The translations under genes and the position numbers were made by a program. From Isoetes taiwanensis (lineage: Eukaryota; Streptophyta; Lycopodiopsida; Isoetales; Isoetaceae), in assembly GCA_021234155.1 (NCBI GenBank), contig JAJEKV010000065.1, positions 5,784,807-5,848,806 of the forward strand: a stretch of DNA of 64,000 nt, read 5' to 3'. Every line of letters begins with the position of its first letter. The first letter of the stretch is position 1. Below, piece by piece: positions 1 through 64,000 of this stretch. The notes under the pieces are model-generated. The model was not told where the DNA came from. It was given only the letters and a program-made list of their open reading frames with translations, and did not search any database.

Positions 1-1061
1 CGCTGACATAGAACTTGTTTAGAAACTTCAAAAGATGCTGCCTCAAGTGTTAGAACCTGCAGCAGATCATGTACCTTCTAGGGCCATTTCTCCATTATCT
101 GGCTGACAAACTATCAAATCTTCAATGTCAACTCCAAGAGCCCTTGAATAATTTGGGTCAAAAGCATGCTCTGCATCAACAAGCACTGCAGTGCCACCTC
201 GTTTCTGTAAAAAGGTGGCATTAAACAAATAGTTGATGACATCATCATTATCACAGATTTATTACTCCATTATAGAGATTTGCAATGTATGTGACTTTCT
301 GCTAGAAAATGAATGCAGGATGCAGTTATTCAAAACCCAAAAAATAATTTGCATACCTGTATTTCAGCAATTGCATGAAGTGCCAAAGTTGTTTTACCAC
401 TGCTTTCAGGACCATAGATCTAAGAGATAGAAGAAACCAATAAATTTGCCACTAAAAATGATTTCAGTTTATTCTGTAACAGACCTCAACAATGCGACCC
501 TTTGGTAAACCTCCTCCCAAAGCAATATCTAATGCGAGACAACCGCTAGGAAATGTCTCTCTGCAAGCATAAATCTTATTATGCACTTGGCTCTTAGAGG
601 TCAAAGATGTAAGCAAAATACATACACGATTGCTCCTCCTGCGCTCCCGAGTCTGGTGACGCTACCTTTTCCAAAAGTGTGGTTAATGTCATTCATGGCT
701 GTTTCCAAAGCTTTTTGCTGAACACATTCAAACATATTACATCTCTTCAACTCATTCTTCTTTTAGCTACGTGGGTTCTTACCCTCTCCACGCTTCTGTT
801 TTGATCAGGAGGGCGTGATTCCTTGGCCCCAGACATTGATGCAGCTTTCAATACTGCCCCAGTAAGCTGCCTTGGATGAAGGTGTCCTTTGTAAATCATC
901 CCGGGCATCCCATGCCACAGCTCAAAAGCATCATTTCTGCAATGCAGGTGGCATTTTTGAGAGTTCGTCGAGAGCAGCATCCTTCCACTATAGCCTTGAA
1001 TAACACAGGACAGGAGAGACCATGCCGGAATGACAGAGTTTAACAAATATGGTGCAAGCAA
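1..1061 (-). CDS. RECA1: Plastid-type RecA recombinase, 5' half (partial)
   Basis: RecA forms filaments on single-stranded DNA and drives homologous recombination and repair, here predicted in the plastid. Five minus-strand exons can be read: up to 783 (first exon), 717-626, 560-485, 419-357 and 204-75, each with GT donor and AG acceptor and phases that join correctly. Visible motifs are [17 protein letters not shown], the Walker A stretch [32 protein letters not shown] and [11 protein letters not shown]. The wording ([27 protein letters not shown]) follows the cyanobacterial-type plastid RecA rather than the mitochondrial forms. The first exon has candidate ATGs at 1061 and 980, upstream of sequence that would be the transit peptide; which is used is not decidable. 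The gene runs off the left edge before the L1/L2 loops. Confidence 0.9.
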
Positions 1062-1771
1062 TTGTCAAACTTTCCGATTGTTAGTATTATACAAAACCTA
1101 ACAAATAACTTATGTAGCCTATATGAATGTCAAAATTATGATACATGACTTATATAGTTGCCTCTGTTGTTTATAGGGCCTTTTTTTTTTTTAAATCGTA
1201 TGGGGTGCATCGATTTTTTTAGAGATATGTATAGAAATCTGTATTTCGTGGACGCTGGAGCCCAAGTTTTGGGCAGTCGTTTTTTAGCACTTTTGCACAA
1301 ATGCCCGTCCAGGGCTTCGAGCATTCTGAGGCTATCCACGTTGCAGCCAGCTAGAATTTTTGTGCACGTGGAGAGCCTTAAAATCATTGGATTTGATCTA
1401 CGTCCACGAAAATTCATGAAAATTCTAGCATGTTGTTGAGAATTTATGCCCACTTTCCCTAGAATCATAATTGAATCAATATGATTTTCTAGAGAACACA
1501 TCTGCCAGCTTTTCCTAAAATTAATAATCGAGTCGAATTGATTTCCTAGAGAACACAAATCGAATCGGTTAGTTCTTGAGGGAGGTAAATTTGTGTATTT
1601 CAAAGCTATTCAAATGTTTAATATACGTGTTCTAGAGTCTGCGCATTATGTGTGCTACTATCTGTTAGGGATAGTTTTTAATCTATACATTAAAGAATCT
1701 GTGTACTACAGATTGTGGATGGATGATCAACGATCCCAGACCTAGGTTAACACTCGAGTTGGTACATCCAT
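919..1771. repeat. Direct duplication, copy A (RECA exon 1 edge and upstream)
   Basis: This 853-bp block is repeated at 4611-5470 in the same orientation, with many substitutions and small indels. It starts inside the first RECA exon and covers the gene's upstream flank. It holds a T-run, then the shared string ATCGTATGGGGTGCATCGAT, and a paired motif ending CTAGAGAACACA. Long reading frames on both strands are shared by the copies but resemble no protein, so I treat them as chance. Confidence 0.85.
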
Positions 1772-2159
1772 AATGCTAACTTGGAGAGGGCAAATAGATA
1801 TAGAGTTGGAAGCCTTGATGAGCAACGAATTTAGTGCCATCATATAGAACGGGTCCTAAATTGTCAATTCAAACCTAGATGTATTGGGATGAAGGTCTAC
1901 AAGTTTCTCCAATGGGATGGAGCTTTGCAATGATGTCTTTTTGGTATGCAATCCAAGTGTTCTTTGTGCAATATGCTCTACCTCGTACCTAGTGCATGGG
2001 TAGATCAAATTCGTATATATTCTCATTTTTTTCCTAGTGGTACCTCAGAGGAGAAATGTTCTACTTGATGAAGATCATTGCCAACAACACGAATAATTTT
2101 GACATAGGTAAGCCCATCTTACTGACCAACCACCAAATAAAAATATAAATGCAATAATT
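1772..2159. other. No recognisable gene
   Basis: AT-rich sequence between the duplicated block and the PPR remnant. I see no coding, RNA or repeat signal. Confidence 0.5.
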
Positions 2160-2830
2160 GCACACTGCATGGGAAGCATGCAATGTGATGGCATTAAACC
2201 AGATAATATCACATATCTTGCTATCCTTACTACATATAGTCATGGAGGCCTGGTTTACGAAGCCCATGACTACTTTCATTACATAATTAAAGGCAATAAC
2301 ATAATCCATGGTATACTTCTAGGCTATTCAACATGTCTTAAAGACACAGAAGAGTTGCTCAAGGATAATATACAATCGAATGTTAATGGTTTCATGACTT
2401 GGCTCAGTGCTTATCGAAATCATAGTAATGTAGAGCTAGGAAGAAAGTGCCTTGAAGAAATTGCTTGCCAAGTGATGGTGCAATGCATCTTTGCTACTTT
2501 CTTTTCAAAACGGTATTGATTTCTCTTACTATTATTAATCCCTGTGACATTTAGCAACTTTGTATAATATCAGAACATCCTTCAGTCTGGAGCACTGGAG
2601 CACTATAAATCATGTATATGATGTATTATGATGAAATCTGAAGAGCTTGGGTAGAAATTGGTTTGTCCAAAGTGCAAATCAAGAAATCTATTTAGTAATC
2701 ACAACAGATTTGGATCAGCTCCAAATGATGCAGCATCTAGAGAATGATTTTGATCTTCTTAATCATATTATGATGACTGTCAAATCAGTCTCTAGTGTTT
2801 GCAGATTACGTAGCCAAGCTCAAATCTCTT
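2160..2830 (+). pseudogene. PPR protein remnant (PLS type, C-terminal part)
   Basis: PPR proteins bind organellar RNA, and the PLS subgroup guides RNA editing. The frame from 2169 reads GIKPDNITYLAILTTYSHGGLV, a degraded PPR motif, then a spacer and an E-type segment LSAYRNHSNVELGRKCLEE that ends the usual repeat tract. The frame stops at 2519. A second frame (2647-2832) has the position and length expected of the E+ region but is barely recognisable. The upstream repeats and the tandem-motif array are absent and there are stops, so this is a 5'-truncated pseudogene. Large PLS families are typical of non-seed plants. Confidence 0.7.
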
Positions 2831-3337
2831 AAGGAAGATATAATTAGTGCAGGAGAAGCAGTCATAAAAGAAACTACGTTTTTCTATCTTTTAAGATAAA
2901 TAAGTACCTATAAGGACAATAGAGCGCTAAAGAATGTCATGTGGAAGTTCATAGGGTACAAAATCTATTACTTATAGTAGAGCTTGAGACAACAAGGCAG
3001 CCAAAAGGATACAGACCCCGATTGGATCACTTCTTATTGATTTGGGAAGCCATGGAAAGATGTAACAAAAGCACGATGGCCAAAGAAAATTCAAAATCTG
3101 GGAAAAACACATATGACCAAAATATTCCAGCAAGGGGGAGATGGAATGTTGCATGCGTTTGCACATGCGGTGTTCCGGGATGAAACAAAACAACATTACT
3201 TTTTAATATATAAGATATAATATATATACCTCTATGTCTACAGAAAGCCATTTCTCCTCTAAAAGCATCATCTCCAGAGAGATATCTAACATTTTCTAAA
3301 ATGTCATTGATCCGCCACCAGATCGGGATTCTAGAAT
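2831..3337. other. No recognisable gene
   Basis: AT-rich spacer. Short reading frames exist on both strands without family resemblance. Confidence 0.4.
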
Positions 3338-3429
3338 AAATTAGAATAGAATAGAATAGAATAGAATAGAATAGAATAGAATAGAATAGAATAGAATAGA
3401 ATAGAATAGAATAGAATAGAATAGAATAG
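3338..3429. repeat. (TAGAA)n microsatellite, LINE tail
   Basis: About 18 near-perfect TAGAA units. The array abuts a minus-strand LINE 3' end and reads (TTCTA)n when seen 3' of that LINE, so it is most likely the element's tail and not an independent satellite. Confidence 0.9.
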
Positions 3430-3600
3430 GATTTTTATTGACGGAGACCAATTGGCCTATGGGACCCAAACAGGAGGCGCAGCAAGCGTATTACTGTCCG
3501 GATTAAAAAACCCCCTCCCGCCCTAAAGGGTTGTTTGGGGAAAAAACCGTGACAGGAATAGGTTCGTTGTCAAACTGTACAAGGCGAACATGTATGTATA
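3430..3600 (-). mobile_element. 5'-truncated LINE copy (3' end only)
   Basis: The block matches the 3' end of the LINE at 15263-15413: a segment close to GACGGAGACCAATTGGCC, then GGGACCCA, a run of C's before CCCTAAAGGG, and AAAAAACCGTG. No protein-coding part is present. Other copies lie at 9462-9610, 31322-31375 and 36201-36300. Confidence 0.75.
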
Positions 3601-4610
3601 GCATGCATGCATGCATTTTTGTGCCTTTGGTTCGCTCAGAAGATCATTACTTATTGCAAGGTTCTTCATCAACTTCTCATTGACGCTTCCTCATCTCTCT
3701 CAAAAGTACTTTATTCTCATTCTTGAAACCCATGCAGGGGAGGGGCTTCTTCCTGGTTGGCCTGACCATGTTGACATTTCTTCCCTCGTTATGGCACATT
3801 CTTACTCAGCCTTGTCACTTTTTCGGACGAAGTCCGTCGACCTTCGCCCTTGATCTCGTTTTAGGAAATGGAAGTCCTCTCCTTGTAGGAATTTTGTCGT
3901 ATTAATGCGAGTCCAATTCCAGAATCCCATTGATACGAGCCATTGGATTGAGATTCTAGATTGGAGGAGCATGCATGTATCGCATGCATTTTTGGGCCTC
4001 TGGTTCGTTCAGGAGACTAGCATTGCATAAACGATACCTTCCTAATTATAGGCTCCCGCCAGGAAACTAGTATCTCTTTATAATGAGGGAGGTTTGGATC
4101 TTGTATGGAGTCCTTTTCAGTATAGGATACCGACGTAGGACACGTGTCATCTGATCTAACAAGAAAGAACATTTCTTTCTTCACATATTATTAAGGATCG
4201 AATTTTTCCAAGGGGTACAAAGAACACCTCAAGAATGCATTTTGCAGTATTGAGAATCCACAACAATTCTTTATTGAGTATGTCCTGCACTAGAGAAACT
4301 ATGATCCTAGCATTATGATTGCCAATAAAACCCAACTCATAAAGTGGAATGCATCATATCCATCCAGGCAGAGACCATAGAACCAGATTCAAGAAGTAAA
4401 ATGCATTAGCTATCCACCCTAAGCAGGTAAAGTATGCTTGATTTTATCTCTTTTTTTTATTGAGAGAAGGAAAAAGCAATTTTGATTTCTTTATTCATTG
4501 TTATAAATCATAATGACTAATAATTACAAGAAATAGCTGCCCCAAACATTTTTATCTTCCAAAGCTGTAAGTTTGGCCAGGATTACTGTTGAATGTTATG
4601 CTTGCTTAAA
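3601..4610. other. Non-coding spacer with GCATGCATG-bearing short repeats
   Basis: Two local segments share GCATGCAT followed by TTTTTG(T/G)GCCT and a TGGTTCG(C/T)TCAG string (about 3602-3645 and 3970-4015). A similar GCATGCATG-bearing start occurs near 35105 before a plus-strand LINE fragment, so these may be LINE-related scraps. No gene seen. Confidence 0.4.
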
Positions 4611-5470
4611 AGCTCAAAAGCATTATTTTTGCAATGCAAAAGGCATTTTTGGGAGTTCGTTGAAAGTAGCATCCTTGCACTATAGTCGAATAATATAAGA
4701 CAGGAGAGACCATGCCGGAATGACAGAACTTAACAAATACGGTGTAAGCAATTGTCAAACTTTCAAAGATACAATCCCATTGTTCGTACTATACAAAACC
4801 TAAAAAAAGATAATTTATGTAGCCTATGAATATTAAAATTATAATAGACTTATATAGTTGCCACTGTTGTTTTTAGGGCCTTTTTTTTATCGTATGGGGT
4901 GCATCGATTTTAGTAGAGATATGTACGGAAATCTATATTTCATGGACGCTGGAGCCCAAGTTTTAGGCAGTCGTTTTTTAGCACTTTTGCACAAATGCCC
5001 ATCCAAGGCTTCGAGCATTCTGAGGCTATCCACGTTGCAATCACTAGAATTTTTGTGCACGTGGAGAGCCTTAAAATCATTGGATTTGATCTACATCCAC
5101 GAAAATTCATGAAACTTCTAGCATGTTGTTGAGAATTTATGCCCACTTTTCCTAGAATCATAATTGAATCAATTTGATTTTCTAGAGAACACATCTGCCA
5201 ACTTTTCCTAAAATTGCCGCCCCCCGACTCGTGGAGGTTCCCTAGAGAACACAAATCGAATCGGATAGTTCTTGCAGGAGGTAAATCTGTGTATTTCAAA
5301 AGTTATTAAAAAGTTTGACATGCGTGTTCTAGAGTCTGTGCATTATGTGTGCTGCCATCCGTTAAGGTTAGTTTTTAATCTATGCATTAAAGAATATGTG
5401 TACTATAGATTGTGGATGGATGAGCAGCGATGTCTAGACTTAGGTTGACACTCGAGTTGGTGCATCCATG
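4611..5470. repeat. Direct duplication, copy B
   Basis: Second copy of the block at 919-1771. It includes the distal part of RECA exon 1 in decayed form, without the splice donor, so it does not provide a second gene. Its right edge meets the first copy of the hairpin repeat at 5471. Confidence 0.85.
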
Positions 5471-5516
5471 CAGTTTCAAAATTTTTGAAAAGGGTCCTGG
5501 CGCACTCTGTGAGGGA
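5471..5516. repeat. Hairpin repeat H1 (right half)
   Basis: Half copy of a hairpin repeat: TTTCAAAATTTTTGAAAA followed by GGTCCTGGCGCACTCTGTGAGGG. The left arm is missing because the copy begins at the edge of the duplicated block. Confidence 0.75.
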
Positions 5517-5650
5517 TGGGCTCCTGTTTAGGTCCTAGATGACTCGAAAAATATGGTATAAGGGCAGAATCCTACTTATCTCGAGGAGTTAAGTCGGGCT
5601 ATGCCCTTAGTTTCTGGTTTTGGACAAGTCTAGGTATAGATCAGTGGCCA

Positions 5651-5721
5651 GACACTCACACAATGCGCGAGAGGCACTTTCAAAATTTTTGAAAAAGAGC
5701 CTTGGCGCACTCTGTGAGTGG
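5651..5721. repeat. Hairpin repeat H2
   Basis: Full copy: the left arm CACTCACACAATGCGCGAG pairs with the right arm GGCGCACTCTGTGAGTG around the self-complementary centre TTTCAAAATTTTTGAAA. Same orientation as H3 and H4. Confidence 0.85.
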
Positions 5722-5841
5722 TGGGGGTCTATTCAGTCACTTTTAGGCCAAATTAATTAATACAAATTGCACATGCTATTAATACAACCTCATTAAGTAC
5801 ATTATTACATTTTGCAACTTAATTAAAAACACTTTTTATAT

Positions 5842-6982
5842 TTACAAGGATTTATAAGTACATATTAAACAATCTTCTTTCTTGATAAAGCTGGCCAGCT
5901 TCATATCCCTGGGCATGCAGATGACTCTTTGTGCATGGAGAGCACATACTAAGGAGTCTTCAAAATGCTGCACTAGCTTCTGTTTGGCTGCCTCCTGCAA
6001 TGCAAGCAACATGTCATCTGTACTTGCTTCTCTTTGTCGAACTCTTGCAAGATCTCACGGGTCAGTCTTGCAAACGTGGCTCTTGTTATAAGAAGTCCAT
6101 AGCTCCTCTGGAAATGCCGAATCTCTCGAGCAGCTTTAGCGAAGTATGAGTCTGACTTTTGCTTCATGGGCTTCTTTGGTGGTACGGGTCTCTCTGGGGG
6201 CGGCTTCAAAGTGTTCTCTCTTGTTGGCCTTCCTCCTTCCACGTACGTCACCTTATTTGCTTCGTAGTACTTGGAGTACGCCTCGTACATCTTCATGTAC
6301 TCCTTGTACTCCCTCATCTTCTTCTTGTACTCCCACTCATGCTTGAGTACATATGACTCCCGTGCTGGCTTGACCTTCTTGGGATCTGTTGTTGGCTTCG
6401 GCCATGACGGATAGGGAGGTGGTGCTGCAGCTTCTTGACTTTTGGGATTGGAAGGTCCGATCCTTCTGTTGGGCGGGGTATCCTCCAAGCATGCTCATTC
6501 GACTCTGTTTCAGATGAAGAGGAAGAGGGCCTATCGGGCTCCCGCTCAGTTATTTTAACCCCTTTGCTTGGTGTGCTCTTTGTTTTCCTCTGGGGTTTCT
6601 TCGGCAACTCTGGGTCTTTCCCTTTGGCCTCTTTCTTCTTCTGGCACTTCTCCTTCTCTGCAAGTCTCTTTCTTTTGGCTGCCTTCTTCATCTTGTCGAC
6701 TTTCCTTTGGCGACAGGCCAACTCCTCTGTTGCCGCACGATCCTCCTCATTCTCCTCCTCCTCGCCCCCGTTGTCCTGATTCTCCGGGTTCTCTTGGTGA
6801 TCAGGGTCTTATTGATCCTGATGTTGTTCGTTATCCTTCTGGGTTTCAGGGTTTGGTTTTAAATTTTCTTCATTTCCGGCTCGCTCTCGAGCCTCCCTCG
6901 CCTTCTGCTCCACTACGATGAGTTGGACGCTTGTGGATCCATCTGGCATAACCACCCGAGCAGTCTGTTTGGTGCGGGCTAT
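5842..6982 (-). pseudogene. Histone H3-like gene inside an LTR-element remnant
   Basis: The reading begins at an ATA (6980-6982) exactly where H3 has its ATG; an in-frame TGA lies just upstream. It continues ARTKQTAR (6956-6979), the exact first eight residues of mature H3, then VV in place of K9-S10. A long acidic then lysine-rich linker follows (KKAAKRKRLAEKEK, a serine run, a Tyr/Lys-rich EYKKKMREYKEYMKMYEAY). A full histone fold ends it: AREIRHFQRSYGLLITRATFARLTREI, then LALQEAAKQKLVQHFEDS and ALHAQRVICMPRDMKLA, stopping at 5842. Lesions are the lost ATG, one in-frame TAA in the linker, a frameshift near 6480-6500 and a 1-nt frameshift near 6030. At about 375 residues it is nearly three times canonical H3. 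Core helices align with H3 or CENH3; the linker matches nothing I know. Confidence 0.82.
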
Positions 6983-7086
6983 GTTTTGAAATAACTCGAT
7001 CGCCTTCCGAGCGCCTAGAAATCACCTTCTTGGTCGGAGAGCAGCAAGCTGGAAGAGTACGGTGAAAATGTAGAACCCTAAGGGTC

Positions 7087-7094
7087 TATTTATA
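7087..7094 (-). promoter_or_regulatory. TATA box upstream of the H3-like gene
   Basis: TATAAATA on the minus strand, 105 bp before the ATA that replaces the start codon. The spacing fits a Pol II promoter with a leader of about 75 nt. It suggests the gene had its own promoter and did not depend only on the LTR. Confidence 0.5.
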
Positions 7095-7208
7095 GGTCTG
7101 GAAGTTTTAGGATTCCGACCGGCAATTTCATGTTATACCATTATTTAAATCATTAGTGTTTGCTGGATCAAGACATTAGGTTCTTTTAGACAAAAAGTAT
7201 TGCTACCA

Positions 7209-7274
7209 CCCACACAGTGCGCGAGAGGCACTTTCAAAATTTTTGAAAAGGCCTTAGGCGCACTCTGTGAGGGT
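7209..7274. repeat. Hairpin repeat H3
   Basis: Full copy: CACACAGTGCGCGAGAGGCAC, the centre TTTCAAAATTTTTGAAAA, then GGCGCACTCTGTGAGGG. It lies upstream of the H3-like gene, while H1 and H2 lie downstream. Confidence 0.85.
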
Positions 7275-7377
7275 TACTCTTTTTTGGCTCTATTTTTTGT
7301 TTTCTAAACAGTTTCTTAGTGTTAGAACATGTATCCGATTACTCTAATCATGTATCTTTCTAGGTCAAAATTGGTCA

Positions 7378-7446
7378 ACACTCACACAGTGCACGAGAGG
7401 CACTTTCAAAAATTTTGAAAAGGCCCTGGGCGCACTCTGTGAGGGT
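7378..7446. repeat. Hairpin repeat H4
   Basis: Full copy 105 bp after H3, with the same arms and centre and a few substitutions (GTGCACGAG in the left arm). Both copies are followed by GGGTTACTC. Confidence 0.85.
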
Positions 7447-7639
7447 TACTCCCTAATGGCCAAATTTTTTCAGGATTTCTAATTTCTCTTTCCTAATTAA
7501 CATTATCTTAATTTGTTGTTCTAAGGATGGAATTTTTTTTTTCCATTTTCCGAAGTTCATGCTTGGGTTGTTATCCCCAAGACTGAAGGTCTATTATTAG
7601 TCCTATCGAGGAATTTGATCAGTGATCTAGCAAGAACAT

Positions 7640-7652
7640 GGCTCTGATACCA
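7640..7652 (-). promoter_or_regulatory. LTR-element primer-binding site (tRNA-Met)
   Basis: On the minus strand TGGTATCAGAGCC follows the LTR edge by one base. This is the usual plant initiator-tRNA-Met primer site. It fixes the element's orientation (minus) and places the H3-like gene in its internal region. Confidence 0.8.
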
Positions 7653-7653
7653 C

Positions 7654-9274
7654 TGTGACGTCCCCTACTTTGTCTACATGATGCTCCCATCATATCGAAA
7701 GGCGGAGTTCATCCCCTAGCAGCCAAGCTGACAGAGGCCGACCACCTGACACCAATCCCCCAGCAGGGAATCGATGAGGAAGAATGGACGGGTCATTTAT
7801 CCCATCCTCCTTCGGGACCGTCCTAGATGTGGAAGCGTAAATAAACATGGGCACATGACATCAAACATAAATAGCTCCACCATAAAGGATGGTCATCATA
7901 GCATACATGTGAAAACATATCAACAACATCATCAAAGGGGATATCCTACCCAAGGCTCAGACTCACGGGTATGGACTGACGGCTTGGGGCTCCAGAAGTC
8001 ATGCAGACAGAATTTATGGCAATGGATTGGGCTGGCATCTGCCCCCCCTGTGCATACTTTGTAGAATAGGTTGACAGTCTTGGAGCTGGACCGTAGCCTA
8101 TCAGGTGCATAGCCAAGGGGGCTACTACTGGGTTTCATCTCCCCAGCCCCGATGAGGCAGGAAGGGGATCACCCCCTCCAGAGGCACGCATGCCCATCAT
8201 AGGCGGCTAGAGGGCCACTGCTCGTCTACGACTTGAACCTCATTGAAGGTGACGCATCACCCAAGAGGTGTTGAGCCCATGCCTTGCCCACACACAGTGG
8301 CAAGCCATTAGGCCTAGCCCGCTAAGATCCTTGTTAGGTTTTACACACATCAGAGGGATCAATCTGTAATGGGACATGTCCTCCTCATCCACCGGTCTAG
8401 CCCCGCCACTTATAACCAGGTGGGCTCCTATGCACAGGCCGCATTAATTGGGAATTAATGAGGCTATCTAGGTACATCAACTACTAAGGCTTTTAGGGAC
8501 TCTACCCCCCTTCCCGATACATAGGAGTGCGCATAGAATAGAACATCATCATCAAAGAACTGAAATATAGAATAACTAATCTATCTACCTAAACATATAT
8601 ACTTAGGTTCCTTTGTTAGGGTTTGTGATCTCAGGGTTTATAAGGCTGATCTAACATGCTATCCCAGCTCATTGCCAGACTAAAAGTCGGCATTGCACTA
8701 CAGAATCACTGGTTACCTGGTCCCTGGCTTGCTCCCGCACCTGGCTCAAGGAAGCCGAAATGCGAAAATGGAAAAGGTTTAGGGTTTTTCCTTTTGTTCC
8801 TTTTACATGACCTTTTAGGGTTAGGGTTAAAAGCACCTATGGGGTTTTGCCATGAGGCAAGGGGGTTAAATGCATATGTTTATAAACATGTGCAACATAC
8901 GAGGTTGTCTCCTAGGGTGCAACCCTTTATGGTTCCTAAGTACATGTCATCAAGGTGACATGTACAAGTGGCATGGTAGTATAATATACGTATTTGGACC
9001 GTATATTATGCTGGAACGTCACAGGGTTAGGATTTGGCCATTTATAGGTTAGGGTTCCATGTCATTGCCACGTGGCTCCAACGGGGTGCTTCCATGTGGC
9101 AGATGCCCAATAGGGTGAGGCCATGTGGAAATGGCCCTATGCCTAAGGTTGGCTAAGTTATATGAATAACTTAGTCATGCTCCCTTTTCCACCTACTATG
9201 GTGTACAAGGCTTGTACGGTGACTTGGCCCAGGAATATACATATTTATAGTGTATATTTCCAGGGAACGTCACA
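7654..9274 (-). mobile_element. 5' LTR of an LTR retrotransposon remnant
   Basis: The unit starts TGTGACGTCCCC and ends GGGAACGTCACA, inverted TG..CA termini, about 1.6 kb. The end motif GGAACGTCACA also occurs at about 9013-9024, so the terminal 250 bp look tandemly duplicated. The primer site lies inside at 7640. No matching 3' LTR occurs in the window; the internal region ends against the duplicated block at 5470. No gag or pol is seen, so superfamily is undetermined. A short GGGTTAGGGTTA lies within it. Confidence 0.75.
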
Positions 9275-9450
9275 CCATGGCTGCATGCAGCTTTCACCTA
9301 ATAAAAGGAGCTAGTATAATGAAGAAATTGAAGCATGAGTGCAACCAGAAGATTCACAGACATCGGTTGGAGTCATGGTCCCAGGAACATATAGCGCAAG
9401 CTCATTCTCATAGGCCAATACAGCAAATGCTCAGAACACTCTTTGGATGA

Positions 9451-9610
9451 ATATAATAGAATAGATTTTTTAACGTCCACGGAGACCAATAGGTCATGGG
9501 ACCCATACAATGGGCTAGTACAATCATTACTACTAGGATTAAAAAACCCCTGCCTCGAAAGGTTTTCAAGGGAAAAACCTTTGCAGTAATGATGATACTA
9601 GACAATCGGA
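9451..9610 (-). mobile_element. 5'-truncated LINE copy with short TAGAA tail
   Basis: ATAATAGAATAGA then TTTTTTAACGTCCACGGAGACC and GGGACCCA, ending at AAAAACC. This is the same 3' end as at 3430 and 15263 and has no coding part. Confidence 0.75.
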
Positions 9611-9681
9611 GATAATGACTACTGAGGGCTCAGTAATTGAAGACGTTCATCTAGAACCTCAAGTATGTATGATGCGAACAT

Positions 9682-9735
9682 ACATACCTCAAGTATGTAT
9701 GTATGTATGTATGTATGTATGTATGTATGTATGTT
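9682..9735. repeat. (GTAT)n microsatellite
   Basis: About 12 GTAT units. An inverted ATACATAC lies just upstream, so a small hairpin is possible. Confidence 0.9.
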
Positions 9736-10960
9736 GGATGAACGAACATGTTTCTCACCAAAAACGTCTTCAGATAATCCTACTGTATAAATGAAACTAA
9801 ATACTCACTTCCATCATGACAGGACATGAAGAAGTTCACACCATCCATTTTTTGCATCTTCTGCTTGCTTCATGGTCAATATTGTACCAGCCTGTAAAAC
9901 TATCAAGTCTCTGAGAAAATTATAAACTCTTATAAAGAAGGAACAATCTCTAAAAGGGAGTTGAATGAAGTTTCTACAATCTCATCGTGGGAAGGTCCTA
10001 TTAAGCAATAGACATGGTTTGCTATTGTACATTTTATTTCCTCAAAAGCATCTCTACAAAAGAGCATTCTGCCTCCCATAAAGTTGTACAATAAACAAAT
10101 AGGTTATCTCATTTCTGGAACTGTATGCAAAGAAGAGCCGATTTAATCGTTGTGCATGTACTTGGAAAGACTAGCCAATTTCATATGTGTGCAGGCATTC
10201 AGGGTGTAGGCTGCTTCTGGCAATTTACTGGAAGTTGAGGCTTGGACAGTAAAAAAAGCAGAAGGATTAAGGCATCCAAATTGTTGTAGAACTTTGATTT
10301 TGAATTTGTTGGTTTCGGACAGAATCAAAGGAAGAATGCAAACATATTGCAGGAAATTTTGACCACTTGTGGAGAATCTCGCCATTCTAGAGATGACTTC
10401 TTGGGGAGAATCTGGCCATTTTGGAGAAACATCGTCCTTGGAGAACGCAAGAGGCAGGAGCACTTTATTTTAGGGCAGCCTTAGGTGGCATTTCCAGCTA
10501 CTTTTTTGAGCCCTATATTTATATAGATTAATACTGATGGTTTAGAATGTGGCCATGTCAAATTTTATGACGTGGATAAGCAAGACTTCTAGATAATGTG
10601 ACACTCGAGGTTGGGCTGTTGCGCTAAAAAGAACAATGTTATTATGCTAGATATTGATTAAAGACATCTAGTTCTTGAGAATTCAGAAGGGGCACTTAAG
10701 GCAACCCTCTAACAATATATTGTTTTGGCATATTGGGATATTATATATATAATGCATCGCATCAATATTCTTATAGAGAGTTATACTATGCTCGACTTTT
10801 TCGGGAAAAAGTTACTACTGTGTACCTAAAATAGTCATAAATATTTATCTCAATATATTTAGAACTCATTATAACATGGAGTGGAAAAGAACATTATTTA
10901 ATGAAGTGTTGTCAACTTCATGGTGGTGTAATTATAGTGTGGTGGATGGTGGTATTAAAT
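9736..10960. other. No recognisable gene
   Basis: A 106-codon minus-strand frame (10143-10463) opens MLLPLAFSKDD and resembles nothing I know. The rest is AT-rich, with the 3' flank of the MACPF gene at its right end. Confidence 0.4.
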
Positions 10961-12472
10961 CTAAAAGGATGCAACAACATCACTAGGTCTAGTGGTGTTG
11001 GCACTGATAAGCATCTTGACAATGTCTTCCTGAGTCCAGTTGACAACATGTGCATCTGTACAACCCTCCTCGTCAAAGTAATCCCACCTCCTACATGCAC
11101 ACCAAACACCAACTTGATACCTGCAGCTGAGGTTCTCCTCCTCAAGATAGGAACCTGATTGATATTGACGAATCCTCGGATGATTTGTGGCATCTTTCTC
11201 AATACAAGTGTCCCCATAACAATAACACACTGAACCAGCTCCTCCAATATGACAATCGGCATCCCTATGGCATCCTCTACACGAGCGCAAACATTGATAA
11301 AATGTGGTGCTATAAGGTCCAGATTTAGCAACAAATTCTTGAATGATCTCCCCAGCTGACACCCTATACTTGCAATCAAATGCTAGATATCCCAGGTAGT
11401 AAGCCTCAAGGTTGGTAGCAATCTGCCATTCCTTGCTCCCCACTGCAAAACGCTCTCGAATCAAATCCCACAAAGTAGCAAATTTGTCCTGGGCCAGAAC
11501 CTCACTACTACTTCCCTCTAACTTGAACTGAGCTAGAAGCTCAGGAGTGCGTTCAGTAGTTATCTGAGAACGGGTCTCGGGGGTTCCTCCCTTGACAAAT
11601 AAGGTATCACTCATTTCAAAGCTGCTGGCACTATCCATTTGGCTTGTAGAAATTCCAGCACATGCATCAATCTCCACCCTCTTAGCTCCAAATTTAAGAC
11701 AAGCGCGGGCCGTGAAATCGGTCTGCATGAAAGTACTACTACTACTAAGGCAACACTCCATTGCTGCAACCATGATCCAGTGTAGACTGCAGTTACATAG
11801 TGGCTTCCCCACTTCTTCAAGAAGTCTTCATAATGCAGCCATGAGGATGACTCGTGGGGGTTCTCAACAGGTTGAGGAAGAGATAGTAGATCCGCTAGAA
11901 GCTCGGGGTTGAGCGCTACGTTAGATATTGTATCCTTTTGTAGTTCAGCCTTGTATCCAAATGAGTATACATTGACATATGCTGATGTAATTTCACTTGA
12001 GCTCTTGCTTATGACTTTGAATGTTTGATCCAGACTGAAGCTTAAGGAGGCATAAGACCCCGAAATGCCAGCATTTTGGGCAAGCTAACGTAATGAGCAC
12101 AAATGATTAGTCAGGAACATAACTTACTTATCAAGTTGTTGAGAGATGAAGTTACTTACCTCATCATATACTTCTTTCGTCTCTTTAGAGAAACGATTGA
12201 AGTCCTTCACCACGGCATAAGTTGACTTTATTATATACTGAGTAATATCAGATGAGAAAATATTTCTAGAGGTGGGGAGATTATCCAGAGTGTCAACATT
12301 GGGCAGAAATGCGCCAGAGCCAAGAGCTTGCTTGTAATCTGCAAAACATACCTAATTAGCATGCTGTTGTACAACAAGAAAAGGAAAAAGAGCATATTAA
12401 GTTACCTTCTTGAGCGTAAGTGCCATGGCACAAGCCTAAGAGGAGCATCATGCAATAAACAAGGTAATCCAT
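10961..12472 (-). CDS. Secreted MACPF (perforin-like) pore-forming protein, frameshifted
   Basis: MACPF proteins assemble membrane pores. Three exons: 12472-12406 (ATG and a hydrophobic signal peptide MDYLVYCMMLLLGLCHGTYA), 12338-12160, and 12084 down to a TAG at 10961, with canonical splice sites and consistent phases. The MACPF signature FLKKWGSHYVTAVYTGS lies at about 11770-11820, and the later strand FVKGGTPETRSQI is also typical. The C-terminal 120 residues are cysteine-rich. A 1-nt frameshift at about 11745-11790 separates the signature from the 283-residue downstream frame, so this copy is probably inactive unless the shift is a sequencing error. Insecticidal MACPF proteins are reported from ferns, so a defence role is possible; that is inference. 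Vacuolar or non-secreted plant MACPF proteins are the alternative class, but they lack this signal peptide. Confidence 0.8.
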
Positions 12473-12516
12473 CTTAAAGTGAGATGATGAGATGAATAAT
12501 TCTACTGAAACCTCTT

Positions 12517-12524
12517 CTTATATA
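12517..12524 (-). promoter_or_regulatory. TATA box of the MACPF gene
   Basis: TATATAAG on the minus strand, 45 bp before the ATG at 12472. The tandem duplication (12524 onward) begins exactly here, so the second unit lacks the gene body. Confidence 0.6.
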
Positions 12525-13430
12525 GGCCCCAATTTTATGCATTATTCATATATCTCTGTAACTAGTCACTATGCATTGGGGGGCTTCTTAGATGTAACCT
12601 GCAAGAAACCTCCAGAAGGACCATTTGCACATCATATCATAGTCATAAATTAGTCAGAACCATATGTGTGTGCCAGCCAAAATAACATCCCTATTAGTTT
12701 ATGTTGTGTGCATTTCAGTGACGTTAAGATATAAGGTCATGCACATGAGAATGTGACCCAAGCTGCTGCCGCATGTCAGCATATCATGCTCACATGGGAT
12801 GTGATTGCTCCTCGTGGGATGCATATCTGATTTCCATGATGTAGTTGAAGGAAGGAGGTCCCTCATTATACTTACTGTAGGAAGGGGGGCACTTCTAGCT
12901 AATGTTGATAGCATGCTCTTACCTAACAATGGTTGAAGACCACCCACCATGGTAACCCTTTTCTTCATCCTTGAGTTAAAAAGATAAATGAATGGATATT
13001 ATTTTAATGTCCACGAATGATAATATGCCATGTAAAGAAGAAGAATATAACAAGTAAAGATGTGGAGAATAGGAAATGTGAGGTAGAAGGACAAATGGTA
13101 GTGCTCCACAATTGACTAAAAAACAAAGATCCAAGAAAGAAAGTCATGCACAATGGACATGAGGTACTTGAGGTTGTGTATGTATGGGGTTTCTCCACCA
13201 GGACCACTTTTCCATGCGGACCTCTTAAAAACCATTTGCACATCATATCATTATCATACATTAGTCAGATTTGTATGTACATCCATAACAAATCGAAGCT
13301 TTACTATTTTGAATTACCCCGACTAACACAAGATATGGTAAGAATAAGTAAAACAAATAACCAAAACATCCCTATCATTTTATATTGCGAACATCCCAAT
13401 AATGTTAAGATATAAGGCCATGCACATGGG
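12524..13430. repeat. Tandem duplication unit U1 (with empty target sites)
   Basis: About 907 bp starting GGCCCCAATTTT. The second unit starts at 13431 and is interrupted by both Copia elements. U1 keeps uninterrupted versions of both insertion sites: GAATGTGACCCAAGCTGCTG near 12750 (Copia-1) and CTTCATCCTTGAGTTAAAA near 12970 (Copia-2). Inside, a shorter block with CATTTGCACATCATATCAT recurs at 12625, 13232 and 13538. No gene is seen. Confidence 0.8.
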
Positions 13431-13722
13431 AATGGCCCCAATTTTGTACATTATTCATACTTCTCTGTAACTAGTCACTATGCATTCCAAAGTTCATTAG
13501 CTGTAACCTGCAAGAAACCTCAAAAAAAAAATCATGTGCACATCATATCATAATCATAAATTAGTCGGATCCATATGTACGTGCACAATAGATGGAAGCT
13601 TTGTTACTTTCGATGCTATCCAAAATCCAAAATAAGATCCCTATCAAGTTTGTGTTGTGCATGTCCCAGTGGCCCTAAGATGTAAGGCCATGTACATGAG
13701 AATGTGACCCAAACTGCTGCCA
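13431..13722. repeat. Tandem duplication unit U2, first part
   Basis: It continues at 25344-25573 and 31075-31230 after removal of the two nested LTR elements. The join points are the target-site duplications of the elements. Confidence 0.8.
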
Positions 13723-14471
13723 TGATGGAATTAGGAATCATGTGATATTTGTGTTGTTATCATTAAAGGCTAAGGTGAACTGGATAAACAGGGAATATAA
13801 AAGCATCAGGGGATTAGGGACCACAATTTGGCTCCCCTGTAGTTGTATCATCCAGTTAAACAGGTGTATGTTCCAGTCAAACAATAATTAGTGTGTGGAG
13901 CAAACATGGAGACATTGTTGCAAGGGTATTTTTGTGTGAAGAAAAAGAAAAATGAAAGTTCAATGGTCGAGGTGCATTATTTTGAAGCTAGGCCTGTGGG
14001 ATAATTCGTCAGATGCCGAAATTTGCAACTCTGACTGTGGGATATACATGAAGATCGGAAGGCAAGCTTATCCATCTCCATAACCGCCGGATTGGCCAGT
14101 TTGAGCATCTACAGGGCCTAAAACGGTGCAAGCTATATAAAGACGATGGATCTTCTCGAATATAAGGCCTCAGGAACTCCGGTCAACTGAGCTACAGGGA
14201 TTTGGTCAATGCCCGAGCTACAGTGATTTTTCTTCAATGGTTTAATGACTAGTTATGGTTTAATGACTAGTTAGAAATTATAGTTGTTGGAGAAACTTAT
14301 CATTTGTATTATTGAAGAGTTTTAGATTTGAAATACAAGTGAGTTGTGTGGAAATTGTTGTGCATAAACCATTGATAGACTTAAAGATATTTTGCAATTG
14401 GTAAATGCATTAAGCTTTGAAGCATAAGATTTGGAGAAAATTGAGTTAGCACATACACATTAAACTCAACA
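13723..14471 (+). repeat. Copia-1 5' LTR
   Basis: 749 bp, TG..CA termini. A TATA box (CTATATAAAG, about 14133) gives the likely promoter of the genomic RNA. It differs from the 3' LTR mainly by lacking an 8-bp and a 44-bp insertion. Confidence 0.95.
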
Positions 14472-14472
14472 T

Positions 14473-14484
14473 TGGTATCAGAGC
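14473..14484 (+). promoter_or_regulatory. Copia-1 primer-binding site
   Basis: TGGTATCAGAGC, complementary to the 3' end of initiator tRNA-Met, one base after the 5' LTR. Confidence 0.9.
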
Positions 14485-14502
14485 ATCCAGGTTCTAGTCA
14501 AT

Positions 14503-15240
14503 ATGACAACCAGATTTGGTGCTAACTTATTAAATGCAATTGAAGTATTTAAGGAAGATGGAGGCTTTCAAATTTGGAAGGAGAGTATTAGAGGCGTGCT
14601 GGAGTTTGAAAATTTGTGGTATTTGTTTGATGGTACGCCAAGAATGCCGGTACTAGCTCGGTGGTTCAAGTCCCGCGCTAGTAGTAGTAATGCTCAATCA
14701 GTGCGGGGGACTTGGTGAATGTGTGTCTACCGCAAGGGCAACTTCTCTCGAGTTCGAGCGGGAGATGAAGCTAAGATTATGGAGGCTCGAGCCATAATCA
14801 TGTGTAAGGTAGGCACCGCCTTAAAACCTGAAGCTCAAGTATGAAGCCTAAGGAAATGTGGGATTATTTGATAAAGCACTATGAACAAAAGAGTTCTTCA
14901 CAAATGGATGTGCTGGAAAAACAGTTAAGGAAAATGAAGTTGTTTGAGAAAGATAACTTGACTGATTTTTTGGAGAGATTTGATTCTATTATTGCAGATC
15001 TTGAGGGAGCTGGAAATATCTTGAATGAACAATATCAAATACTAGCTTTGGCAAGAGCAGTATCTCATAATAATCACTTGGCAACTTTACTCAGAAATGT
15101 GGCCACTTCCAAGGAGCATGCTATCAGAATGATACGTACAGAATTTGAGCAGTCTACTGTTACACAGGAGGAAGTTGATCAATCCACAGAAGTCTTGTAT
15201 ACAGGTAAGACTAAAAGAGGTGGTTTTTCAAGAGGGAAGG
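14503..15240 (+). pseudogene. Copia-1 gag, N-terminal part
   Basis: Gag packages the element RNA. It starts MTTRFGANLLNAIEVF and runs through FQIWKESIRGVLEFENLW. A GC-rich insertion breaks it near 14650. The frame resumes with EARAIIMCKVGTALKPEAQ, is shifted by one, then continues MKPKEMWDYLIKHYEQKSSSQMD to GKTKRGGFSRGK, where the LINE is inserted. The CCHC knuckles are on the far side of the LINE. Confidence 0.85.
14650..14780 (+). mobile_element. tRNA-like (SINE-like) insertion in gag
   Basis: This GC-richer stretch has no counterpart in Copia gag. It contains TAGCTCGGTGG followed by GGTTCAAGTCC (14663-14673), close to a Pol III B box, then two GTAG repeats. It may be a SINE head. Its exact limits are not clear, and the box spacing is tighter than in a tRNA. 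Confidence 0.35.
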
Positions 15241-16382
15241 TAGGAAGGAAGGAAGGAAGGAAGGTACTTTTATCGTCCACGGAGACCAATCGGTCTATGG
15301 GACCCAATACAAAAAGCAGCGGCAAGCGGATTAACCCTGGATTAAAACCCCGCCCCAAAGGGCTTTCGAGGGAAAAACCGTGGGCGACAATCACCTGGCC
15401 GACAAACCGTGGCTAATCATATAAAATGCGTAAAACATCCCAATATATACGATCATGCACCACCCCTCAGAATTGCCTAGTCACGGACAGCCGCGGGGGG
15501 GCAAAGGTGACCTCGGGTCCAATACCTCCCTGGATGTATGACCCGGGCACGCATCGCCGGCGGCGTGTTCATCAGCAAATGCAAGGGCACGTCCGGCCGC
15601 ATTTAAGAGGCGATCTGGGCCGGATCGGTGAACGGCGGGCAACTCGAAAGTGTGAGACTCATCCTCAATGGCACCCGTTTGACAAGACCAGAGCCCGGCT
15701 CGCCCCGGGCGGGGTTCTCCAATCCACCGCCCGCCTGCCTCGATGCGAAGATGGTGGGCACACAATGCGAATGGAGGCAATGAGTCTGCGGCGCTTTTTT
15801 AGGCATTTGGGAACGCGGTAGAGGTGTGGGCCCCGCTAACACGGGTTGATGTGCTCCCCGCTCTGGAAACACGGGGTCCCGAGCTTGCCAAGCGAAACAA
15901 GCATCTAGGGTACTCCTGCGTACGCCACGATCGGCCGCCGCGCCCAGGTATGCGCATGCGTGCTCCCCGCACATTCCATCCGGCGAACCATCGATCTCTC
16001 TTACCCCTCCAACAGGCCCTAAGCCGCCGGCGCGGACTCATGGCCCACGCTGTAGCCCGGTCGGGAGCCGAGCATCACCCATAGTAACCACTTTCAAAAT
16101 AGGCGATGTGTCTATCAAGGGCTGCCCGCTGAAGCGGCAAGAATCCAGTTTCTACAGCCGAATCGATAGGGACTGAAGGTTTCACCCCCTTAATTGCCCG
16201 GTGCCAAAATGCCTTCTGCACCGCTCCAAGTCATTCCGGTGTAAAGAGGCGCCGGCCCCAAACCTCGACCCCGTCTGAGGAAGGGCGGGCTGACCGGTGC
16301 GGAACAATGTGACCGATGGCCCCAATCATATAGCTACGCACGGATAAGTTGTTGTCGCATGGCATAAAAGCTTTTTTTTATG

Positions 16383-17290
16383 TCACCCATAAGCGGATAG
16401 ACGCCTCCAGCCAGAAAGCGAGGAGGGGAACTCCACCCCTAGGTACTTGTAGGTGGGCGTGGCGTCCACAGGCCGCCCCCAGATATGTGAGTGCGGGGAG
16501 GCATGGGGTGACGGAAGAGGATATGAGAACCACCGTCTTGACCAGTTGACGCCGCATGTCCAGAGCGACAAAATGTGTCTAGAGCATCCGGTGAGACCGC
16601 ATAGCTTCGGGTGTGGGGCCAAAGAAGCCAACATCGTCCGCGATAGATGAGCCGCGGATGACACGGTGCAAAGTCGTATGCCATCCCCATGCTTTCGAAG
16701 CCGGGGCTCTAACGATCAATGTAGAGGCAAAAAGTGTTGGCGAGAGGGGCAACCTACCGCCGACCCAGCAGCCCGTCCGGTGCATCTCCCGCCAAAACAA
16801 CTCTCATACAACCTCAGTATATGGCATTACGCGACAAAAATGCCCCAGTTGACGCAGCCTAGCCTACGCCTTTTCCCCGGGACCGTATCAAAAGCCTTTT
16901 ATGAAGTCCACAAAGCAGCAATACAAGTCCAAATAGATGATTCCGCTTGTCTTCAATCGCCCGCAGCCGTAAAGATATGGTCAATCGTTGAGTGGCGGGT
17001 CGAAAAGCCGGCCTGTGTGAGGGCTTTCGCACATCCATTGCCTCTACCCGTCAATCAATCGCTGCTCGAATGCCACCAACAGTTTGGCAAATACCGGACC
17101 GACCATGATCGTCCTGCAATTGGTCGGACAAAGTGGGTCGCCCGCCTTTGTGAATGGGAACAACCCCGCTTGTGGTCCATTGTCTGGGAAACCCTCAATC
17201 GCAATGCTCGCTGAAATGGGGGTAGTGAGGACCGGCACAAGCGGCTCTCCGCCCACTTGAGTAACTCGCCCGCATACCATCGAGGTCACC
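16383..17290 (-). pseudogene. LINE reverse transcriptase (broken)
   Basis: RT copies the element RNA at the target nick. Pieces in order on the minus strand: FPFTKAGDPLCPTNCRTIMV (palm entry) at 17044-17289, PLSPTLF at about 16749-16729, the active-site string SIADDVGFFGPT with ADD at about 16641-16633, then PTYKYLGVEFPSSLS at 16383-16470, the usual post-RT signature. At least three frame changes separate the pieces. Canonical YADD is here IADD. Confidence 0.8.
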
Positions 17291-18177
17291 GCCTTCCCAT
17301 TAGCTAGCCGCTGTGCCCTCCCTCAACATCCTCGGCCACGAAACCAATGGGGCCATCCCTGGGGGTATGGGCGTATCGCTGCCCCTCGGGCGGGTCATAG
17401 AGCCGTCGCAAGTACCGCTCCCACCGCCTCGGGTGTGATGTCCCCCAGAGGGTCGGGCTTGTCTTCTCCACTTCGCGCCAAAAGGTTCGAGATGAGTGTC
17501 CGCAGGGCCTAACATCTCCCCTCGAGATGCTTGGTAAGGTGCAGCGTAACTGTGTCCTTCCGATGGGCGCCAGACTGTGGTGGCTCGCAAGCGGGTACAC
17601 TCGATCCGTAATGTGACGAGCCGCCGCTATGCTTTTTACACCCGCATCAAACCATCGGTTACGTGGAATGTTGCCTACCCTGACCTGCTACGCGGGGCCC
17701 GCCAAAGCACTCGCCCGGCCGCATCCCGTAATAGCCGGTCACCGGGTCCGGCTCTGCCGCTCTAGTGTGGAGGTCCGCACTACCGAGGGCGCCCATGAGC
17801 ATTCCGGCGTAGAGTCCTCTCGCCTTTGCTCATAATCGAAGTCTCAACCGGAGGACGGCGAAAGGGCGGGCATAGTGGGGGTTGGGGCGCCGCCAAACCA
17901 GGTCCAAATAAAGTGGGAGGTGATCCGAGTCGACCTCCTCATCCCGAATCGCCCTGCGCCACCCTAAAACGACCGATGAGATGCATATCTTGGCGCAACT
18001 ACAAGCACATAGTCCACCACACTAGACCCTCCCCCGATTGTCCTGCCTCGTGTGCACTTGGCGAGAATCGAGCCACCGCGGAAAGGCCATTGCAAATTAT
18101 CAAGTCAAAAATGCCACATAGCAGAGCAATCGTCACAAAGCGAAAGACACAGGCGCCATCCGACCCGCGTGGCCGGG

Positions 18178-18722
18178 CTACTTCAAGGGCGAGCTGCAGG
18201 ACATCGCCGCCGAGGGGTCAAGTCGCATGGGCTGCTCTACCCCGTCCGCGGCATTGAAATCTCCAAGAAGGGACGACCTCGCCCAATCGCTGATGCTGCC
18301 AGATGTCATCATATAGATCGACATACGGGTCCATCCTATCCGCATCGGGTGGTGGCTGCGATAGAAGGTGTTGTCTACGTGAGGGAAATAACAACAGCGC
18401 CGAAAAAGAGGGTTGCCACCGGTATTATGCACACGAACCCGTGGCACCCAGGTTGTGTCTGCGTGTTTCGGAGGGTAACCGAATGTGCCAAGGTTGTCCG
18501 TAGTAGCAAGCCACTCCACCATGACCCCGCCGTCTGTATGTGTATTGAAGACCGAAATGTTGGTAACCCAAGAAATCGTAGCCTCGCAGGCTCAAAGATG
18601 CTCCCATGTCTCCATGAGGAAGATGAGATCCATACCGCTGCCACGGAGTTCGACTGCCCCCTCTCTCGCCAAGGGAAGCCTCGACAATTCCATGAGACCA
18701 CCCGGCGGCACAATTCCTATTT
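18178..18722 (-). pseudogene. LINE apurinic-type endonuclease (broken)
   Basis: The endonuclease nicks the target DNA. The N-terminal SWNCRGF lies at about 18690. Later pieces include HSVTLRNTQT, FPHVDNTFYRSHHP and LLGDFNA, in two frames. The order and spacing match exonuclease/endonuclease/phosphatase domains of plant LINEs. Confidence 0.75.
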
Positions 18723-18754
18723 GTCGCCAGGGGATGGTATCGCGCAGCCCCGAG

Positions 18755-20990
18755 TCATGGGGAGGGACGGGAAGCGAGGTCGAAAGGAGAAGTAGATGGA
18801 GCGAGGCAAAGATGTGGGTCGAGAGGGCGTAGGCCACGAGGGAGCGAGGAGTAGGAGCAGGAGAAGGGGGCCGTGGGTAGTAGAAGCGTAAGCGGTGGCC
18901 ATGTGCGGTACCGTGGTTGGGGCTGCGGGGTCTCGCAGCAGCAGGCTGTCAGAAAAATGTGCATCCTGCCTCGAACGAATCCTGCGGCACCCGTTGGCGA
19001 ATGCCTCGACCCTGACAAGCTCCCTGTCTGCCTGCCTCCTTGCAGATTGGTGTGAGGTCCCGGCCCACGCATGCGGATGTCCCCTTCAACATCCGCCCCG
19101 GCACAATATGGCATCACGCACTTGTGCATCCGCAAACCGCGGAATATGACAATGCGGTCACGCCCGGCCGGTGCCCCATGCCGGCCGCCGAGAAATGTGA
19201 ATCGGCCTCGGAATGTCATCCGGATCGAATGTGTGTGTTCGATGTTGTGGGCGCAGACTCTCCCTGCTTCCGGCATGCCTCAACTACCGTGACAGGCCTC
19301 TCCGCCCTACACCCTCGAGTTCTCGCAGCTCAAGGGTCCAAGGTGGGCGGGCCGGGTCCCGGGCCGGGGTGGTGGGTGGTGGCCGGGATGGCGGGAGTGA
19401 CCGGAGTGTGGCCGGGATGGCGCGGGAGTGGCCGGAGAGCCGGGCAGCAGCGGCGGGGGCGCGGGCGGGCGGAGAGGCTGTGGCGGGCGATAGCGGTCCG
19501 AGCCGCCGCTCTCGCCCCGGGTGGAAGCCCGGGAGCACAGCCTCTTGCAGCCCCGGCCGCCGCTTGGCCATCTCCCCGGCCGCGACCGCCGGCAACGACT
19601 ATGAACCCTGGGTAGGGGAGACCCCGGCTCGCTCGGATGGATGGTTGCCCGCAACCCCGGAGCCCGTGCTCGGGAGCGAAGCGAGCTGCTCGAGCCCCAA
19701 AGACACGGCGCCGAGGGGCCGGCTTGCTGCTCCATCTTTACTCAAGATCCCGGTCAGTTCACGGCCGCCTCAAGAGAGCGTTCTCAGGTTCCCCGGCCAT
19801 GGTGGTGGCTGCCTCTACCTCGGTCCGCCGGGGCAGCCGTGACCATCGCTCTCCTGCATTCTTGCTCCCTCTCTGTGTCATGGTGTCCGTCGGTGATGAA
19901 CACGAGTCTGGGGCGGCCCGCATGTCGCGATCCTCTGCTCGGCTGCTTTGCGCCGGGTGTGCAAGGCCAAGGCCATCTTCCACATGCGGCGTGCGGGTCT
20001 CCAAGCACACGTGATACGGTTCTTCTCGACCCGATTTGCCTTTTGAGCACATGGGATCGCCGAGGACTCCATCTCCACCGCCATGCCAGCCAAAGGCAAG
20101 ACGCCCTCAATCACGAGCACCTTTGTTAGCCTCCATTCCCCGCTTTGGCGTGGCTCCAATTCTCTGCCGGTGGCGGGAGTTCCTATGTGGTGCGAGCAAT
20201 TAATCCCTTCCGCCGGGCCGGCCTCGTTGAGGGCCTTTAGCCTTAGCCCCAGCCTCCTTCTTCATGGAGGATGACTCTCCCCGCCCATGATGGCTGATCG
20301 GGACCCGTTTGTCTGTGGGCCCTCGCCTTTGTTTTTCCTGGCCCGCCCATCTTCTTAAGCCATGACTCCCAAAGTTTGAGGGGTCTCATTCAAAAGGGTG
20401 CCTAGAATTGAATTTGGGGACTCAAGAACGCCGGCAGAGCACCTTTTGGGCTAGTCAACGGAAACCCTAAGTGGTGGGCAGGGGTGTCTGTGTGTTTCTA
20501 GCGAGCCCAAAGAACACCTCGTGGGGGTGCCCACCACCTTTGACTTTGACTTTGACCTACTGCCAACGCTTCTCATAGGTCTTTCCAAAGCTTTGTATAA
20601 CACGACACCATTTAACATGCCATCGCTAATCTATCGCCAACGCTTCTCATAGATTAGAATAGAACATCACTCACAATTGTTGCATGCCAACTCCAAAGCA
20701 GTGTGTGGGGGGTTTTGAGGGCTCCAAAGTCCGAGGGGTCTCTGGCTGCCTCAAGGGTGCTTAGAATCCGGTTTAGGGGCTGGAAAAATGGTGGAGCGCC
20801 TTTGGGGGGTTTGGGGGTTTTGGGTCTAGAGAGAGATTGTAAACCCTAGAGAGAGAAAGCCAGAAAGGGGCAAATCAAGGGGGTCTATGCAAGGGGAGTG
20901 AGGGCGCTAGAGAGAGGGAGTTGGGCGCTGTGAGGGCGCTAGAGAGAGGGAGAGGGAGGGGGGCGCTAGAGGGAGGGAGAGGGAGAGGGA
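18755..20990 (-). other. LINE ORF1 region and 5' leader
   Basis: Very GC-rich, with overlapping frames on both strands. The minus frame at 18755-19276 includes RGRFTFLGGRHG and MHKCVMPYCAGADVEGD and is the best ORF1 candidate. Proline/arginine-rich frames at 19284-19735 and a leader with CTAGAGAGAG repeats (20820-20990) precede it. No known ORF1 domain is recognised. Confidence 0.4.
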
Positions 20991-21358
20991 GTAGGACCTT
21001 GTTATGCATGCAATCAATATGGTCACCTAAAGAGTGAATGTCCAAATAATAGTGAGAAGGAATTTAGATGCTTCAATTGTGAAGGTAAAGGTCATTTTGC
21101 TTCTGATTGCCCAAGCCCTAAAAAGGGAAGAGGTCGAGGAAGATCTTCTGGAACTTATAGAGGTGGCAGGGGCAAGGGAAAATTCAAAGAAGGTGCAAGT
21201 ATTAATGTGGTAGAAAAGCAAGATAGTAGTGAAGGTGAACTTGAGGATGACACCTTGGAGGTAAGCAAGAATTTAACTTGCAATATTTCAGAGTTTCCAA
21301 AGAAAAATAATAATAAATTTGTTGTTATAGATTCAGGAGCAGAAAAAAGTGTGGTGTG
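20991..21358 (+). pseudogene. Copia-1 gag zinc knuckles and protease start
   Basis: Directly after the LINE, two CCHC knuckles (CYACNQYGHLKSEC and CFNCEGKGHFASDC) bind RNA. A glycine/arginine-rich linker follows, then the aspartic-protease active site VIDSGAEKSVV. The frame ends at a TGA at 21357-21359; pol continues one frame over. Copia-2 has a continuous protease here, so the shift is a lesion. Confidence 0.9.
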
Positions 21359-24300
21359 ACTTGCATATGCTTAAGGATTGGGAAAAGAAGGAAGGACATG
21401 TGCAACTTGGTGATGGAGGTTTGAAGAAAATAGAAGATACTGGAGTTTTAGAGTTGTTTGACTTAAATGGCAAAATTGTAAAATTGAGAGATGTTTTATG
21501 TGTGCCCAGTCTTGTTAGAAATCTCATATCTGTATGTCAGCTGGTGGATTTGGGATATAAAGTACTGTTTGAACAGATTCAGTGTAAAGTGTTTCTTAAT
21601 GGTGAATTGAAGTTTATTGGCAAAAGAGTTGGTAATCTTTTTGGATTTAATATGGAGCATATTCATGAAATTAATCTTGTGGAATATTCAGATGAGAAAA
21701 TATGGCATAACAGATTATGTCATGTAAATGCTGCAATAATTAAAAGACTTGGGGAAAAGGGATTAATACCTGTCAAAGTACAAAAAGAAAAGTTTTTATG
21801 TGGGGGCTGCCAACTTGGGAAGCAAACAAGATTGCCATTTAAAAGGTCACACAAAAGAGCAAAGGGCATTTTGGATTTGGTACACACAGACTTATGTGGT
21901 CCTATAAATGTTACTAGTTTGAGTGGACATAAATATTTTATGAGCTTTATTGATGATTTCAGCCGAAAAACCAAGTGTTATATTTTGAAAACAAAAGATC
22001 AAGCTACTGATGCCTTGAAGTTATTTACTGCTGAAACCGAGTTAGAAACTGGAAGGAAAATAAAGTGTATAAGGTCAGACAGAGGAGGTGAATATATCTC
22101 TGATGAATTTAAAGCTTTCTGTGCAAGCAGGGGAATCAAGAGGCAATTAACATGCAGATACTCACCACAACAAAATGGAGTTGCAGAAAGGAAAAATAGG
22201 ACCTTGCTTGATGCTGTGAGATCCATGTTGAAGTATTCTGGCTTACCAAATTATTTATGGGATGAAGCTGTGAAGACAGCTGTCTACATTCAAAACTTGT
22301 TACCTTCATCAAGTATTAAAGGTGCAATTCCAGAAATGCTTTGGTCTGGTAAGTCACTTTCTTATGATAGATTAAAAGCATATGGGTGTTTATGCTTTGT
22401 ACATGTTCCTGAAGAACTGAGAAAAAAGTTGGATGATAGAGCATACATATCTTATCTGGTAGGGTGTGATTCTAACTCAAAAGCATTCAGATTATATGAC
22501 CCTGTTAGAAGAAAAATTATAGTGAGTAGAGATGTGGTCTTCAATGAAAAGGAATTTTATAGAAAAATTCCCAAGATCAATACTGAAGATCCATGTGAAA
22601 GTGAAAGAAAAGATAGTATTGAAGAAGCAAATCAGTCAATAAATGAAGAAGAAAAAACTCAAGGATTGGAGCAGGCTGATGTAAGTGACTCTGATAATGA
22701 GTCAGAAATGATTCCAAGTAGTGTTGCTGAGCCAGAAGTGGAATCAGGTGCTGAGCAAGAGATTGAACACCAAGAGGCAGAAGTTGGTAAAATTGATAGA
22801 CCAAAAAGAAAACCCAAACGAACAGAAGCTCAAATGTTGGCAGAAGAAGCCAAACATAATTTAGAATCTTATGGTAGAACTGAACTTGGAAGAAGTAAAA
22901 GGCTTAGATCTCACATAGGAGAAATTAATACTGTATTTGACATTTTAATACTTGAAACAGATAAGATTCCACAAAATTATATGGAGGCAGTTCAAGATAT
23001 AAATGGAAAGAACTGGAAATGTGCTATGGAAGAAGAAATGAGAGCATTCAAAAGAACCAACACTTATACTGTAGTGGATATTCCTTCTGATAAGAACATA
23101 GTTGGAAGCAAGTGGATCTATCGAATAAAACCAGGAATAGACAAAAATGCAAAGAAATTTAAAGCCAGACTTGTGGCACAGGGCTTTACACAGAAGAAAG
23201 GGGAAGATTTTGATGAAACATTCTCGCCATTGGTAAAGATAAATAGTTTGAGAATGTTATTAGCTATTGCTAATGCTTGTGACCTTGAAATCCATCATAT
23301 GGATGTAAGTACAGCATTTTTGAATGCTAAATTAGAGGAGGAAATTTATTTAAGACCAGCTCCTGGATTTGAAGAGGAAAAAGGAAAAATCTGGAAGTTA
23401 AATAGAGCAGTCTATGGTCTTAAACAATCCCCTAGGGAATGGTATAAATGTATGGATGGATACCTTTTAGAACAAGGTTTTGAGAAGCTCAATTATGATG
23501 GTAATATTTACAGGTTTAAAATGGGAGATGCCTGGTGCATTATTGCTTTATATGTTGATGACAGTATTATGATATCAAAGGGAACTCAAGTATTAAACCA
23601 TTGCAAAGATATCTTGAAGAAACGTTTCCAAATGAGTGATCTTGGTGAATTAAAGAGGTTTCTGGGCATAGATGTTTACAGGGACAGAAATCACAAGATA
23701 TTGACTTTGAGTCAACAAGGGCATATTCAAAACATGTTGACAAAATTTCATATGAAAGATTGCAATATAGCATATACTCCTATGGTTCCTGGTCACAGAA
23801 TCTCTGCAGATATGAGTCCAAAGACAGAAACTGAAAGTAAACAAATGGAGAAAATACCTTACAGAAGTTTGATTGGTTGTTTGTCCTATGTAGCCAATTG
23901 TACTAGGCCTGACATTGCATTTGCAATCAATATTCTCAGTAGGTACAATAACAAGGCTGGTAAAGGACACTGGAATGCAGCAAAAAGGATCCTCAAATAC
24001 TTGAAAGGTACAATGCATTTTGGTATTGTATTTAATGAAACCAACTTACAATTCCAGGCTTATTGTGATGCTGATTGGGGAGGAGATTTAGACAAACGAA
24101 AGTCAACTTCAGGATATGTTATTCTATTAGGTGGAGCCCCAGTTGCTTGGAAGTGCAAAAAGCAAAGCAGCATTGCTTTATCAAGTGCTGAAGCTGAGTA
24201 CAACTCAGCTGCTCGGTTGACAAAAGAACTAATTTGGGAAAGAAGACTTATGGCAGAATTTGGATTTGCTCAAAGAGGACCAACAATTATTTATTGTGAT

Positions 24301-24540
24301 AATACTAGTTGTATTGCCATGTCAAAAAATCCCATTCTGCACGAAAGATCAAAACACATTGAGATGGAAGTTCATTTCATCAGAGATATGGTCAGGAAAA
24401 ATCAAGTACATTTGACATATGTTAGTACAGTTGATCAAAGAGCAGATATTCTTACCAAGGCACTGCCATTATCCAGATTTCAGGAAATAAGGAAATTATT
24501 ACAATGTGATGACAGGGAATATCACATGAAGGGGGAATGA
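21349..24540 (+). CDS. Copia-1 pol: integrase, reverse transcriptase, RNase H
   Basis: An open frame of 1063 codons whose first ATG is an artefact of the frameshift. Order: pre-integrase zinc finger (H120, H125, C151, C154); integrase core with D181 (HTDLCGP), D244 (SDRGGEY) and E280 (GVAERKNR); an acidic linker (about 420-500); RT opening KFKARLVAQGF with the active site YVDD at about 735-738; RNase H with CDADWGG at about 906 and SSAEAEY. It ends with the stop that forms the first bases of the 3' LTR. All catalytic residues are present, so pol was recently functional, but it lacks an intact upstream gag-protease. Confidence 0.93.
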   Translation: MWCDLHMLKDWEKKEGHVQLGDGGLKKIEDTGVLELFDLNGKIVKLRDVLCVPSLVRNLISVCQLVDLGYKVLFEQIQCKVFLNGELKFIGKRVGNLFGFNMEHIHEINLVEYSDEKIWHNRLCHVNAAIIKRLGEKGLIPVKVQKEKFLCGGCQLGKQTRLPFKRSHKRAKGILDLVHTDLCGPINVTSLSGHKYFMSFIDDFSRKTKCYILKTKDQATDALKLFTAETELETGRKIKCIRSDRGGEYISDEFKAFCASRGIKRQLTCRYSPQQNGVAERKNRTLLDAVRSMLKYSGLPNYLWDEAVKTAVYIQNLLPSSSIKGAIPEMLWSGKSLSYDRLKAYGCLCFVHVPEELRKKLDDRAYISYLVGCDSNSKAFRLYDPVRRKIIVSRDVVFNEKEFYRKIPKINTEDPCESERKDSIEEANQSINEEEKTQGLEQADVSDSDNESEMIPSSVAEPEVESGAEQEIEHQEAEVGKIDRPKRKPKRTEAQMLAEEAKHNLESYGRTELGRSKRLRSHIGEINTVFDILILETDKIPQNYMEAVQDINGKNWKCAMEEEMRAFKRTNTYTVVDIPSDKNIVGSKWIYRIKPGIDKNAKKFKARLVAQGFTQKKGEDFDETFSPLVKINSLRMLLAIANACDLEIHHMDVSTAFLNAKLEEEIYLRPAPGFEEEKGKIWKLNRAVYGLKQSPREWYKCMDGYLLEQGFEKLNYDGNIYRFKMGDAWCIIALYVDDSIMISKGTQVLNHCKDILKKRFQMSDLGELKRFLGIDVYRDRNHKILTLSQQGHIQNMLTKFHMKDCNIAYTPMVPGHRISADMSPKTETESKQMEKIPYRSLIGCLSYVANCTRPDIAFAINILSRYNNKAGKGHWNAAKRILKYLKGTMHFGIVFNETNLQFQAYCDADWGGDLDKRKSTSGYVILLGGAPVAWKCKKQSSIALSSAEAEYNSAARLTKELIWERRLMAEFGFAQRGPTIIYCDNTSCIAMSKNPILHERSKHIEMEVHFIRDMVRKNQVHLTYVSTVDQRADILTKALPLSRFQEIRKLLQCDDREYHMKGE
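24529..24537 (+). promoter_or_regulatory. Copia-1 polypurine tract
   Basis: GAAGGGGGAA directly before the 3' LTR, the plus-strand primer site. Confidence 0.85.
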
Positions 24541-25338
24541 TGGAATTAGGAATCATGTGATATTTGTGTTGTTATCATTAAAGGCTAAGGTGAACTGGAT
24601 AAACAGGGAATATAAAAGCATCAGGGGATTAGGGACCACAATTTGGCTCCCCTGTAGTTGTATCATCCAGTTAAACAGGTGTATGTTCCAGTCAAACAAT
24701 AATTAGGGTGTGGAATTAGTAGCAAACATGGAGACATTGTTGCAAGGGTATTTTTGTGTGAAGAAAAAGAAAAATGAAAGTTCAATGGTCGAGGTGCATT
24801 ATTTTGAAGCTAGGCCTGTGGGATAATTCGTCAGATGCCGAAATTTGCAACTCTGACTGTGGGATATACATGAAGATCGGAAGGCAAGCTTATCCATCTC
24901 CATAACCGCCAGATTGGCCAGTTTCAGCATCTACAGGGCCTAAAACGGTGCAAGCTATATAAAGACGATGGATCTTCTCGAATATAAGGCCTCAGGAACT
25001 CCGGTCAACTGAGCTACAAGGATTTGGTCAATGCCCGAGCTACAGTGATTTTTCTTCAATGGTTTAATGACTAGTTATGGTTTAATGACTAGTTAGAAAT
25101 TATAGTTGTTGGAGAAACTTATCATTTGTATTATTTTGTGGCGTGACGTTAAAATCCCTTCTTCTTCTTCTTCTTCTATTGAAGAGTTTTAGATTTGAAA
25201 TACAAGTGAGTTGTGTGGAAATTGTTGTGCATAAACCATTGATAGACTTAAAGATATTTTGCAATTGGTAAATGCATTAAGCTTTGAAGCATAAGATTTG
25301 GAGAAAATTGAGTTAGCACATACATATTAAACTCAACA
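24538..25338 (+). repeat. Copia-1 3' LTR
   Basis: 801 bp. Relative to the 5' LTR it has an 8-bp insertion near 24717 and a 44-bp insertion at about 25136-25179. Confidence 0.95.
25136..25179 (+). mobile_element. 44-bp micro-insertion with LINE-tail sequence
   Basis: The insert reads GTGGCGTGACGTTAAAATCCC then (TTC)n. It resembles the last 20 or so bases of the LINE 3' end (GTGGACGATAAAAGTCCC) with a new TTC tail, so it looks like an extremely 5'-truncated LINE insertion. ATT flanks both sides. Absent from the 5' LTR. Confidence 0.6.
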
Positions 25339-25343
25339 TGCCA

Positions 25344-25573
25344 TAGTGCGTGGTGTCCACACTTTCTTATATTCACATGGAAATGTGATTGCTCTTCTTC
25401 TATGTGTGGGATCAAGTGGGATGCATAACTGATTTTCATGATGTAGTTGAAGGAAGGTCCCCCATTCTACTTACTGTAGGAAGGGGGGCACTCCTAGCTA
25501 ATGTCAGCAACCTACTTTTTCCTAACAGTAGTTGTTGGCCACTCACCAAATCAACCTATTTCTTCATCCTTGA
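25344..25573. repeat. Tandem duplication unit U2, second part
   Basis: It matches U1 at about 12780-12975, from the CACATGG/ATGTGATTGCTC region to CTTCATCCTTGA, the Copia-2 target site. Confidence 0.8.
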
Positions 25574-26153
25574 TGTTAACAAATACTTTGACTTTCAAAG
25601 ATAGAAATCTGTTCAAGTTTTAACTTGAATGCTTTATGAGTTAATACTTTCAACACATACTCTATGCATAAGTAGCATATAAACTTTTATCAAACCTTAG
25701 TGTTTAGCTTTAACACATAATCTATCAGTAATGATCGGGCAAGCACAAATATACTTGAATATAACAGATGTGTTCAGCAATATAACTCCTCCTTAACTTT
25801 GTATTCCGGCCAACCACCAATGCAGTCGGCCTACCCAGATAAATAGTCGGATCCTTCGACAGTTATGACGTCTGAAGTGGCCGACTGAATTTCTTCCTAT
25901 TTCAAACCAAGTTTGGCTCCAAAATCATCTTATCCTCTTAACACTTAAATTAATAAATGGTGTCGATAATATCTATGGTCTCTCCATTTTTTATAATGAA
26001 ATATCTTCACCATGAAATATCTTCACCATGGTATAGGGAAATCGAGTTTTCCCTAGTAACTCTGTGAACCTGTACAGAATATATACAGTACTTACACTGC
26101 ATGATCAAAATGCAGATGTTATGAATTATGTGATGAAGCTTTCATTTCCAACA
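25574..26153 (-). repeat. Copia-2 3' LTR
   Basis: 580 bp. Its polypurine tract is GAAGGAGGAG (minus strand, 26154-26163). Confidence 0.9.
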
Positions 26154-26173
26154 CTCCTCCTTCAGCACATAAT

Positions 26174-29128
26174 TCACCAACTTTTCAATGCTGTTTTAAA
26201 TTGATAGAATTTTCCTTCAGGTAATGCTTTTGTGAAGATGTCTGCAACCTGTAGTGCTGTGTTCACATAAATCATTTGCACATAATTCTTAGCTGCCAAA
26301 TCTCTAATAAAGTGGATATTCAATTCAACGTGCTTGGTTCGCTCATGGTCTACTGGATTTTTGACAATTGCTATGCAGCTTTGGCTGTCCGTTAGGATCT
26401 TTATTGGCCCTGTTTGCTTGCGGTTCAACTCCTCTAAAAGTCTTCTTAGCCATGATATTTCCTTAGCTACTAAAGAGGATGCTGCATATTCTGCCTCTGC
26501 TGAGCTCATTGCTATAGCACTCTATTTCTTGCTCCTCCATGAGATCACTCCACCACCTAAGAATACTGCATAGCCTGATGTTGATTTTCTGGAAGCCAAG
26601 TCCCCTCTCCAATCTGCATCATTGTATGCATATAATTGTAAATCAGTTGAATCATAATTGATTCCATGATATTTTGTCCCTTTCAGATATTTTAAGACAC
26701 GTTTTCCTGCCATCCAGTGATTTTTTGTTGGGTTATGACATCTCCTGCTTAATACATTAACTACATATGAGATGTCTGGTCTGGTATTATTAGCCAGATA
26801 TAGCAAACATCCAATTAAAGCCCGGTATGGTATGGTATTTTTTTTTCTTTTTTTTTTTTTTTGAACTGTGTCATCAATATATTACAAAGAATGGTATGGT
26901 ATGTTTTCCATATCACTGATATCTTTCTCTGTAAGAGAAGTTTCTGTAGTCAGTCTACGCCCTGGCACTATTGGTGTTTTAGCTGGATGTGCTTCATGTA
27001 AATTAAACCTTTTAAGCATATTATCAATATGCAAACTCTGCTGTAACTTTAGAATCCTTTTCTCCCTATTTATGTTCTCCTCTATTCCCAAAAAATATTT
27101 CAATTCCCATAGGTCTGACATTTTGAATCTTTATTTCAATATTTCTTTGCACTTATTTAATACTTCAAGTGCATTTGCTGTCATGATGCAGTCGTCTACA
27201 TAAAGAGCAATGATGCAAAACAATTTTCCAGTTTGATATCTATACATATTCCCATCATTTCTTAACTTCTCAAATCCTTGATCCCTGAGAAAATTGTCTA
27301 TGCACAAGTACCATTCTTTGGGAGATTGTTTAAGCCCATAAACTGCCCTATTGAGTTTTCAAACCATGCCTGTACCCTGCTCATAACCTGGGGCTTGTTT
27401 CATGAAAACTTTCCCTTCAAGTTTTGCATTTAGGAAGGCTGTTTTAACATCCATGTGGTGGAGCTCCAAATCTAATGCATTTGCAAGAGATAACAGAATT
27501 CTTAAGGTGGTAAGTTTCACAATTGGAGAATACGTTTCATCATAGTCCCTTCCTTTCTCTTGGGTGTATCCCTGTGCCACAAGACGTGCCTTATACCTTT
27601 TACTCCCATCTGAATTTGCCTTGATTCTATACAACCATTTACTCCCTATTATGTTATATTCAACAGGGTGTTTAACCACATCATATGTTTCAGTTTCTCT
27701 AAAAGATTCCAGCTCATCATTCATTGCAGTCAGCCATTTGTCCTTTTCATCACTTGCCATTGCTTCCTCAAATGTTTTTGGAATTATCACATCATCTAGG
27801 ATAGCCATTATTTGCTCTGTGTCAATGCCAAGCTTTTCAAGTCTTCTGCTCTTGCCATAATTATTTTTGCCATCCAATTCAGGTTCTAGTTCAACCTCCT
27901 CCATCAATTTTTGTGCTTGAGTTTTTCTTTTAGGGACCACCTCTTGATCTTTGTGTTGATTATCATTTTCAGTTGCTGGTCTGCTGCCCGTGTCACCTAC
28001 TTCAACTTCAGAATCTGAATCAATATCTGCATTATGCTGCTGGCCTAATATTTCAGATTTAGCATGGTCATTAACCCTTTTTCCTTTTTTATATCTATCT
28101 TTATATAATGTATCTTCGTCAAATAGCACATCTCTGCTAATTATTATCTTTTTGCTATCAGGGACATAAATTCTATATCCCTTAGATTCCTCGTCATATC
28201 CAACTAGGAACCCTATCTCTGCCTTGTTGTCTAACTTCTTCCTTATTTCATTTGGAACATGGGCATAAACAAGACATCCATAAATCTTAAACATTTCATA
28301 ATTCATTTGCTGATTTCCCTTTGACCATAAGAGTTCAGGCACATTACCTTTAGTACTCGAGGATGGGAGGTTGTTTTGTACTAATATAGCTGTCTTTAAT
28401 GCCTCCTCCCACAAGTTGTTGGGAAGACCACTATTCTTTATCATGGATCTCACAGCGTCCATGATAGTTCTATTCTTGCGTTCTGCTACTCCATTTTGTT
28501 GAGGACCGTACCTGCAGGTTAGTTGTCTCTTGATGCCTTTTGCCACACAAAATAGTTTGAATTTAGCTGATAAATACTCTCCTCCTCGATCAGACCTGAC
28601 ACATTTTAACTTTTTTGCTGTTTCTCTCACCACTTCTGCCACATACTGTTTGAATGCAGCCAGGGCTTGAGATTTTCGTTCCAGACAATAGCATTTGCAT
28701 TTCCTGTTGTGATCATCAATAAAAGTAATGAAATACCTCTTATTTGTCCTCCCTTTCACATTCAAAGGGCCACACAAATCAGTATGGACCAATTCAAGTA
28801 CTTCTTTGGCTCTTGTTTTTGCTTTCACAAATGGTAATCTGTTTAATTTCCCAAGTATGCACCCTTCACATAAAAACTTGTCAGCTTTTATATCATTGCA
28901 TTTAATCCAACCCTTCTTTGCAAGATATTTCAGGTTATTACAGTGTGTATGTGCCAACCGGCTGTGCCAAAGTTTAAACTCAGCTGAACTAATAGTATTC
29001 ACACTGTTACACATCATGTTATTCATTTGAAACGAGTTTCCATAACGTTTTGCACGAAACTTTAAATCATTCCCAAGATAAATATTACATTCATTAGAGT
29101 CAAAGATGACTCTGTATCCCAAATCAAC
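26174..29128 (-). pseudogene. Copia-2 pol (broken)
   Basis: The intact stretch 29122-27359 holds the pre-integrase finger (LWHSRLAHTH and CEGCILGK), integrase with HTDLCGP, SDRGGEY and NGVAERKNR, a linker, and the RT opening RYKARLVAQGYTQ. Stops follow around 27350-27130, where YVDDCIM is still readable. RNase H survives in two pieces, 26806-26522 (LANNTRPDISY, ADWRGDL) and 26509-26174 (SSAEAEY, HERTKHVEL). A poly-A insertion at 26839-26891 separates the RT end from RNase H. Confidence 0.9.
26839..26902 (-). mobile_element. Poly-A retro-insertion in Copia-2 pol
   Basis: A T-run (A-run on the minus strand) next to TGTGTCATCAATATATTAC is flanked by the 11-bp duplication TGGTATGGTAT (26828-26838 and 26892-26902). 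This is a short, target-primed retro-insertion. The same end sequence plus T-run recurs at 30989-31035 in the other LTR. Confidence 0.75.
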
Positions 29129-30420
29129 TTACTGATTGACTGAAATTAAATTTTTGATTATGGTAGGCACACATAAAACATTCTCTATGTCAACTATTTT
29201 CCCATCTAGATCAATCAGTTGCAGCAGCCCCTTCCCTTGTATTTCTTGGAGACTCCCATTTCCTACTTGAATTCGTCTAGAATGAGTGGCTGCTAAATTC
29301 TTGAGTAGATTAGTAGATTGGACTACTGATCTTTCAGCTCCACTATCAACTACAAGAGAATCACATTTGTTAGCAATGTTATTCTTGTCAATAATTGCAC
29401 AAGCACGAATTACCTCTTCATCATCCTCATTTTCAGATTTTTCTTCATCCTTTTCCTTTGCAACATAAGTTTCAGACGGTTTCTTTCCTCGTCCTCTGCT
29501 TGAATTTCCTCTTCCTCTTCTGAATGCAGTGTCTTTATGTTTTTCCCGTCCATAGTCTTTAGGTGTAGGGCACTTTGCTGCTACATGGCCTTTTCCTCCA
29601 CATGTATAGTAGTTGATCTGCCTTTGCAATTTTGGGCACTCCCTTTTGAAATGTCCAGTTTCATGGCAGTTATAACATATGATCTTATCCCTTTTACCAG
29701 CAAATAAAATTTTAGTTGTTTCTTCCCCTTCCCTTGTTATTTTTTTCTGTTCAAATTCAGTTTTGAGTATGTTCTCTGCTTCTTCCCTTGATTTACTCAT
29801 ATTTCGAATAAATAAGGCAAGATTTTCACTGTCACTTACAGCTCTAGAAATTTGAAGCACTTGGCTTCGTTCTGATACATTTACTCCAGCTCCAGATAAA
29901 TCAGCAATGATGTTATCGAACTTGTTAAAAAATTCTGTCACATCTCCATCTTCCCTTAATTTTAGATCCATTAATTCATTTTCAAGCAAGTCTATCTGTG
30001 ATGAGGTCTTTTCTTCATAATGTTTCAGTAAGAAACACCACGTTTGCCTAGGACTTAAATTCCTTAACTTAAGTCTGATTGTGGGGTGACCTTATAGCGA
30101 TTATCCCTTGTGCCTCTATCTACCAGGCTCACGACTAGTCCCTTCAAAGATTACAAGACTTGTATTGACATTTGACCTCATGTTGACGAGCCTTGGCCGA
30201 CCTTGTTATGGTGTTTGCGTTGATGTCACCATCAGGGTCAACTAGGTTCCAGAGGTCCTCCACCTCCAACACATGCTTCACAACATCTTTCCACACTTGG
30301 AATCCTGGTCCACCATTGTAGACCTCCACAGTGCTCAGCAATGTTGCTCCAAATCGACTAGATATTATAGATAATAGAGTGCTCCTGGTCTGATAAGCCT
30401 GCTCTGATACCAATGTTAGC
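29129..30420 (-). pseudogene. Copia-2 gag-protease (broken)
   Basis: The N-terminal piece at about 30370-30144 includes SRFGATLLSTVEVYNGGPGF, and after frame loss around 30000-30140 the piece 29989-29129 continues. It holds one full knuckle CYNCHETGHFKREC and a second knuckle whose first Cys is Tyr (YYTCGGKGHVAAKC). The protease site is VVDSGAERSVV. A single TAA at 29129-29131 separates ISVNQ from VDLGYRV of pol, otherwise in the same frame. Confidence 0.88.
30401..30412 (-). promoter_or_regulatory. Copia-2 primer-binding site
   Basis: TGGTATCAGAGC on the minus strand beside the LTR at 30414. Confidence 0.9.
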
Positions 30421-31069
30421 AAATACTTTGACTTTCAGAGATAGAAATCTATTCAAGTTTTAACTTGAATGCTTTATGAATTAATACTTTCAACACATAC
30501 TCTATGCATCATAAGTAGCATATAAACTTTTATCAAATCTTAGTCTTTAGCTTTAACACATAATCTATCAGTAATGATCGGGCAAGCACAAATATACTTG
30601 AAGACTCCAAGTACACATAACCTATTGCTATAACAGATGTGTTCAGCAATATAACTCCTCCTTAACTTTGTATTCCGGCCAACCACCAATGCAGTCGGCT
30701 TACCCAGATAAGTAGTCGGATCCTTCGACGGTTATGGCGTCTGAAGTGGCCGACTGAATTTCTTCATATTTCAAACCAAGTTTGACTCCAAAATCATCTT
30801 ATCCTCTTAACACTTAAATTAGAAAATGGTGTCGATAATATCTATGGTCTCCCCTTTTTTTATAATGAAATATCTTCACCATGAAATATCTTCACCATGG
30901 TATAGGGAAATCGAATTTTCCCTAGTAACTTTGTGAACCTGTACATAATATTTACAGTACTTACACTGCATGATCAAAATGCAAATGTTTTTTTTTTTTT
31001 TTTTTTTTTTTTGAAGAACTGTGTCAGCAATATATTATGAATTATGTGATGAATCTTTCATTTCCAACA
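30414..31069 (-). repeat. Copia-2 5' LTR
   Basis: 656 bp. The excess over the other LTR is a segment near 30601-30630 and the poly-T insertion at about 30989-31035. Confidence 0.9.
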
Positions 31070-31074
31070 CTTGA

Positions 31075-31230
31075 GTTAAAATAAATAACATCCATGGACG
31101 ATAATATGCTAGATAAAGAATAAGAGTATAACACGTAAAGGATGTGGAGAATAGGAAATGCAAGGTAAAAGGACAATTGATAGTGCTCCACGGTTGACTA
31201 AAATACAAAGATCAAAGAATGAGACTCATG
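31075..31230. repeat. Tandem duplication unit U2, third part
   Basis: It matches U1 at about 12977-13150 (GATAATATG, GTGGAGAATAGGAAATG, GTGCTCCAC). A further partial copy lies at about 31376-31450. Confidence 0.75.
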
Positions 31231-31245
31231 CAGTAAGATGTTGCA

Positions 31246-31375
31246 GAATAGAATAGAATATAATAGAATAGAATAGAATAGAATAGAATAGAATAGAATA
31301 GAATAGAATAGAATAGAATAGAAGGGCTTTTATCGTCCATGAAGACCATTTGGCCTACGAGATCCAACAAAATAA
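31246..31375 (-). mobile_element. LINE 3' end with (TAGAA)n tail
   Basis: About 15 TAGAA units (31246-31321), then CTTTTATCGTCCATGAAGACC and the following bases of the LINE 3' end. Only about 50 bp of element sequence are present. Confidence 0.75.
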
Positions 31376-31589
31376 AGAAGAAGAGTATGATAACTAAATA
31401 CGTGGAGAATGGAAAATGTGAGGTAAAAGGACAATTGTTAGACTGAAATGCAAGTGAGTACGCCAACCAATATTCTTGATTTAGAAATGTGCCATCTAGC
31501 GCCCTCTGATTAGAAGTGGAGCTTTAGATGTGTACACGTGTGTTAATATCATAAAAATGGTTTGTCATGCAAAATGTACAAATATATCT

Positions 31590-31800
31590 GGTCGGTTGCT
31601 ATGGTTTGCATATGATTGTGTTGTTGTATTTGTGTGACGTTATGCCAGTAATATTTCTAGAGCATATAATGTATTTCCACTTAGTTTGCATTCCTACCCT
31701 ATGATTTTGGCATACGCATTTGCATGCATTACATGCACATTGCATGCATACCATGCACACATACCTGCATGCATTGCATGCATGTTGAGCCCCTCTTTTA
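31590..31800 (+). repeat. Dispersed repeat, copy 1
   Basis: Shares with 34075-34290 the strings TTTGCATATGATTGTGTT, TATTTCTAG, many TGCATG units and TTGAGCCCCTCTTTTACTTA. A weaker third copy lies at 55388-55470. Possibly one TE family; no coding seen. Confidence 0.65.
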
Positions 31801-32227
31801 CTTAACACCGTGTACGAGACATTTTTTTTTTTTTTTTTTTGTGAATATGTGATTATGTGAATAATATGATAATTGGCTTTTGTTGCATGGTCGTTTATTA
31901 AAAAATACCTAACGTGAAGTTTAGGGCTAGACCGTTTTGGTGCCGGATGGAGGTCTACGGCCATAGAAAAGCTCCGGCCAGGTCATCAAAACTGCAAGAT
32001 GAAGTTCCTATCAACGGTATGTGCCAGCTTTTTTCGGTTACAGAGGTCTTAAGATATGTACAGGTTTTTGTTAAAAATGGCCTTTAGATAAGAAACGGTA
32101 GCGGTAGCACTTTTTGCCTTCTCACAGTATTTAAGCATGTGTTTGTTTCCTATTTCGGCCATAGCACAATGCAGATTGCTTGATCACGGTTGTAGTGCTC
32201 ACATATGCTGGCTACCAGAGCTGAGCT
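31801..32227. other. Spacer with T-run; possible promoter of the next frame
   Basis: A 20-base T-run lies at about 31820. TATTTAAG at about 32128 precedes the frame at 32228 by 100 bp and could be a TATA element. Confidence 0.3.
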
Positions 32228-32548
32228 ATGGGGAGAAAGAAGGGTGACCTTAATCTGGCCACCAAGAAAAGGATGGCAGAGGAGAAGGCTAGTGCCAGTA
32301 GCAAGAAGAAATTATTTGATTTTCATAAGAAATTGAGTGTAGCCAGCCCAAAAATGGCTCCTGATCCAGTGAATATGGATGGCAGTGGGAGAATGATTGA
32401 TACACCAGTGGATGCAGCTATTGCCCATAATGAAAATTCGAATCAAATGATGGGTACTCCAGTGCATGAAGTGCTGGAACAAGTTGGATTTAAGAAGAAC
32501 AATGAAGATGGCAAGAGCACTGGCACCACACAAATCTCTCAGGTTTGA
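32228..32548 (+). CDS. Uncharacterised lysine-rich protein, possible first exon
   Basis: A frame of 106 codons beginning MGRKKGDLNLATKKRMAEEK, lysine-rich at the N-terminus, with two similar short segments (MIDTPVDAAIAHN and MMGTPVHEVLEQ). It stops just after a possible splice donor (CTCAG/GTTTGA at about 32543), so it may be a first exon. I do not recognise the family. The next 2 kb show no convincing continuation. Confidence 0.35.
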   Translation: MGRKKGDLNLATKKRMAEEKASASSKKKLFDFHKKLSVASPKMAPDPVNMDGSGRMIDTPVDAAIAHNENSNQMMGTPVHEVLEQVGFKKNNEDGKSTGTTQISQV

Positions 32549-34074
32549 TCATGTAGATTTAGCACTTGTACATTGATGTATGAATTATAGCTCTGTTTAG
32601 CCATTTGGGGAAACTCTTTCTAGATAAGTCTGGCTATGAATAATGACATATGTAGATCTCGGTTACTGGTTTCAGTGGAATGCTGCCTATGAATTATTAT
32701 GGCATGATTGCAATAGATTTATATGTAAACTGTAAGTAGAATCTTGTTAAATAGTAGCATATGACTTGTGATTCCAGTTAAATAGATAGATTTAATAATG
32801 CTCCCTGTAGTTGCTTGGACAGAGAGCTTCCATAATTCTTTATACAAGAAAATTTAAAAAATAATTTGACAATTACGATGTATGCTTGATGTTTGGGCAG
32901 GAATTTTACCATAATTGTTAAGGAAAACAGTCTACATAAACAGTAGGCTTTGTTATGTTGTTAATTAATGCTGGTCATATAAGTTAGAGGAGAGATGTAC
33001 AGCAGCAGTAGAAATATCAGGAATAAGCCATTTATTGCTGTGCTTCTAAATAATAAGGTTGATAGCAGGCAGGTTTGATGGCAGTATTGCAAGCATGAAC
33101 CATTGTAAATAAGCTCTATTACTGATGCTTTGTGAATAAGTTATTTAGGACATTAGAAATTTATGTTTAAAGGTTTCTAATGTCTTTTTGCTGAAACTGA
33201 CCTTACCCAATGTAATGTTTGTATTAAACAAGCAGGGTGAAGGGTGATAAACTTATAGAATCTTATGACACCTGCTACCCTAAACAGTACAACCATTCTG
33301 ATGCTTGTGTTTGTTTTTTTTGGGTGCAGGTAACAGGATTCTATACTCCCTGCTATGTTTTTTCATAAATAGAAGTATTGGCAAAGATCAAGAAACTATT
33401 ATGGACAAGTGAATCTAAGACAAAGATCTTCGGATGTTCTCTAGGGTATTCTGACCCTGGTGGTATTTAATGTTTTGTTAAAACACATTTATTGACAAGG
33501 TATATTGTATTTATTGTATTTATTTGACTTTAAGGTAAAAAATATTTGAATTTCAATTATTTTGAGATTATGTAACCAGATCTTGGCCTTGTATTGAAGT
33601 CACCTTTTCAATAGAAGGACTGCTTATTGAATCCTTATTTTCTTGTAAAGGTCTTAAGGATTATGGTCTGTTTTTCAGACTTAGAGGTTTTTTTTTTTGG
33701 CCACATAGGTCTTTTCACATGAGAGCCTACATTTTCTCTAGCGATAAAAGTACCTAGGGTTTGCAAAATCGTGTGCAATCTTTATGTTCCCTTTTCTCCA
33801 AGGTAATCAACTTCTTTTTGTTTTGAGGTTCTTGGCATATTTACATGCTCTTGAATTTGCAGTGCAGGTGGTCAATGGTTTTGTAATCATGGTTCAATTC
33901 AAGATAAATATCGATTGTAGGTATAGCTATATTGCATTGGCTCTATAACTATTTCATGCAATTATAGTGGGTTCAAATCCCATTATTTGAAATTGTTGAT
34001 GTCCCTTGTCTTTATAATTCCATCACAAATGTTTTGGCGTCGTGCAAAAACATATAAATATACGGCCACTTTGC
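32549..34074. other. No recognisable gene
   Basis: AT-rich sequence, intron-like or intergenic. I found no coding or repeat structure. Confidence 0.4.
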
Positions 34075-34290
34075 TATGATTTGCATATGATTGTGTTATT
34101 GTATTTGTGTAAGAATATGCCAATAATATTCTTAGAACACGTGGTATATTTCTAGTTAGTTTGCATCTCTAGTTATTTTGCACTCCTATCCTATAGTTTT
34201 GGCGTGCACACATGTATGCAATGACACAGTTCATGCATACCATGCATCCATGCAATGTATGCATCTTGAGCCCCTCTTTTACTTAACTTC
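34075..34290 (+). repeat. Dispersed repeat, copy 2
   Basis: Counterpart of 31590-31800; both end in TTGAGCCCCTCTTTTACTTA. Confidence 0.65.
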
Positions 34291-35095
34291 GTGCACGACA
34301 CATGCTTACTTTCTTTTCGTAATCATGGCTCAATTCCATAAGTTCTAATGTTGCCATATCATTATTTTGTTGTGGTATAAATGTGTCTCCATGGCTCTTT
34401 GATAAACATCCATCCATTATAGGTCTGGTCTTGTTGCGTTAGCTCTATAACTATTTCACGCTATTATAGTGGGTTCAACTCCCATTCTTTGAATTTATTG
34501 ATGTCCCTCTTCCTTATGATTTCATCACAACTGATTTGTATACCAAATGCTCTTAGACATTTCTATTGATTTAACAGTGGAATAGAAAGCCACAACTAGT
34601 GGTGTGGTGTGGTTTGTTTTGTAGCATTGGTGTTTTTCAAACACATGATCATATATCGATGCTCGATATTCGTTATTATTCTTAATTCGATTCTATACAT
34701 CCATTATTATTTTTAATAGGAAGAAGCTTACATCCAAACAAATTCAGAGCTCTGTCTATGGTATGGAAGAATGGAAGAGGTGAAGTATGGGGTTACTTTT
34801 GATGATCAGGGGACAATGGAGATTTTGGTAATGAAGCATTTGAAGCAGCAGACTTGAACATTTTGTAGAAACATTATAAGTGGTAGCTATTATGAGATGG
34901 TTAAAACAGAAAACTCCATATAAAGATAAATTTGGACACACACAAAATAAGAAAAAAAGGAAAAAAAAAAATCAAGTGCTTATTAGAACCCGAAATTCCA
35001 ATCAATCCTGTGATGAATGAAAATATCAACATAAAAACTCTTGCATATACAATCCAAGATCGCATCGATCCGAGACATCGGATCGCCATTCTAGA
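34291..35095. other. No recognisable gene
   Basis: AT-rich. A GTGGGTTCAA(A/C)TCCCATT string occurs near 33968 and 34472, resembling a Pol III B box inside a repeat; no tRNA can be folded from it. Confidence 0.35.
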
Positions 35096-35645
35096 ATGGG
35101 ACGAGCATGCATGTCTTGCATGCATGCGCTTGGCGATGCCCGCTTTTGGTTGGGACTTCGCTATTTCAGCGCTTTTAAGGCATCCACGCCTCATCGCTTC
35201 CTCTTCTCTCCCGAAGCATACCTTATTCTCTTTGAACCCTCCCTCCCCCTTCTTTGTTTATTGTATTGTGCACAAGTTTCATTTTATCATGTTTTCCACC
35301 CGGCGGGTGATGCTTTTTTCACCCACCGGGTGATGCTATTCTACGGTATGTTTGTGTTGTCTCGCTTTGTTGCGTTGGTGATGTGCAGGTGCTGGCGAGC
35401 GGCGGCATCCGCTTCGACTTCTCCATGCGGGGTTTTGGGGCGTTTTATGCCTTACGCTTGTCTAAGCCCTTGGCTTAGGCTTATCACTAGGTTTTCCTCA
35501 AAACCCGAAAGGGCGGGGTTTTTTAATCCCGGTGATAAGCTTTCGGCAGGTACATCAGCCACTCATCTATTAGCATTGTATTTTTTGGGGTCCAAGTGAT
35601 ATAATTGGATTTTCCCTTTATTTTTCGTGGGTAGTTCGCATGTGT
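35096..35645 (+). mobile_element. LINE 3' fragment (plus strand)
   Basis: The stretch GGTTTTCCTCAAAACCCGAA, AGGGCGGGGTTTTTTAATCC and GGGGTCCAAGTGATATAATTGG parallels the 3' end of the LINE at 15300-15400 read on its coding strand. The upstream 200 bp carry an inverted CACCCGGCGGGTGATG / CACCCACCGGGTGATG pair. No intact coding. A divergent member of the same family. Confidence 0.6.
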
Positions 35646-36170
35646 GCGGCTACCCACTGTCCACCATTGTAGAAAATCTGCTGAGATGAATGAGAAGCCT
35701 ATCTATCTGGGCGGTTTGTTGGTTTCTTGCGAGTCCCATTCTAGAATCAGCTGCATATAATCAATCTGGAGTTTATATAAAGTCAACTTCAAGGAAGAAA
35801 TCTAGATTGCAAATAGGCGAAGAGATTTTTCAATCAAGATTTCACAAATGACAACAAGGCAACAACATTTGGTGACATAAAGATAAAAACATTGGAGTTC
35901 AAAAGAAGAATCTATAAAAAAAATTGAATTAATGAGGGGTTTAGAGACCATGAGATCAGCAAATACCTTGAGGATAGCTGAATCAACGGTGCCTTCTTTT
36001 GATTATTCTCTAAGGCTTGAGGTTGAAGATCCGATTATTGGCTGGTTAATGGCTACAGACAGATCGGATGGCCAGATAATATTGCCTTTCTAGATTTTGG
36101 CCACAAACTAAAAAAACACATATCTCTTATAAACAACGCAATTGAGGGTTCCTAGATAGATGGAGAATAC
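35646..36170. other. Spacer with one short unrecognised frame
   Basis: A plus frame near 35985-36090 reads STVPSFDYSLRLEVEDP and stops soon after. It looks protein-like but I cannot assign it. Confidence 0.3.
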
Positions 36171-36320
36171 AGAGTGAATGAATGAATGAATAAATGAATG
36201 CTTTTTGGCATCATCCACGAGGCCAATTGGCCTATAGAACCCTAAAGGTTTCAGGAAAAAAAACCGTGGCAAAGAATAACATTGTTGACAAGTTGCACAA
36301 ATATACATACATATATACAT
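36171..36320 (-). mobile_element. LINE 3' end with (GAAT)n tail
   Basis: GAATGAATGAATGAATAAATGAATG then TTTTTGGCATCATCCACGAGGCC and AAAAAAAACCGTGG: the same LINE 3' end as elsewhere but with a different tail repeat. Confidence 0.7.
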
Positions 36321-36475
36321 GATGAAGTAATAACAGAGATCAGATGTCTATGGACCCAATCCAATGGATATGCAAGTGCACTATTAGTTAGGATCCTCCC
36401 TCCCCTTTCCCTCCCCTCCCCCCCCCCTCTCCCAACTTCAAAAAAAACTTTATAATAATATGCCTATTAAGGAAT

Positions 36476-36512
36476 ATAGAATAGAATAGAATAGAATAGA
36501 ATAGAATAGAAA
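36476..36512. repeat. (TAGAA)n microsatellite
   Basis: About seven units. The sequence after it is not clearly the LINE 3' end. Confidence 0.8.
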
Positions 36513-37270
36513 TTAACGTGCCTTGTGCCCCTCAGCTCCCCGACTTATGTAGCATGGGCGAACTCCCTGAAGGGCGCTACTAGCACATCATGTTGACATT
36601 GTAGCCTTTTTTTGCTTTCTTTTCCTATTAATACTAGCATACATATATATTATCAATCGCCTTTTATTTGTGTGGGGTTTTATGAATGTATATTACAATC
36701 CCGCTTTCCTTATGTACTTCTCTCAGACCGATCCTCTGATTAGATGTGTCTATGGATCCCCCCATCTTATATTTACATTTGTCTCCCGCCTCTCATGCAT
36801 TCATTAATCATGGTTCTGGCCCTCCACTTTTCGGATATCCATCTCGCATATCCGCACTCTGTTCTATTCCCTCCACCTATCCTTTTCAATTCTTAGATCA
36901 TGACTTCCCATCCTAAATCTTGCCGGGATGTCTCTTTTTCGGACTTTCCTAGCAAGATATACACATCAAATTGCCCTTGCCTCTAGTCCTTTGCTAAAGC
37001 GATTGTGTATATTCTCTAGCATCTCAAGTACATAAGATGCTAGTGCAACTACTTCAATTTGTCTCAGAATGTAGGATTGATGTGGGGCCAAAAAGTTGTA
37101 TATCTCTATGATAGCCGTTTTTGGACAAATTTGAAGCATATATCATTCATCTTTTAGTGCTCTTAGATGATAGCACTCGCAGATTCTGAACTCCCTTGGT
37201 CCATCAACCCACCTCCTTCTCTCAATCATGAATTATGTGCATCTATATGAATAAATAATGCCCCGATTAT
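36513..37270. other. No recognisable gene
   Basis: Pyrimidine-rich spacer without coding signal. Confidence 0.4.
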
Positions 37271-38175
37271 CATTGTGCATTGTGCATTGTGCTATCATTA
37301 TACATCATTTGCCATGGGACTTCATTTCTAGCTAGTCATATGCATCTTTTTCACAAAGGTGCATTGGGCTATCATTGTGCATTATGCTATCATTCTACAG
37401 CATATTTGCTATTTAGCTATGTCTGGATGTGCCAAATATTGCGTTTGGCACTCCATTGCAATTTTGTGACATAGGTTTCTATGGGACCATTTTTTATTTT
37501 TGATGTTTATCTTTCTCTAGATGTGGAGTATATTGAGTTGTTGTGCATATTATCTTGGGCGCATTCTAATTTTGTGCTCATCTCAACTAAACCTTCCTTT
37601 TGGACTTTCCTCTTAATTTGATTTTGCCATATCCGCCACTTCTACCTCAATCTCCTCCCTTATTCCTCACATTCTTATATCCTGACTGGCAAGTTGCGGT
37701 TTGGCATCATGTTCTTGAAGTTCTTGTGTATAGTTTACATTTTCCAAAGATTATCATTATACATCATTTGCATATTTGCTCTTTAGCCGTATGCGATGTG
37801 CCCAATATTGAGTTTGGCACTCCATTGCAATTTGGTGACATGGGTTTCTATTGGACCATTTTTTTATTTTTTGATGCTTATCTTTCTCTAGATGTATGCA
37901 TTATATTGAGTTATTGTGCATGAGGTATTATCTTGGGGCGATTCTATTTTTGTAGGGTGCTAGTCCTACATAATTCTAGTTGTCTTGGGGAATTCATTTC
38001 TAGCTGGTTGTTGAGATCTTTTTTTCATTGTACATTGTGCTCTCATTGTGCATTGTGCATTGTGCTATCATTATGCATCATTTGCTTGGGAATTCATTTC
38101 TAGCTAGTCTGTTCGCTCTTCTTTCACCGTGCATTGTGCTATCATTGTGCATTTGCTATCATTAGACATCATCTT
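37271..38175. repeat. Imperfect tandem repeats (about 370 bp and smaller)
   Basis: The segment at 37410-37575 (TTTGGCACTCCATTGCAATT, TTATCTTTCTCTAGATGT) recurs at 37785-37960. A CATTGTGCATTGTGC(T)ATCATT block occurs at 37280, 37375, 38035 and 38130, followed by TTCATTTCTAGCTAGT. No coding. Confidence 0.75.
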
Positions 38176-38252
38176 TGCTATTTAGCTATATCCGATCTGA
38201 AAATGCAATTTTGGAGGGTTTATTTGGGAAGGGTTTAGAGGGTTTTTAGATT

Positions 38253-38303
38253 GTCTCTAATAATTTGTAAATTTTTGTCAAAATTATTAGAGACAATAGA
38301 GGT
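38253..38303. repeat. Inverted repeat / hairpin
   Basis: ATTGTCTCTAATAATTT and AAATTATTAGAGACAAT are perfect arms of 17 bp separated by about 14 bp. Could be a MITE scar or small-RNA hairpin. Confidence 0.75.
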
Positions 38304-38404
38304 TTAATACAAGGCACTAAAATTCATTCTAAATTTTTGTCAATTCAACTATTTTTTTTTTTTTATTTTGTCAATGGTTACGAGGTATAAAAAGATGCAC
38401 TTCT

Positions 38405-38475
38405 AGACTATGTTATGTCCATACATCATCTTCATAAAAAAGATACTCCATACTATGTTATGTCCATACATCATC
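38405..38475. repeat. Short tandem duplication
   Basis: ACTATGTTATGTCCATACATCATCTT occurs twice with a spacing of about 50 bp. Confidence 0.85.
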
Positions 38476-38824
38476 TTGGCTCTATCTTGCTCTAATAAAC
38501 ATAACTGCTTTAATGTCCATATTGTTATTATCATGTCCACAGCATAGGCATAAAAAAGAGAGCATCGCAAAGCAAATCGCTTGAAATAAACAGGGGAAGC
38601 CAAAACACTATGAGCAACAATAATGTTATGAAAAATACGTGACCACATGAATTCTTTTATTCTTCTTCACACTCATCATCTACAAGTAGACAACGTCTAC
38701 GTCTCCTATCCACTTGAATTGGGGATTCCCGTGTTGACAATAGTGATGCTACCGATTCTGCATATATAGGAAGAATGCTAATACGTAAAAATAGTTAAGT
38801 AGCATTGAGATAAATGCTAAAAAA

Positions 38825-39238
38825 TTACGAGTAGAAAAGAACAAACATACTATGAAGGTTCTTCATCCTCCTCATACTTAAAATTAAATCAATCCCTGGG
38901 ATGATCAATGTTCCTTTCATCAAACTTTTTGAAGCACTTGCTAAGGCTGAAAGACGAGATGCTTTTACATGTTCCACTAACAGTTTATCATTGTCTAATC
39001 CATAACAGTGACGAGATAAAAGAGCAGATGCTACCAATGCTAAACCTGTGCCGCTAAGCAGGTCCAATACCAAGCCTTCTCTTGGACTAAAATTCTCAAT
39101 AATAAACTCCATGAAAGAAATGGACTTCTCTCGATTTCCTACCAGGGTAGTAGGACTTGCTATAAGTTTATCAAGTTCCATGAAAAAATGAGTAAGAGAT
39201 TGCTTGGAGATTGAAAGACGTTTGTCTGAAATGGACAA
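38825..39238 (-). pseudogene. DNA-methyltransferase-like exon (SAM-binding part)
   Basis: The exon follows an acceptor CATTTCAG at about 39230. It reads FSPREGLVLDLLSGTGLAL then SRHCYGLDND, the SAM-binding motif I and following acidic strand as arranged in the C-terminal half of beta-class N6-adenine or N4-cytosine methyltransferases. The catalytic DPPY-type motif is not seen here, and the frame decays after about 38900. A second, related fragment is at 56035-56470. Another class of SAM enzyme is possible. Confidence 0.5.
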
Positions 39239-39829
39239 ATATTAATAAAACATGAAACCAGATCAAGTAAAACTAAGATAAACATAAGATCAATATACAT
39301 CAAATAAGATAGCTTATAATAAGATGGCTTAAAATAAGATAGATAAAATGTCTTCTCGAGAGCTCCAACCAACATACACTGACACTTAATGCCACAATTC
39401 AAGGCATTTTGGTCCGATGTATCAAGCTAAAAAGAAAGCATCCCAATATACACAAGGAAATCCCGAAGGTCATTAATCAACGGGTCTTTTAAATGCGTAA
39501 TATCCAAGACATAGGTAAGTTTAAAAGAAAACGAAGTAGAGAAGCCTATAAAGAAGTAACATCTCAGCATGATGTCCCACCTAATAATGTTTATCATTAC
39601 ACGGTATACACATGTTATGGATAAACCCTGTCGTCATTTAGTACACATATGTATATGTAAGTGTAAGTCCTGACACTCTATCAAAGTAGTATGGTAGAAA
39701 GCAAGATAAGCAAAAAGCAACATAAACGTGATGATGGTATGAAAGGCTTAAACGGTATGGTATGAAAAGGCTTGAGCAGCCCATATAAACGCGGATTTGA
39801 GAACATAGACATCAAAACGTGAATGAGAA

Positions 39830-40545
39830 AGCTTACCTTAATCTAAGAGATGTGTCGCCGCACTAGGTCCCGGACTTAAAAGTTTGTCTTCTGCCATCAG
39901 GTTCTGAGCAGCAAATGTTTTGAAACAGCGATAGATAAATATATTATCTTCAGTAATCACATTTCAACAGATTCAAGTAATAAATTTCAGTAAAAAACAT
40001 GGAATACTATGAACTGGGTCTGGGCTGGGTCTGTAATTGGGTCAGGATAAATTAACATCTGAGCTCTTATAATCTGAGATACAGTCATTACTCAATTATC
40101 TACAGCATTAGAACAGACTAAAGATCTGCAGTTTGCCTACCTTCCCAGAGGAGGTGCGTGGCCGCACTAGGTCTGTAGGGCGATGTGGTCATGCATTCAA
40201 ACAAAATATTTCGAGGATGTCGCGCACCGCGACTGGGCCGGATTGAAGGCGGAGCAAGGATTTAGATATGAATGCACCTGAAAAAAAGTCATGGTAAACA
40301 TCTCGAAATTGGCCCTCATAAATCCACGGACATCTGTTTTTCCAAAACGAAGCTTACCTTATTGGATGGAGTCGCCGCCGCTTTCTGGTCGATTGAAGCA
40401 GTAGCAAGGGTTAAGATAACAATGCAGCTGAAAAAAATCATGGAAAACATATCGAAATCGCCCTTCCTGACTCACAAACATCTGCTTATTCAAATCGAGG
40501 TTTACCTTCTTTGGATAGAGTCTTGCCGTGACCGGGATGGTAACT
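39830..40545 (-). repeat. Array of four repeated donor-exon-like units
   Basis: Four blocks (about 39832-39900, 40130-40190, 40350-40395, 40500-40545) share a minus-strand layout: GC-rich coding-like sequence ending in AAG followed by GTAAGC, GTAGGC or GTAAAC. The second and first share CCTAGTGCGGC. Two blocks carry the same downstream string TGAAAAAAA(A/G)TCATGG(T/A)AAACAT. They look like duplicated first exons upstream of the methyltransferase-like exon. Confidence 0.5.
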
Positions 40546-41284
40546 AACTAGGCAGATGATTTTCCAAGAACAAATGATTTTCAGATAGATCTGATAGCAA
40601 AGACCAAGATTTTCGGGTAGAGCTGATGGCGGATCTTAAATAACGAGGTATTTTGAAAAACAAAGGTACTGAGGGTATTTTTAGAGGTGCGAGGTATTTT
40701 TCGAAAATTAAGTTTCAAAAAAACAATAGAGGTTTCAAAAGCATTAATTCAAAAATTCTGGCATCTCTAAATCATTTCCAATTTCAAATGTTTTTTAACG
40801 CTTACATCACATGTCCCTAAAATATTTAAACGTTTAAAACAGGTTTTAAACAGGCGGAAAAAATTATATTTGTAATTAGCATACGAAATTGTTGGTGTGC
40901 AAATTGTTAATTAGGATTATATGTGCCGTTTTGAGTTTCGTATTGGGTTGGTGTATTCTGGCAATGGTTTTGGCTATGATTCTTGTATAGTATTGTATGC
41001 AAAACGGTATATTTTGCCAAATTTTGCCACATGAGAGCTGCTTGGGAGGAAGTTTCTTTTTTTGGGTGTTGAAGCAAAGTGTGGTTTTTTTGGGGGTATG
41101 TAAAGGTTAGGATTTCGGGCATGTGACATTCTAAAAGTAGGGTGCATGTAAAAATGGAAGTCCGGTCGACCACGACCGAGGTTTTGGAGGGCGAGGAGGA
41201 TCCGAACTTCTGCGGTTGGTGTGAGTGGAAAGTTTAATTTGTGCGAGGAGTGTGGGTGCGGTAGCAAGTGCATAAGAGAGGCGT
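40546..41284. other. No recognisable gene
   Basis: Spacer between the donor-unit array and the second Rep region. A 99-codon minus frame near 40974-41273 has no family resemblance. Confidence 0.35.
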
Positions 41285-41683
41285 GTGCATCACGCCGTCG
41301 TGATGGAGGCTATGGGTGAGGCCTCTTTACGTGGCGAATTTGTTTGTTTGTTTTGCAGGAGGTTGCTTGCTTTGAGGGCGAAAAAGAGTATGTATCCGAG
41401 AAATCAAAGTGAGATTGAAAGTGAGGTTTTAAACCCCCTTTTTCTGGAGGGCGTTTATAGAGAGTGGGGCTTCACGGTATTGCAGGGCAGAAGATTCGTG
41501 CTCGTGTTTTCCATTCTTTGGATGCCGCGGGGCGGCCTCCGTGAGTGCAAACAGCAAAGAGAGAAGATGGGGAGGCATGAGAAAACGCAGAAGTGACATG
41601 GGCGGCATGCGGCCTGAGGATGGACTCTTCTTACACCCTTTGTGCGGGCGGGGAGGTGGATGTGGAAGTGAATCCTCCAGCTT

Positions 41684-43000
41684 GTGCACATAGAATTGGG
41701 GCCCGAACCGGTGTCGTGTTGTGATTGGAAGCGTGAAGTCATTTGTGGGAAGCCCAACAACCCGCCTATTGAGGACTCAACTGCAGTGTTTGAAGACGGG
41801 AAATGGGCAAAGTGGCTCGATGTGAGACGATCCGCCAATGGAAGAGGTGGTAGGGGTGGGCGAATGTCGCGGCGTAGGGCAGGGCTAGGTGGTAGGGGCA
41901 TTGCCTCCTTGCATTAGTGAATCTATTGGTGGTCACCGTGTTCCTACCGATGATGTTTCAGAGGATGAGCCACGAATACAAAGAGAGCAAGTAGAGGTAC
42001 GTGCAGAGGCCGAGGAAGGGAAGAGGGAGAGGGAGAGGTAGCGACCGCCTCGTTGATAGAGGAGCATGTTGGCCCCGATATAGGTGGTGGACGGAGAAGA
42101 AGCAGCTTGATCTTCCATTCCACTTGAGCCGCCTGTCACAATTGTCTTTGGAGGGTGTGGCGTCCCCATCGCACTCTGCATCAATGATCCTATTCCCCGG
42201 CTGGAGAATTGCACTTTGGGGTGGTGGCTTTGGAACGTGGTTCATCTTTGGACCACCTTCACATTCCTGTCATGCGCTCAATGCGAAAACACTGCCCGAC
42301 CTCAATGTGAGGATTAAAAATTTTCTTGGATGGAATACTGCGGGCCACACGGTGCTATGATCTTATGTAAAGCATTGCGAGGCTCAAAGGCGCATTGCTT
42401 TGAAGGCCTTGTGGGCTCTTGCCCTGGAGGATTTAGGCAAGCTTCATTTTCAGGCACATGCATAACGTCCCTCTGAACAGGTGGATCTTGGCAAGGAGCT
42501 TTACGCTCTTTATGGCCTTGAGGGGTGAAGCACGGCCGGTGCTTCACAATGGCAATCTCATGGACAAAGGCTCCCATTATGTGTCTTATCAACGTGGAAG
42601 ATTCAGGGCCCTCGCTTGTGCATACGGTCAAAGCTATGATTGAACCGGAGCAAGTTCGGGCTTCGCCCGGTTAGTGGGTGCTACCTAATAATTCGGCGTG
42701 CCTCGCGGCGAGAGAGTTCAAAGCGGCCGGCGGATTATGTTAGACCCTTATTATTTACTTACAAGGATGTTCGAATGGCATTATTTGGGTCGCACCGGGA
42801 ATAGTACCAGATTGGCGGGTTGGAAAGAGGCTAGCGTCATGGGATGAGATGCGGGGAATTTGATGATGTAGAAGGCGTCTTGAGAGAGGCGGCAGTCTTT
42901 AAGGCGAGTTCATTTTACGCAACTGAGTGCGGTAGTCGCCTCAAGAGCCCGGCAAGAATTATTTGCGAGATTTTATTCCATTAGATTTGCATGATAATGA
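41684..43000 (+). pseudogene. Dead replitron-type Rep (HUH endonuclease)
   Basis: Replitron Reps nick and rejoin DNA strands with one tyrosine. Read over several frames, this copy aligns with the Rep at 48769-50043: VVALERGSSLDHLH (42224-42262, HUH at 42254-42262), ALRGSKAHCFEGLVG (about 42370-42412), then DLGKLHFQAHAHNV. The catalytic-tyrosine position is TCT (Ser) followed by a frameshift, so the copy is inactive. The N-terminal region is Gly/Arg-rich (GRGGRGGRMSRRR). It may start as early as 41285; the C-terminal part fades near 43000. Confidence 0.72.
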
Positions 43001-44160
43001 CTTTGATGTAAACGATATGGTTCTAATTGTATGCGTATGCACGTTACTGCTCTTGATGGCGACTTGCGGCTTGGTTTGTAACGAGGTGACAATAGGACGA
43101 GCAAGGAAGAGCCGCGAAATCACCGAAAGCTTATAGTCATTAGCGATGACTCACGAGGAGGCTCAATCTGTAGAGGAGAGTCGCGGTTATTAATGCAGAG
43201 TTGAGAGTGGACATGGTGTTGGAGTTGATGGTCGCACATTTGCTGAGGAACTAAGGGATCTTTGAAAACGCAAATCGGCGCGTGTGTCTTTGCGGTGAAC
43301 AACTGCGCTTTGCAATCGGCAAGTACACTTGAACAAATTGATGCCGTTGCATCTTTGCATCATGCCCGATAGAGATGGCGTTTGATACTAGCATTCTTCG
43401 CCGCATCTCAATGTCAGTCGTGGCCTACTTATTAGAGAGCTGCGTGATCTTGAAGCCCCGAGGCGGCCATGATGATAGGCACCGCATTGGCGGTCCGCAG
43501 CGGTGGTGATGGCCGCCATGCTTAGATGCATTGGGCATTATGCAATTTGTTTGTTGGTTCTATGCAGATACTGCCTTGGCAGTTGTATATATTTTCATGT
43601 TGGACTGTTTGTAATATAAAGTTCTGATGGAATAGAGTTCTTCGACCTTTGAAATATATTCGAATATTTGCACCATTGCATTTGTCTTTTGATTGTGTGT
43701 GCCAAAAAACGTGGACCATTGATTGGAGGAATATCATGGTATATTCCTGTGATCAATGGCTCCAGACAAGAGTGATATATAGAGTGATATATATATATAG
43801 AATCATCTGTATATATTCATGACCGTAATTAATTATGTTGACGACCTCAATTGATTGTTCAACGTCTTCAAATTTATTCTTGTTTTAGTATTCTAGTTTC
43901 ATGCGGGAGAGGCGTCATCGTTTTGAGATTTGCCAGTTCCGGAGATAGGATCATGCGTTATGGGCACTCTAGCCATTCTACTCTGTTATCTAGAGGCAAG
44001 CTCGAGATCTCAACAGGTTTGAAATCATCCGACAATGTATAAACAATGGGGTTTTTTGTGCCCTCTAATATGCATCAGGGAGTGATCTTTGAAGTCTGGG
44101 ATCTATGGCATCTGGCAAATACGCTTAGATCTTTTGTGAGGACACCTAGGTTTTTCAACT
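43001..44160. other. No recognisable gene
   Basis: The left part is CpG-rich like the Rep region and may be its 3' flank; the right part is AT-rich with a TATATATA run near 43785. No coding recognised. Confidence 0.35.
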
Positions 44161-44195
44161 ATGGCACATGGTTTTCTGTAAGATCGCCATGGACT

Positions 44196-44542
44196 TTTTG
44201 GTGTCTGGAGCTATGGACTTTGCTGTCAATCAACTGGGCCATGCACAGGCAGATTTGGCAATGATTGCCACAATAAATTCAGAAGGTTTCAACATGCATC
44301 CTTTGCCCTGTGATATTTACACAGATGGAGGACAGAATGACACTGTGCAACATGGTTCTAGAAGCTAGAGGTAAAAATGGTATGATTGAAGCAGACCAGG
44401 CGACTGCTAAATATTTTGTGGTATGCATTGCAAAACTTCAGATCTTACTTTAATGTCGATCACTGAAGATATCGCGCTTGCTTTCTTGACAGAACAAGAT
44501 TCAATCAACGTATGAGTCTGTTTTCAGTGATGGTGATGCCAA
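44196..44542 (+). pseudogene. 3-isopropylmalate dehydratase large subunit fragment
   Basis: This aconitase-family enzyme isomerises isopropylmalate in plastid leucine synthesis. One exon (44325-44420, after acceptor TTTACACAG) reads MEDRMTLCNMVLEARGKNG, and the next (44493-44542, acceptor TTGACAG, donor GTAAG) reads NKIQSTYESVFSDGDAK, as in the middle of plant large subunits. The separating intron is only 72 bp. The segment just upstream (44196-44320) may be a decayed preceding exon. The Fe-S cysteine region that should follow is missing, so this is a fragment, perhaps captured by an element. Confidence 0.68.
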
Positions 44543-45570
44543 GTAAGATTTGGGTCTGGTGTTTTTCAAGCATGTTTTGGGTCTTATGGTCTAAACATAA
44601 ATATTACCTTCTTCTTATAGATATAAAAAAGGTGTGTCCCTTGGCTTCTATGTGTCGAAATTTTCCTCCCAAGAAGTCTGTTGTCACCTTAGTTCTTCTG
44701 GAGCAGACATTAGCATAATGGTTACCTTAGTTCTTCGTGGGCATATTTGTTAATCGGTTCTTATTATCTCTTGGTGAGCTTATGAAGACAAAGCCATGGG
44801 AATGTTTTGTTCTTCTCAAGTAACATACTGCATAATAATTTTGTTCTTTTTGTTTCCTAACGCATTGGCTATTGCAGCCATTTTGGGTAAGTCTAAGGAA
44901 AGGAATTCATATCGTGTAGTTCAATTTTCTGCAGATTTATCAAGACACTTAGCTTTCCTGGTGGAATATTTTATTTCTGGAGCAACAACCTCATTCAAGT
45001 AAGCATGATATCTCTGCTTTCCTATGTCATGCTTCAATGCACAATGTAACAAACAAATAGACATAGCAATGTCCCTTCAGTTACTCTTTTTTCTAAATGG
45101 CATTTTTCCCTGCTGTCTTTGTGAGTCCTGCTCTTAAAGAAGGCATCTTTTCTACAGATGAGAATTTTAGCGAGGTAGATGTACCCCGACCTTATGTGGA
45201 CCCCAACATATCTATGATCATGTCTCCAGGAACAGGAAGCAAAAATTGCTCCTGCAAAGGCTGTTGCAAAGAGAAGATTGATTCACGGATGCAAGTGAGT
45301 AGTCTTATGTTCTGTTTGTCATTTTTTTTCCCACCCATATACTTATTCCCAGTTGGTAAATCTTTCCAGCCATGTCGAACATTGGTGCATCCAATCACGC
45401 CTCCATCTCTGCTAGATACTGTTTGCTGGTCAGTCACAGAATCACCACTATCAGCTCGATTTATGTAGGTCCGTCTTTTATTTCAGGGAATCTCACTGGA
45501 TCAGAAGTCGATTATGAGCAAGCATCGGCTCACAAGGGAAGCTTGCTTGCATCTTCAACTTTGCCATGAA
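44543..45570 (+). other. Unassigned exon-like pieces
   Basis: Two stretches look coding: 44878-45000 (YRVVQFSADLSRHLAFLVEY, then donor GTAAG) and 45160-45296 (VDVPRPYVDPNIS, NCSCKGCCKEKIDSRMQ, then donor GTGAG). They sit between splice-like signals but do not continue the dehydratase, and I do not recognise them. Confidence 0.35.
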
Positions 45571-46926
45571 TAAATGGTACTTTGTTCCTGCGTCAAAATA
45601 AAGCGGTTTCTGTTTAACCAGTTTCTGTTGTGTCAGCGGTACAAAGTTTGCTTTCTTCTGAAAATCAAGCTGTGAAATTCTCTGTTTTGTCTGTGTGCAA
45701 TCCTTTCACCAAGTCTTCAAGACAACTTTTAAGATTGCATAAAGCATAGTTGCAGACCTAAACACTAAAAAAATCATGGTTGATGAAGAAGATGGAATGG
45801 CTCCTGCAAGTTACAAGCTCCATATCAAGGCTTCATCCACTGAGTTTTGCAAAATGGCAACATGTGCATTATTTAATTTGGATGGGATACAGATGTCTGG
45901 TTTGGAAGATTAGTTTTTATTACTGAATTGTGATATTCAAAATAAAGCTACAAAGCTAATATGAAAAGTTGTCCTATCTACCTTCAAATTTGTCTTATCA
46001 ACCTCCAGATTTAGAACTTTGTTCAGTAGCTTGCACACTGTGGCACCCAAGAACGTTTATGACCTACTTTAACATCTACAGCATGTATAATATGCAGAAG
46101 GCATGTCCTATTAGCAGCTTCCACTTGAATGTGATTTGAGTTTTAAATTCTTATTTGGGTCCATTTGAATCCCAATCTTCTTCTGCTACTTCAACACCAG
46201 CAACATATATAATAATATGCAGAAGGCATGCCCTATTGGTAGCTTCTAATAGAATGTGATTTGAGTTTTAAAATAGAATGTGATTTGAGTTTTAAATTCT
46301 TATTTGGTTCCATTTGAATTCCAATCTTCTTGGCAATCGTAAAAAAAAAAAAAAACCTACTACATGATCTCACATAGCAACATGGATATGCACATAATGA
46401 TCATGTTAAAGAGATATCGAATGCGTAGTTATGAATAAACAGATGTATCTATAAGGGCTTCTTGGCATATCCATAGACATATGAAACATAAACATAAACA
46501 ATTGTATGCTATGCACATTTGATGTTGTCTCACACTCGCCGACTTAAGTCATGGGATTATAGGTATGGGATTATTGGATGATGACCTTTTAGAAGCATGG
46601 GATAATATCTAGAGTTTCATGATGTAGTCTCACATTCGCCAACTTAAGTTATGGGATGATGACCTTTTAGAAGTATAGGATAATATCTAGAGTGTCAATG
46701 TAATCTCACATTCAACAATGGAATGATGACCTTTTAGAAGTATGGAGTAATCTCTAGAATGTCTTGCTAGGAAATGTTACAAAAGAAATGCAACTAAGTA
46801 CAATACACATGACATTTGTCAGGTTCCAAATGTTAGCCCAGCAACGCTGGGCACTATTACTAGTCCATTCATGTTGGTATACATGATCATCCTATCATAA
46901 CTCCTCCAACTCGTGAAGAAATAAAT
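45571..46926. repeat. Non-coding stretch with tandem repeats
   Basis: GAATGTGATTTGAGTTTTAA occurs three times between 46130 and 46300. Three imperfect units of about 80-110 bp at 46525-46765 each hold TCTCACA, GATGACCTTTTAGAAG and TAATCTCTAGA-like strings. No gene. Confidence 0.6.
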
Positions 46927-47324
46927 TTGGTATTCCAAATGGTCAATAGTAGAGTTAATGCTTCCATAGGAAACAAGAAGGGTGAAAAACAGATACAGAT
47001 GGAGGTAGCCATGGAGCTCACTGTCAACAACTTGATAACAACTATTGATTGTGATGACATACAGTTGTGGGGGAGAGATAGAATAGACAATCTTTTGAAG
47101 CAACTTCAACCTCTTTGCAACAAAAGAAGGTATTCTTATACTCACGTTTTGATTGTAACTATTTGATTATCTTAATTTTCTAAACAGTGGTTCTGTTGTA
47201 GGATACGCCAATGGATAAATAAGAGTCTTGAAAGTAAAGTCCACCAAAAAGATGAAGTTGGAAAGATGATATACTTAAAACAGCACTGCAAATATCAATT
47301 TTTCCACGGGTTGGAATGTAATTT
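46927..47324 (+). CDS. Unknown protein, two exon-like pieces cut by the inverted-repeat element
   Basis: The first piece (to about 47130) ends DRIDNLLKQLQPLCNKR. Across a plausible short intron (donor GTATTC at about 47131, acceptor TTGTAG at 47202) the frame continues IRQWINKSLESKVHQKDEVG until the left inverted repeat at 47325. I do not recognise the family. The polarity and splice signals suggest a real host or TE gene interrupted by the repeat. Confidence 0.35.
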
Positions 47325-47930
47325 CCGGTTGAAATCTTATAGTATTTTGCGAATCTTGTTATACAGTATAGCAAATCTTGTACTTGCATACCCCACAAAT
47401 GAGGAACTTTACGTACGGTGTAGATTAAGGAATAAGGGGCGAATATGCCAATCCGACAGCTCTCGATGCCCGGAGTCACCCCCCGTGTGAATATGCACCC
47501 AAACCAAAGGGGGTTTAAGGGGGATTTTAATTTAAATGTGTTGGATCCAATGGTTATATTTATTAATGTCAATGGTAGTTATGCCCTCATAATTGTATTT
47601 TGAACGTACGAAATCAACACCATATAGTATTCCGGTTGAAATCTTATAGTATTTTGCGAATCTTGTTATCTGATATAGCAAATCTTGTACTTGCATACCC
47701 CACAAATGAGGAACTTTACGATTGTAGATTAAGGAATAAAGGCGAATATGCCAATCCGACAGACTCTCGATGCCCTGAGTCACCCCCGTGTGAATATGCA
47801 CCCAAACCAAAGGGGGTTTAAGGGGATTTTAATTTAAAATGTGTTGGATCCAATGGTTATATTTATTAATGTCAATGGTAGTTATGTGTTGGTTATTATA
47901 CTAAAAAAGTTTTTTTGGCCCTTGGGCCAT
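47325..47930. repeat. Left inverted repeat of a possible large element
   Basis: Two tandem copies (from 47325 and from 47629) of a unit starting TTCCGGTTGAAATCTTATAG and including GCACCCAAACCAAAGGGGG, TGTGTTGGATCCAATGG and TTAATGTCAATGGTAGTTAT. The inner edge has the hairpin GGCCCTTGGGCC (47917-47928) followed by an A-run. The reverse complement of the inner half is present at 63903-64000. Confidence 0.8.
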
Positions 47931-48140
47931 AAAAAAAAAAAAAAACGACGAGAATATAAAAAGACATCCAAAACATGTAGCAATATGTGTTATGTAATAT
48001 GCAGCATTAAGAAAAAAAAGGGAATATAGTAAAATGAAACATGACTAACTATAATATTAAAGTATAATGTAATATAATTATATATGCTATAAAAGAATTT
48101 TATTTAGAAATTTATTGAGTTATTGAAAATAGCAAAGGTA

Positions 48141-48768
48141 TTATAATAGTTTTGGAGCACTTAAAGTGGATAGTGGTTTAAGATAATGATACAAATCTTG
48201 GTTGATTTGCCTATCAAATAGTCTCAAATAGAGAGCGGTTAGCACATTTATTTGGCGCATAATTGCCTTTGGCCGATCTATGTCCAAACGGATATGTGCA
48301 TCAAGCATGAAGTTCTCAATTGAGCTCGGTCGTTCGGATTTGTTGCATAGACGATCGCATGTCATTGATGTATCCAACTATCCATAACGACATAACGTCA
48401 ATAGGATCCTCGCCATGTGGAGGTGGTGGTTGTGTCGATGGCGAGGAACTAACTCGAACTTGAACTTCAAACCGTTGGGCTTTCGGTACTCACGATAATT
48501 TCGGGCTCCACATTATTGCTTATTTCAGGGAATGATTATGGTGTGAAGTGGAGGTGATTCATTCGGGGCTTCTATAACCTGCATGTTAACCAAACAATTT
48601 CATGAGATTGAGCAAGTAAGAATGTAATGAAAAAATATAATATTAATCTAGATTTTTAAGTTGATGACAATTACTATAGTATACCATTCAATACCCGAAA
48701 GTGTCATTCTGCTGCAAAGGATGAGTTCCAGTTGGTGAGCATAATTTCGTTATCACCCAAATCTCCAA
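48141..48768 (-). other. Possible downstream exon(s) of the Rep gene
   Basis: On the minus strand after the Rep stop, coding-like pieces follow an acceptor near 48580: EIIVSTESPTV and HGEDPIDVMSLWIVGYINDM, then a frame (48377-48141) with DRPKAIMRQINVLTALYLRL. Frame changes separate them. They may be a C-terminal extension of Rep or a second replitron gene; not recognised. Confidence 0.35.
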
Positions 48769-50043
48769 CTACAATTGTGTTTTGAAGTCTCCGTCCAAAT
48801 ATGCGCCGATGATCTCGTGCCTGATCTTCATTAACAGGTTGGTGCTTTCGTCAAAGTACCTTGGTGGATTAGCAAATGGATTATCTCTGAGCTCTTGGCC
48901 GCGTCTTTGGATCATTATCCCAAGTGGTCCCCATAGAACTAAGGATACTTTCTCACGGGTTGCTTGGAATGGGTTCATCATTAGATCATATGCAGCTTCA
49001 ACTCTTCTTTGGTTTACATTTTGGCCATTAGTAGGTATAGCCCATTGTGTACTGAGATAGAATTTACCTGTCTTGATCATCTCCGTGATTGTGAATGTCA
49101 AGGGTGGCTTACGACGATTGGACATTCGATAATTTGCAAAGTGACAGACTTTCAGGAGCAAGTTCTTAGGGTCTAGGCAGACTGTATCTTTTATTTCTCC
49201 TGCTCCATACATCGCATATCTTTCTTTTCCTCTCATCAGTTCTTCTGATGAGACATTATGCATGCGTACACTAAAATGGGGCTTTCCAAAATCCTTCATA
49301 CAATAACCTAACATACCTTCAAAGCAATGCAGCTTTGTGTCCTTTAGTGTCCTGCACATAATTTTGGCCCCAGCTGGCTTTGTGGTGTTCCATCTCATGG
49401 CTACTTTGAGCAATGCTGCAGCACCACGTACTCCTACTGATTTCAGTTTGGCTGTGGCTTGAAAGTGCAAGTGATCTAGATTTGACCCACGCTCTGTTGC
49501 AACTAATCCTGCATGACAATGCTCAATAAAAAACTCCAAGATGTTGTCTATTAGCTTTGGATCAACATCTGCGCCTCCAATTCCTATCGTTATGGATACA
49601 TCTCCACCAACTGGGCCTTTAGTTTTGCGTTGTAGCTTGTTCTTCCCCTGCTTCTTCGTTCTTTTTCTTCTTTTTTTCTTTTGGTTATTCTCAGAGCAAT
49701 CTGTGTCACTTGGACTAGATGTATGGATGCTAATCAAATCTGTATCATCATCTTCTATGAGGGTTTGTTTTCCTTTCCTTGTCTGCCTAACAGGACTAGG
49801 ATCTCTAATAGGGCTAGATGGTCCAGGATCTTGACGTGGCGGAGACTTGTTTACATGTAATGTATTGCAAAATACCTCAACACGTTCGTTGATTTGTGCA
49901 TCTTGAGCTTCAGCGACATCTTCTTGTGCAGGATGGCTTATCTCGTACGTGATGCCTTCTGCTTGTATAACTCCCATTCGTGATGTTGAGGTTGAGCCTC
50001 GTCTGTTTCGTGCCATTCGTCTCATTGTAATAGCTGCGACCAT
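48769..50043 (-). CDS. Replitron-type Rep: single-tyrosine HUH endonuclease
   Basis: The protein (424 residues, uninterrupted) should nick a terminal single strand, hold it through a tyrosine and rejoin it, driving copy-type transposition in the nucleus. Residues 1-145 are disordered with acidic and basic runs (KKKRRKRTKK at 122-131, likely nuclear signal). The endonuclease core begins near 148 (VSITIGI). The metal-binding HUH motif is LDHLH at 189-193, and the catalytic motif is GYCMKD with Y247 and K250. There is one candidate tyrosine and no helicase domain, so it fits replitrons and not Helitrons. Residues about 290-424 would be the adjacent domain reported for replitron Reps. The start is the first ATG; repeats of 101 bp lie just upstream. 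Confidence 0.75.
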   Translation of the reverse strand: MVAAITMRRMARNRRGSTSTSRMGVIQAEGITYEISHPAQEDVAEAQDAQINERVEVFCNTLHVNKSPPRQDPGPSSPIRDPSPVRQTRKGKQTLIEDDDTDLISIHTSSPSDTDCSENNQKKKRRKRTKKQGKNKLQRKTKGPVGGDVSITIGIGGADVDPKLIDNILEFFIEHCHAGLVATERGSNLDHLHFQATAKLKSVGVRGAAALLKVAMRWNTTKPAGAKIMCRTLKDTKLHCFEGMLGYCMKDFGKPHFSVRMHNVSSEELMRGKERYAMYGAGEIKDTVCLDPKNLLLKVCHFANYRMSNRRKPPLTFTITEMIKTGKFYLSTQWAIPTNGQNVNQRRVEAAYDLMMNPFQATREKVSLVLWGPLGIMIQRRGQELRDNPFANPPRYFDESTNLLMKIRHEIIGAYLDGDFKTQL

Positions 50044-50055
50044 TAAAAAAACAAT

Positions 50056-50243
50056 ACAAGGTTAAAAGTTTTATATAGCATTATAATAAGAAAAACACAA
50101 GCTTGTAATTGTAATTGGAAATTAACCTAAGCAATGGTTGGTCACGTTAGACAAACACAAGGTTAGAAGGAATATGTAGCATTATAGTAAGAATAACACA
50201 AGCTTGTAATTGTAATTGGATATTAATCTAAGCAATGGTTGGT
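50056..50243. repeat. 101-bp tandem direct repeats upstream of Rep
   Basis: Two units share CAAGGTTA(A/G)AAG, AGCATTATA(A/G)TAAGAA, CACAAGCTTGTAATTGTAAT and CTAAGCAATGGTTGGT. They may be the promoter or the direct repeat of the element's terminus. Confidence 0.8.
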
Positions 50244-51560
50244 TTTTGAGAGGAGGGGTTCCATTTTTGTTTTCCAGGAATAAAGGATGGTTTCGAAGGT
50301 CGTCATTTCAGAGTTGTTTAGAAAATGGATAGGCAAATTTGTTGGGGCAGGGTTAGGGTTTCCTGAGGAGTTGCGTTTGCAGGAGGTTAGGGTTTTCGGA
50401 TTGGCCATGCCATGGAGATTTATGCAGTTGCGTTTGGCGGGGGAGCAAGCCAGCAGGGTATCATCAAAGTTTTTCTTGTTAGGGTATTGGTTCTGGCATG
50501 CGAATCGTGAATCTCGAATCGTCGCGGCAGTTCATTTTGCCATGCGTTTTATCGTTTTGGATTCAAAAAAAGAATGCTAGGTTCGGTTTTGGCCCCGCAT
50601 GCGGGCTTTTCGGTGTCCGGTTTGAACGAAGGCAAAAACGAGCATTGGTGCGGCATGCGGTCGGGCTCCGAGATCCGTAATAAGGCACAAATGGTAAAGG
50701 TAGGGGGAAGTTGAGGATGTTTTAGCGGATCTTTTTCCATCTCCACTTCACCATCCTAGAAATCTCCCTGCACGTTAGAATCCCGTGAACCAAAAGCAAA
50801 TAACACAACACTTTCTGTAAACTGTTTAAAGAAGATAAATACAGTGGGAATGTTTGGGATTCAAGAAAAGGATTGGGCCTGGCATGCAGATTCTAATGCT
50901 AGGTGTATTGCTAGGTTTGGTTTGGCCCCTCGCCATGCAGGTTTTATTTATCCGGTTAAACAAGTACAACAGGATTGGGTCCGGCATGCAGGTCTCGGGC
51001 TTCGCCCCGCACTAAGGCAATGATGCTAGCGAGAGGTGAAGTTGAGGATGCACAGATGCTAAGCAGAGGGGAAGTTGAGGATGTTATAGCCTGATCTCTT
51101 TCCATCTCCACTTCACCATGCTAGAAATCTCCCTGCACGTTACAATCTTGAGAACCAAAACCAAATAACACAACACTTTGTGTAGAATGTTTAAAAAAGA
51201 TGAATGCAATATGAAGCATAAAAACCAAAAAACAGCAAAAAACAGCAAAAACACAATAACACCGTATCATGCATTGTTCCAATCTCTGCCATGAAAGATT
51301 GTCTGTCATGAAAGAGCACAAACTTCCATACCACAACTGTTGGATGAGGATAGAGGGAGACGGTTCAGCGCGACGGCACGACGGGTAATACCACCACAAG
51401 AGCTTCTGAGAGAACAGAGCTTTGCTGGGTTCATGCATATGAATAAGGAGCTCGGCATAAGAACCGTTAGATTGTTAAAGCTAATCCACATCAACGCTCC
51501 AGAAAAGCTGCACTCTAGAAATACTGTTTAGTATGGCCCAATGAATACAGCACCGAAATC
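50244..51560. other. Spacer with a 360-bp-period repeat
   Basis: The block GGGGAAGTTGAGGATGTT followed by TTTCCATCTCCACTTCACCAT and ATCTCCCTGCACGTTA occurs at 50705-50850 and 51067-51215. CpG-rich GGCATGCGG / GGCATGCAG strings precede each. No gene seen. Confidence 0.6.
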
Positions 51561-51599
51561 ATAGGAAAACCATGCCAAAAAGCGTACAAAAACACAAAA

Positions 51600-53207
51600 A
51601 AAACCCCCTGTTATAATGCTACATATATTCGAGTTGTATTCAATGATGGCCAGCCCATGGAAGGAAAGGAACGTGGATGTAAGTTCCATTGGGAACAATG
51701 TCTTCAACGACACACAAATAAGTACATATTCCAAGAACATAGACAAGAGCATCTAAATTTGTGCAGGGCCTGGAGATCAGCACCCACTGCAGAAGACGCT
51801 GAGGTTGCTTTTCAAAATATTGTCAATTGGTGGCCTGGAAAAACTAGCCCTTCAGACATAAGTTCATTAGGCTCGTGGCTAGCATGATGGCATCAAAGAG
51901 TGAGCAGATGGGGCAACTTCATGGAGGATGGAGTGAATCTAGCAACTGCAGCTCAAATCCCTAACACTAACCTATCAGAATCTGTGCATGCTAGTTGGCT
52001 AGCATCAAGAGGGTACGTGAACAAATTATCCTTGTACGATGCATGCTTGTATGATCTGTCAGAAGCTATGCTGCAAAGTGCAAAGTGCAAAGCACATAGA
52101 GAACACAATTTTGTTGGAATAGGTCCAGGGATGGATACCTTAATCTGCAGAATGGGCACTCCAGTGACTAGTAACGTTACTCCATCTGCTTGTGTCAGCG
52201 CAGTCAACTCGGCAGTTTTACATAGTGGTTTAAGGCCCATTCATGCGGTTCAGGGGGAAACAATCAGACTGTGCTTAAAAGGACAAGAGACCAAGAATAT
52301 ATATAACAAGGATATGGGTTCTGGTAGCCATCGTCCAGATAAGAGGGCCCATACTCGGTCTAGAGTTAGGGTAGATGCTTCAGCAAAACGGAACATAATC
52401 TTTGATGATGCTATATACCTTGTGCATGAGTATGATTTGCTGCCAGGAGAATGGGCTATTAGAAGAACGAGCATTAGTGAAATAAGATGTCAAGGTAGAA
52501 TAAAGTCCAATGGTCGAAGATGCAATGCTGAAATAAATAAAGTTCGTACAAAATCTACTATTGCACCATGCTTCATGGGGAGACAAAGGAAAGTAAATGG
52601 GAGAGAGGTCACACAAAGGTTTTGGTTTTGTCGTCAAAATGTGCAGCATACCTACTATCCAGCTGCAGGCATCATAGCCATACCAACTCGTCCAGTAGAT
52701 TGGCCTGTGGCAAAAGGAGTAAATATAACTAGTGCAGAGTTGGAAACATCGGAGAGAGGGAACTATTCCGTTAGAGGGATTACCCCACGGAACTCAATGC
52801 CCGATGTGACAAGTGTGAATTCTTCTACTTCTAACAGCTCTGTCCACTTCATGGAACATTTTGGGAAGCGCATGAACAGACGAGGGAAGCTTTGTGTAGA
52901 AGCTGAAATAAAGCTTAATCAAGCTTTGTTACTGGAGTGTGATATTGAGTCTGTAAAGATCAACATCACCAATAGAGATGTTGCATACCAGTTGCGTTGG
53001 CTAGATGAAACTTATACAGTGAGGGTATGCAAGCATCCCACCTGCACATGCCTGGATTTCATGGGTAGAGAACTGAAAAGGATATACATTCCATGCAAAC
53101 ATCTGATGTACGTATTTGCAAAAGTCCTAAACCATGACCCTAGATTTTTCTTGGACATCATTCAGCCTGCATTGACAGAGGATATTCTCCAAAGGGTCCT
53201 CGCCTGA
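51600..53207 (+). CDS. SWIM zinc-finger protein, MULE-transposase-like, one nonsense codon
   Basis: An upstream frame (to 51887) reads VVFNDGQPMEGKE, CKFHWEQCLQRHT and NIVNWWPGK, then TGA where WWHQR is expected (likely TGG to TGA). It continues to 53207 with NTNLSESVHASWLASRG, LYDACLYDLSEAMLQSAK and a C-terminal SWIM finger: CTCLDF at about 53044 and PCKHLMYV at about 53092 (C-x-C..C-x-H). The order, a region resembling the tail of Mutator-like transposases followed by SWIM, suggests a transposon-derived protein. The DDE catalytic core is not visible upstream, so it is truncated or a different family. It is divergent from Rep, 1.5 kb away. Confidence 0.6.
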
Positions 53208-53224
53208 GGAAGAACAACAGTTCT

Positions 53225-55378
53225 TGGTAGGAACATTTTCATATCAATTTCTAATTTATATTAAAGACCAGAGGAAGGCCAAGTAGAACAGGCAACGGGA
53301 CAGAATACACAGAGACCCGAAGGAGCAACCCCGAGGGAAGAGGCCGACAATATGAATGGTATCGAACCGTCCGGTGGGATGGCGGAGAGAGCTTTGAGGG
53401 TGCCACAAATGCGACATAATATGTCTAGTAGAGACGTGGGAGCCTGCCAGAGGAAGAGGGATATCAGCTATTCACGTGTTGGAAAGATAAGGATTTCAAG
53501 ATTGGGAGGGGAAGTCACGCCCGGCTTTGTTATGTAAAGAATAGTATAGCCAATAAGCATGTATTTTACATTCAGATATCAATAAAAGATACATGGTGTT
53601 GAATGTTCAATTGCACAACACACAAGACCTATTTCGATCATAGCATACTATCCGCCAAACGGTGACAAGCTAGAGCCGTTAGACCTAGGGGAGAGCATGA
53701 TGAAATGGAAAGAACGGGGGCCAATGGTTTACGGTAGGGACTTAAATGCCGAACTAGACAGAACAAGCACAAAGCACCTGACATTGATGAAAAACAGATG
53801 GTCGATAATACACAAAAGAAGAACACAGGAGTGGAAGAGAGATACGAGGATAAGGCAGAGGTCAACGTTAAAGGAGAATTACCGCTTGAAGTTTGCACAA
53901 ATGACGGGGGTAATCATATCTAATGGAGTGCAAAAATGGGGAGGATCGCGGGAGCTTCACGAGCCAAAAATGCACACAGAAGAGCATAGTAGACTATGTA
54001 ATTATGAATGGTCAAGCAATGGAAATAGTCGAGGGTTTATGCTACGTGAATGGCCGACGGGGAAAAGGGAAAGTCATAGACCCATCCAATTAACACTCAA
54101 AGGGGTGGGACGACCACGTCGATAAACACGCAAAAGGGGAAGAGAAAACGAGGATAAGAATCCAATTTCGGAAAAATACACGATACATTCATACAAGCAA
54201 TCGGGGAAGAAATGGGAGTGGGAATGGGGAAAGCACAAGGCGCACGACAATGGCAACGCCCTCAATGACATCATGGTGAGAGTAGCAACAGAGGTTTTTG
54301 GGAAAAGAAAAGACCCAAGAAGAAGAAGGCTCTCAAGGCATCAAAGATGGTATGATGACGAAAAGTGTGGAATAAAAAGAAGAACCAAAGAGCACATAGG
54401 GAAGGAGACATATCGCATTAAAAAGCAAATATCTATCTAAGACTATTGAAGCTAAAATGGAATAAGAACTTGCTGCAAAGATCAATGGGGGTCCGCAAAA
54501 TGTTGAAGAGGCAGCCCCGGGTTAAGGTTCCGGAGGGGACTAAAAGGAAGGGAGGGGGGGAATATGAAAAAATGAGAATGAACACACTATTGGGGCAAAA
54601 CGGATGGGAGAAATACCTGGAGAAATTATATAAGACAGGAGCATCTCCAATATCAATACCAACACTGGAGGATTCGGATAAACCATGCTTCAACATACAA
54701 GAGGTAATGATAGCCTTAAACAGGATGGCTAACCACAAAGCCCCGGATCTCTACTTATTGACGGGAAGGAATTACTAAAATGTGCTTTGAAACGAAATAG
54801 GGAAACAGTCCGCGAACATTTTCAACGGCATAATACACCACAGAGCTTCAGGGCGGTGGGCGTGCAATCGAGGTCATACCTCTACATAAGGCAGGAAGCA
54901 GGCAAGATCCAGGAAACTATAGGACAATAATGGTGAGTTCCATCTTCGCAAAATGGTTTGGAAAGGCACTGGACAGCAAATTGAAGAAGTGGGCAGAAGC
55001 CGGAAAACTGAGGGCACAAGGACAAGCAGGTTTCAGGCCGGAACACTCAACCACAGACCATCTAGTAACCCTCCGGATATTAATAGAGCAGAACAAATCA
55101 CAGGGAAGAAAGATAATTTGCTGTTTTGTAGATTTTAGGAACGCATTCGACACAGTCCCGAGAGAGAAGCTATTACAGAGGTTGATAGACATGCAAGCTC
55201 CAAGAAACATGGTAGGATCGATTGCAAGACTATACCATAGGGTATATGCGAAGATGGAGCAAGAAGGACGGCCAATAGACTGTGACACAGGCGTCAAACA
55301 AGGGTGCCCTCTATCCCCAACTCTATTTGGGATATACATAGATGCAATATGTAGCACAATAACACGGGGTTACTTTTA
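53225..55378 (+). mobile_element. Truncated LINE (endonuclease and partial RT)
   Basis: Pieces in order: endonuclease remnant YYPPNGDKLEPLDLGE and MVYGRDLNAELDRTS (53640-53770); linker; RT entry KAPDLYLLTGRN (about 54740); and an open stretch 54930-55379 with AGFRPEHSTTDHLVTLRIL, CFVDFRNAFDTVPREKL and VKQGCPLSPTLFGIYID. It stops before the YADD active site at a sharp junction (about 55376) with the dispersed repeat, so the 3' part is missing. It is a different, less GC-rich LINE than the one at 15-21 kb. Confidence 0.82.
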
Positions 55379-56030
55379 GATTTTTATACGTTTTTTCACA
55401 TGGTTTTTCTATGATTTCGTTGTTGTATTCGTTGAGGTGTACTAAATAGTATTTCTAGAGTGCACCCTTTATGGGCCGTTGATTTTCGTTGGTTGGAACA
55501 ATCCGAGGGTTGTTGTCTTTCTCTGCATGTGTTTGTGCATGAACACTGCGCATGTGTATGCATGTCATGTGCACATGCATGTGCATGTGTGTGCATGTTC
55601 ATGTGCATGTGCATGTATATGAATGTGCATGTGTATTGTGCATGTGCAAGTGCAAGTGCAAGTGCATGTGCATGTGTGCATGTGTGTGCATGTAACGAGG
55701 ATTACAAATTAAATCCGGAGTGTTGCATCACTCCCGTTTCAAAGATTCCCTTAAAAAAAACACCAGGATTTAAAAAATGATCATTTTCAAAAGAAGTTGG
55801 GGATTTCAAGTGAAACAAAATATTTTATTGTGCATTTTGGGCTCTTTTGAAGTGATAATCTTGCATTTGTAGAAAAGAGCACTTGGAAATGGCAAAATTC
55901 CAGACATTGATACACCAGGAATATTACTATGAATTCGAGGACATCCAAAAAACGTTTAATTTTTTTCAGTACATCAAATATGGCATTATTTTATAGCCAG
56001 TAGTAAATAATTTAGCAAAAACTAACTCAG
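55379..56030. repeat. Dispersed repeat copy 3 and a TGCATG-rich array
   Basis: 55388-55470 resembles the repeats at 31590 and 34075. 55530-55700 is an array of CATGTGCATG and GTGCAAGTGCAAG units (alternating purine-pyrimidine). The rest is AT-rich spacer. Confidence 0.65.
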
Positions 56031-56034
56031 AGGT

Positions 56035-56780
56035 CTAAATCAAGTCCTCGCAGAAGTGGTTTGCTTTCGTCACCTTTTTTTCTACCTCTACGCTTTGCTC
56101 CTTTGTCACCGTCTTATCTTTGTTGGAGTCAATAGTCTCTTCAGGAATAGTTGCTAGAGCTACTTCTTTGAGCTCTGCAAAGGTAGCTTCATCTTCCAGA
56201 GAGCTTGTGAAAGGAGGTTGTATCTCAGAAGATGTCATTTTGGCAAAATCTGATGATGATTTGGCTCCCAACTCTTGATTTTCATCTGGTAGAGTTGGTA
56301 GAGCAGACAACCGCATCTTAATGAAGTCTACTGAGACTCTCTATCAATGTCAACAAAGAACACAATTCACGCCCTTTTAAGTGCACATGCTATTGTTGTA
56401 CCGCGAGCCGAGAAAGCATCTAGGACCCAATCACCCGACGTGAAAACATATCCGCAATATGGTTAATTAGCTTCCGTGGGCTTCGTAATGATTCACAATT
56501 TTGCCTTGTGCACTTGGGTCCCGGAGCTTCGTCATAATGCCGGGAACTCTAGGACATTAGAAAAATTTTGGCGGTCGCGTGTTAAAGTGCTCCATGGTAC
56601 GCCTTCCTCGGTCGAAACTCCATGGAGGTACTCAACCTTGCTCGCCGTTCCTCGGTCCTCCACCATGGTAGTTGATATTAGTTTTGTACCAAAACGAAAA
56701 GCAACAAGAAAAAGCCACAAAGTATTCCTAATACCCTTTGTCTTACAAGCCAAAAGCAAAAGTGTATTCGAATACACTTT
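56035..56780 (-). pseudogene. Beta-class DNA methyltransferase C-terminal part (broken)
   Basis: On the minus strand: LTRDRQNFSNVLEFPAL (about 56570), INHIADMFSR, then GDWVLDAFSARGTT (about 56410-56440, motif I with GDxVLDxFxxxGTT), VFFVDIDRES and MRLSALPTLPDENQEL running to an acidic tail and a stop at 56035. This is the order at the end of DNA N6-adenine/N4-cytosine methyltransferases. Motif I has Arg where Gly or Ser is usual, and there are stops and frame changes. The N-terminal catalytic half would lie upstream (57-58.7 kb) but is too decayed to read. Confidence 0.6.
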
Positions 56781-56955
56781 TGCTTTTACGCTTCAAAGCA
56801 AAAGTGTATTCCGAATACACTTTTGCTTTACGCTTAAAGCAAAAGTGTATTCGAATACACTTTGCTTTGGCTTGTAAGCAAAAAAAGTATTCCTAATACA
56901 CATTGAACTACCCCCCGGAAGCCAAAGTGTATTCTAATACCCTTTGGCTTCCCAA
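56745..56955. repeat. Palindrome array 1
   Basis: At least three copies of the palindrome GCAAAAGTGTATTC / GAATACACTTTTGC, one with an extra C at the centre, plus two decayed copies (AGTATTCCTAATACAC and AAAGTGTATTCTAATACCCTTT). Each unit can fold on itself. Confidence 0.85.
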
Positions 56956-58924
56956 AAATCATTTCTTGCTACGAAGGAAAATTTAAATGAAAGTTCTGTC
57001 GTTCTTACTTATGCAGTTCCTTGGACATCTCTTCGAGCGTAAACTCTTTATCAACGACCTTCTCGCAATAGCCTTTCTAGTATGTCACGTGTTCAGAAAA
57101 GCCCGCATTTCTCTCCGCACGATCGCCATTTCCTTTTTTCGACGCCGAACCTTTCTTCTTTTCCGACCTTCCCTTTACTTTTTAATTCACCCTCTCGAAC
57201 ATGGTAAAAAATTTCATTTTGTAGGTCCCATATCTCGCGACGGCAACAAGCAAGGTTAGTTTCTCGCTTGGTTATTCCGTAATCTGAAAAGAAACTTACC
57301 CCGCCGCCTCTCAAGGCTAGTTGAAACCAGTTGTCATGCGGTATGAGAGACTGACGTTTATTAGCTTCATCGTACTTAAGGCAAAGCACTCCACATCGCG
57401 ACGCTTCCTTCGGGTTCTAACGAGTATGCCGGCTTCTTCAAATCTTCTCCATATTTTTCCTTAAAAATCATGTACTCCCTCATGAATGAATCATTTTTGT
57501 CGACGGCTCATCTTTAATTTGTACTCGTTGTCGCATTGTGGGTGTTGGCAACGATTTTTGCTTCCTCGTCGGTGAGACCACGAGAAATCTAGCGCGACAA
57601 GACGAGAGAGGTACCGGGGTTTTTTTTTTTGTACAGCCGCCTTCTTGCCTTGAAGCTATGATTTCCTCCCAAGACGTAGTGTGTGTATGTTTCTCGCATT
57701 TTCTCTCGTCATATTCCCCGGGGTTTTGCATTGCTCCCCTGTCCAACAAGGACAACTATTGGGGCCACATGAGCATTTGATTGCTCCTAATTCGCTTTCC
57801 TTTCAAGTTCCTTAAGTGGTGCAGATAAATTTTTCGAACTTGAAGCGGCCTTCGCCGGACTCATTCTTTGGGGGCAGCCTCATGCTAGTCACAGAAGATA
57901 AATTACCCCTTGTACAAATTTTTTCTCTGTTAATAACCTCCATTCTTTCGAGGTCTTATCAACCTTCTTTTCCTTTATTGCAACCCCTGAGCTTTTCCTT
58001 TTCCCTTTTGTTTTTTGAGCTTTCCTCGGGGACTTACGTGATTTCAAGTCAGACATTTTTTTCGCTTCTTTGGTTCTTTAGCAGCCTATCGCTGTTCTTG
58101 GTTTGCTAAGTTTCTTTGGTCGCATTGTGGGTTCTTCCTCGCCTTGTTCCTCGGAACCCGCATCGATGACCTCCCCGAAGAACTAGCGGAAGGTGGTGAT
58201 TGTGACCTTTCTCTATCCGATTGCTCGCTCACCGGACAGGAAAGTCCTCGCCAGGCCGGGTACAAACCCGCCTAATACATGAACACATGCTTCGCTTTGT
58301 CCCAGAGGTGAAAAGAATCAGACAAAGGCCGGGTGGTTGCACACCGACAATTTTAAAGAATGCGATGTCCACAACAATGAAGCCTTGGGAGGTCTTGAAG
58401 GATAGCCTCCCCACCGACCTCCTTGCCCTAAGAACCTCCTGAGACATCTTTTATTGTCCCAAGGTTAACAAACTCGAGTCGGGCGCACTTTTGCTACCAA
58501 AGAATTTTACGTGACGCATAAAAACGCCAAGTGGCAGATTTTCCATCTCGCACCCGGGTCACAAACCATTGAGTTTGAAAGTTCTCGTGAAATAGCGGGC
58601 TCGCCTGCGTCGGGCGGTGTGCTTCGAGGGTGTGGACGCTTGGGCTTCCGAGATTTCTTTGATGCCCTCTTGCTTCCTTCTTCCCCGCCACGTAAACGCT
58701 TTTAAAACAACCATGTCAAGACGTAAATTCAAACGAAATTTGTATTCCGTAATAACATTTACTAATCTTGTGCCCTAAAGGCCGAAAAAGACAGAAAACA
58801 AGCAAAATATTGTCACTCTAAGTCAATTTCTTGTGCCTTAATTGACTCGAAAGAGTAATTTCTAACCTAAAAAGTTGTCTCTGCAGCTAAAACGTGTGTT
58901 ATTTTAGTGCAAAAAGCAAGCGCT
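56956..58924 (-). other. Decayed coding-like region upstream of the methyltransferase
   Basis: CpG-rich sequence with many short minus-strand frames, for example 58447-58229 (MSQEVLRARRSVGRLSFKTS) and 57389-57093 (SLIPHDNWFQLALRGGG). Probably the N-terminal part of the methyltransferase gene, but no motif can be assigned. Confidence 0.35.
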
Positions 58925-59150
58925 CTCAAAAATACAAGCAAAATGTATTCCTGAATACACTTTGCTTATCGGGCGGCGTAAAGTTTATTCCGAATATCTT
59001 TGTTTAATCATGGCGTGCAAAGTGTATTCGAATACACTTTGCTCTTCACCCGCAAAAGTGTATTCCTAATACACTTTGCACTTCGCCAGTGAGCAAAGTG
59101 TATTCCATGGGCAAAGTGTATTCTGGAATACACTTTGGCCTACAGAAGCA
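58925..59150. repeat. Palindrome array 2
   Basis: Five to six units of the form GCAAAGTGTATTC / GAATACACTTTGC, with centre variants (CCTGAA, CCTAA, TGGAA). Located between the divergent methyltransferase-like and DUF7869-like genes. Confidence 0.85.
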
Positions 59151-59387
59151 AATCAGAAAACAAAAGAAAGACGTACGATGTACTTTACATGCTTACATGT
59201 CCATTGTTTTCGCTATGTAAATCGAATACAAAGAAATGTATATTGATCTAAGGCGCTTCGGGTCGGGCGACTAAATCTCCGAAAGCGGAATACTAAACCG
59301 AGGCGCCGAATTTTCCTTTTTAAAGGTAGGCCACACATGGCCAGGTGTTTTTCTATGTGATGCGGAATACGCCTTGTCCGCACACTC

Positions 59388-59482
59388 GATAAGTGTATTC
59401 TCGAATAGCATTCTTGCACACACACAAATGCCGCACAAAAATACTATTCCGCAATAGCATTTGTATTCTCGAATATTATTAG
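59388..59482. repeat. Palindrome array 3 (diverged)
   Basis: Decayed units: GTGTATTCTCGAATAGCATT, ACTATTCCGCAATAGCATT and GTATTCTCGAATATTATT. The centre is preserved, the arms are not. Confidence 0.6.
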
Positions 59483-62437
59483 TCCAATCGACTTGTGAGT
59501 TAGTAACAAGCCCACAATTTTTGCGCTTGTTTGACATGGTTAACCGCCAGGAACAAACTTCCACCACCATTTGTTTGCCCAAGTACCTCTACTTCATGGA
59601 ACACAAGACGGAGATGCTTCTTCAACACTTACCTCGACAAGGTCTTTGTTGCTTCTCGAAGACACTCCGAAATCCAAGAACTAGTAGACTCCCACCACCT
59701 TTCCAACCCTCCCAAGTCCAAGAGGGAAACCGCCGCCACCACCTTTCCAACCCTCACCGCTGCACGTAGGCAATCTTCCACCACCATTTGTACCATCCCC
59801 CCGACACTACAATGGCTCGACTTCAAAGAAATTTTTCAAAACACTACTACCTCCCAAGCTTGTTGTTTCTCCATCTTCACTTACACATGCCAGAATACAA
59901 AGACGCTCAAGATCATGAGATTCTCCATCATCTTTCTCCCACCACGATTTCACTACAAATGAAGACGACCCCCGCAAAGATCTACTCCTCTTCACACAAA
60001 CGTGGACACACATGGGTTTGCGTAGAATTTCACCGCTATAAGAGAGATGTTTGATCTAACTCCCCGTGAAGACGCTTACAACAACTTTCGCCGCACGCCA
60101 TATGCTGGCCCATCTCCTTCATTCAACACCGCACCTCACCTTTATCCGAACAACTTCACGTGGTTTGTTCTCCCTCTACAAGCACACCACTAAGGGCGAG
60201 GAGGTCACCCCCGTAGTAGAACTCTCTTCGAAGATGAAGACACCAACGGCGTGCAACGAGATTACACGCTTTCTAGCGAGTCCACCAAGAAATTCAAGGT
60301 GGATTTTGGTGTGAGAGCATGCTCCTCTCAGAAGAAGAAGAAACCTTATGGACGAGCATAAAATGAGAAGACTTTTAAGAAGTAAATGTCGCCATTGGGT
60401 TGCATCAACAAATTTAACATGTCTAAATTACGAAAGCAATTAGAGACAACTACAGCTCAATGACATTGGCTGACCGTAATGCCTACTTGGCCTATCATGT
60501 AAGGCCAGACCGCAACACCTTCTTGCACTACATTAACCGGCCAAGAAGTTTGCCGAAATGCTTTATGGTTGTCCACCGCTTAGGGTCCACCGTAATGTCT
60601 AGAATACACAAAAGATCGACAAAAATCCAGCAATTGATGATCATTGTGGACCAAGAAGAGTTGTAACCATGCATGCCCTTGCCGGCCGTGTCATGGATGG
60701 AGAAATATTTTAGAGAAACATGTGAGAAGTCAGCCAATGTTAAACATGTATCATTTAACCCATAACATCACCAAAAAGATGTTTTAATGAGTACAAAGAG
60801 ACTTGCATTCAGCCAAAGACATCTCTTACTTACACTTCACCGTGACCGGAAAAAGTGAATTCGGGTTTAGTGAAAATTCCCGTGAGACACAAAATGTCCG
60901 CTTGCTCAAGGTGTGCGTAATTAAAAAAGTCAAAGAGAAACCGCAAAGACAGAGGTCGAAAGAAGTAAGCTCATGTTCTTCAATCTCTCACTTGTTTTAA
61001 AAAAAATGCTTTGACCTTATTTCTTCTACAGGTATTGTGCAACAAAACCTTGCCAGACATCGTGAACAACAAGCAGCAGAGAAGAAAGCTTGCCAAACAC
61101 GTAAAAAAAAAAGCTCTTGAACGCCCACCGCAATATATGTCCGTTGTGATTGATGGAATGGACAAAAAAAAAACTACTCTACCACATTTCTTGAACATTC
61201 CTAAAGATGTGCCAGAGGAATGTTTTGTTAAGGTCCACCTTGTAGAAGCTATGGTCTTCAAAGAAAGTCTAAAGTGCAAAGTATTTTTGACATATCCAAA
61301 CTTGCATGGTGACCCGAACCTCACAATTACAATTCTTAACAAGGGCCCTGTAGGCGAAAGCAAGAGCAATTACCACCGCTGCTTTACCCGCAACTTGACA
61401 ATACTACAAGGGAGAACAAGAATCAAACACTTTTGCATATTGTGCTATGTTAGTGGAGCTGGGGATCTTTAGAAAAGTGAAGCTCGGTTTCTACTTGTAG
61501 GCCACACTCATGATCGATTGACCAAATGTTCAAGAGATTTTCTCAGGCGCTTTTAGAAGGAAGAAGGCTTTCCCTTCCTACATTAGTTCAATTATTGAAG
61601 ATTCTTACACTCCCACCCAATGATCGATCTTCTTAAAGAGACCGCTGATTTCGTAGAGTTTGTTTTCTCTCAACGCTCGCATTGCAGAACAAGCCGCGAA
61701 CAAGTTGAATGATCTCACCTTTCAACATCACATCAAGTTCTACTTGAAGGATGGCCGAAGTTTCTTTACAGGGGGAAAAGTATACCACAACTAAGGACCG
61801 GAGTCCACCGTAGGGATTACGCTTCCTTAAATATATTCCGCACACTTCCTTCATAGAACGTACAACAACTTCCTCTCAAAAATCCTAAGGAGTCCAAGGT
61901 AAGAAAAGTACCCCCGTAGTCATCCTTAAAAGCCATTGAAAATGGAATTTCCTCAGTTTTAAGTACTTCTTAGAAGAAGATCGGATGTGGTGGAGTAATT
62001 TCTTTCTCGAACAGAAAATTGTTGTGAAAAATATAGCTCTAAGACAGTTGCAAGAACCATTTGGATGGCCTAACACCTTCCATCAACCCCAGAGCCAAGC
62101 AGGTCCAAGCAATGCTACATTAGCACCTGCAGTAGAAGAAGACGAGGATCGAGTCATGTACCTCGGACCAAGACGCAGGAATGAGCCTCAAGGTAATATC
62201 ACAGAAATTACCAAGGGTATGCTAATTGCTCTTCCAACTGAGGAGGATGACAAAGGTCGACCTTTCTGGATAGCAAAAGTGCTTGACACATTCAAGGAGG
62301 AAGGCTTAGTCATTAAACTCAAGATTCATTGGCTTGCAACACGCTCAGAAAATGCTTTTGAAGGTAGATATGAGTTAGAAATAGAAGCCAAGGAAAAGGA
62401 AGAAAGTCCAAGAAGGTGGGTTGTAGGGATGAGCTGA
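59483..62437 (+). pseudogene. DUF7869-type transposon protein (broken)
   Basis: Motifs in order: TGQEVCRNA then FMVVHRLGSTVMSRIHKRS (about 60540-60620), the N-terminal G-x-x-VCR-x-AF..HG signature; MLNMYHLTHNITKKMF (about 60735); YMSVVIDGMDKKKTTLPHF (61135-61190), the hallmark DGMD motif of the DUF7869 core; NLTITILNKGP (about 61320); LLVGHTHDRL (about 61490); and a clean C-terminal frame 61985-62437 with GMLIALPTEEDDKGRPFWIAKVL, a BAH/chromo-like segment. Stops and frameshifts interrupt 60000-61980. I infer an RNase H-like transposase-type role for the family; it is uncharacterised. Confidence 0.6.
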
Positions 62438-62727
62438 TCCTTAATGATGTGACTATATTGTGCTATGATTTTAAATTGAAATCTGACAATCGTCTACGCC
62501 AGAGGACTATCAATTTGCTTAAAAAAGCTTGTAATTACGAAGAAGAGGATGAAGAAGGTGGTGGCAATGCTACACCATCTGTTGATAGTGATGAGGAAGA
62601 TAACTCAAGCACTTCCTCTAGTGACAGTGAAAGAAGTGAAGGTGATGAGGATGGCATAAATGAATATGATGACGTCCTAGATCCCTCTCTATCACTCCTC
62701 ACACTTTTGTACACAACTGAGTCTTAG
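62416..62727 (+). CDS. Acidic C-terminal tail of the DUF7869-type protein
   Basis: A frame overlapping the previous one by 22 bp, one base shifted. It begins with the expected continuation (LILNDVTILCYDFKLKSDNR) and has a serine/acid tail (YEEEDEEGGG, SSTSSSDSERSEGDEDG) ending at 62727. Most likely the same protein across one frameshift. Confidence 0.5.
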   Translation: MGCRDELILNDVTILCYDFKLKSDNRLRQRTINLLKKACNYEEEDEEGGGNATPSVDSDEEDNSSTSSSDSERSEGDEDGINEYDDVLDPSLSLLTLLYTTES

Positions 62728-63799
62728 AAAAAGACTGTAAATTTTGCATGTGAATATGAAGATTCTATCTTCAAATTTTGAGAATACTACAGTTTCAGTT
62801 ACGGACTAACTTCAATTTTTTGTTAAATATTTTATCCTCCTCGAAATTAGGTTTCTCAATGAAAATATACTTCAAGAACATTCTATTTGCTAAGAAAAAT
62901 GACACTTTAAAAAGTCAATTCTTTTCAAGGTAAAAAAAAAAATATTTTTGGAATATTTCCTTTTTTTTTTACTCGCTTTTGTAAAAAAAAGGATTTGGAA
63001 TATTCCCGCGCTTAATGATTTGCTCTTGTTATGTGTGCATATGCATGTGTACTTGCCCTCTTGGATTCTTATTGTCTGAGTGGATTTTATCGATTTTTGC
63101 TCACACTTACAAAGGTATTTGGTTTTTAATGCTTCTTTAGTTAGCATAATGTTTTTTTTACAAGGTATTGGTTTCCCCGATTCTACAATGTAGTGCTGCA
63201 AAAATCCCCTTTTGTTTCCTTCTTAAGATTTGTCGCAGATTCAAGTTTAGGCCCTCTGCTTGCTTCCAACTCTTGATATTCCCTCGGGTCACCGATTGTT
63301 CATAGTACCCAGCTTTTAGCTTCAATCAACAAACGGATTCTTATGCACACAACAAAGTGGATTATTCCACACCCTTTTCCATGTCATGCAGATCAGTCAA
63401 ATAGTGGCCACAAGAATGCATTTATATTGTAGGTTTGGAATTTTAATCGAACCATATATAAGGTGAATCATGCATTACCTTTAAGCTAGAGATGGAGCAT
63501 CCAAAATCATATGGATTGATAAACAATGGTGTCATTGTGAAAGGGAAATAGTTGTAGCGTATAACAATATGCAAAAGATAATAACATGGGGTTTTCTTTG
63601 TGTTGCAAACTTTATGACTTTCGTAATAATGGGATCAATCATTTCTATCTTTATGGTAACTTTTACTTATGTTCTATTTGTTTTATTGTGATCAAATTCA
63701 AAAGCTACAGGTGATGAAAGCCTCAAATAAATTCTAGTTTTTTTTTTGTGTTTGAATTCTAAAATTTTTGTCACACCAGGGGGGGAATGACGTCCCTAA
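62728..63799. other. No recognisable gene
   Basis: AT-rich flank with T- and A-runs between the transposon gene and the right inverted repeat. GACGTC precedes the hairpin at 63790. Confidence 0.4.
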
Positions 63800-64000
63800 G
63801 GCCCCGAAGGGGCCAATTTTTTTTTTTTTGCAACACAAACCATTAACATCCAACATATAAAAATTAAATCCCCCAACACATAACAACGAACACATAACAA
63901 CCATTGACATTAACAACCAACACATAACTACCATTGACATTAATTAACACAATCATTGGGTCCAACACTTTTAAATTAAATCCCCCTTTGGTTTGGGTGC
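63800..64000. repeat. Right inverted repeat (runs off the window)
   Basis: It starts with the hairpin GGCCCCGAAGGGGCC (63800-63814) and a T-run. Direct repeats of AACCATTGACATTAACAACC type follow, then the reverse complement of the left repeat (CATAACTACCATTGACATTA to CCCTTTGGTTTGGGTGC). The outer part is beyond the window. Confidence 0.8.

Follow-up and report, generated by a model that had tools for sequence, protein, structure and literature searches.

Some parasite genomes encode histones of their own, such as the histone doublets of Marseillevirus and the H4 of bracoviruses; these sit in large DNA viruses, not in an LTR retroelement. Transposable elements are likewise able to multiply H3: in the fungi Pseudocercospora fijiensis and Pyrenophora tritici-repentis, hAT-captured H3 occurs in 784 and 26 copies, respectively (PMC6710886). 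As described in the available part of that report, the carrier is a DNA transposon, the gene has no element-specific linker and no role in the element is claimed; one case is mostly truncated and RIP-inactivated, while the other is young, with 23 of 26 copies possibly functional. Among LTR elements, the Galadriel/Galahad and Tcn1 chromoviruses of non-seed plants combine a Ty3/Gypsy gag-pol with a chromodomain, and a Selaginella chromovirus has a tRNA-Met primer site (PMC3350952, PMC2864245). The accessible portions of these two papers describe one or two gag-pol ORFs, short supplementary ORFs or one further ORF of unknown function, and mention no histone gene. The family analysed here shares the gag-pol, the chromodomain and the tRNA-Met primer site, and differs in carrying its own H3-like gene and an extensive linker within it. 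Its carrier is thus of a known kind; for the histone accessory gene we found no precedent, and no LTR element with a histone gene appeared in the titles and abstract beginnings of the open-licence PMC text searched, a corpus outside which most subscription papers and preprints lie.

The window, that is the whole 64,000-nt stretch of DNA analysed, comes from the quillwort Isoetes taiwanensis, a lycophyte and not the fern that the first-pass annotation had assumed. It contains one decayed member of a large retrotransposon family (Table 1). Translation of the minus strand from 6982 to 5845 revealed, over three frames, the exact tip ARTKQTAR, a long charged linker and a histone H3 fold, as that annotation had described. 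Pfam Histone recognises the two halves of the fold independently, at E 1.1e-6 and, right at the cut-off, 8.7e-6, and PDB H3 chains match the first half with an E of about 2e-5. The four lesions that had been listed are real and consist of a lost start codon, one in-frame stop and two frame shifts. The claim that the gene lies in an LTR-element remnant, with a tRNA-Met primer site and an LTR at one end, also held, both parts being found next to each other upstream of the gene.

Table 1. Features of the window copy of the histone-carrying element (positions within the 64,000-nt window)
Feature	Position	Strand	Evidence
LTR (5' LTR in element orientation), 1370 bp	7654..9023	-	own-genome search with 7654-9274
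tRNA-Met primer binding site	7641..7652	-	exact TGGTATCAGAGC, adjoins LTR
63-nt hairpin repeat, 5' of ORF1	7381..7443	-	
63-nt hairpin repeat, 5' of ORF1	7209..7271	-	
TATA box, 112 nt 5' of ORF1 start position	7088..7094	-	TATAAA counts across loci
Decayed ORF1, H3-like (tip, linker, histone fold)	5845..6982	-	translation, Pfam, genome matches
ARTKQTAR, the H3 N-terminal tip, residue 9 = Val	6956..6979	-	translation
Histone H3 fold, two frames	5872..6185 (about)	-	Pfam Histone (two matches), local tblastn
64-nt hairpin repeat, 3' of ORF1	5655..5718	-	
Partial (half) hairpin; likeness of the window copy to other copies stops	5470..5520	-	L040 and L044 alignments end at 5470

The bounds of the LTR were derived from a search of the host genome with positions 7654-9274 (40 scored of 10965 candidate places). 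Most left-hand pieces of other copies begin at, or within a few bases of, query 252, which places the outer edge at 9023, and most matches extend to query 1596-1621, which places the inner edge at 7654 or near. Three complete hairpins of 63-64 nt are present in the window. Known RNA families were rejected, Rfam giving 0 hits at the gathering score. The window copy is without ORF2 and gag-pol. Another repeat (4611-5469) begins where the half hairpin of the histone element stops; it is one of two direct repeats (919-1771 and 4611-5469), 86.6% identical and 3.7 kb apart, whose unit abuts the cut end of the element at 5470, and a pentatricopeptide-repeat fragment (2112-2519) sits between them.

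To define the extent of the family, we searched the host genome (1110 pieces totalling 1,658,258,908 bases). The candidate numbers given for the searches, from 1211 to 34119, are unscored first-look counts and do not represent copy numbers. The feature DNA gave 43 matched pieces from 40 scored of 1211 candidates, namely 40 main pieces with 77-100% identity and three small ones with 71-88%, and 25 of the 40 scored places span at least query bases 6-1098 of 1141. The fold protein yielded 150 scored places of 8080 candidates, each a 73-88% match and many stop-free, and another ORF1 search yielded 98 scored of 13708. A codon pattern for ARTKQTAR, which also admits Ser codons for both Arg, occurs at 1934 genomic places against 0 for the reversed control; 1064 of the 1934, host genes included, have a Lys codon at residue 9. 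The gene is therefore far from unique, and a single stray pseudogene was rejected. A chance match was ruled out by the two independent Pfam halves together with the very many copies.

With host H3 as query (150 scored of 8915 candidates), 15 matches were 95-96% identical and were taken as host genes, the six fetched being all canonical. The remaining 135 were only 70-85% identical and hence are not host genes; the eight of these that were fetched all belong to subfamily C of the element, described below. Scored LTR matches lie 0.4-0.8 kb upstream, on the same strand, of six of the 39 other copies scored with the feature DNA (C1026, C151, C1078, C1096, C931 and C212). Scored RT matches lie 3.4-5.4 kb downstream of five of the 150 fold matches (C1045, C1090, C907, C1025 and C1056), and a sixth (C1018) has one at 0.6 kb. 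Both lists hold best-scoring places (40 of 10965 for the LTR, 130 of 34119 for RT), so that a missing partner means little.

The setting of the gene was read from ten loci of several kb (L039-L044, L047-L049 and L069/L056/L068), with L045, L046 and L073 added from three flanks. The best-preserved element (L047/L073) starts with the LTR and the primer site, followed by a hairpin, a TATA box and ORF1; further hairpins and another TATA box precede ORF2, after which come gag, protease, RT, RNase H, integrase, chromodomain and the second LTR. Pfam matches in this element include Retrotrans_gag (1.2e-17), RVT_1 (4e-41), RVP_2 (5.5e-9), rve (8.8e-10) and, in L073, Chromo (5.8e-10). The succession Retrotrans_gag, RVP_2, RVT_1, RNase H, H2C2 and rve was found both there and in L042/L045, and Chromo matches the L045 piece with an E of 2.9e-10. 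By its gag-PR-RT-RH-INT order and the chromodomain at the integrase C-terminus, the carrier is a Ty3/Gypsy chromovirus. All three ORFs of L047/L073 are open (427 aa for ORF1, 507 aa for ORF2 and 1608 aa for a gag-pol with terminal chromodomain) and its LTRs are 92.6% identical (1323 columns, 59 mismatches, 39 gaps), from which we conclude that the family moved fairly recently; the LTR pair of L048 is 87.5% identical. Other loci are partly broken: L046, downstream of L040, is without pol, L044 and L048 are without the RT part, and L042 has no 5' LTR in place. Of the 16 loci with enough flank, 10 have a primer-site-like 12-mer upstream, compared with 0.024 per locus in random sequence. Many relatives share the linker, the hairpins and the LTR, some of them with open frames; these are the features that the first-pass annotation had named as support, and its refuting condition, a lone copy or relatives without the hairpins and the LTR, is contradicted.

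The hairpins, about 63 nt long in element orientation, number 123 in 42 loci, and are most often spaced 204 nt (18 times) or 213 nt (7 times) apart. Over the 14 predicted pairs of 83 unique 63-mers, 982 of 1162 cells are Watson-Crick, 88 are G-U and 92 are other; the excess of G-U over A-C (88 versus 50) gives a hint of RNA folding. Of 43 loci, 30 have hairpins on both sides of the H3 gene, 12 on one side and 1 on neither, a count in which L006 gave no fold call and several of the stretches stop within the leader. That they flank the gene is thus correct, but they are not the ends of the element: they are repeats found close to TATA boxes, one set 5' of ORF1 and another in the interval separating ORF1 from ORF2. 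Their interpretation as element ends, or as a separate MITE, was ruled out by the 204/213-nt spacings and by the leader positions before ORF1 and ORF2.

Of 36 loci, 25 have a TATAAA motif 100-125 nt 5' of the ORF1 start, 17 of them at exactly 112, where shuffling predicts 0.6; the count omits four loci with too little flank, and the motif is missing at that place in the other 11. No such TATA box was seen for subfamily C in the sequence stretch examined. ORF1 thus apparently has its own TATA promoter. In L047, TATAAAT lies 109 nt 5' of ORF1 and a second TATAAAT 122 nt 5' of ORF2, and the regions before the two ORFs are 75% alike in a 277-column part. We infer from this likeness that the hairpin/TATA regions are matching promoter or leader modules.

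Matching promoters, with hairpins flanking ORF1 in most loci, would also fit a dual or regulatory role, in which the products of ORF1 and ORF2 act as a complex, such as a silencing suppressor or a histone chaperone pair, and the H3 fold serves as a protein-binding module outside nucleosomes. ORF2, however, has no Pfam match, and its AlphaFold model reached a mean pLDDT of 38.5 (three sequences), too poor to read, hence no known partner function can be assigned to it; we consider such a complex rather unlikely. Among 8000 scored candidates, the only relative of ORF2 at E <= 0.001 is P0146, a protein of 501 aa that is 47% identical over 99% and comes from a contig of 2007 bases with the source label lgn.

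In ORF1, a linker some 250-310 residues long separates an ARTKQTAR tip from an H3 fold, which Pfam Histone matches at E 7e-27 in L047 and 2.5e-41 in L056 and PDB H3 at E 4e-29. We know of no parallel in canonical H3 for a linker this long between tail and fold. The H3 of I. taiwanensis itself has the same tip and fold, and four element sequences agree with it at 45-77 of 90 fold residues, but it has 136 residues and no linker, and keeps K9-S10 and the rest of the tail. In the element, the full canonical tail (K9, K14, K18, K23, K27, K36) is absent and the long linker stands in its place.

Comparison of the copies distinguished three subfamilies. First, subfamily A, to which the window copy belongs, has V, M or I at tip residue 9: with four duplicate loci removed (40 tips before), V was found in 16 tips, M in 9 and I in 7, that is 32 of 35, the rest being two stops and one Ala, and 32 of the 35 have V or I at residue 10. 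Exact ARTKQTAR is present in 19 of the 35 A tips and 4 of 5 B tips, the others being within two changes, which was the limit of the search. Secondly, subfamily B (L047, L064-L067) has the tip ARTKQTARKP, with one change in L067, and is the only one to keep Lys9, in all five copies fetched. Thirdly, subfamily C (L056-L063) starts with MAITKS, MANTKS, MATTKS or MANTMS in the eight copies fetched and so is without ARTKQTAR; this N-terminus is followed by some 250 residues of another domain and then by the H3 fold, of which 77 of 90 residues are identical to host H3 in the copy compared. In one C copy (L069/L056/L068) the primer site is the same, and there is a second ORF, interrupted by a stop, that by eye shares the YLLLDDI motif with ORF2.

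Alignment of four element sequences (one B, one C, two A) with host H3 revealed that C110, H113, A114, K115, R116, T118, M120, D123, L126 and I130 are kept, which we take to be H3-H3' and H4 surface residues. Other H3 residues are changed: R63 to P and F84 to V in A and B, R129 to H or F and, in one A copy, R72 to L and R83 to K.

In a tree of the fold, A and B form one group (99/100), within which B itself is not resolved, and C forms another (99/99); a single origin for A, B and C was not rejected (p-AU 0.419). The first-pass annotation had raised a captured CENH3; the protein of such a gene might help the element to find or hold centromeric chromatin. Grouping of A+B with CENH3, represented by two sequences only, was not rejected either (p-AU 0.335). 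Subfamily B shares ALKEIRHFQK, LLIP and TLMR-D with Arabidopsis CENH3, the best 60 of 163 PDB matches of the window fold half include two chains of S. pombe Cnp1 (CENP-A; 4e-5), and there is a weak CENP-T_C match (E 0.0046, below its cut-off). A lengthened loop 1 is a feature of CENH3. In the A, B and C sequences, by contrast, this loop is of H3 length, and position 84 is V or F and not W. Furthermore, no centromeric name occurs among the 60 PDB chains listed, of 175, for the B protein, and the closeness of the C fold to host H3 also speaks against this origin. We regard a captured CENH3 with such a centromeric role as improbable. The search for a host CENH3 returned only host H3 and other H3-like sequences as top matches; just below the 15 host H3 genes stood a 156-aa H3-like frame (G000 C1110:2802352-2802648), possibly a host H3 variant or an element copy.

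Selection on ORF1 was quantified from the codons. Nei-Gojobori dN/dS of the fold is 0.051 in B (5 copies), 0.022 in C (8) and 0.064 in A (5); for the ten N-terminal columns it is 0.015, 0.082 and 0.155, respectively, and for the middle region 0.10-0.19. Tip and fold are thus under strong purifying selection. These values come from copies that share ancestry, so that pairs are not independent, with synonymous sites near saturation in A and with two of the five A sequences starting after the tip or a frame break. The reading frame also stood out in pN/pS: 0.128 for the A fold (38 ungapped copies, 12 with a stop) versus 1.2 and 2.2 in the other two frames, 0.061 for B (4 copies) versus 2.5 and 3.6, and 0.036 for C (8 copies) versus 2.8 and 9.8.

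Because dN/dS is low, ORF1 is not a passive passenger. A host H3 gene that hitch-hikes and decays, as with the hAT elements of Dothideomycete fungi, would account for the broken state of the window copy and many others, including the stops in 12 of 38 A folds, and H3 capture by transposons is on record (PMC6710886). Such decay does not predict a fold dN/dS of 0.02-0.06 across old copies, pN/pS above 1 in the other frames only, the same gene position in diverged subfamilies or open-frame copies, and we hold it to be highly improbable. Judged by these ratios, the family has needed the H3-like protein for most of the time that it has existed, and we are nearly certain of the element anatomy and of ORF1 as a maintained gene.

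As to what the maintained gene does, transposons are silenced via histone marks; in plants, H3K9me2 maintains TE silencing (PMC9033089). Our preferred reading, to which we give a probability of about 0.4, is that the element H3 shields the element from H3K9-based silencing. On this reading a chromovirus family took up an H3 gene in the distant past and has retained it in an accessory role. Given the conserved H3-H3' and H4 surfaces, its product would pair with H4 and enter chromatin or the H3 chaperone pathway; ORF1 thus probably encodes an H4-pairing H3 acting on chromatin. Shielding could then follow either from an H3 unable to receive the K9 mark, as in subfamily A, or from a differently tailed nucleosome on element DNA.

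The replacement of Lys9 in A-type tips suggests interference with H3K9 methylation, which is testable for A and not for B, since residue 9 is V, M or I in A while B keeps K9. The accessible text of a fission yeast study describes H3K9M as trapping H3K9 methyltransferase and dominantly blocking H3K9 methylation (PMC5030085), and nine of the 35 A tips have Met at this residue. H3K9M is, however, a mutation put into a normal histone, and that text makes no mention (0 occurrences) of K9I, isoleucine or valine; inhibition by the element protein would be an analogous case. A transposon-borne weapon whose V, M or I would poison or bypass H3K9 methylation in a K-to-M-like manner is in our view unlikely; if true, it would amount to a counterpart of an oncohistone that evolved naturally and is carried by a transposon. 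Against the shielding mechanism as a whole count the fact that K9 loss is not general (B keeps Lys9, and 1064 of the 1934 tip-pattern places, host genes among them, have a Lys codon there), the absence of ARTKQTAR from C, the H3 residues that differ, the linker without parallel in canonical H3 and the 11 of 36 loci without TATAAA at that place.

The same protein might instead work in the retrotransposon particle or the pre-integration complex, compacting or escorting element cDNA, while its exposed tip and linker, along with the chromodomain of the integrase, would aid entry into the nucleus or the choice of target. ORF1 does lie within the element beside ORF2 and gag and is under selection, its linker is charged, and the chromodomain is the module that binds methylated H3K9 in HP1. 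On the other hand, the TATA box that 25 of 36 loci have near -112 suggests separate transcription, and the H3-H3' interface kept in the four sequences compared goes beyond what DNA compaction needs; this role appears doubtful.

If shielding is the function, an own, selected H3 present in very many copies would be a new weapon or tool in the conflict over silencing. The element H3 lineage would also offer a natural test of the purpose of each part of H3. Annotators should be warned that, in such genomes, some of the genes modelled as H3-like may belong to transposons.

Similar architectures were sought among proteins. In a search with the ORF1 alignment, none of the best 120 of 1655 matches covers more than 39% of the query; these proteins, of 219-479 aa and from many organisms, were judged, by nothing more than their Pfam columns and identities, to be models of canonical H3 in tandem or wrongly joined. 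Six others (P0010, P0011, P0013, P0014, P0016 and P0017; 424-438 aa) have an ARTKQTAR tip, with one change in P0017, a linker of ~300 residues and an H3 fold, but their linker is unlike that of ORF1 and their fold is near canonical H3. Four of the six clusters have 2-8 members, their source label is ena, and no viral contigs were found for P0014. This set is possibly an independent case of the same architecture.

Two further features were seen elsewhere in the window. An LTR pair, 92.9% identical (13722-14472 and 24537-25339), with a primer site at 14473, delimits the stretch 13722-25339, which contains a 1069-aa open frame (21331-24540), Copia-like by eye, and a stretch of 58-63% GC at 16-20 kb. 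On the minus strand, positions 48769-50061 encode a Replitron relative, here in a lycophyte: a 430-aa ORF whose HUH endonuclease domain is recognised by Pfam Replitron_HUH (E 7.6e-22).
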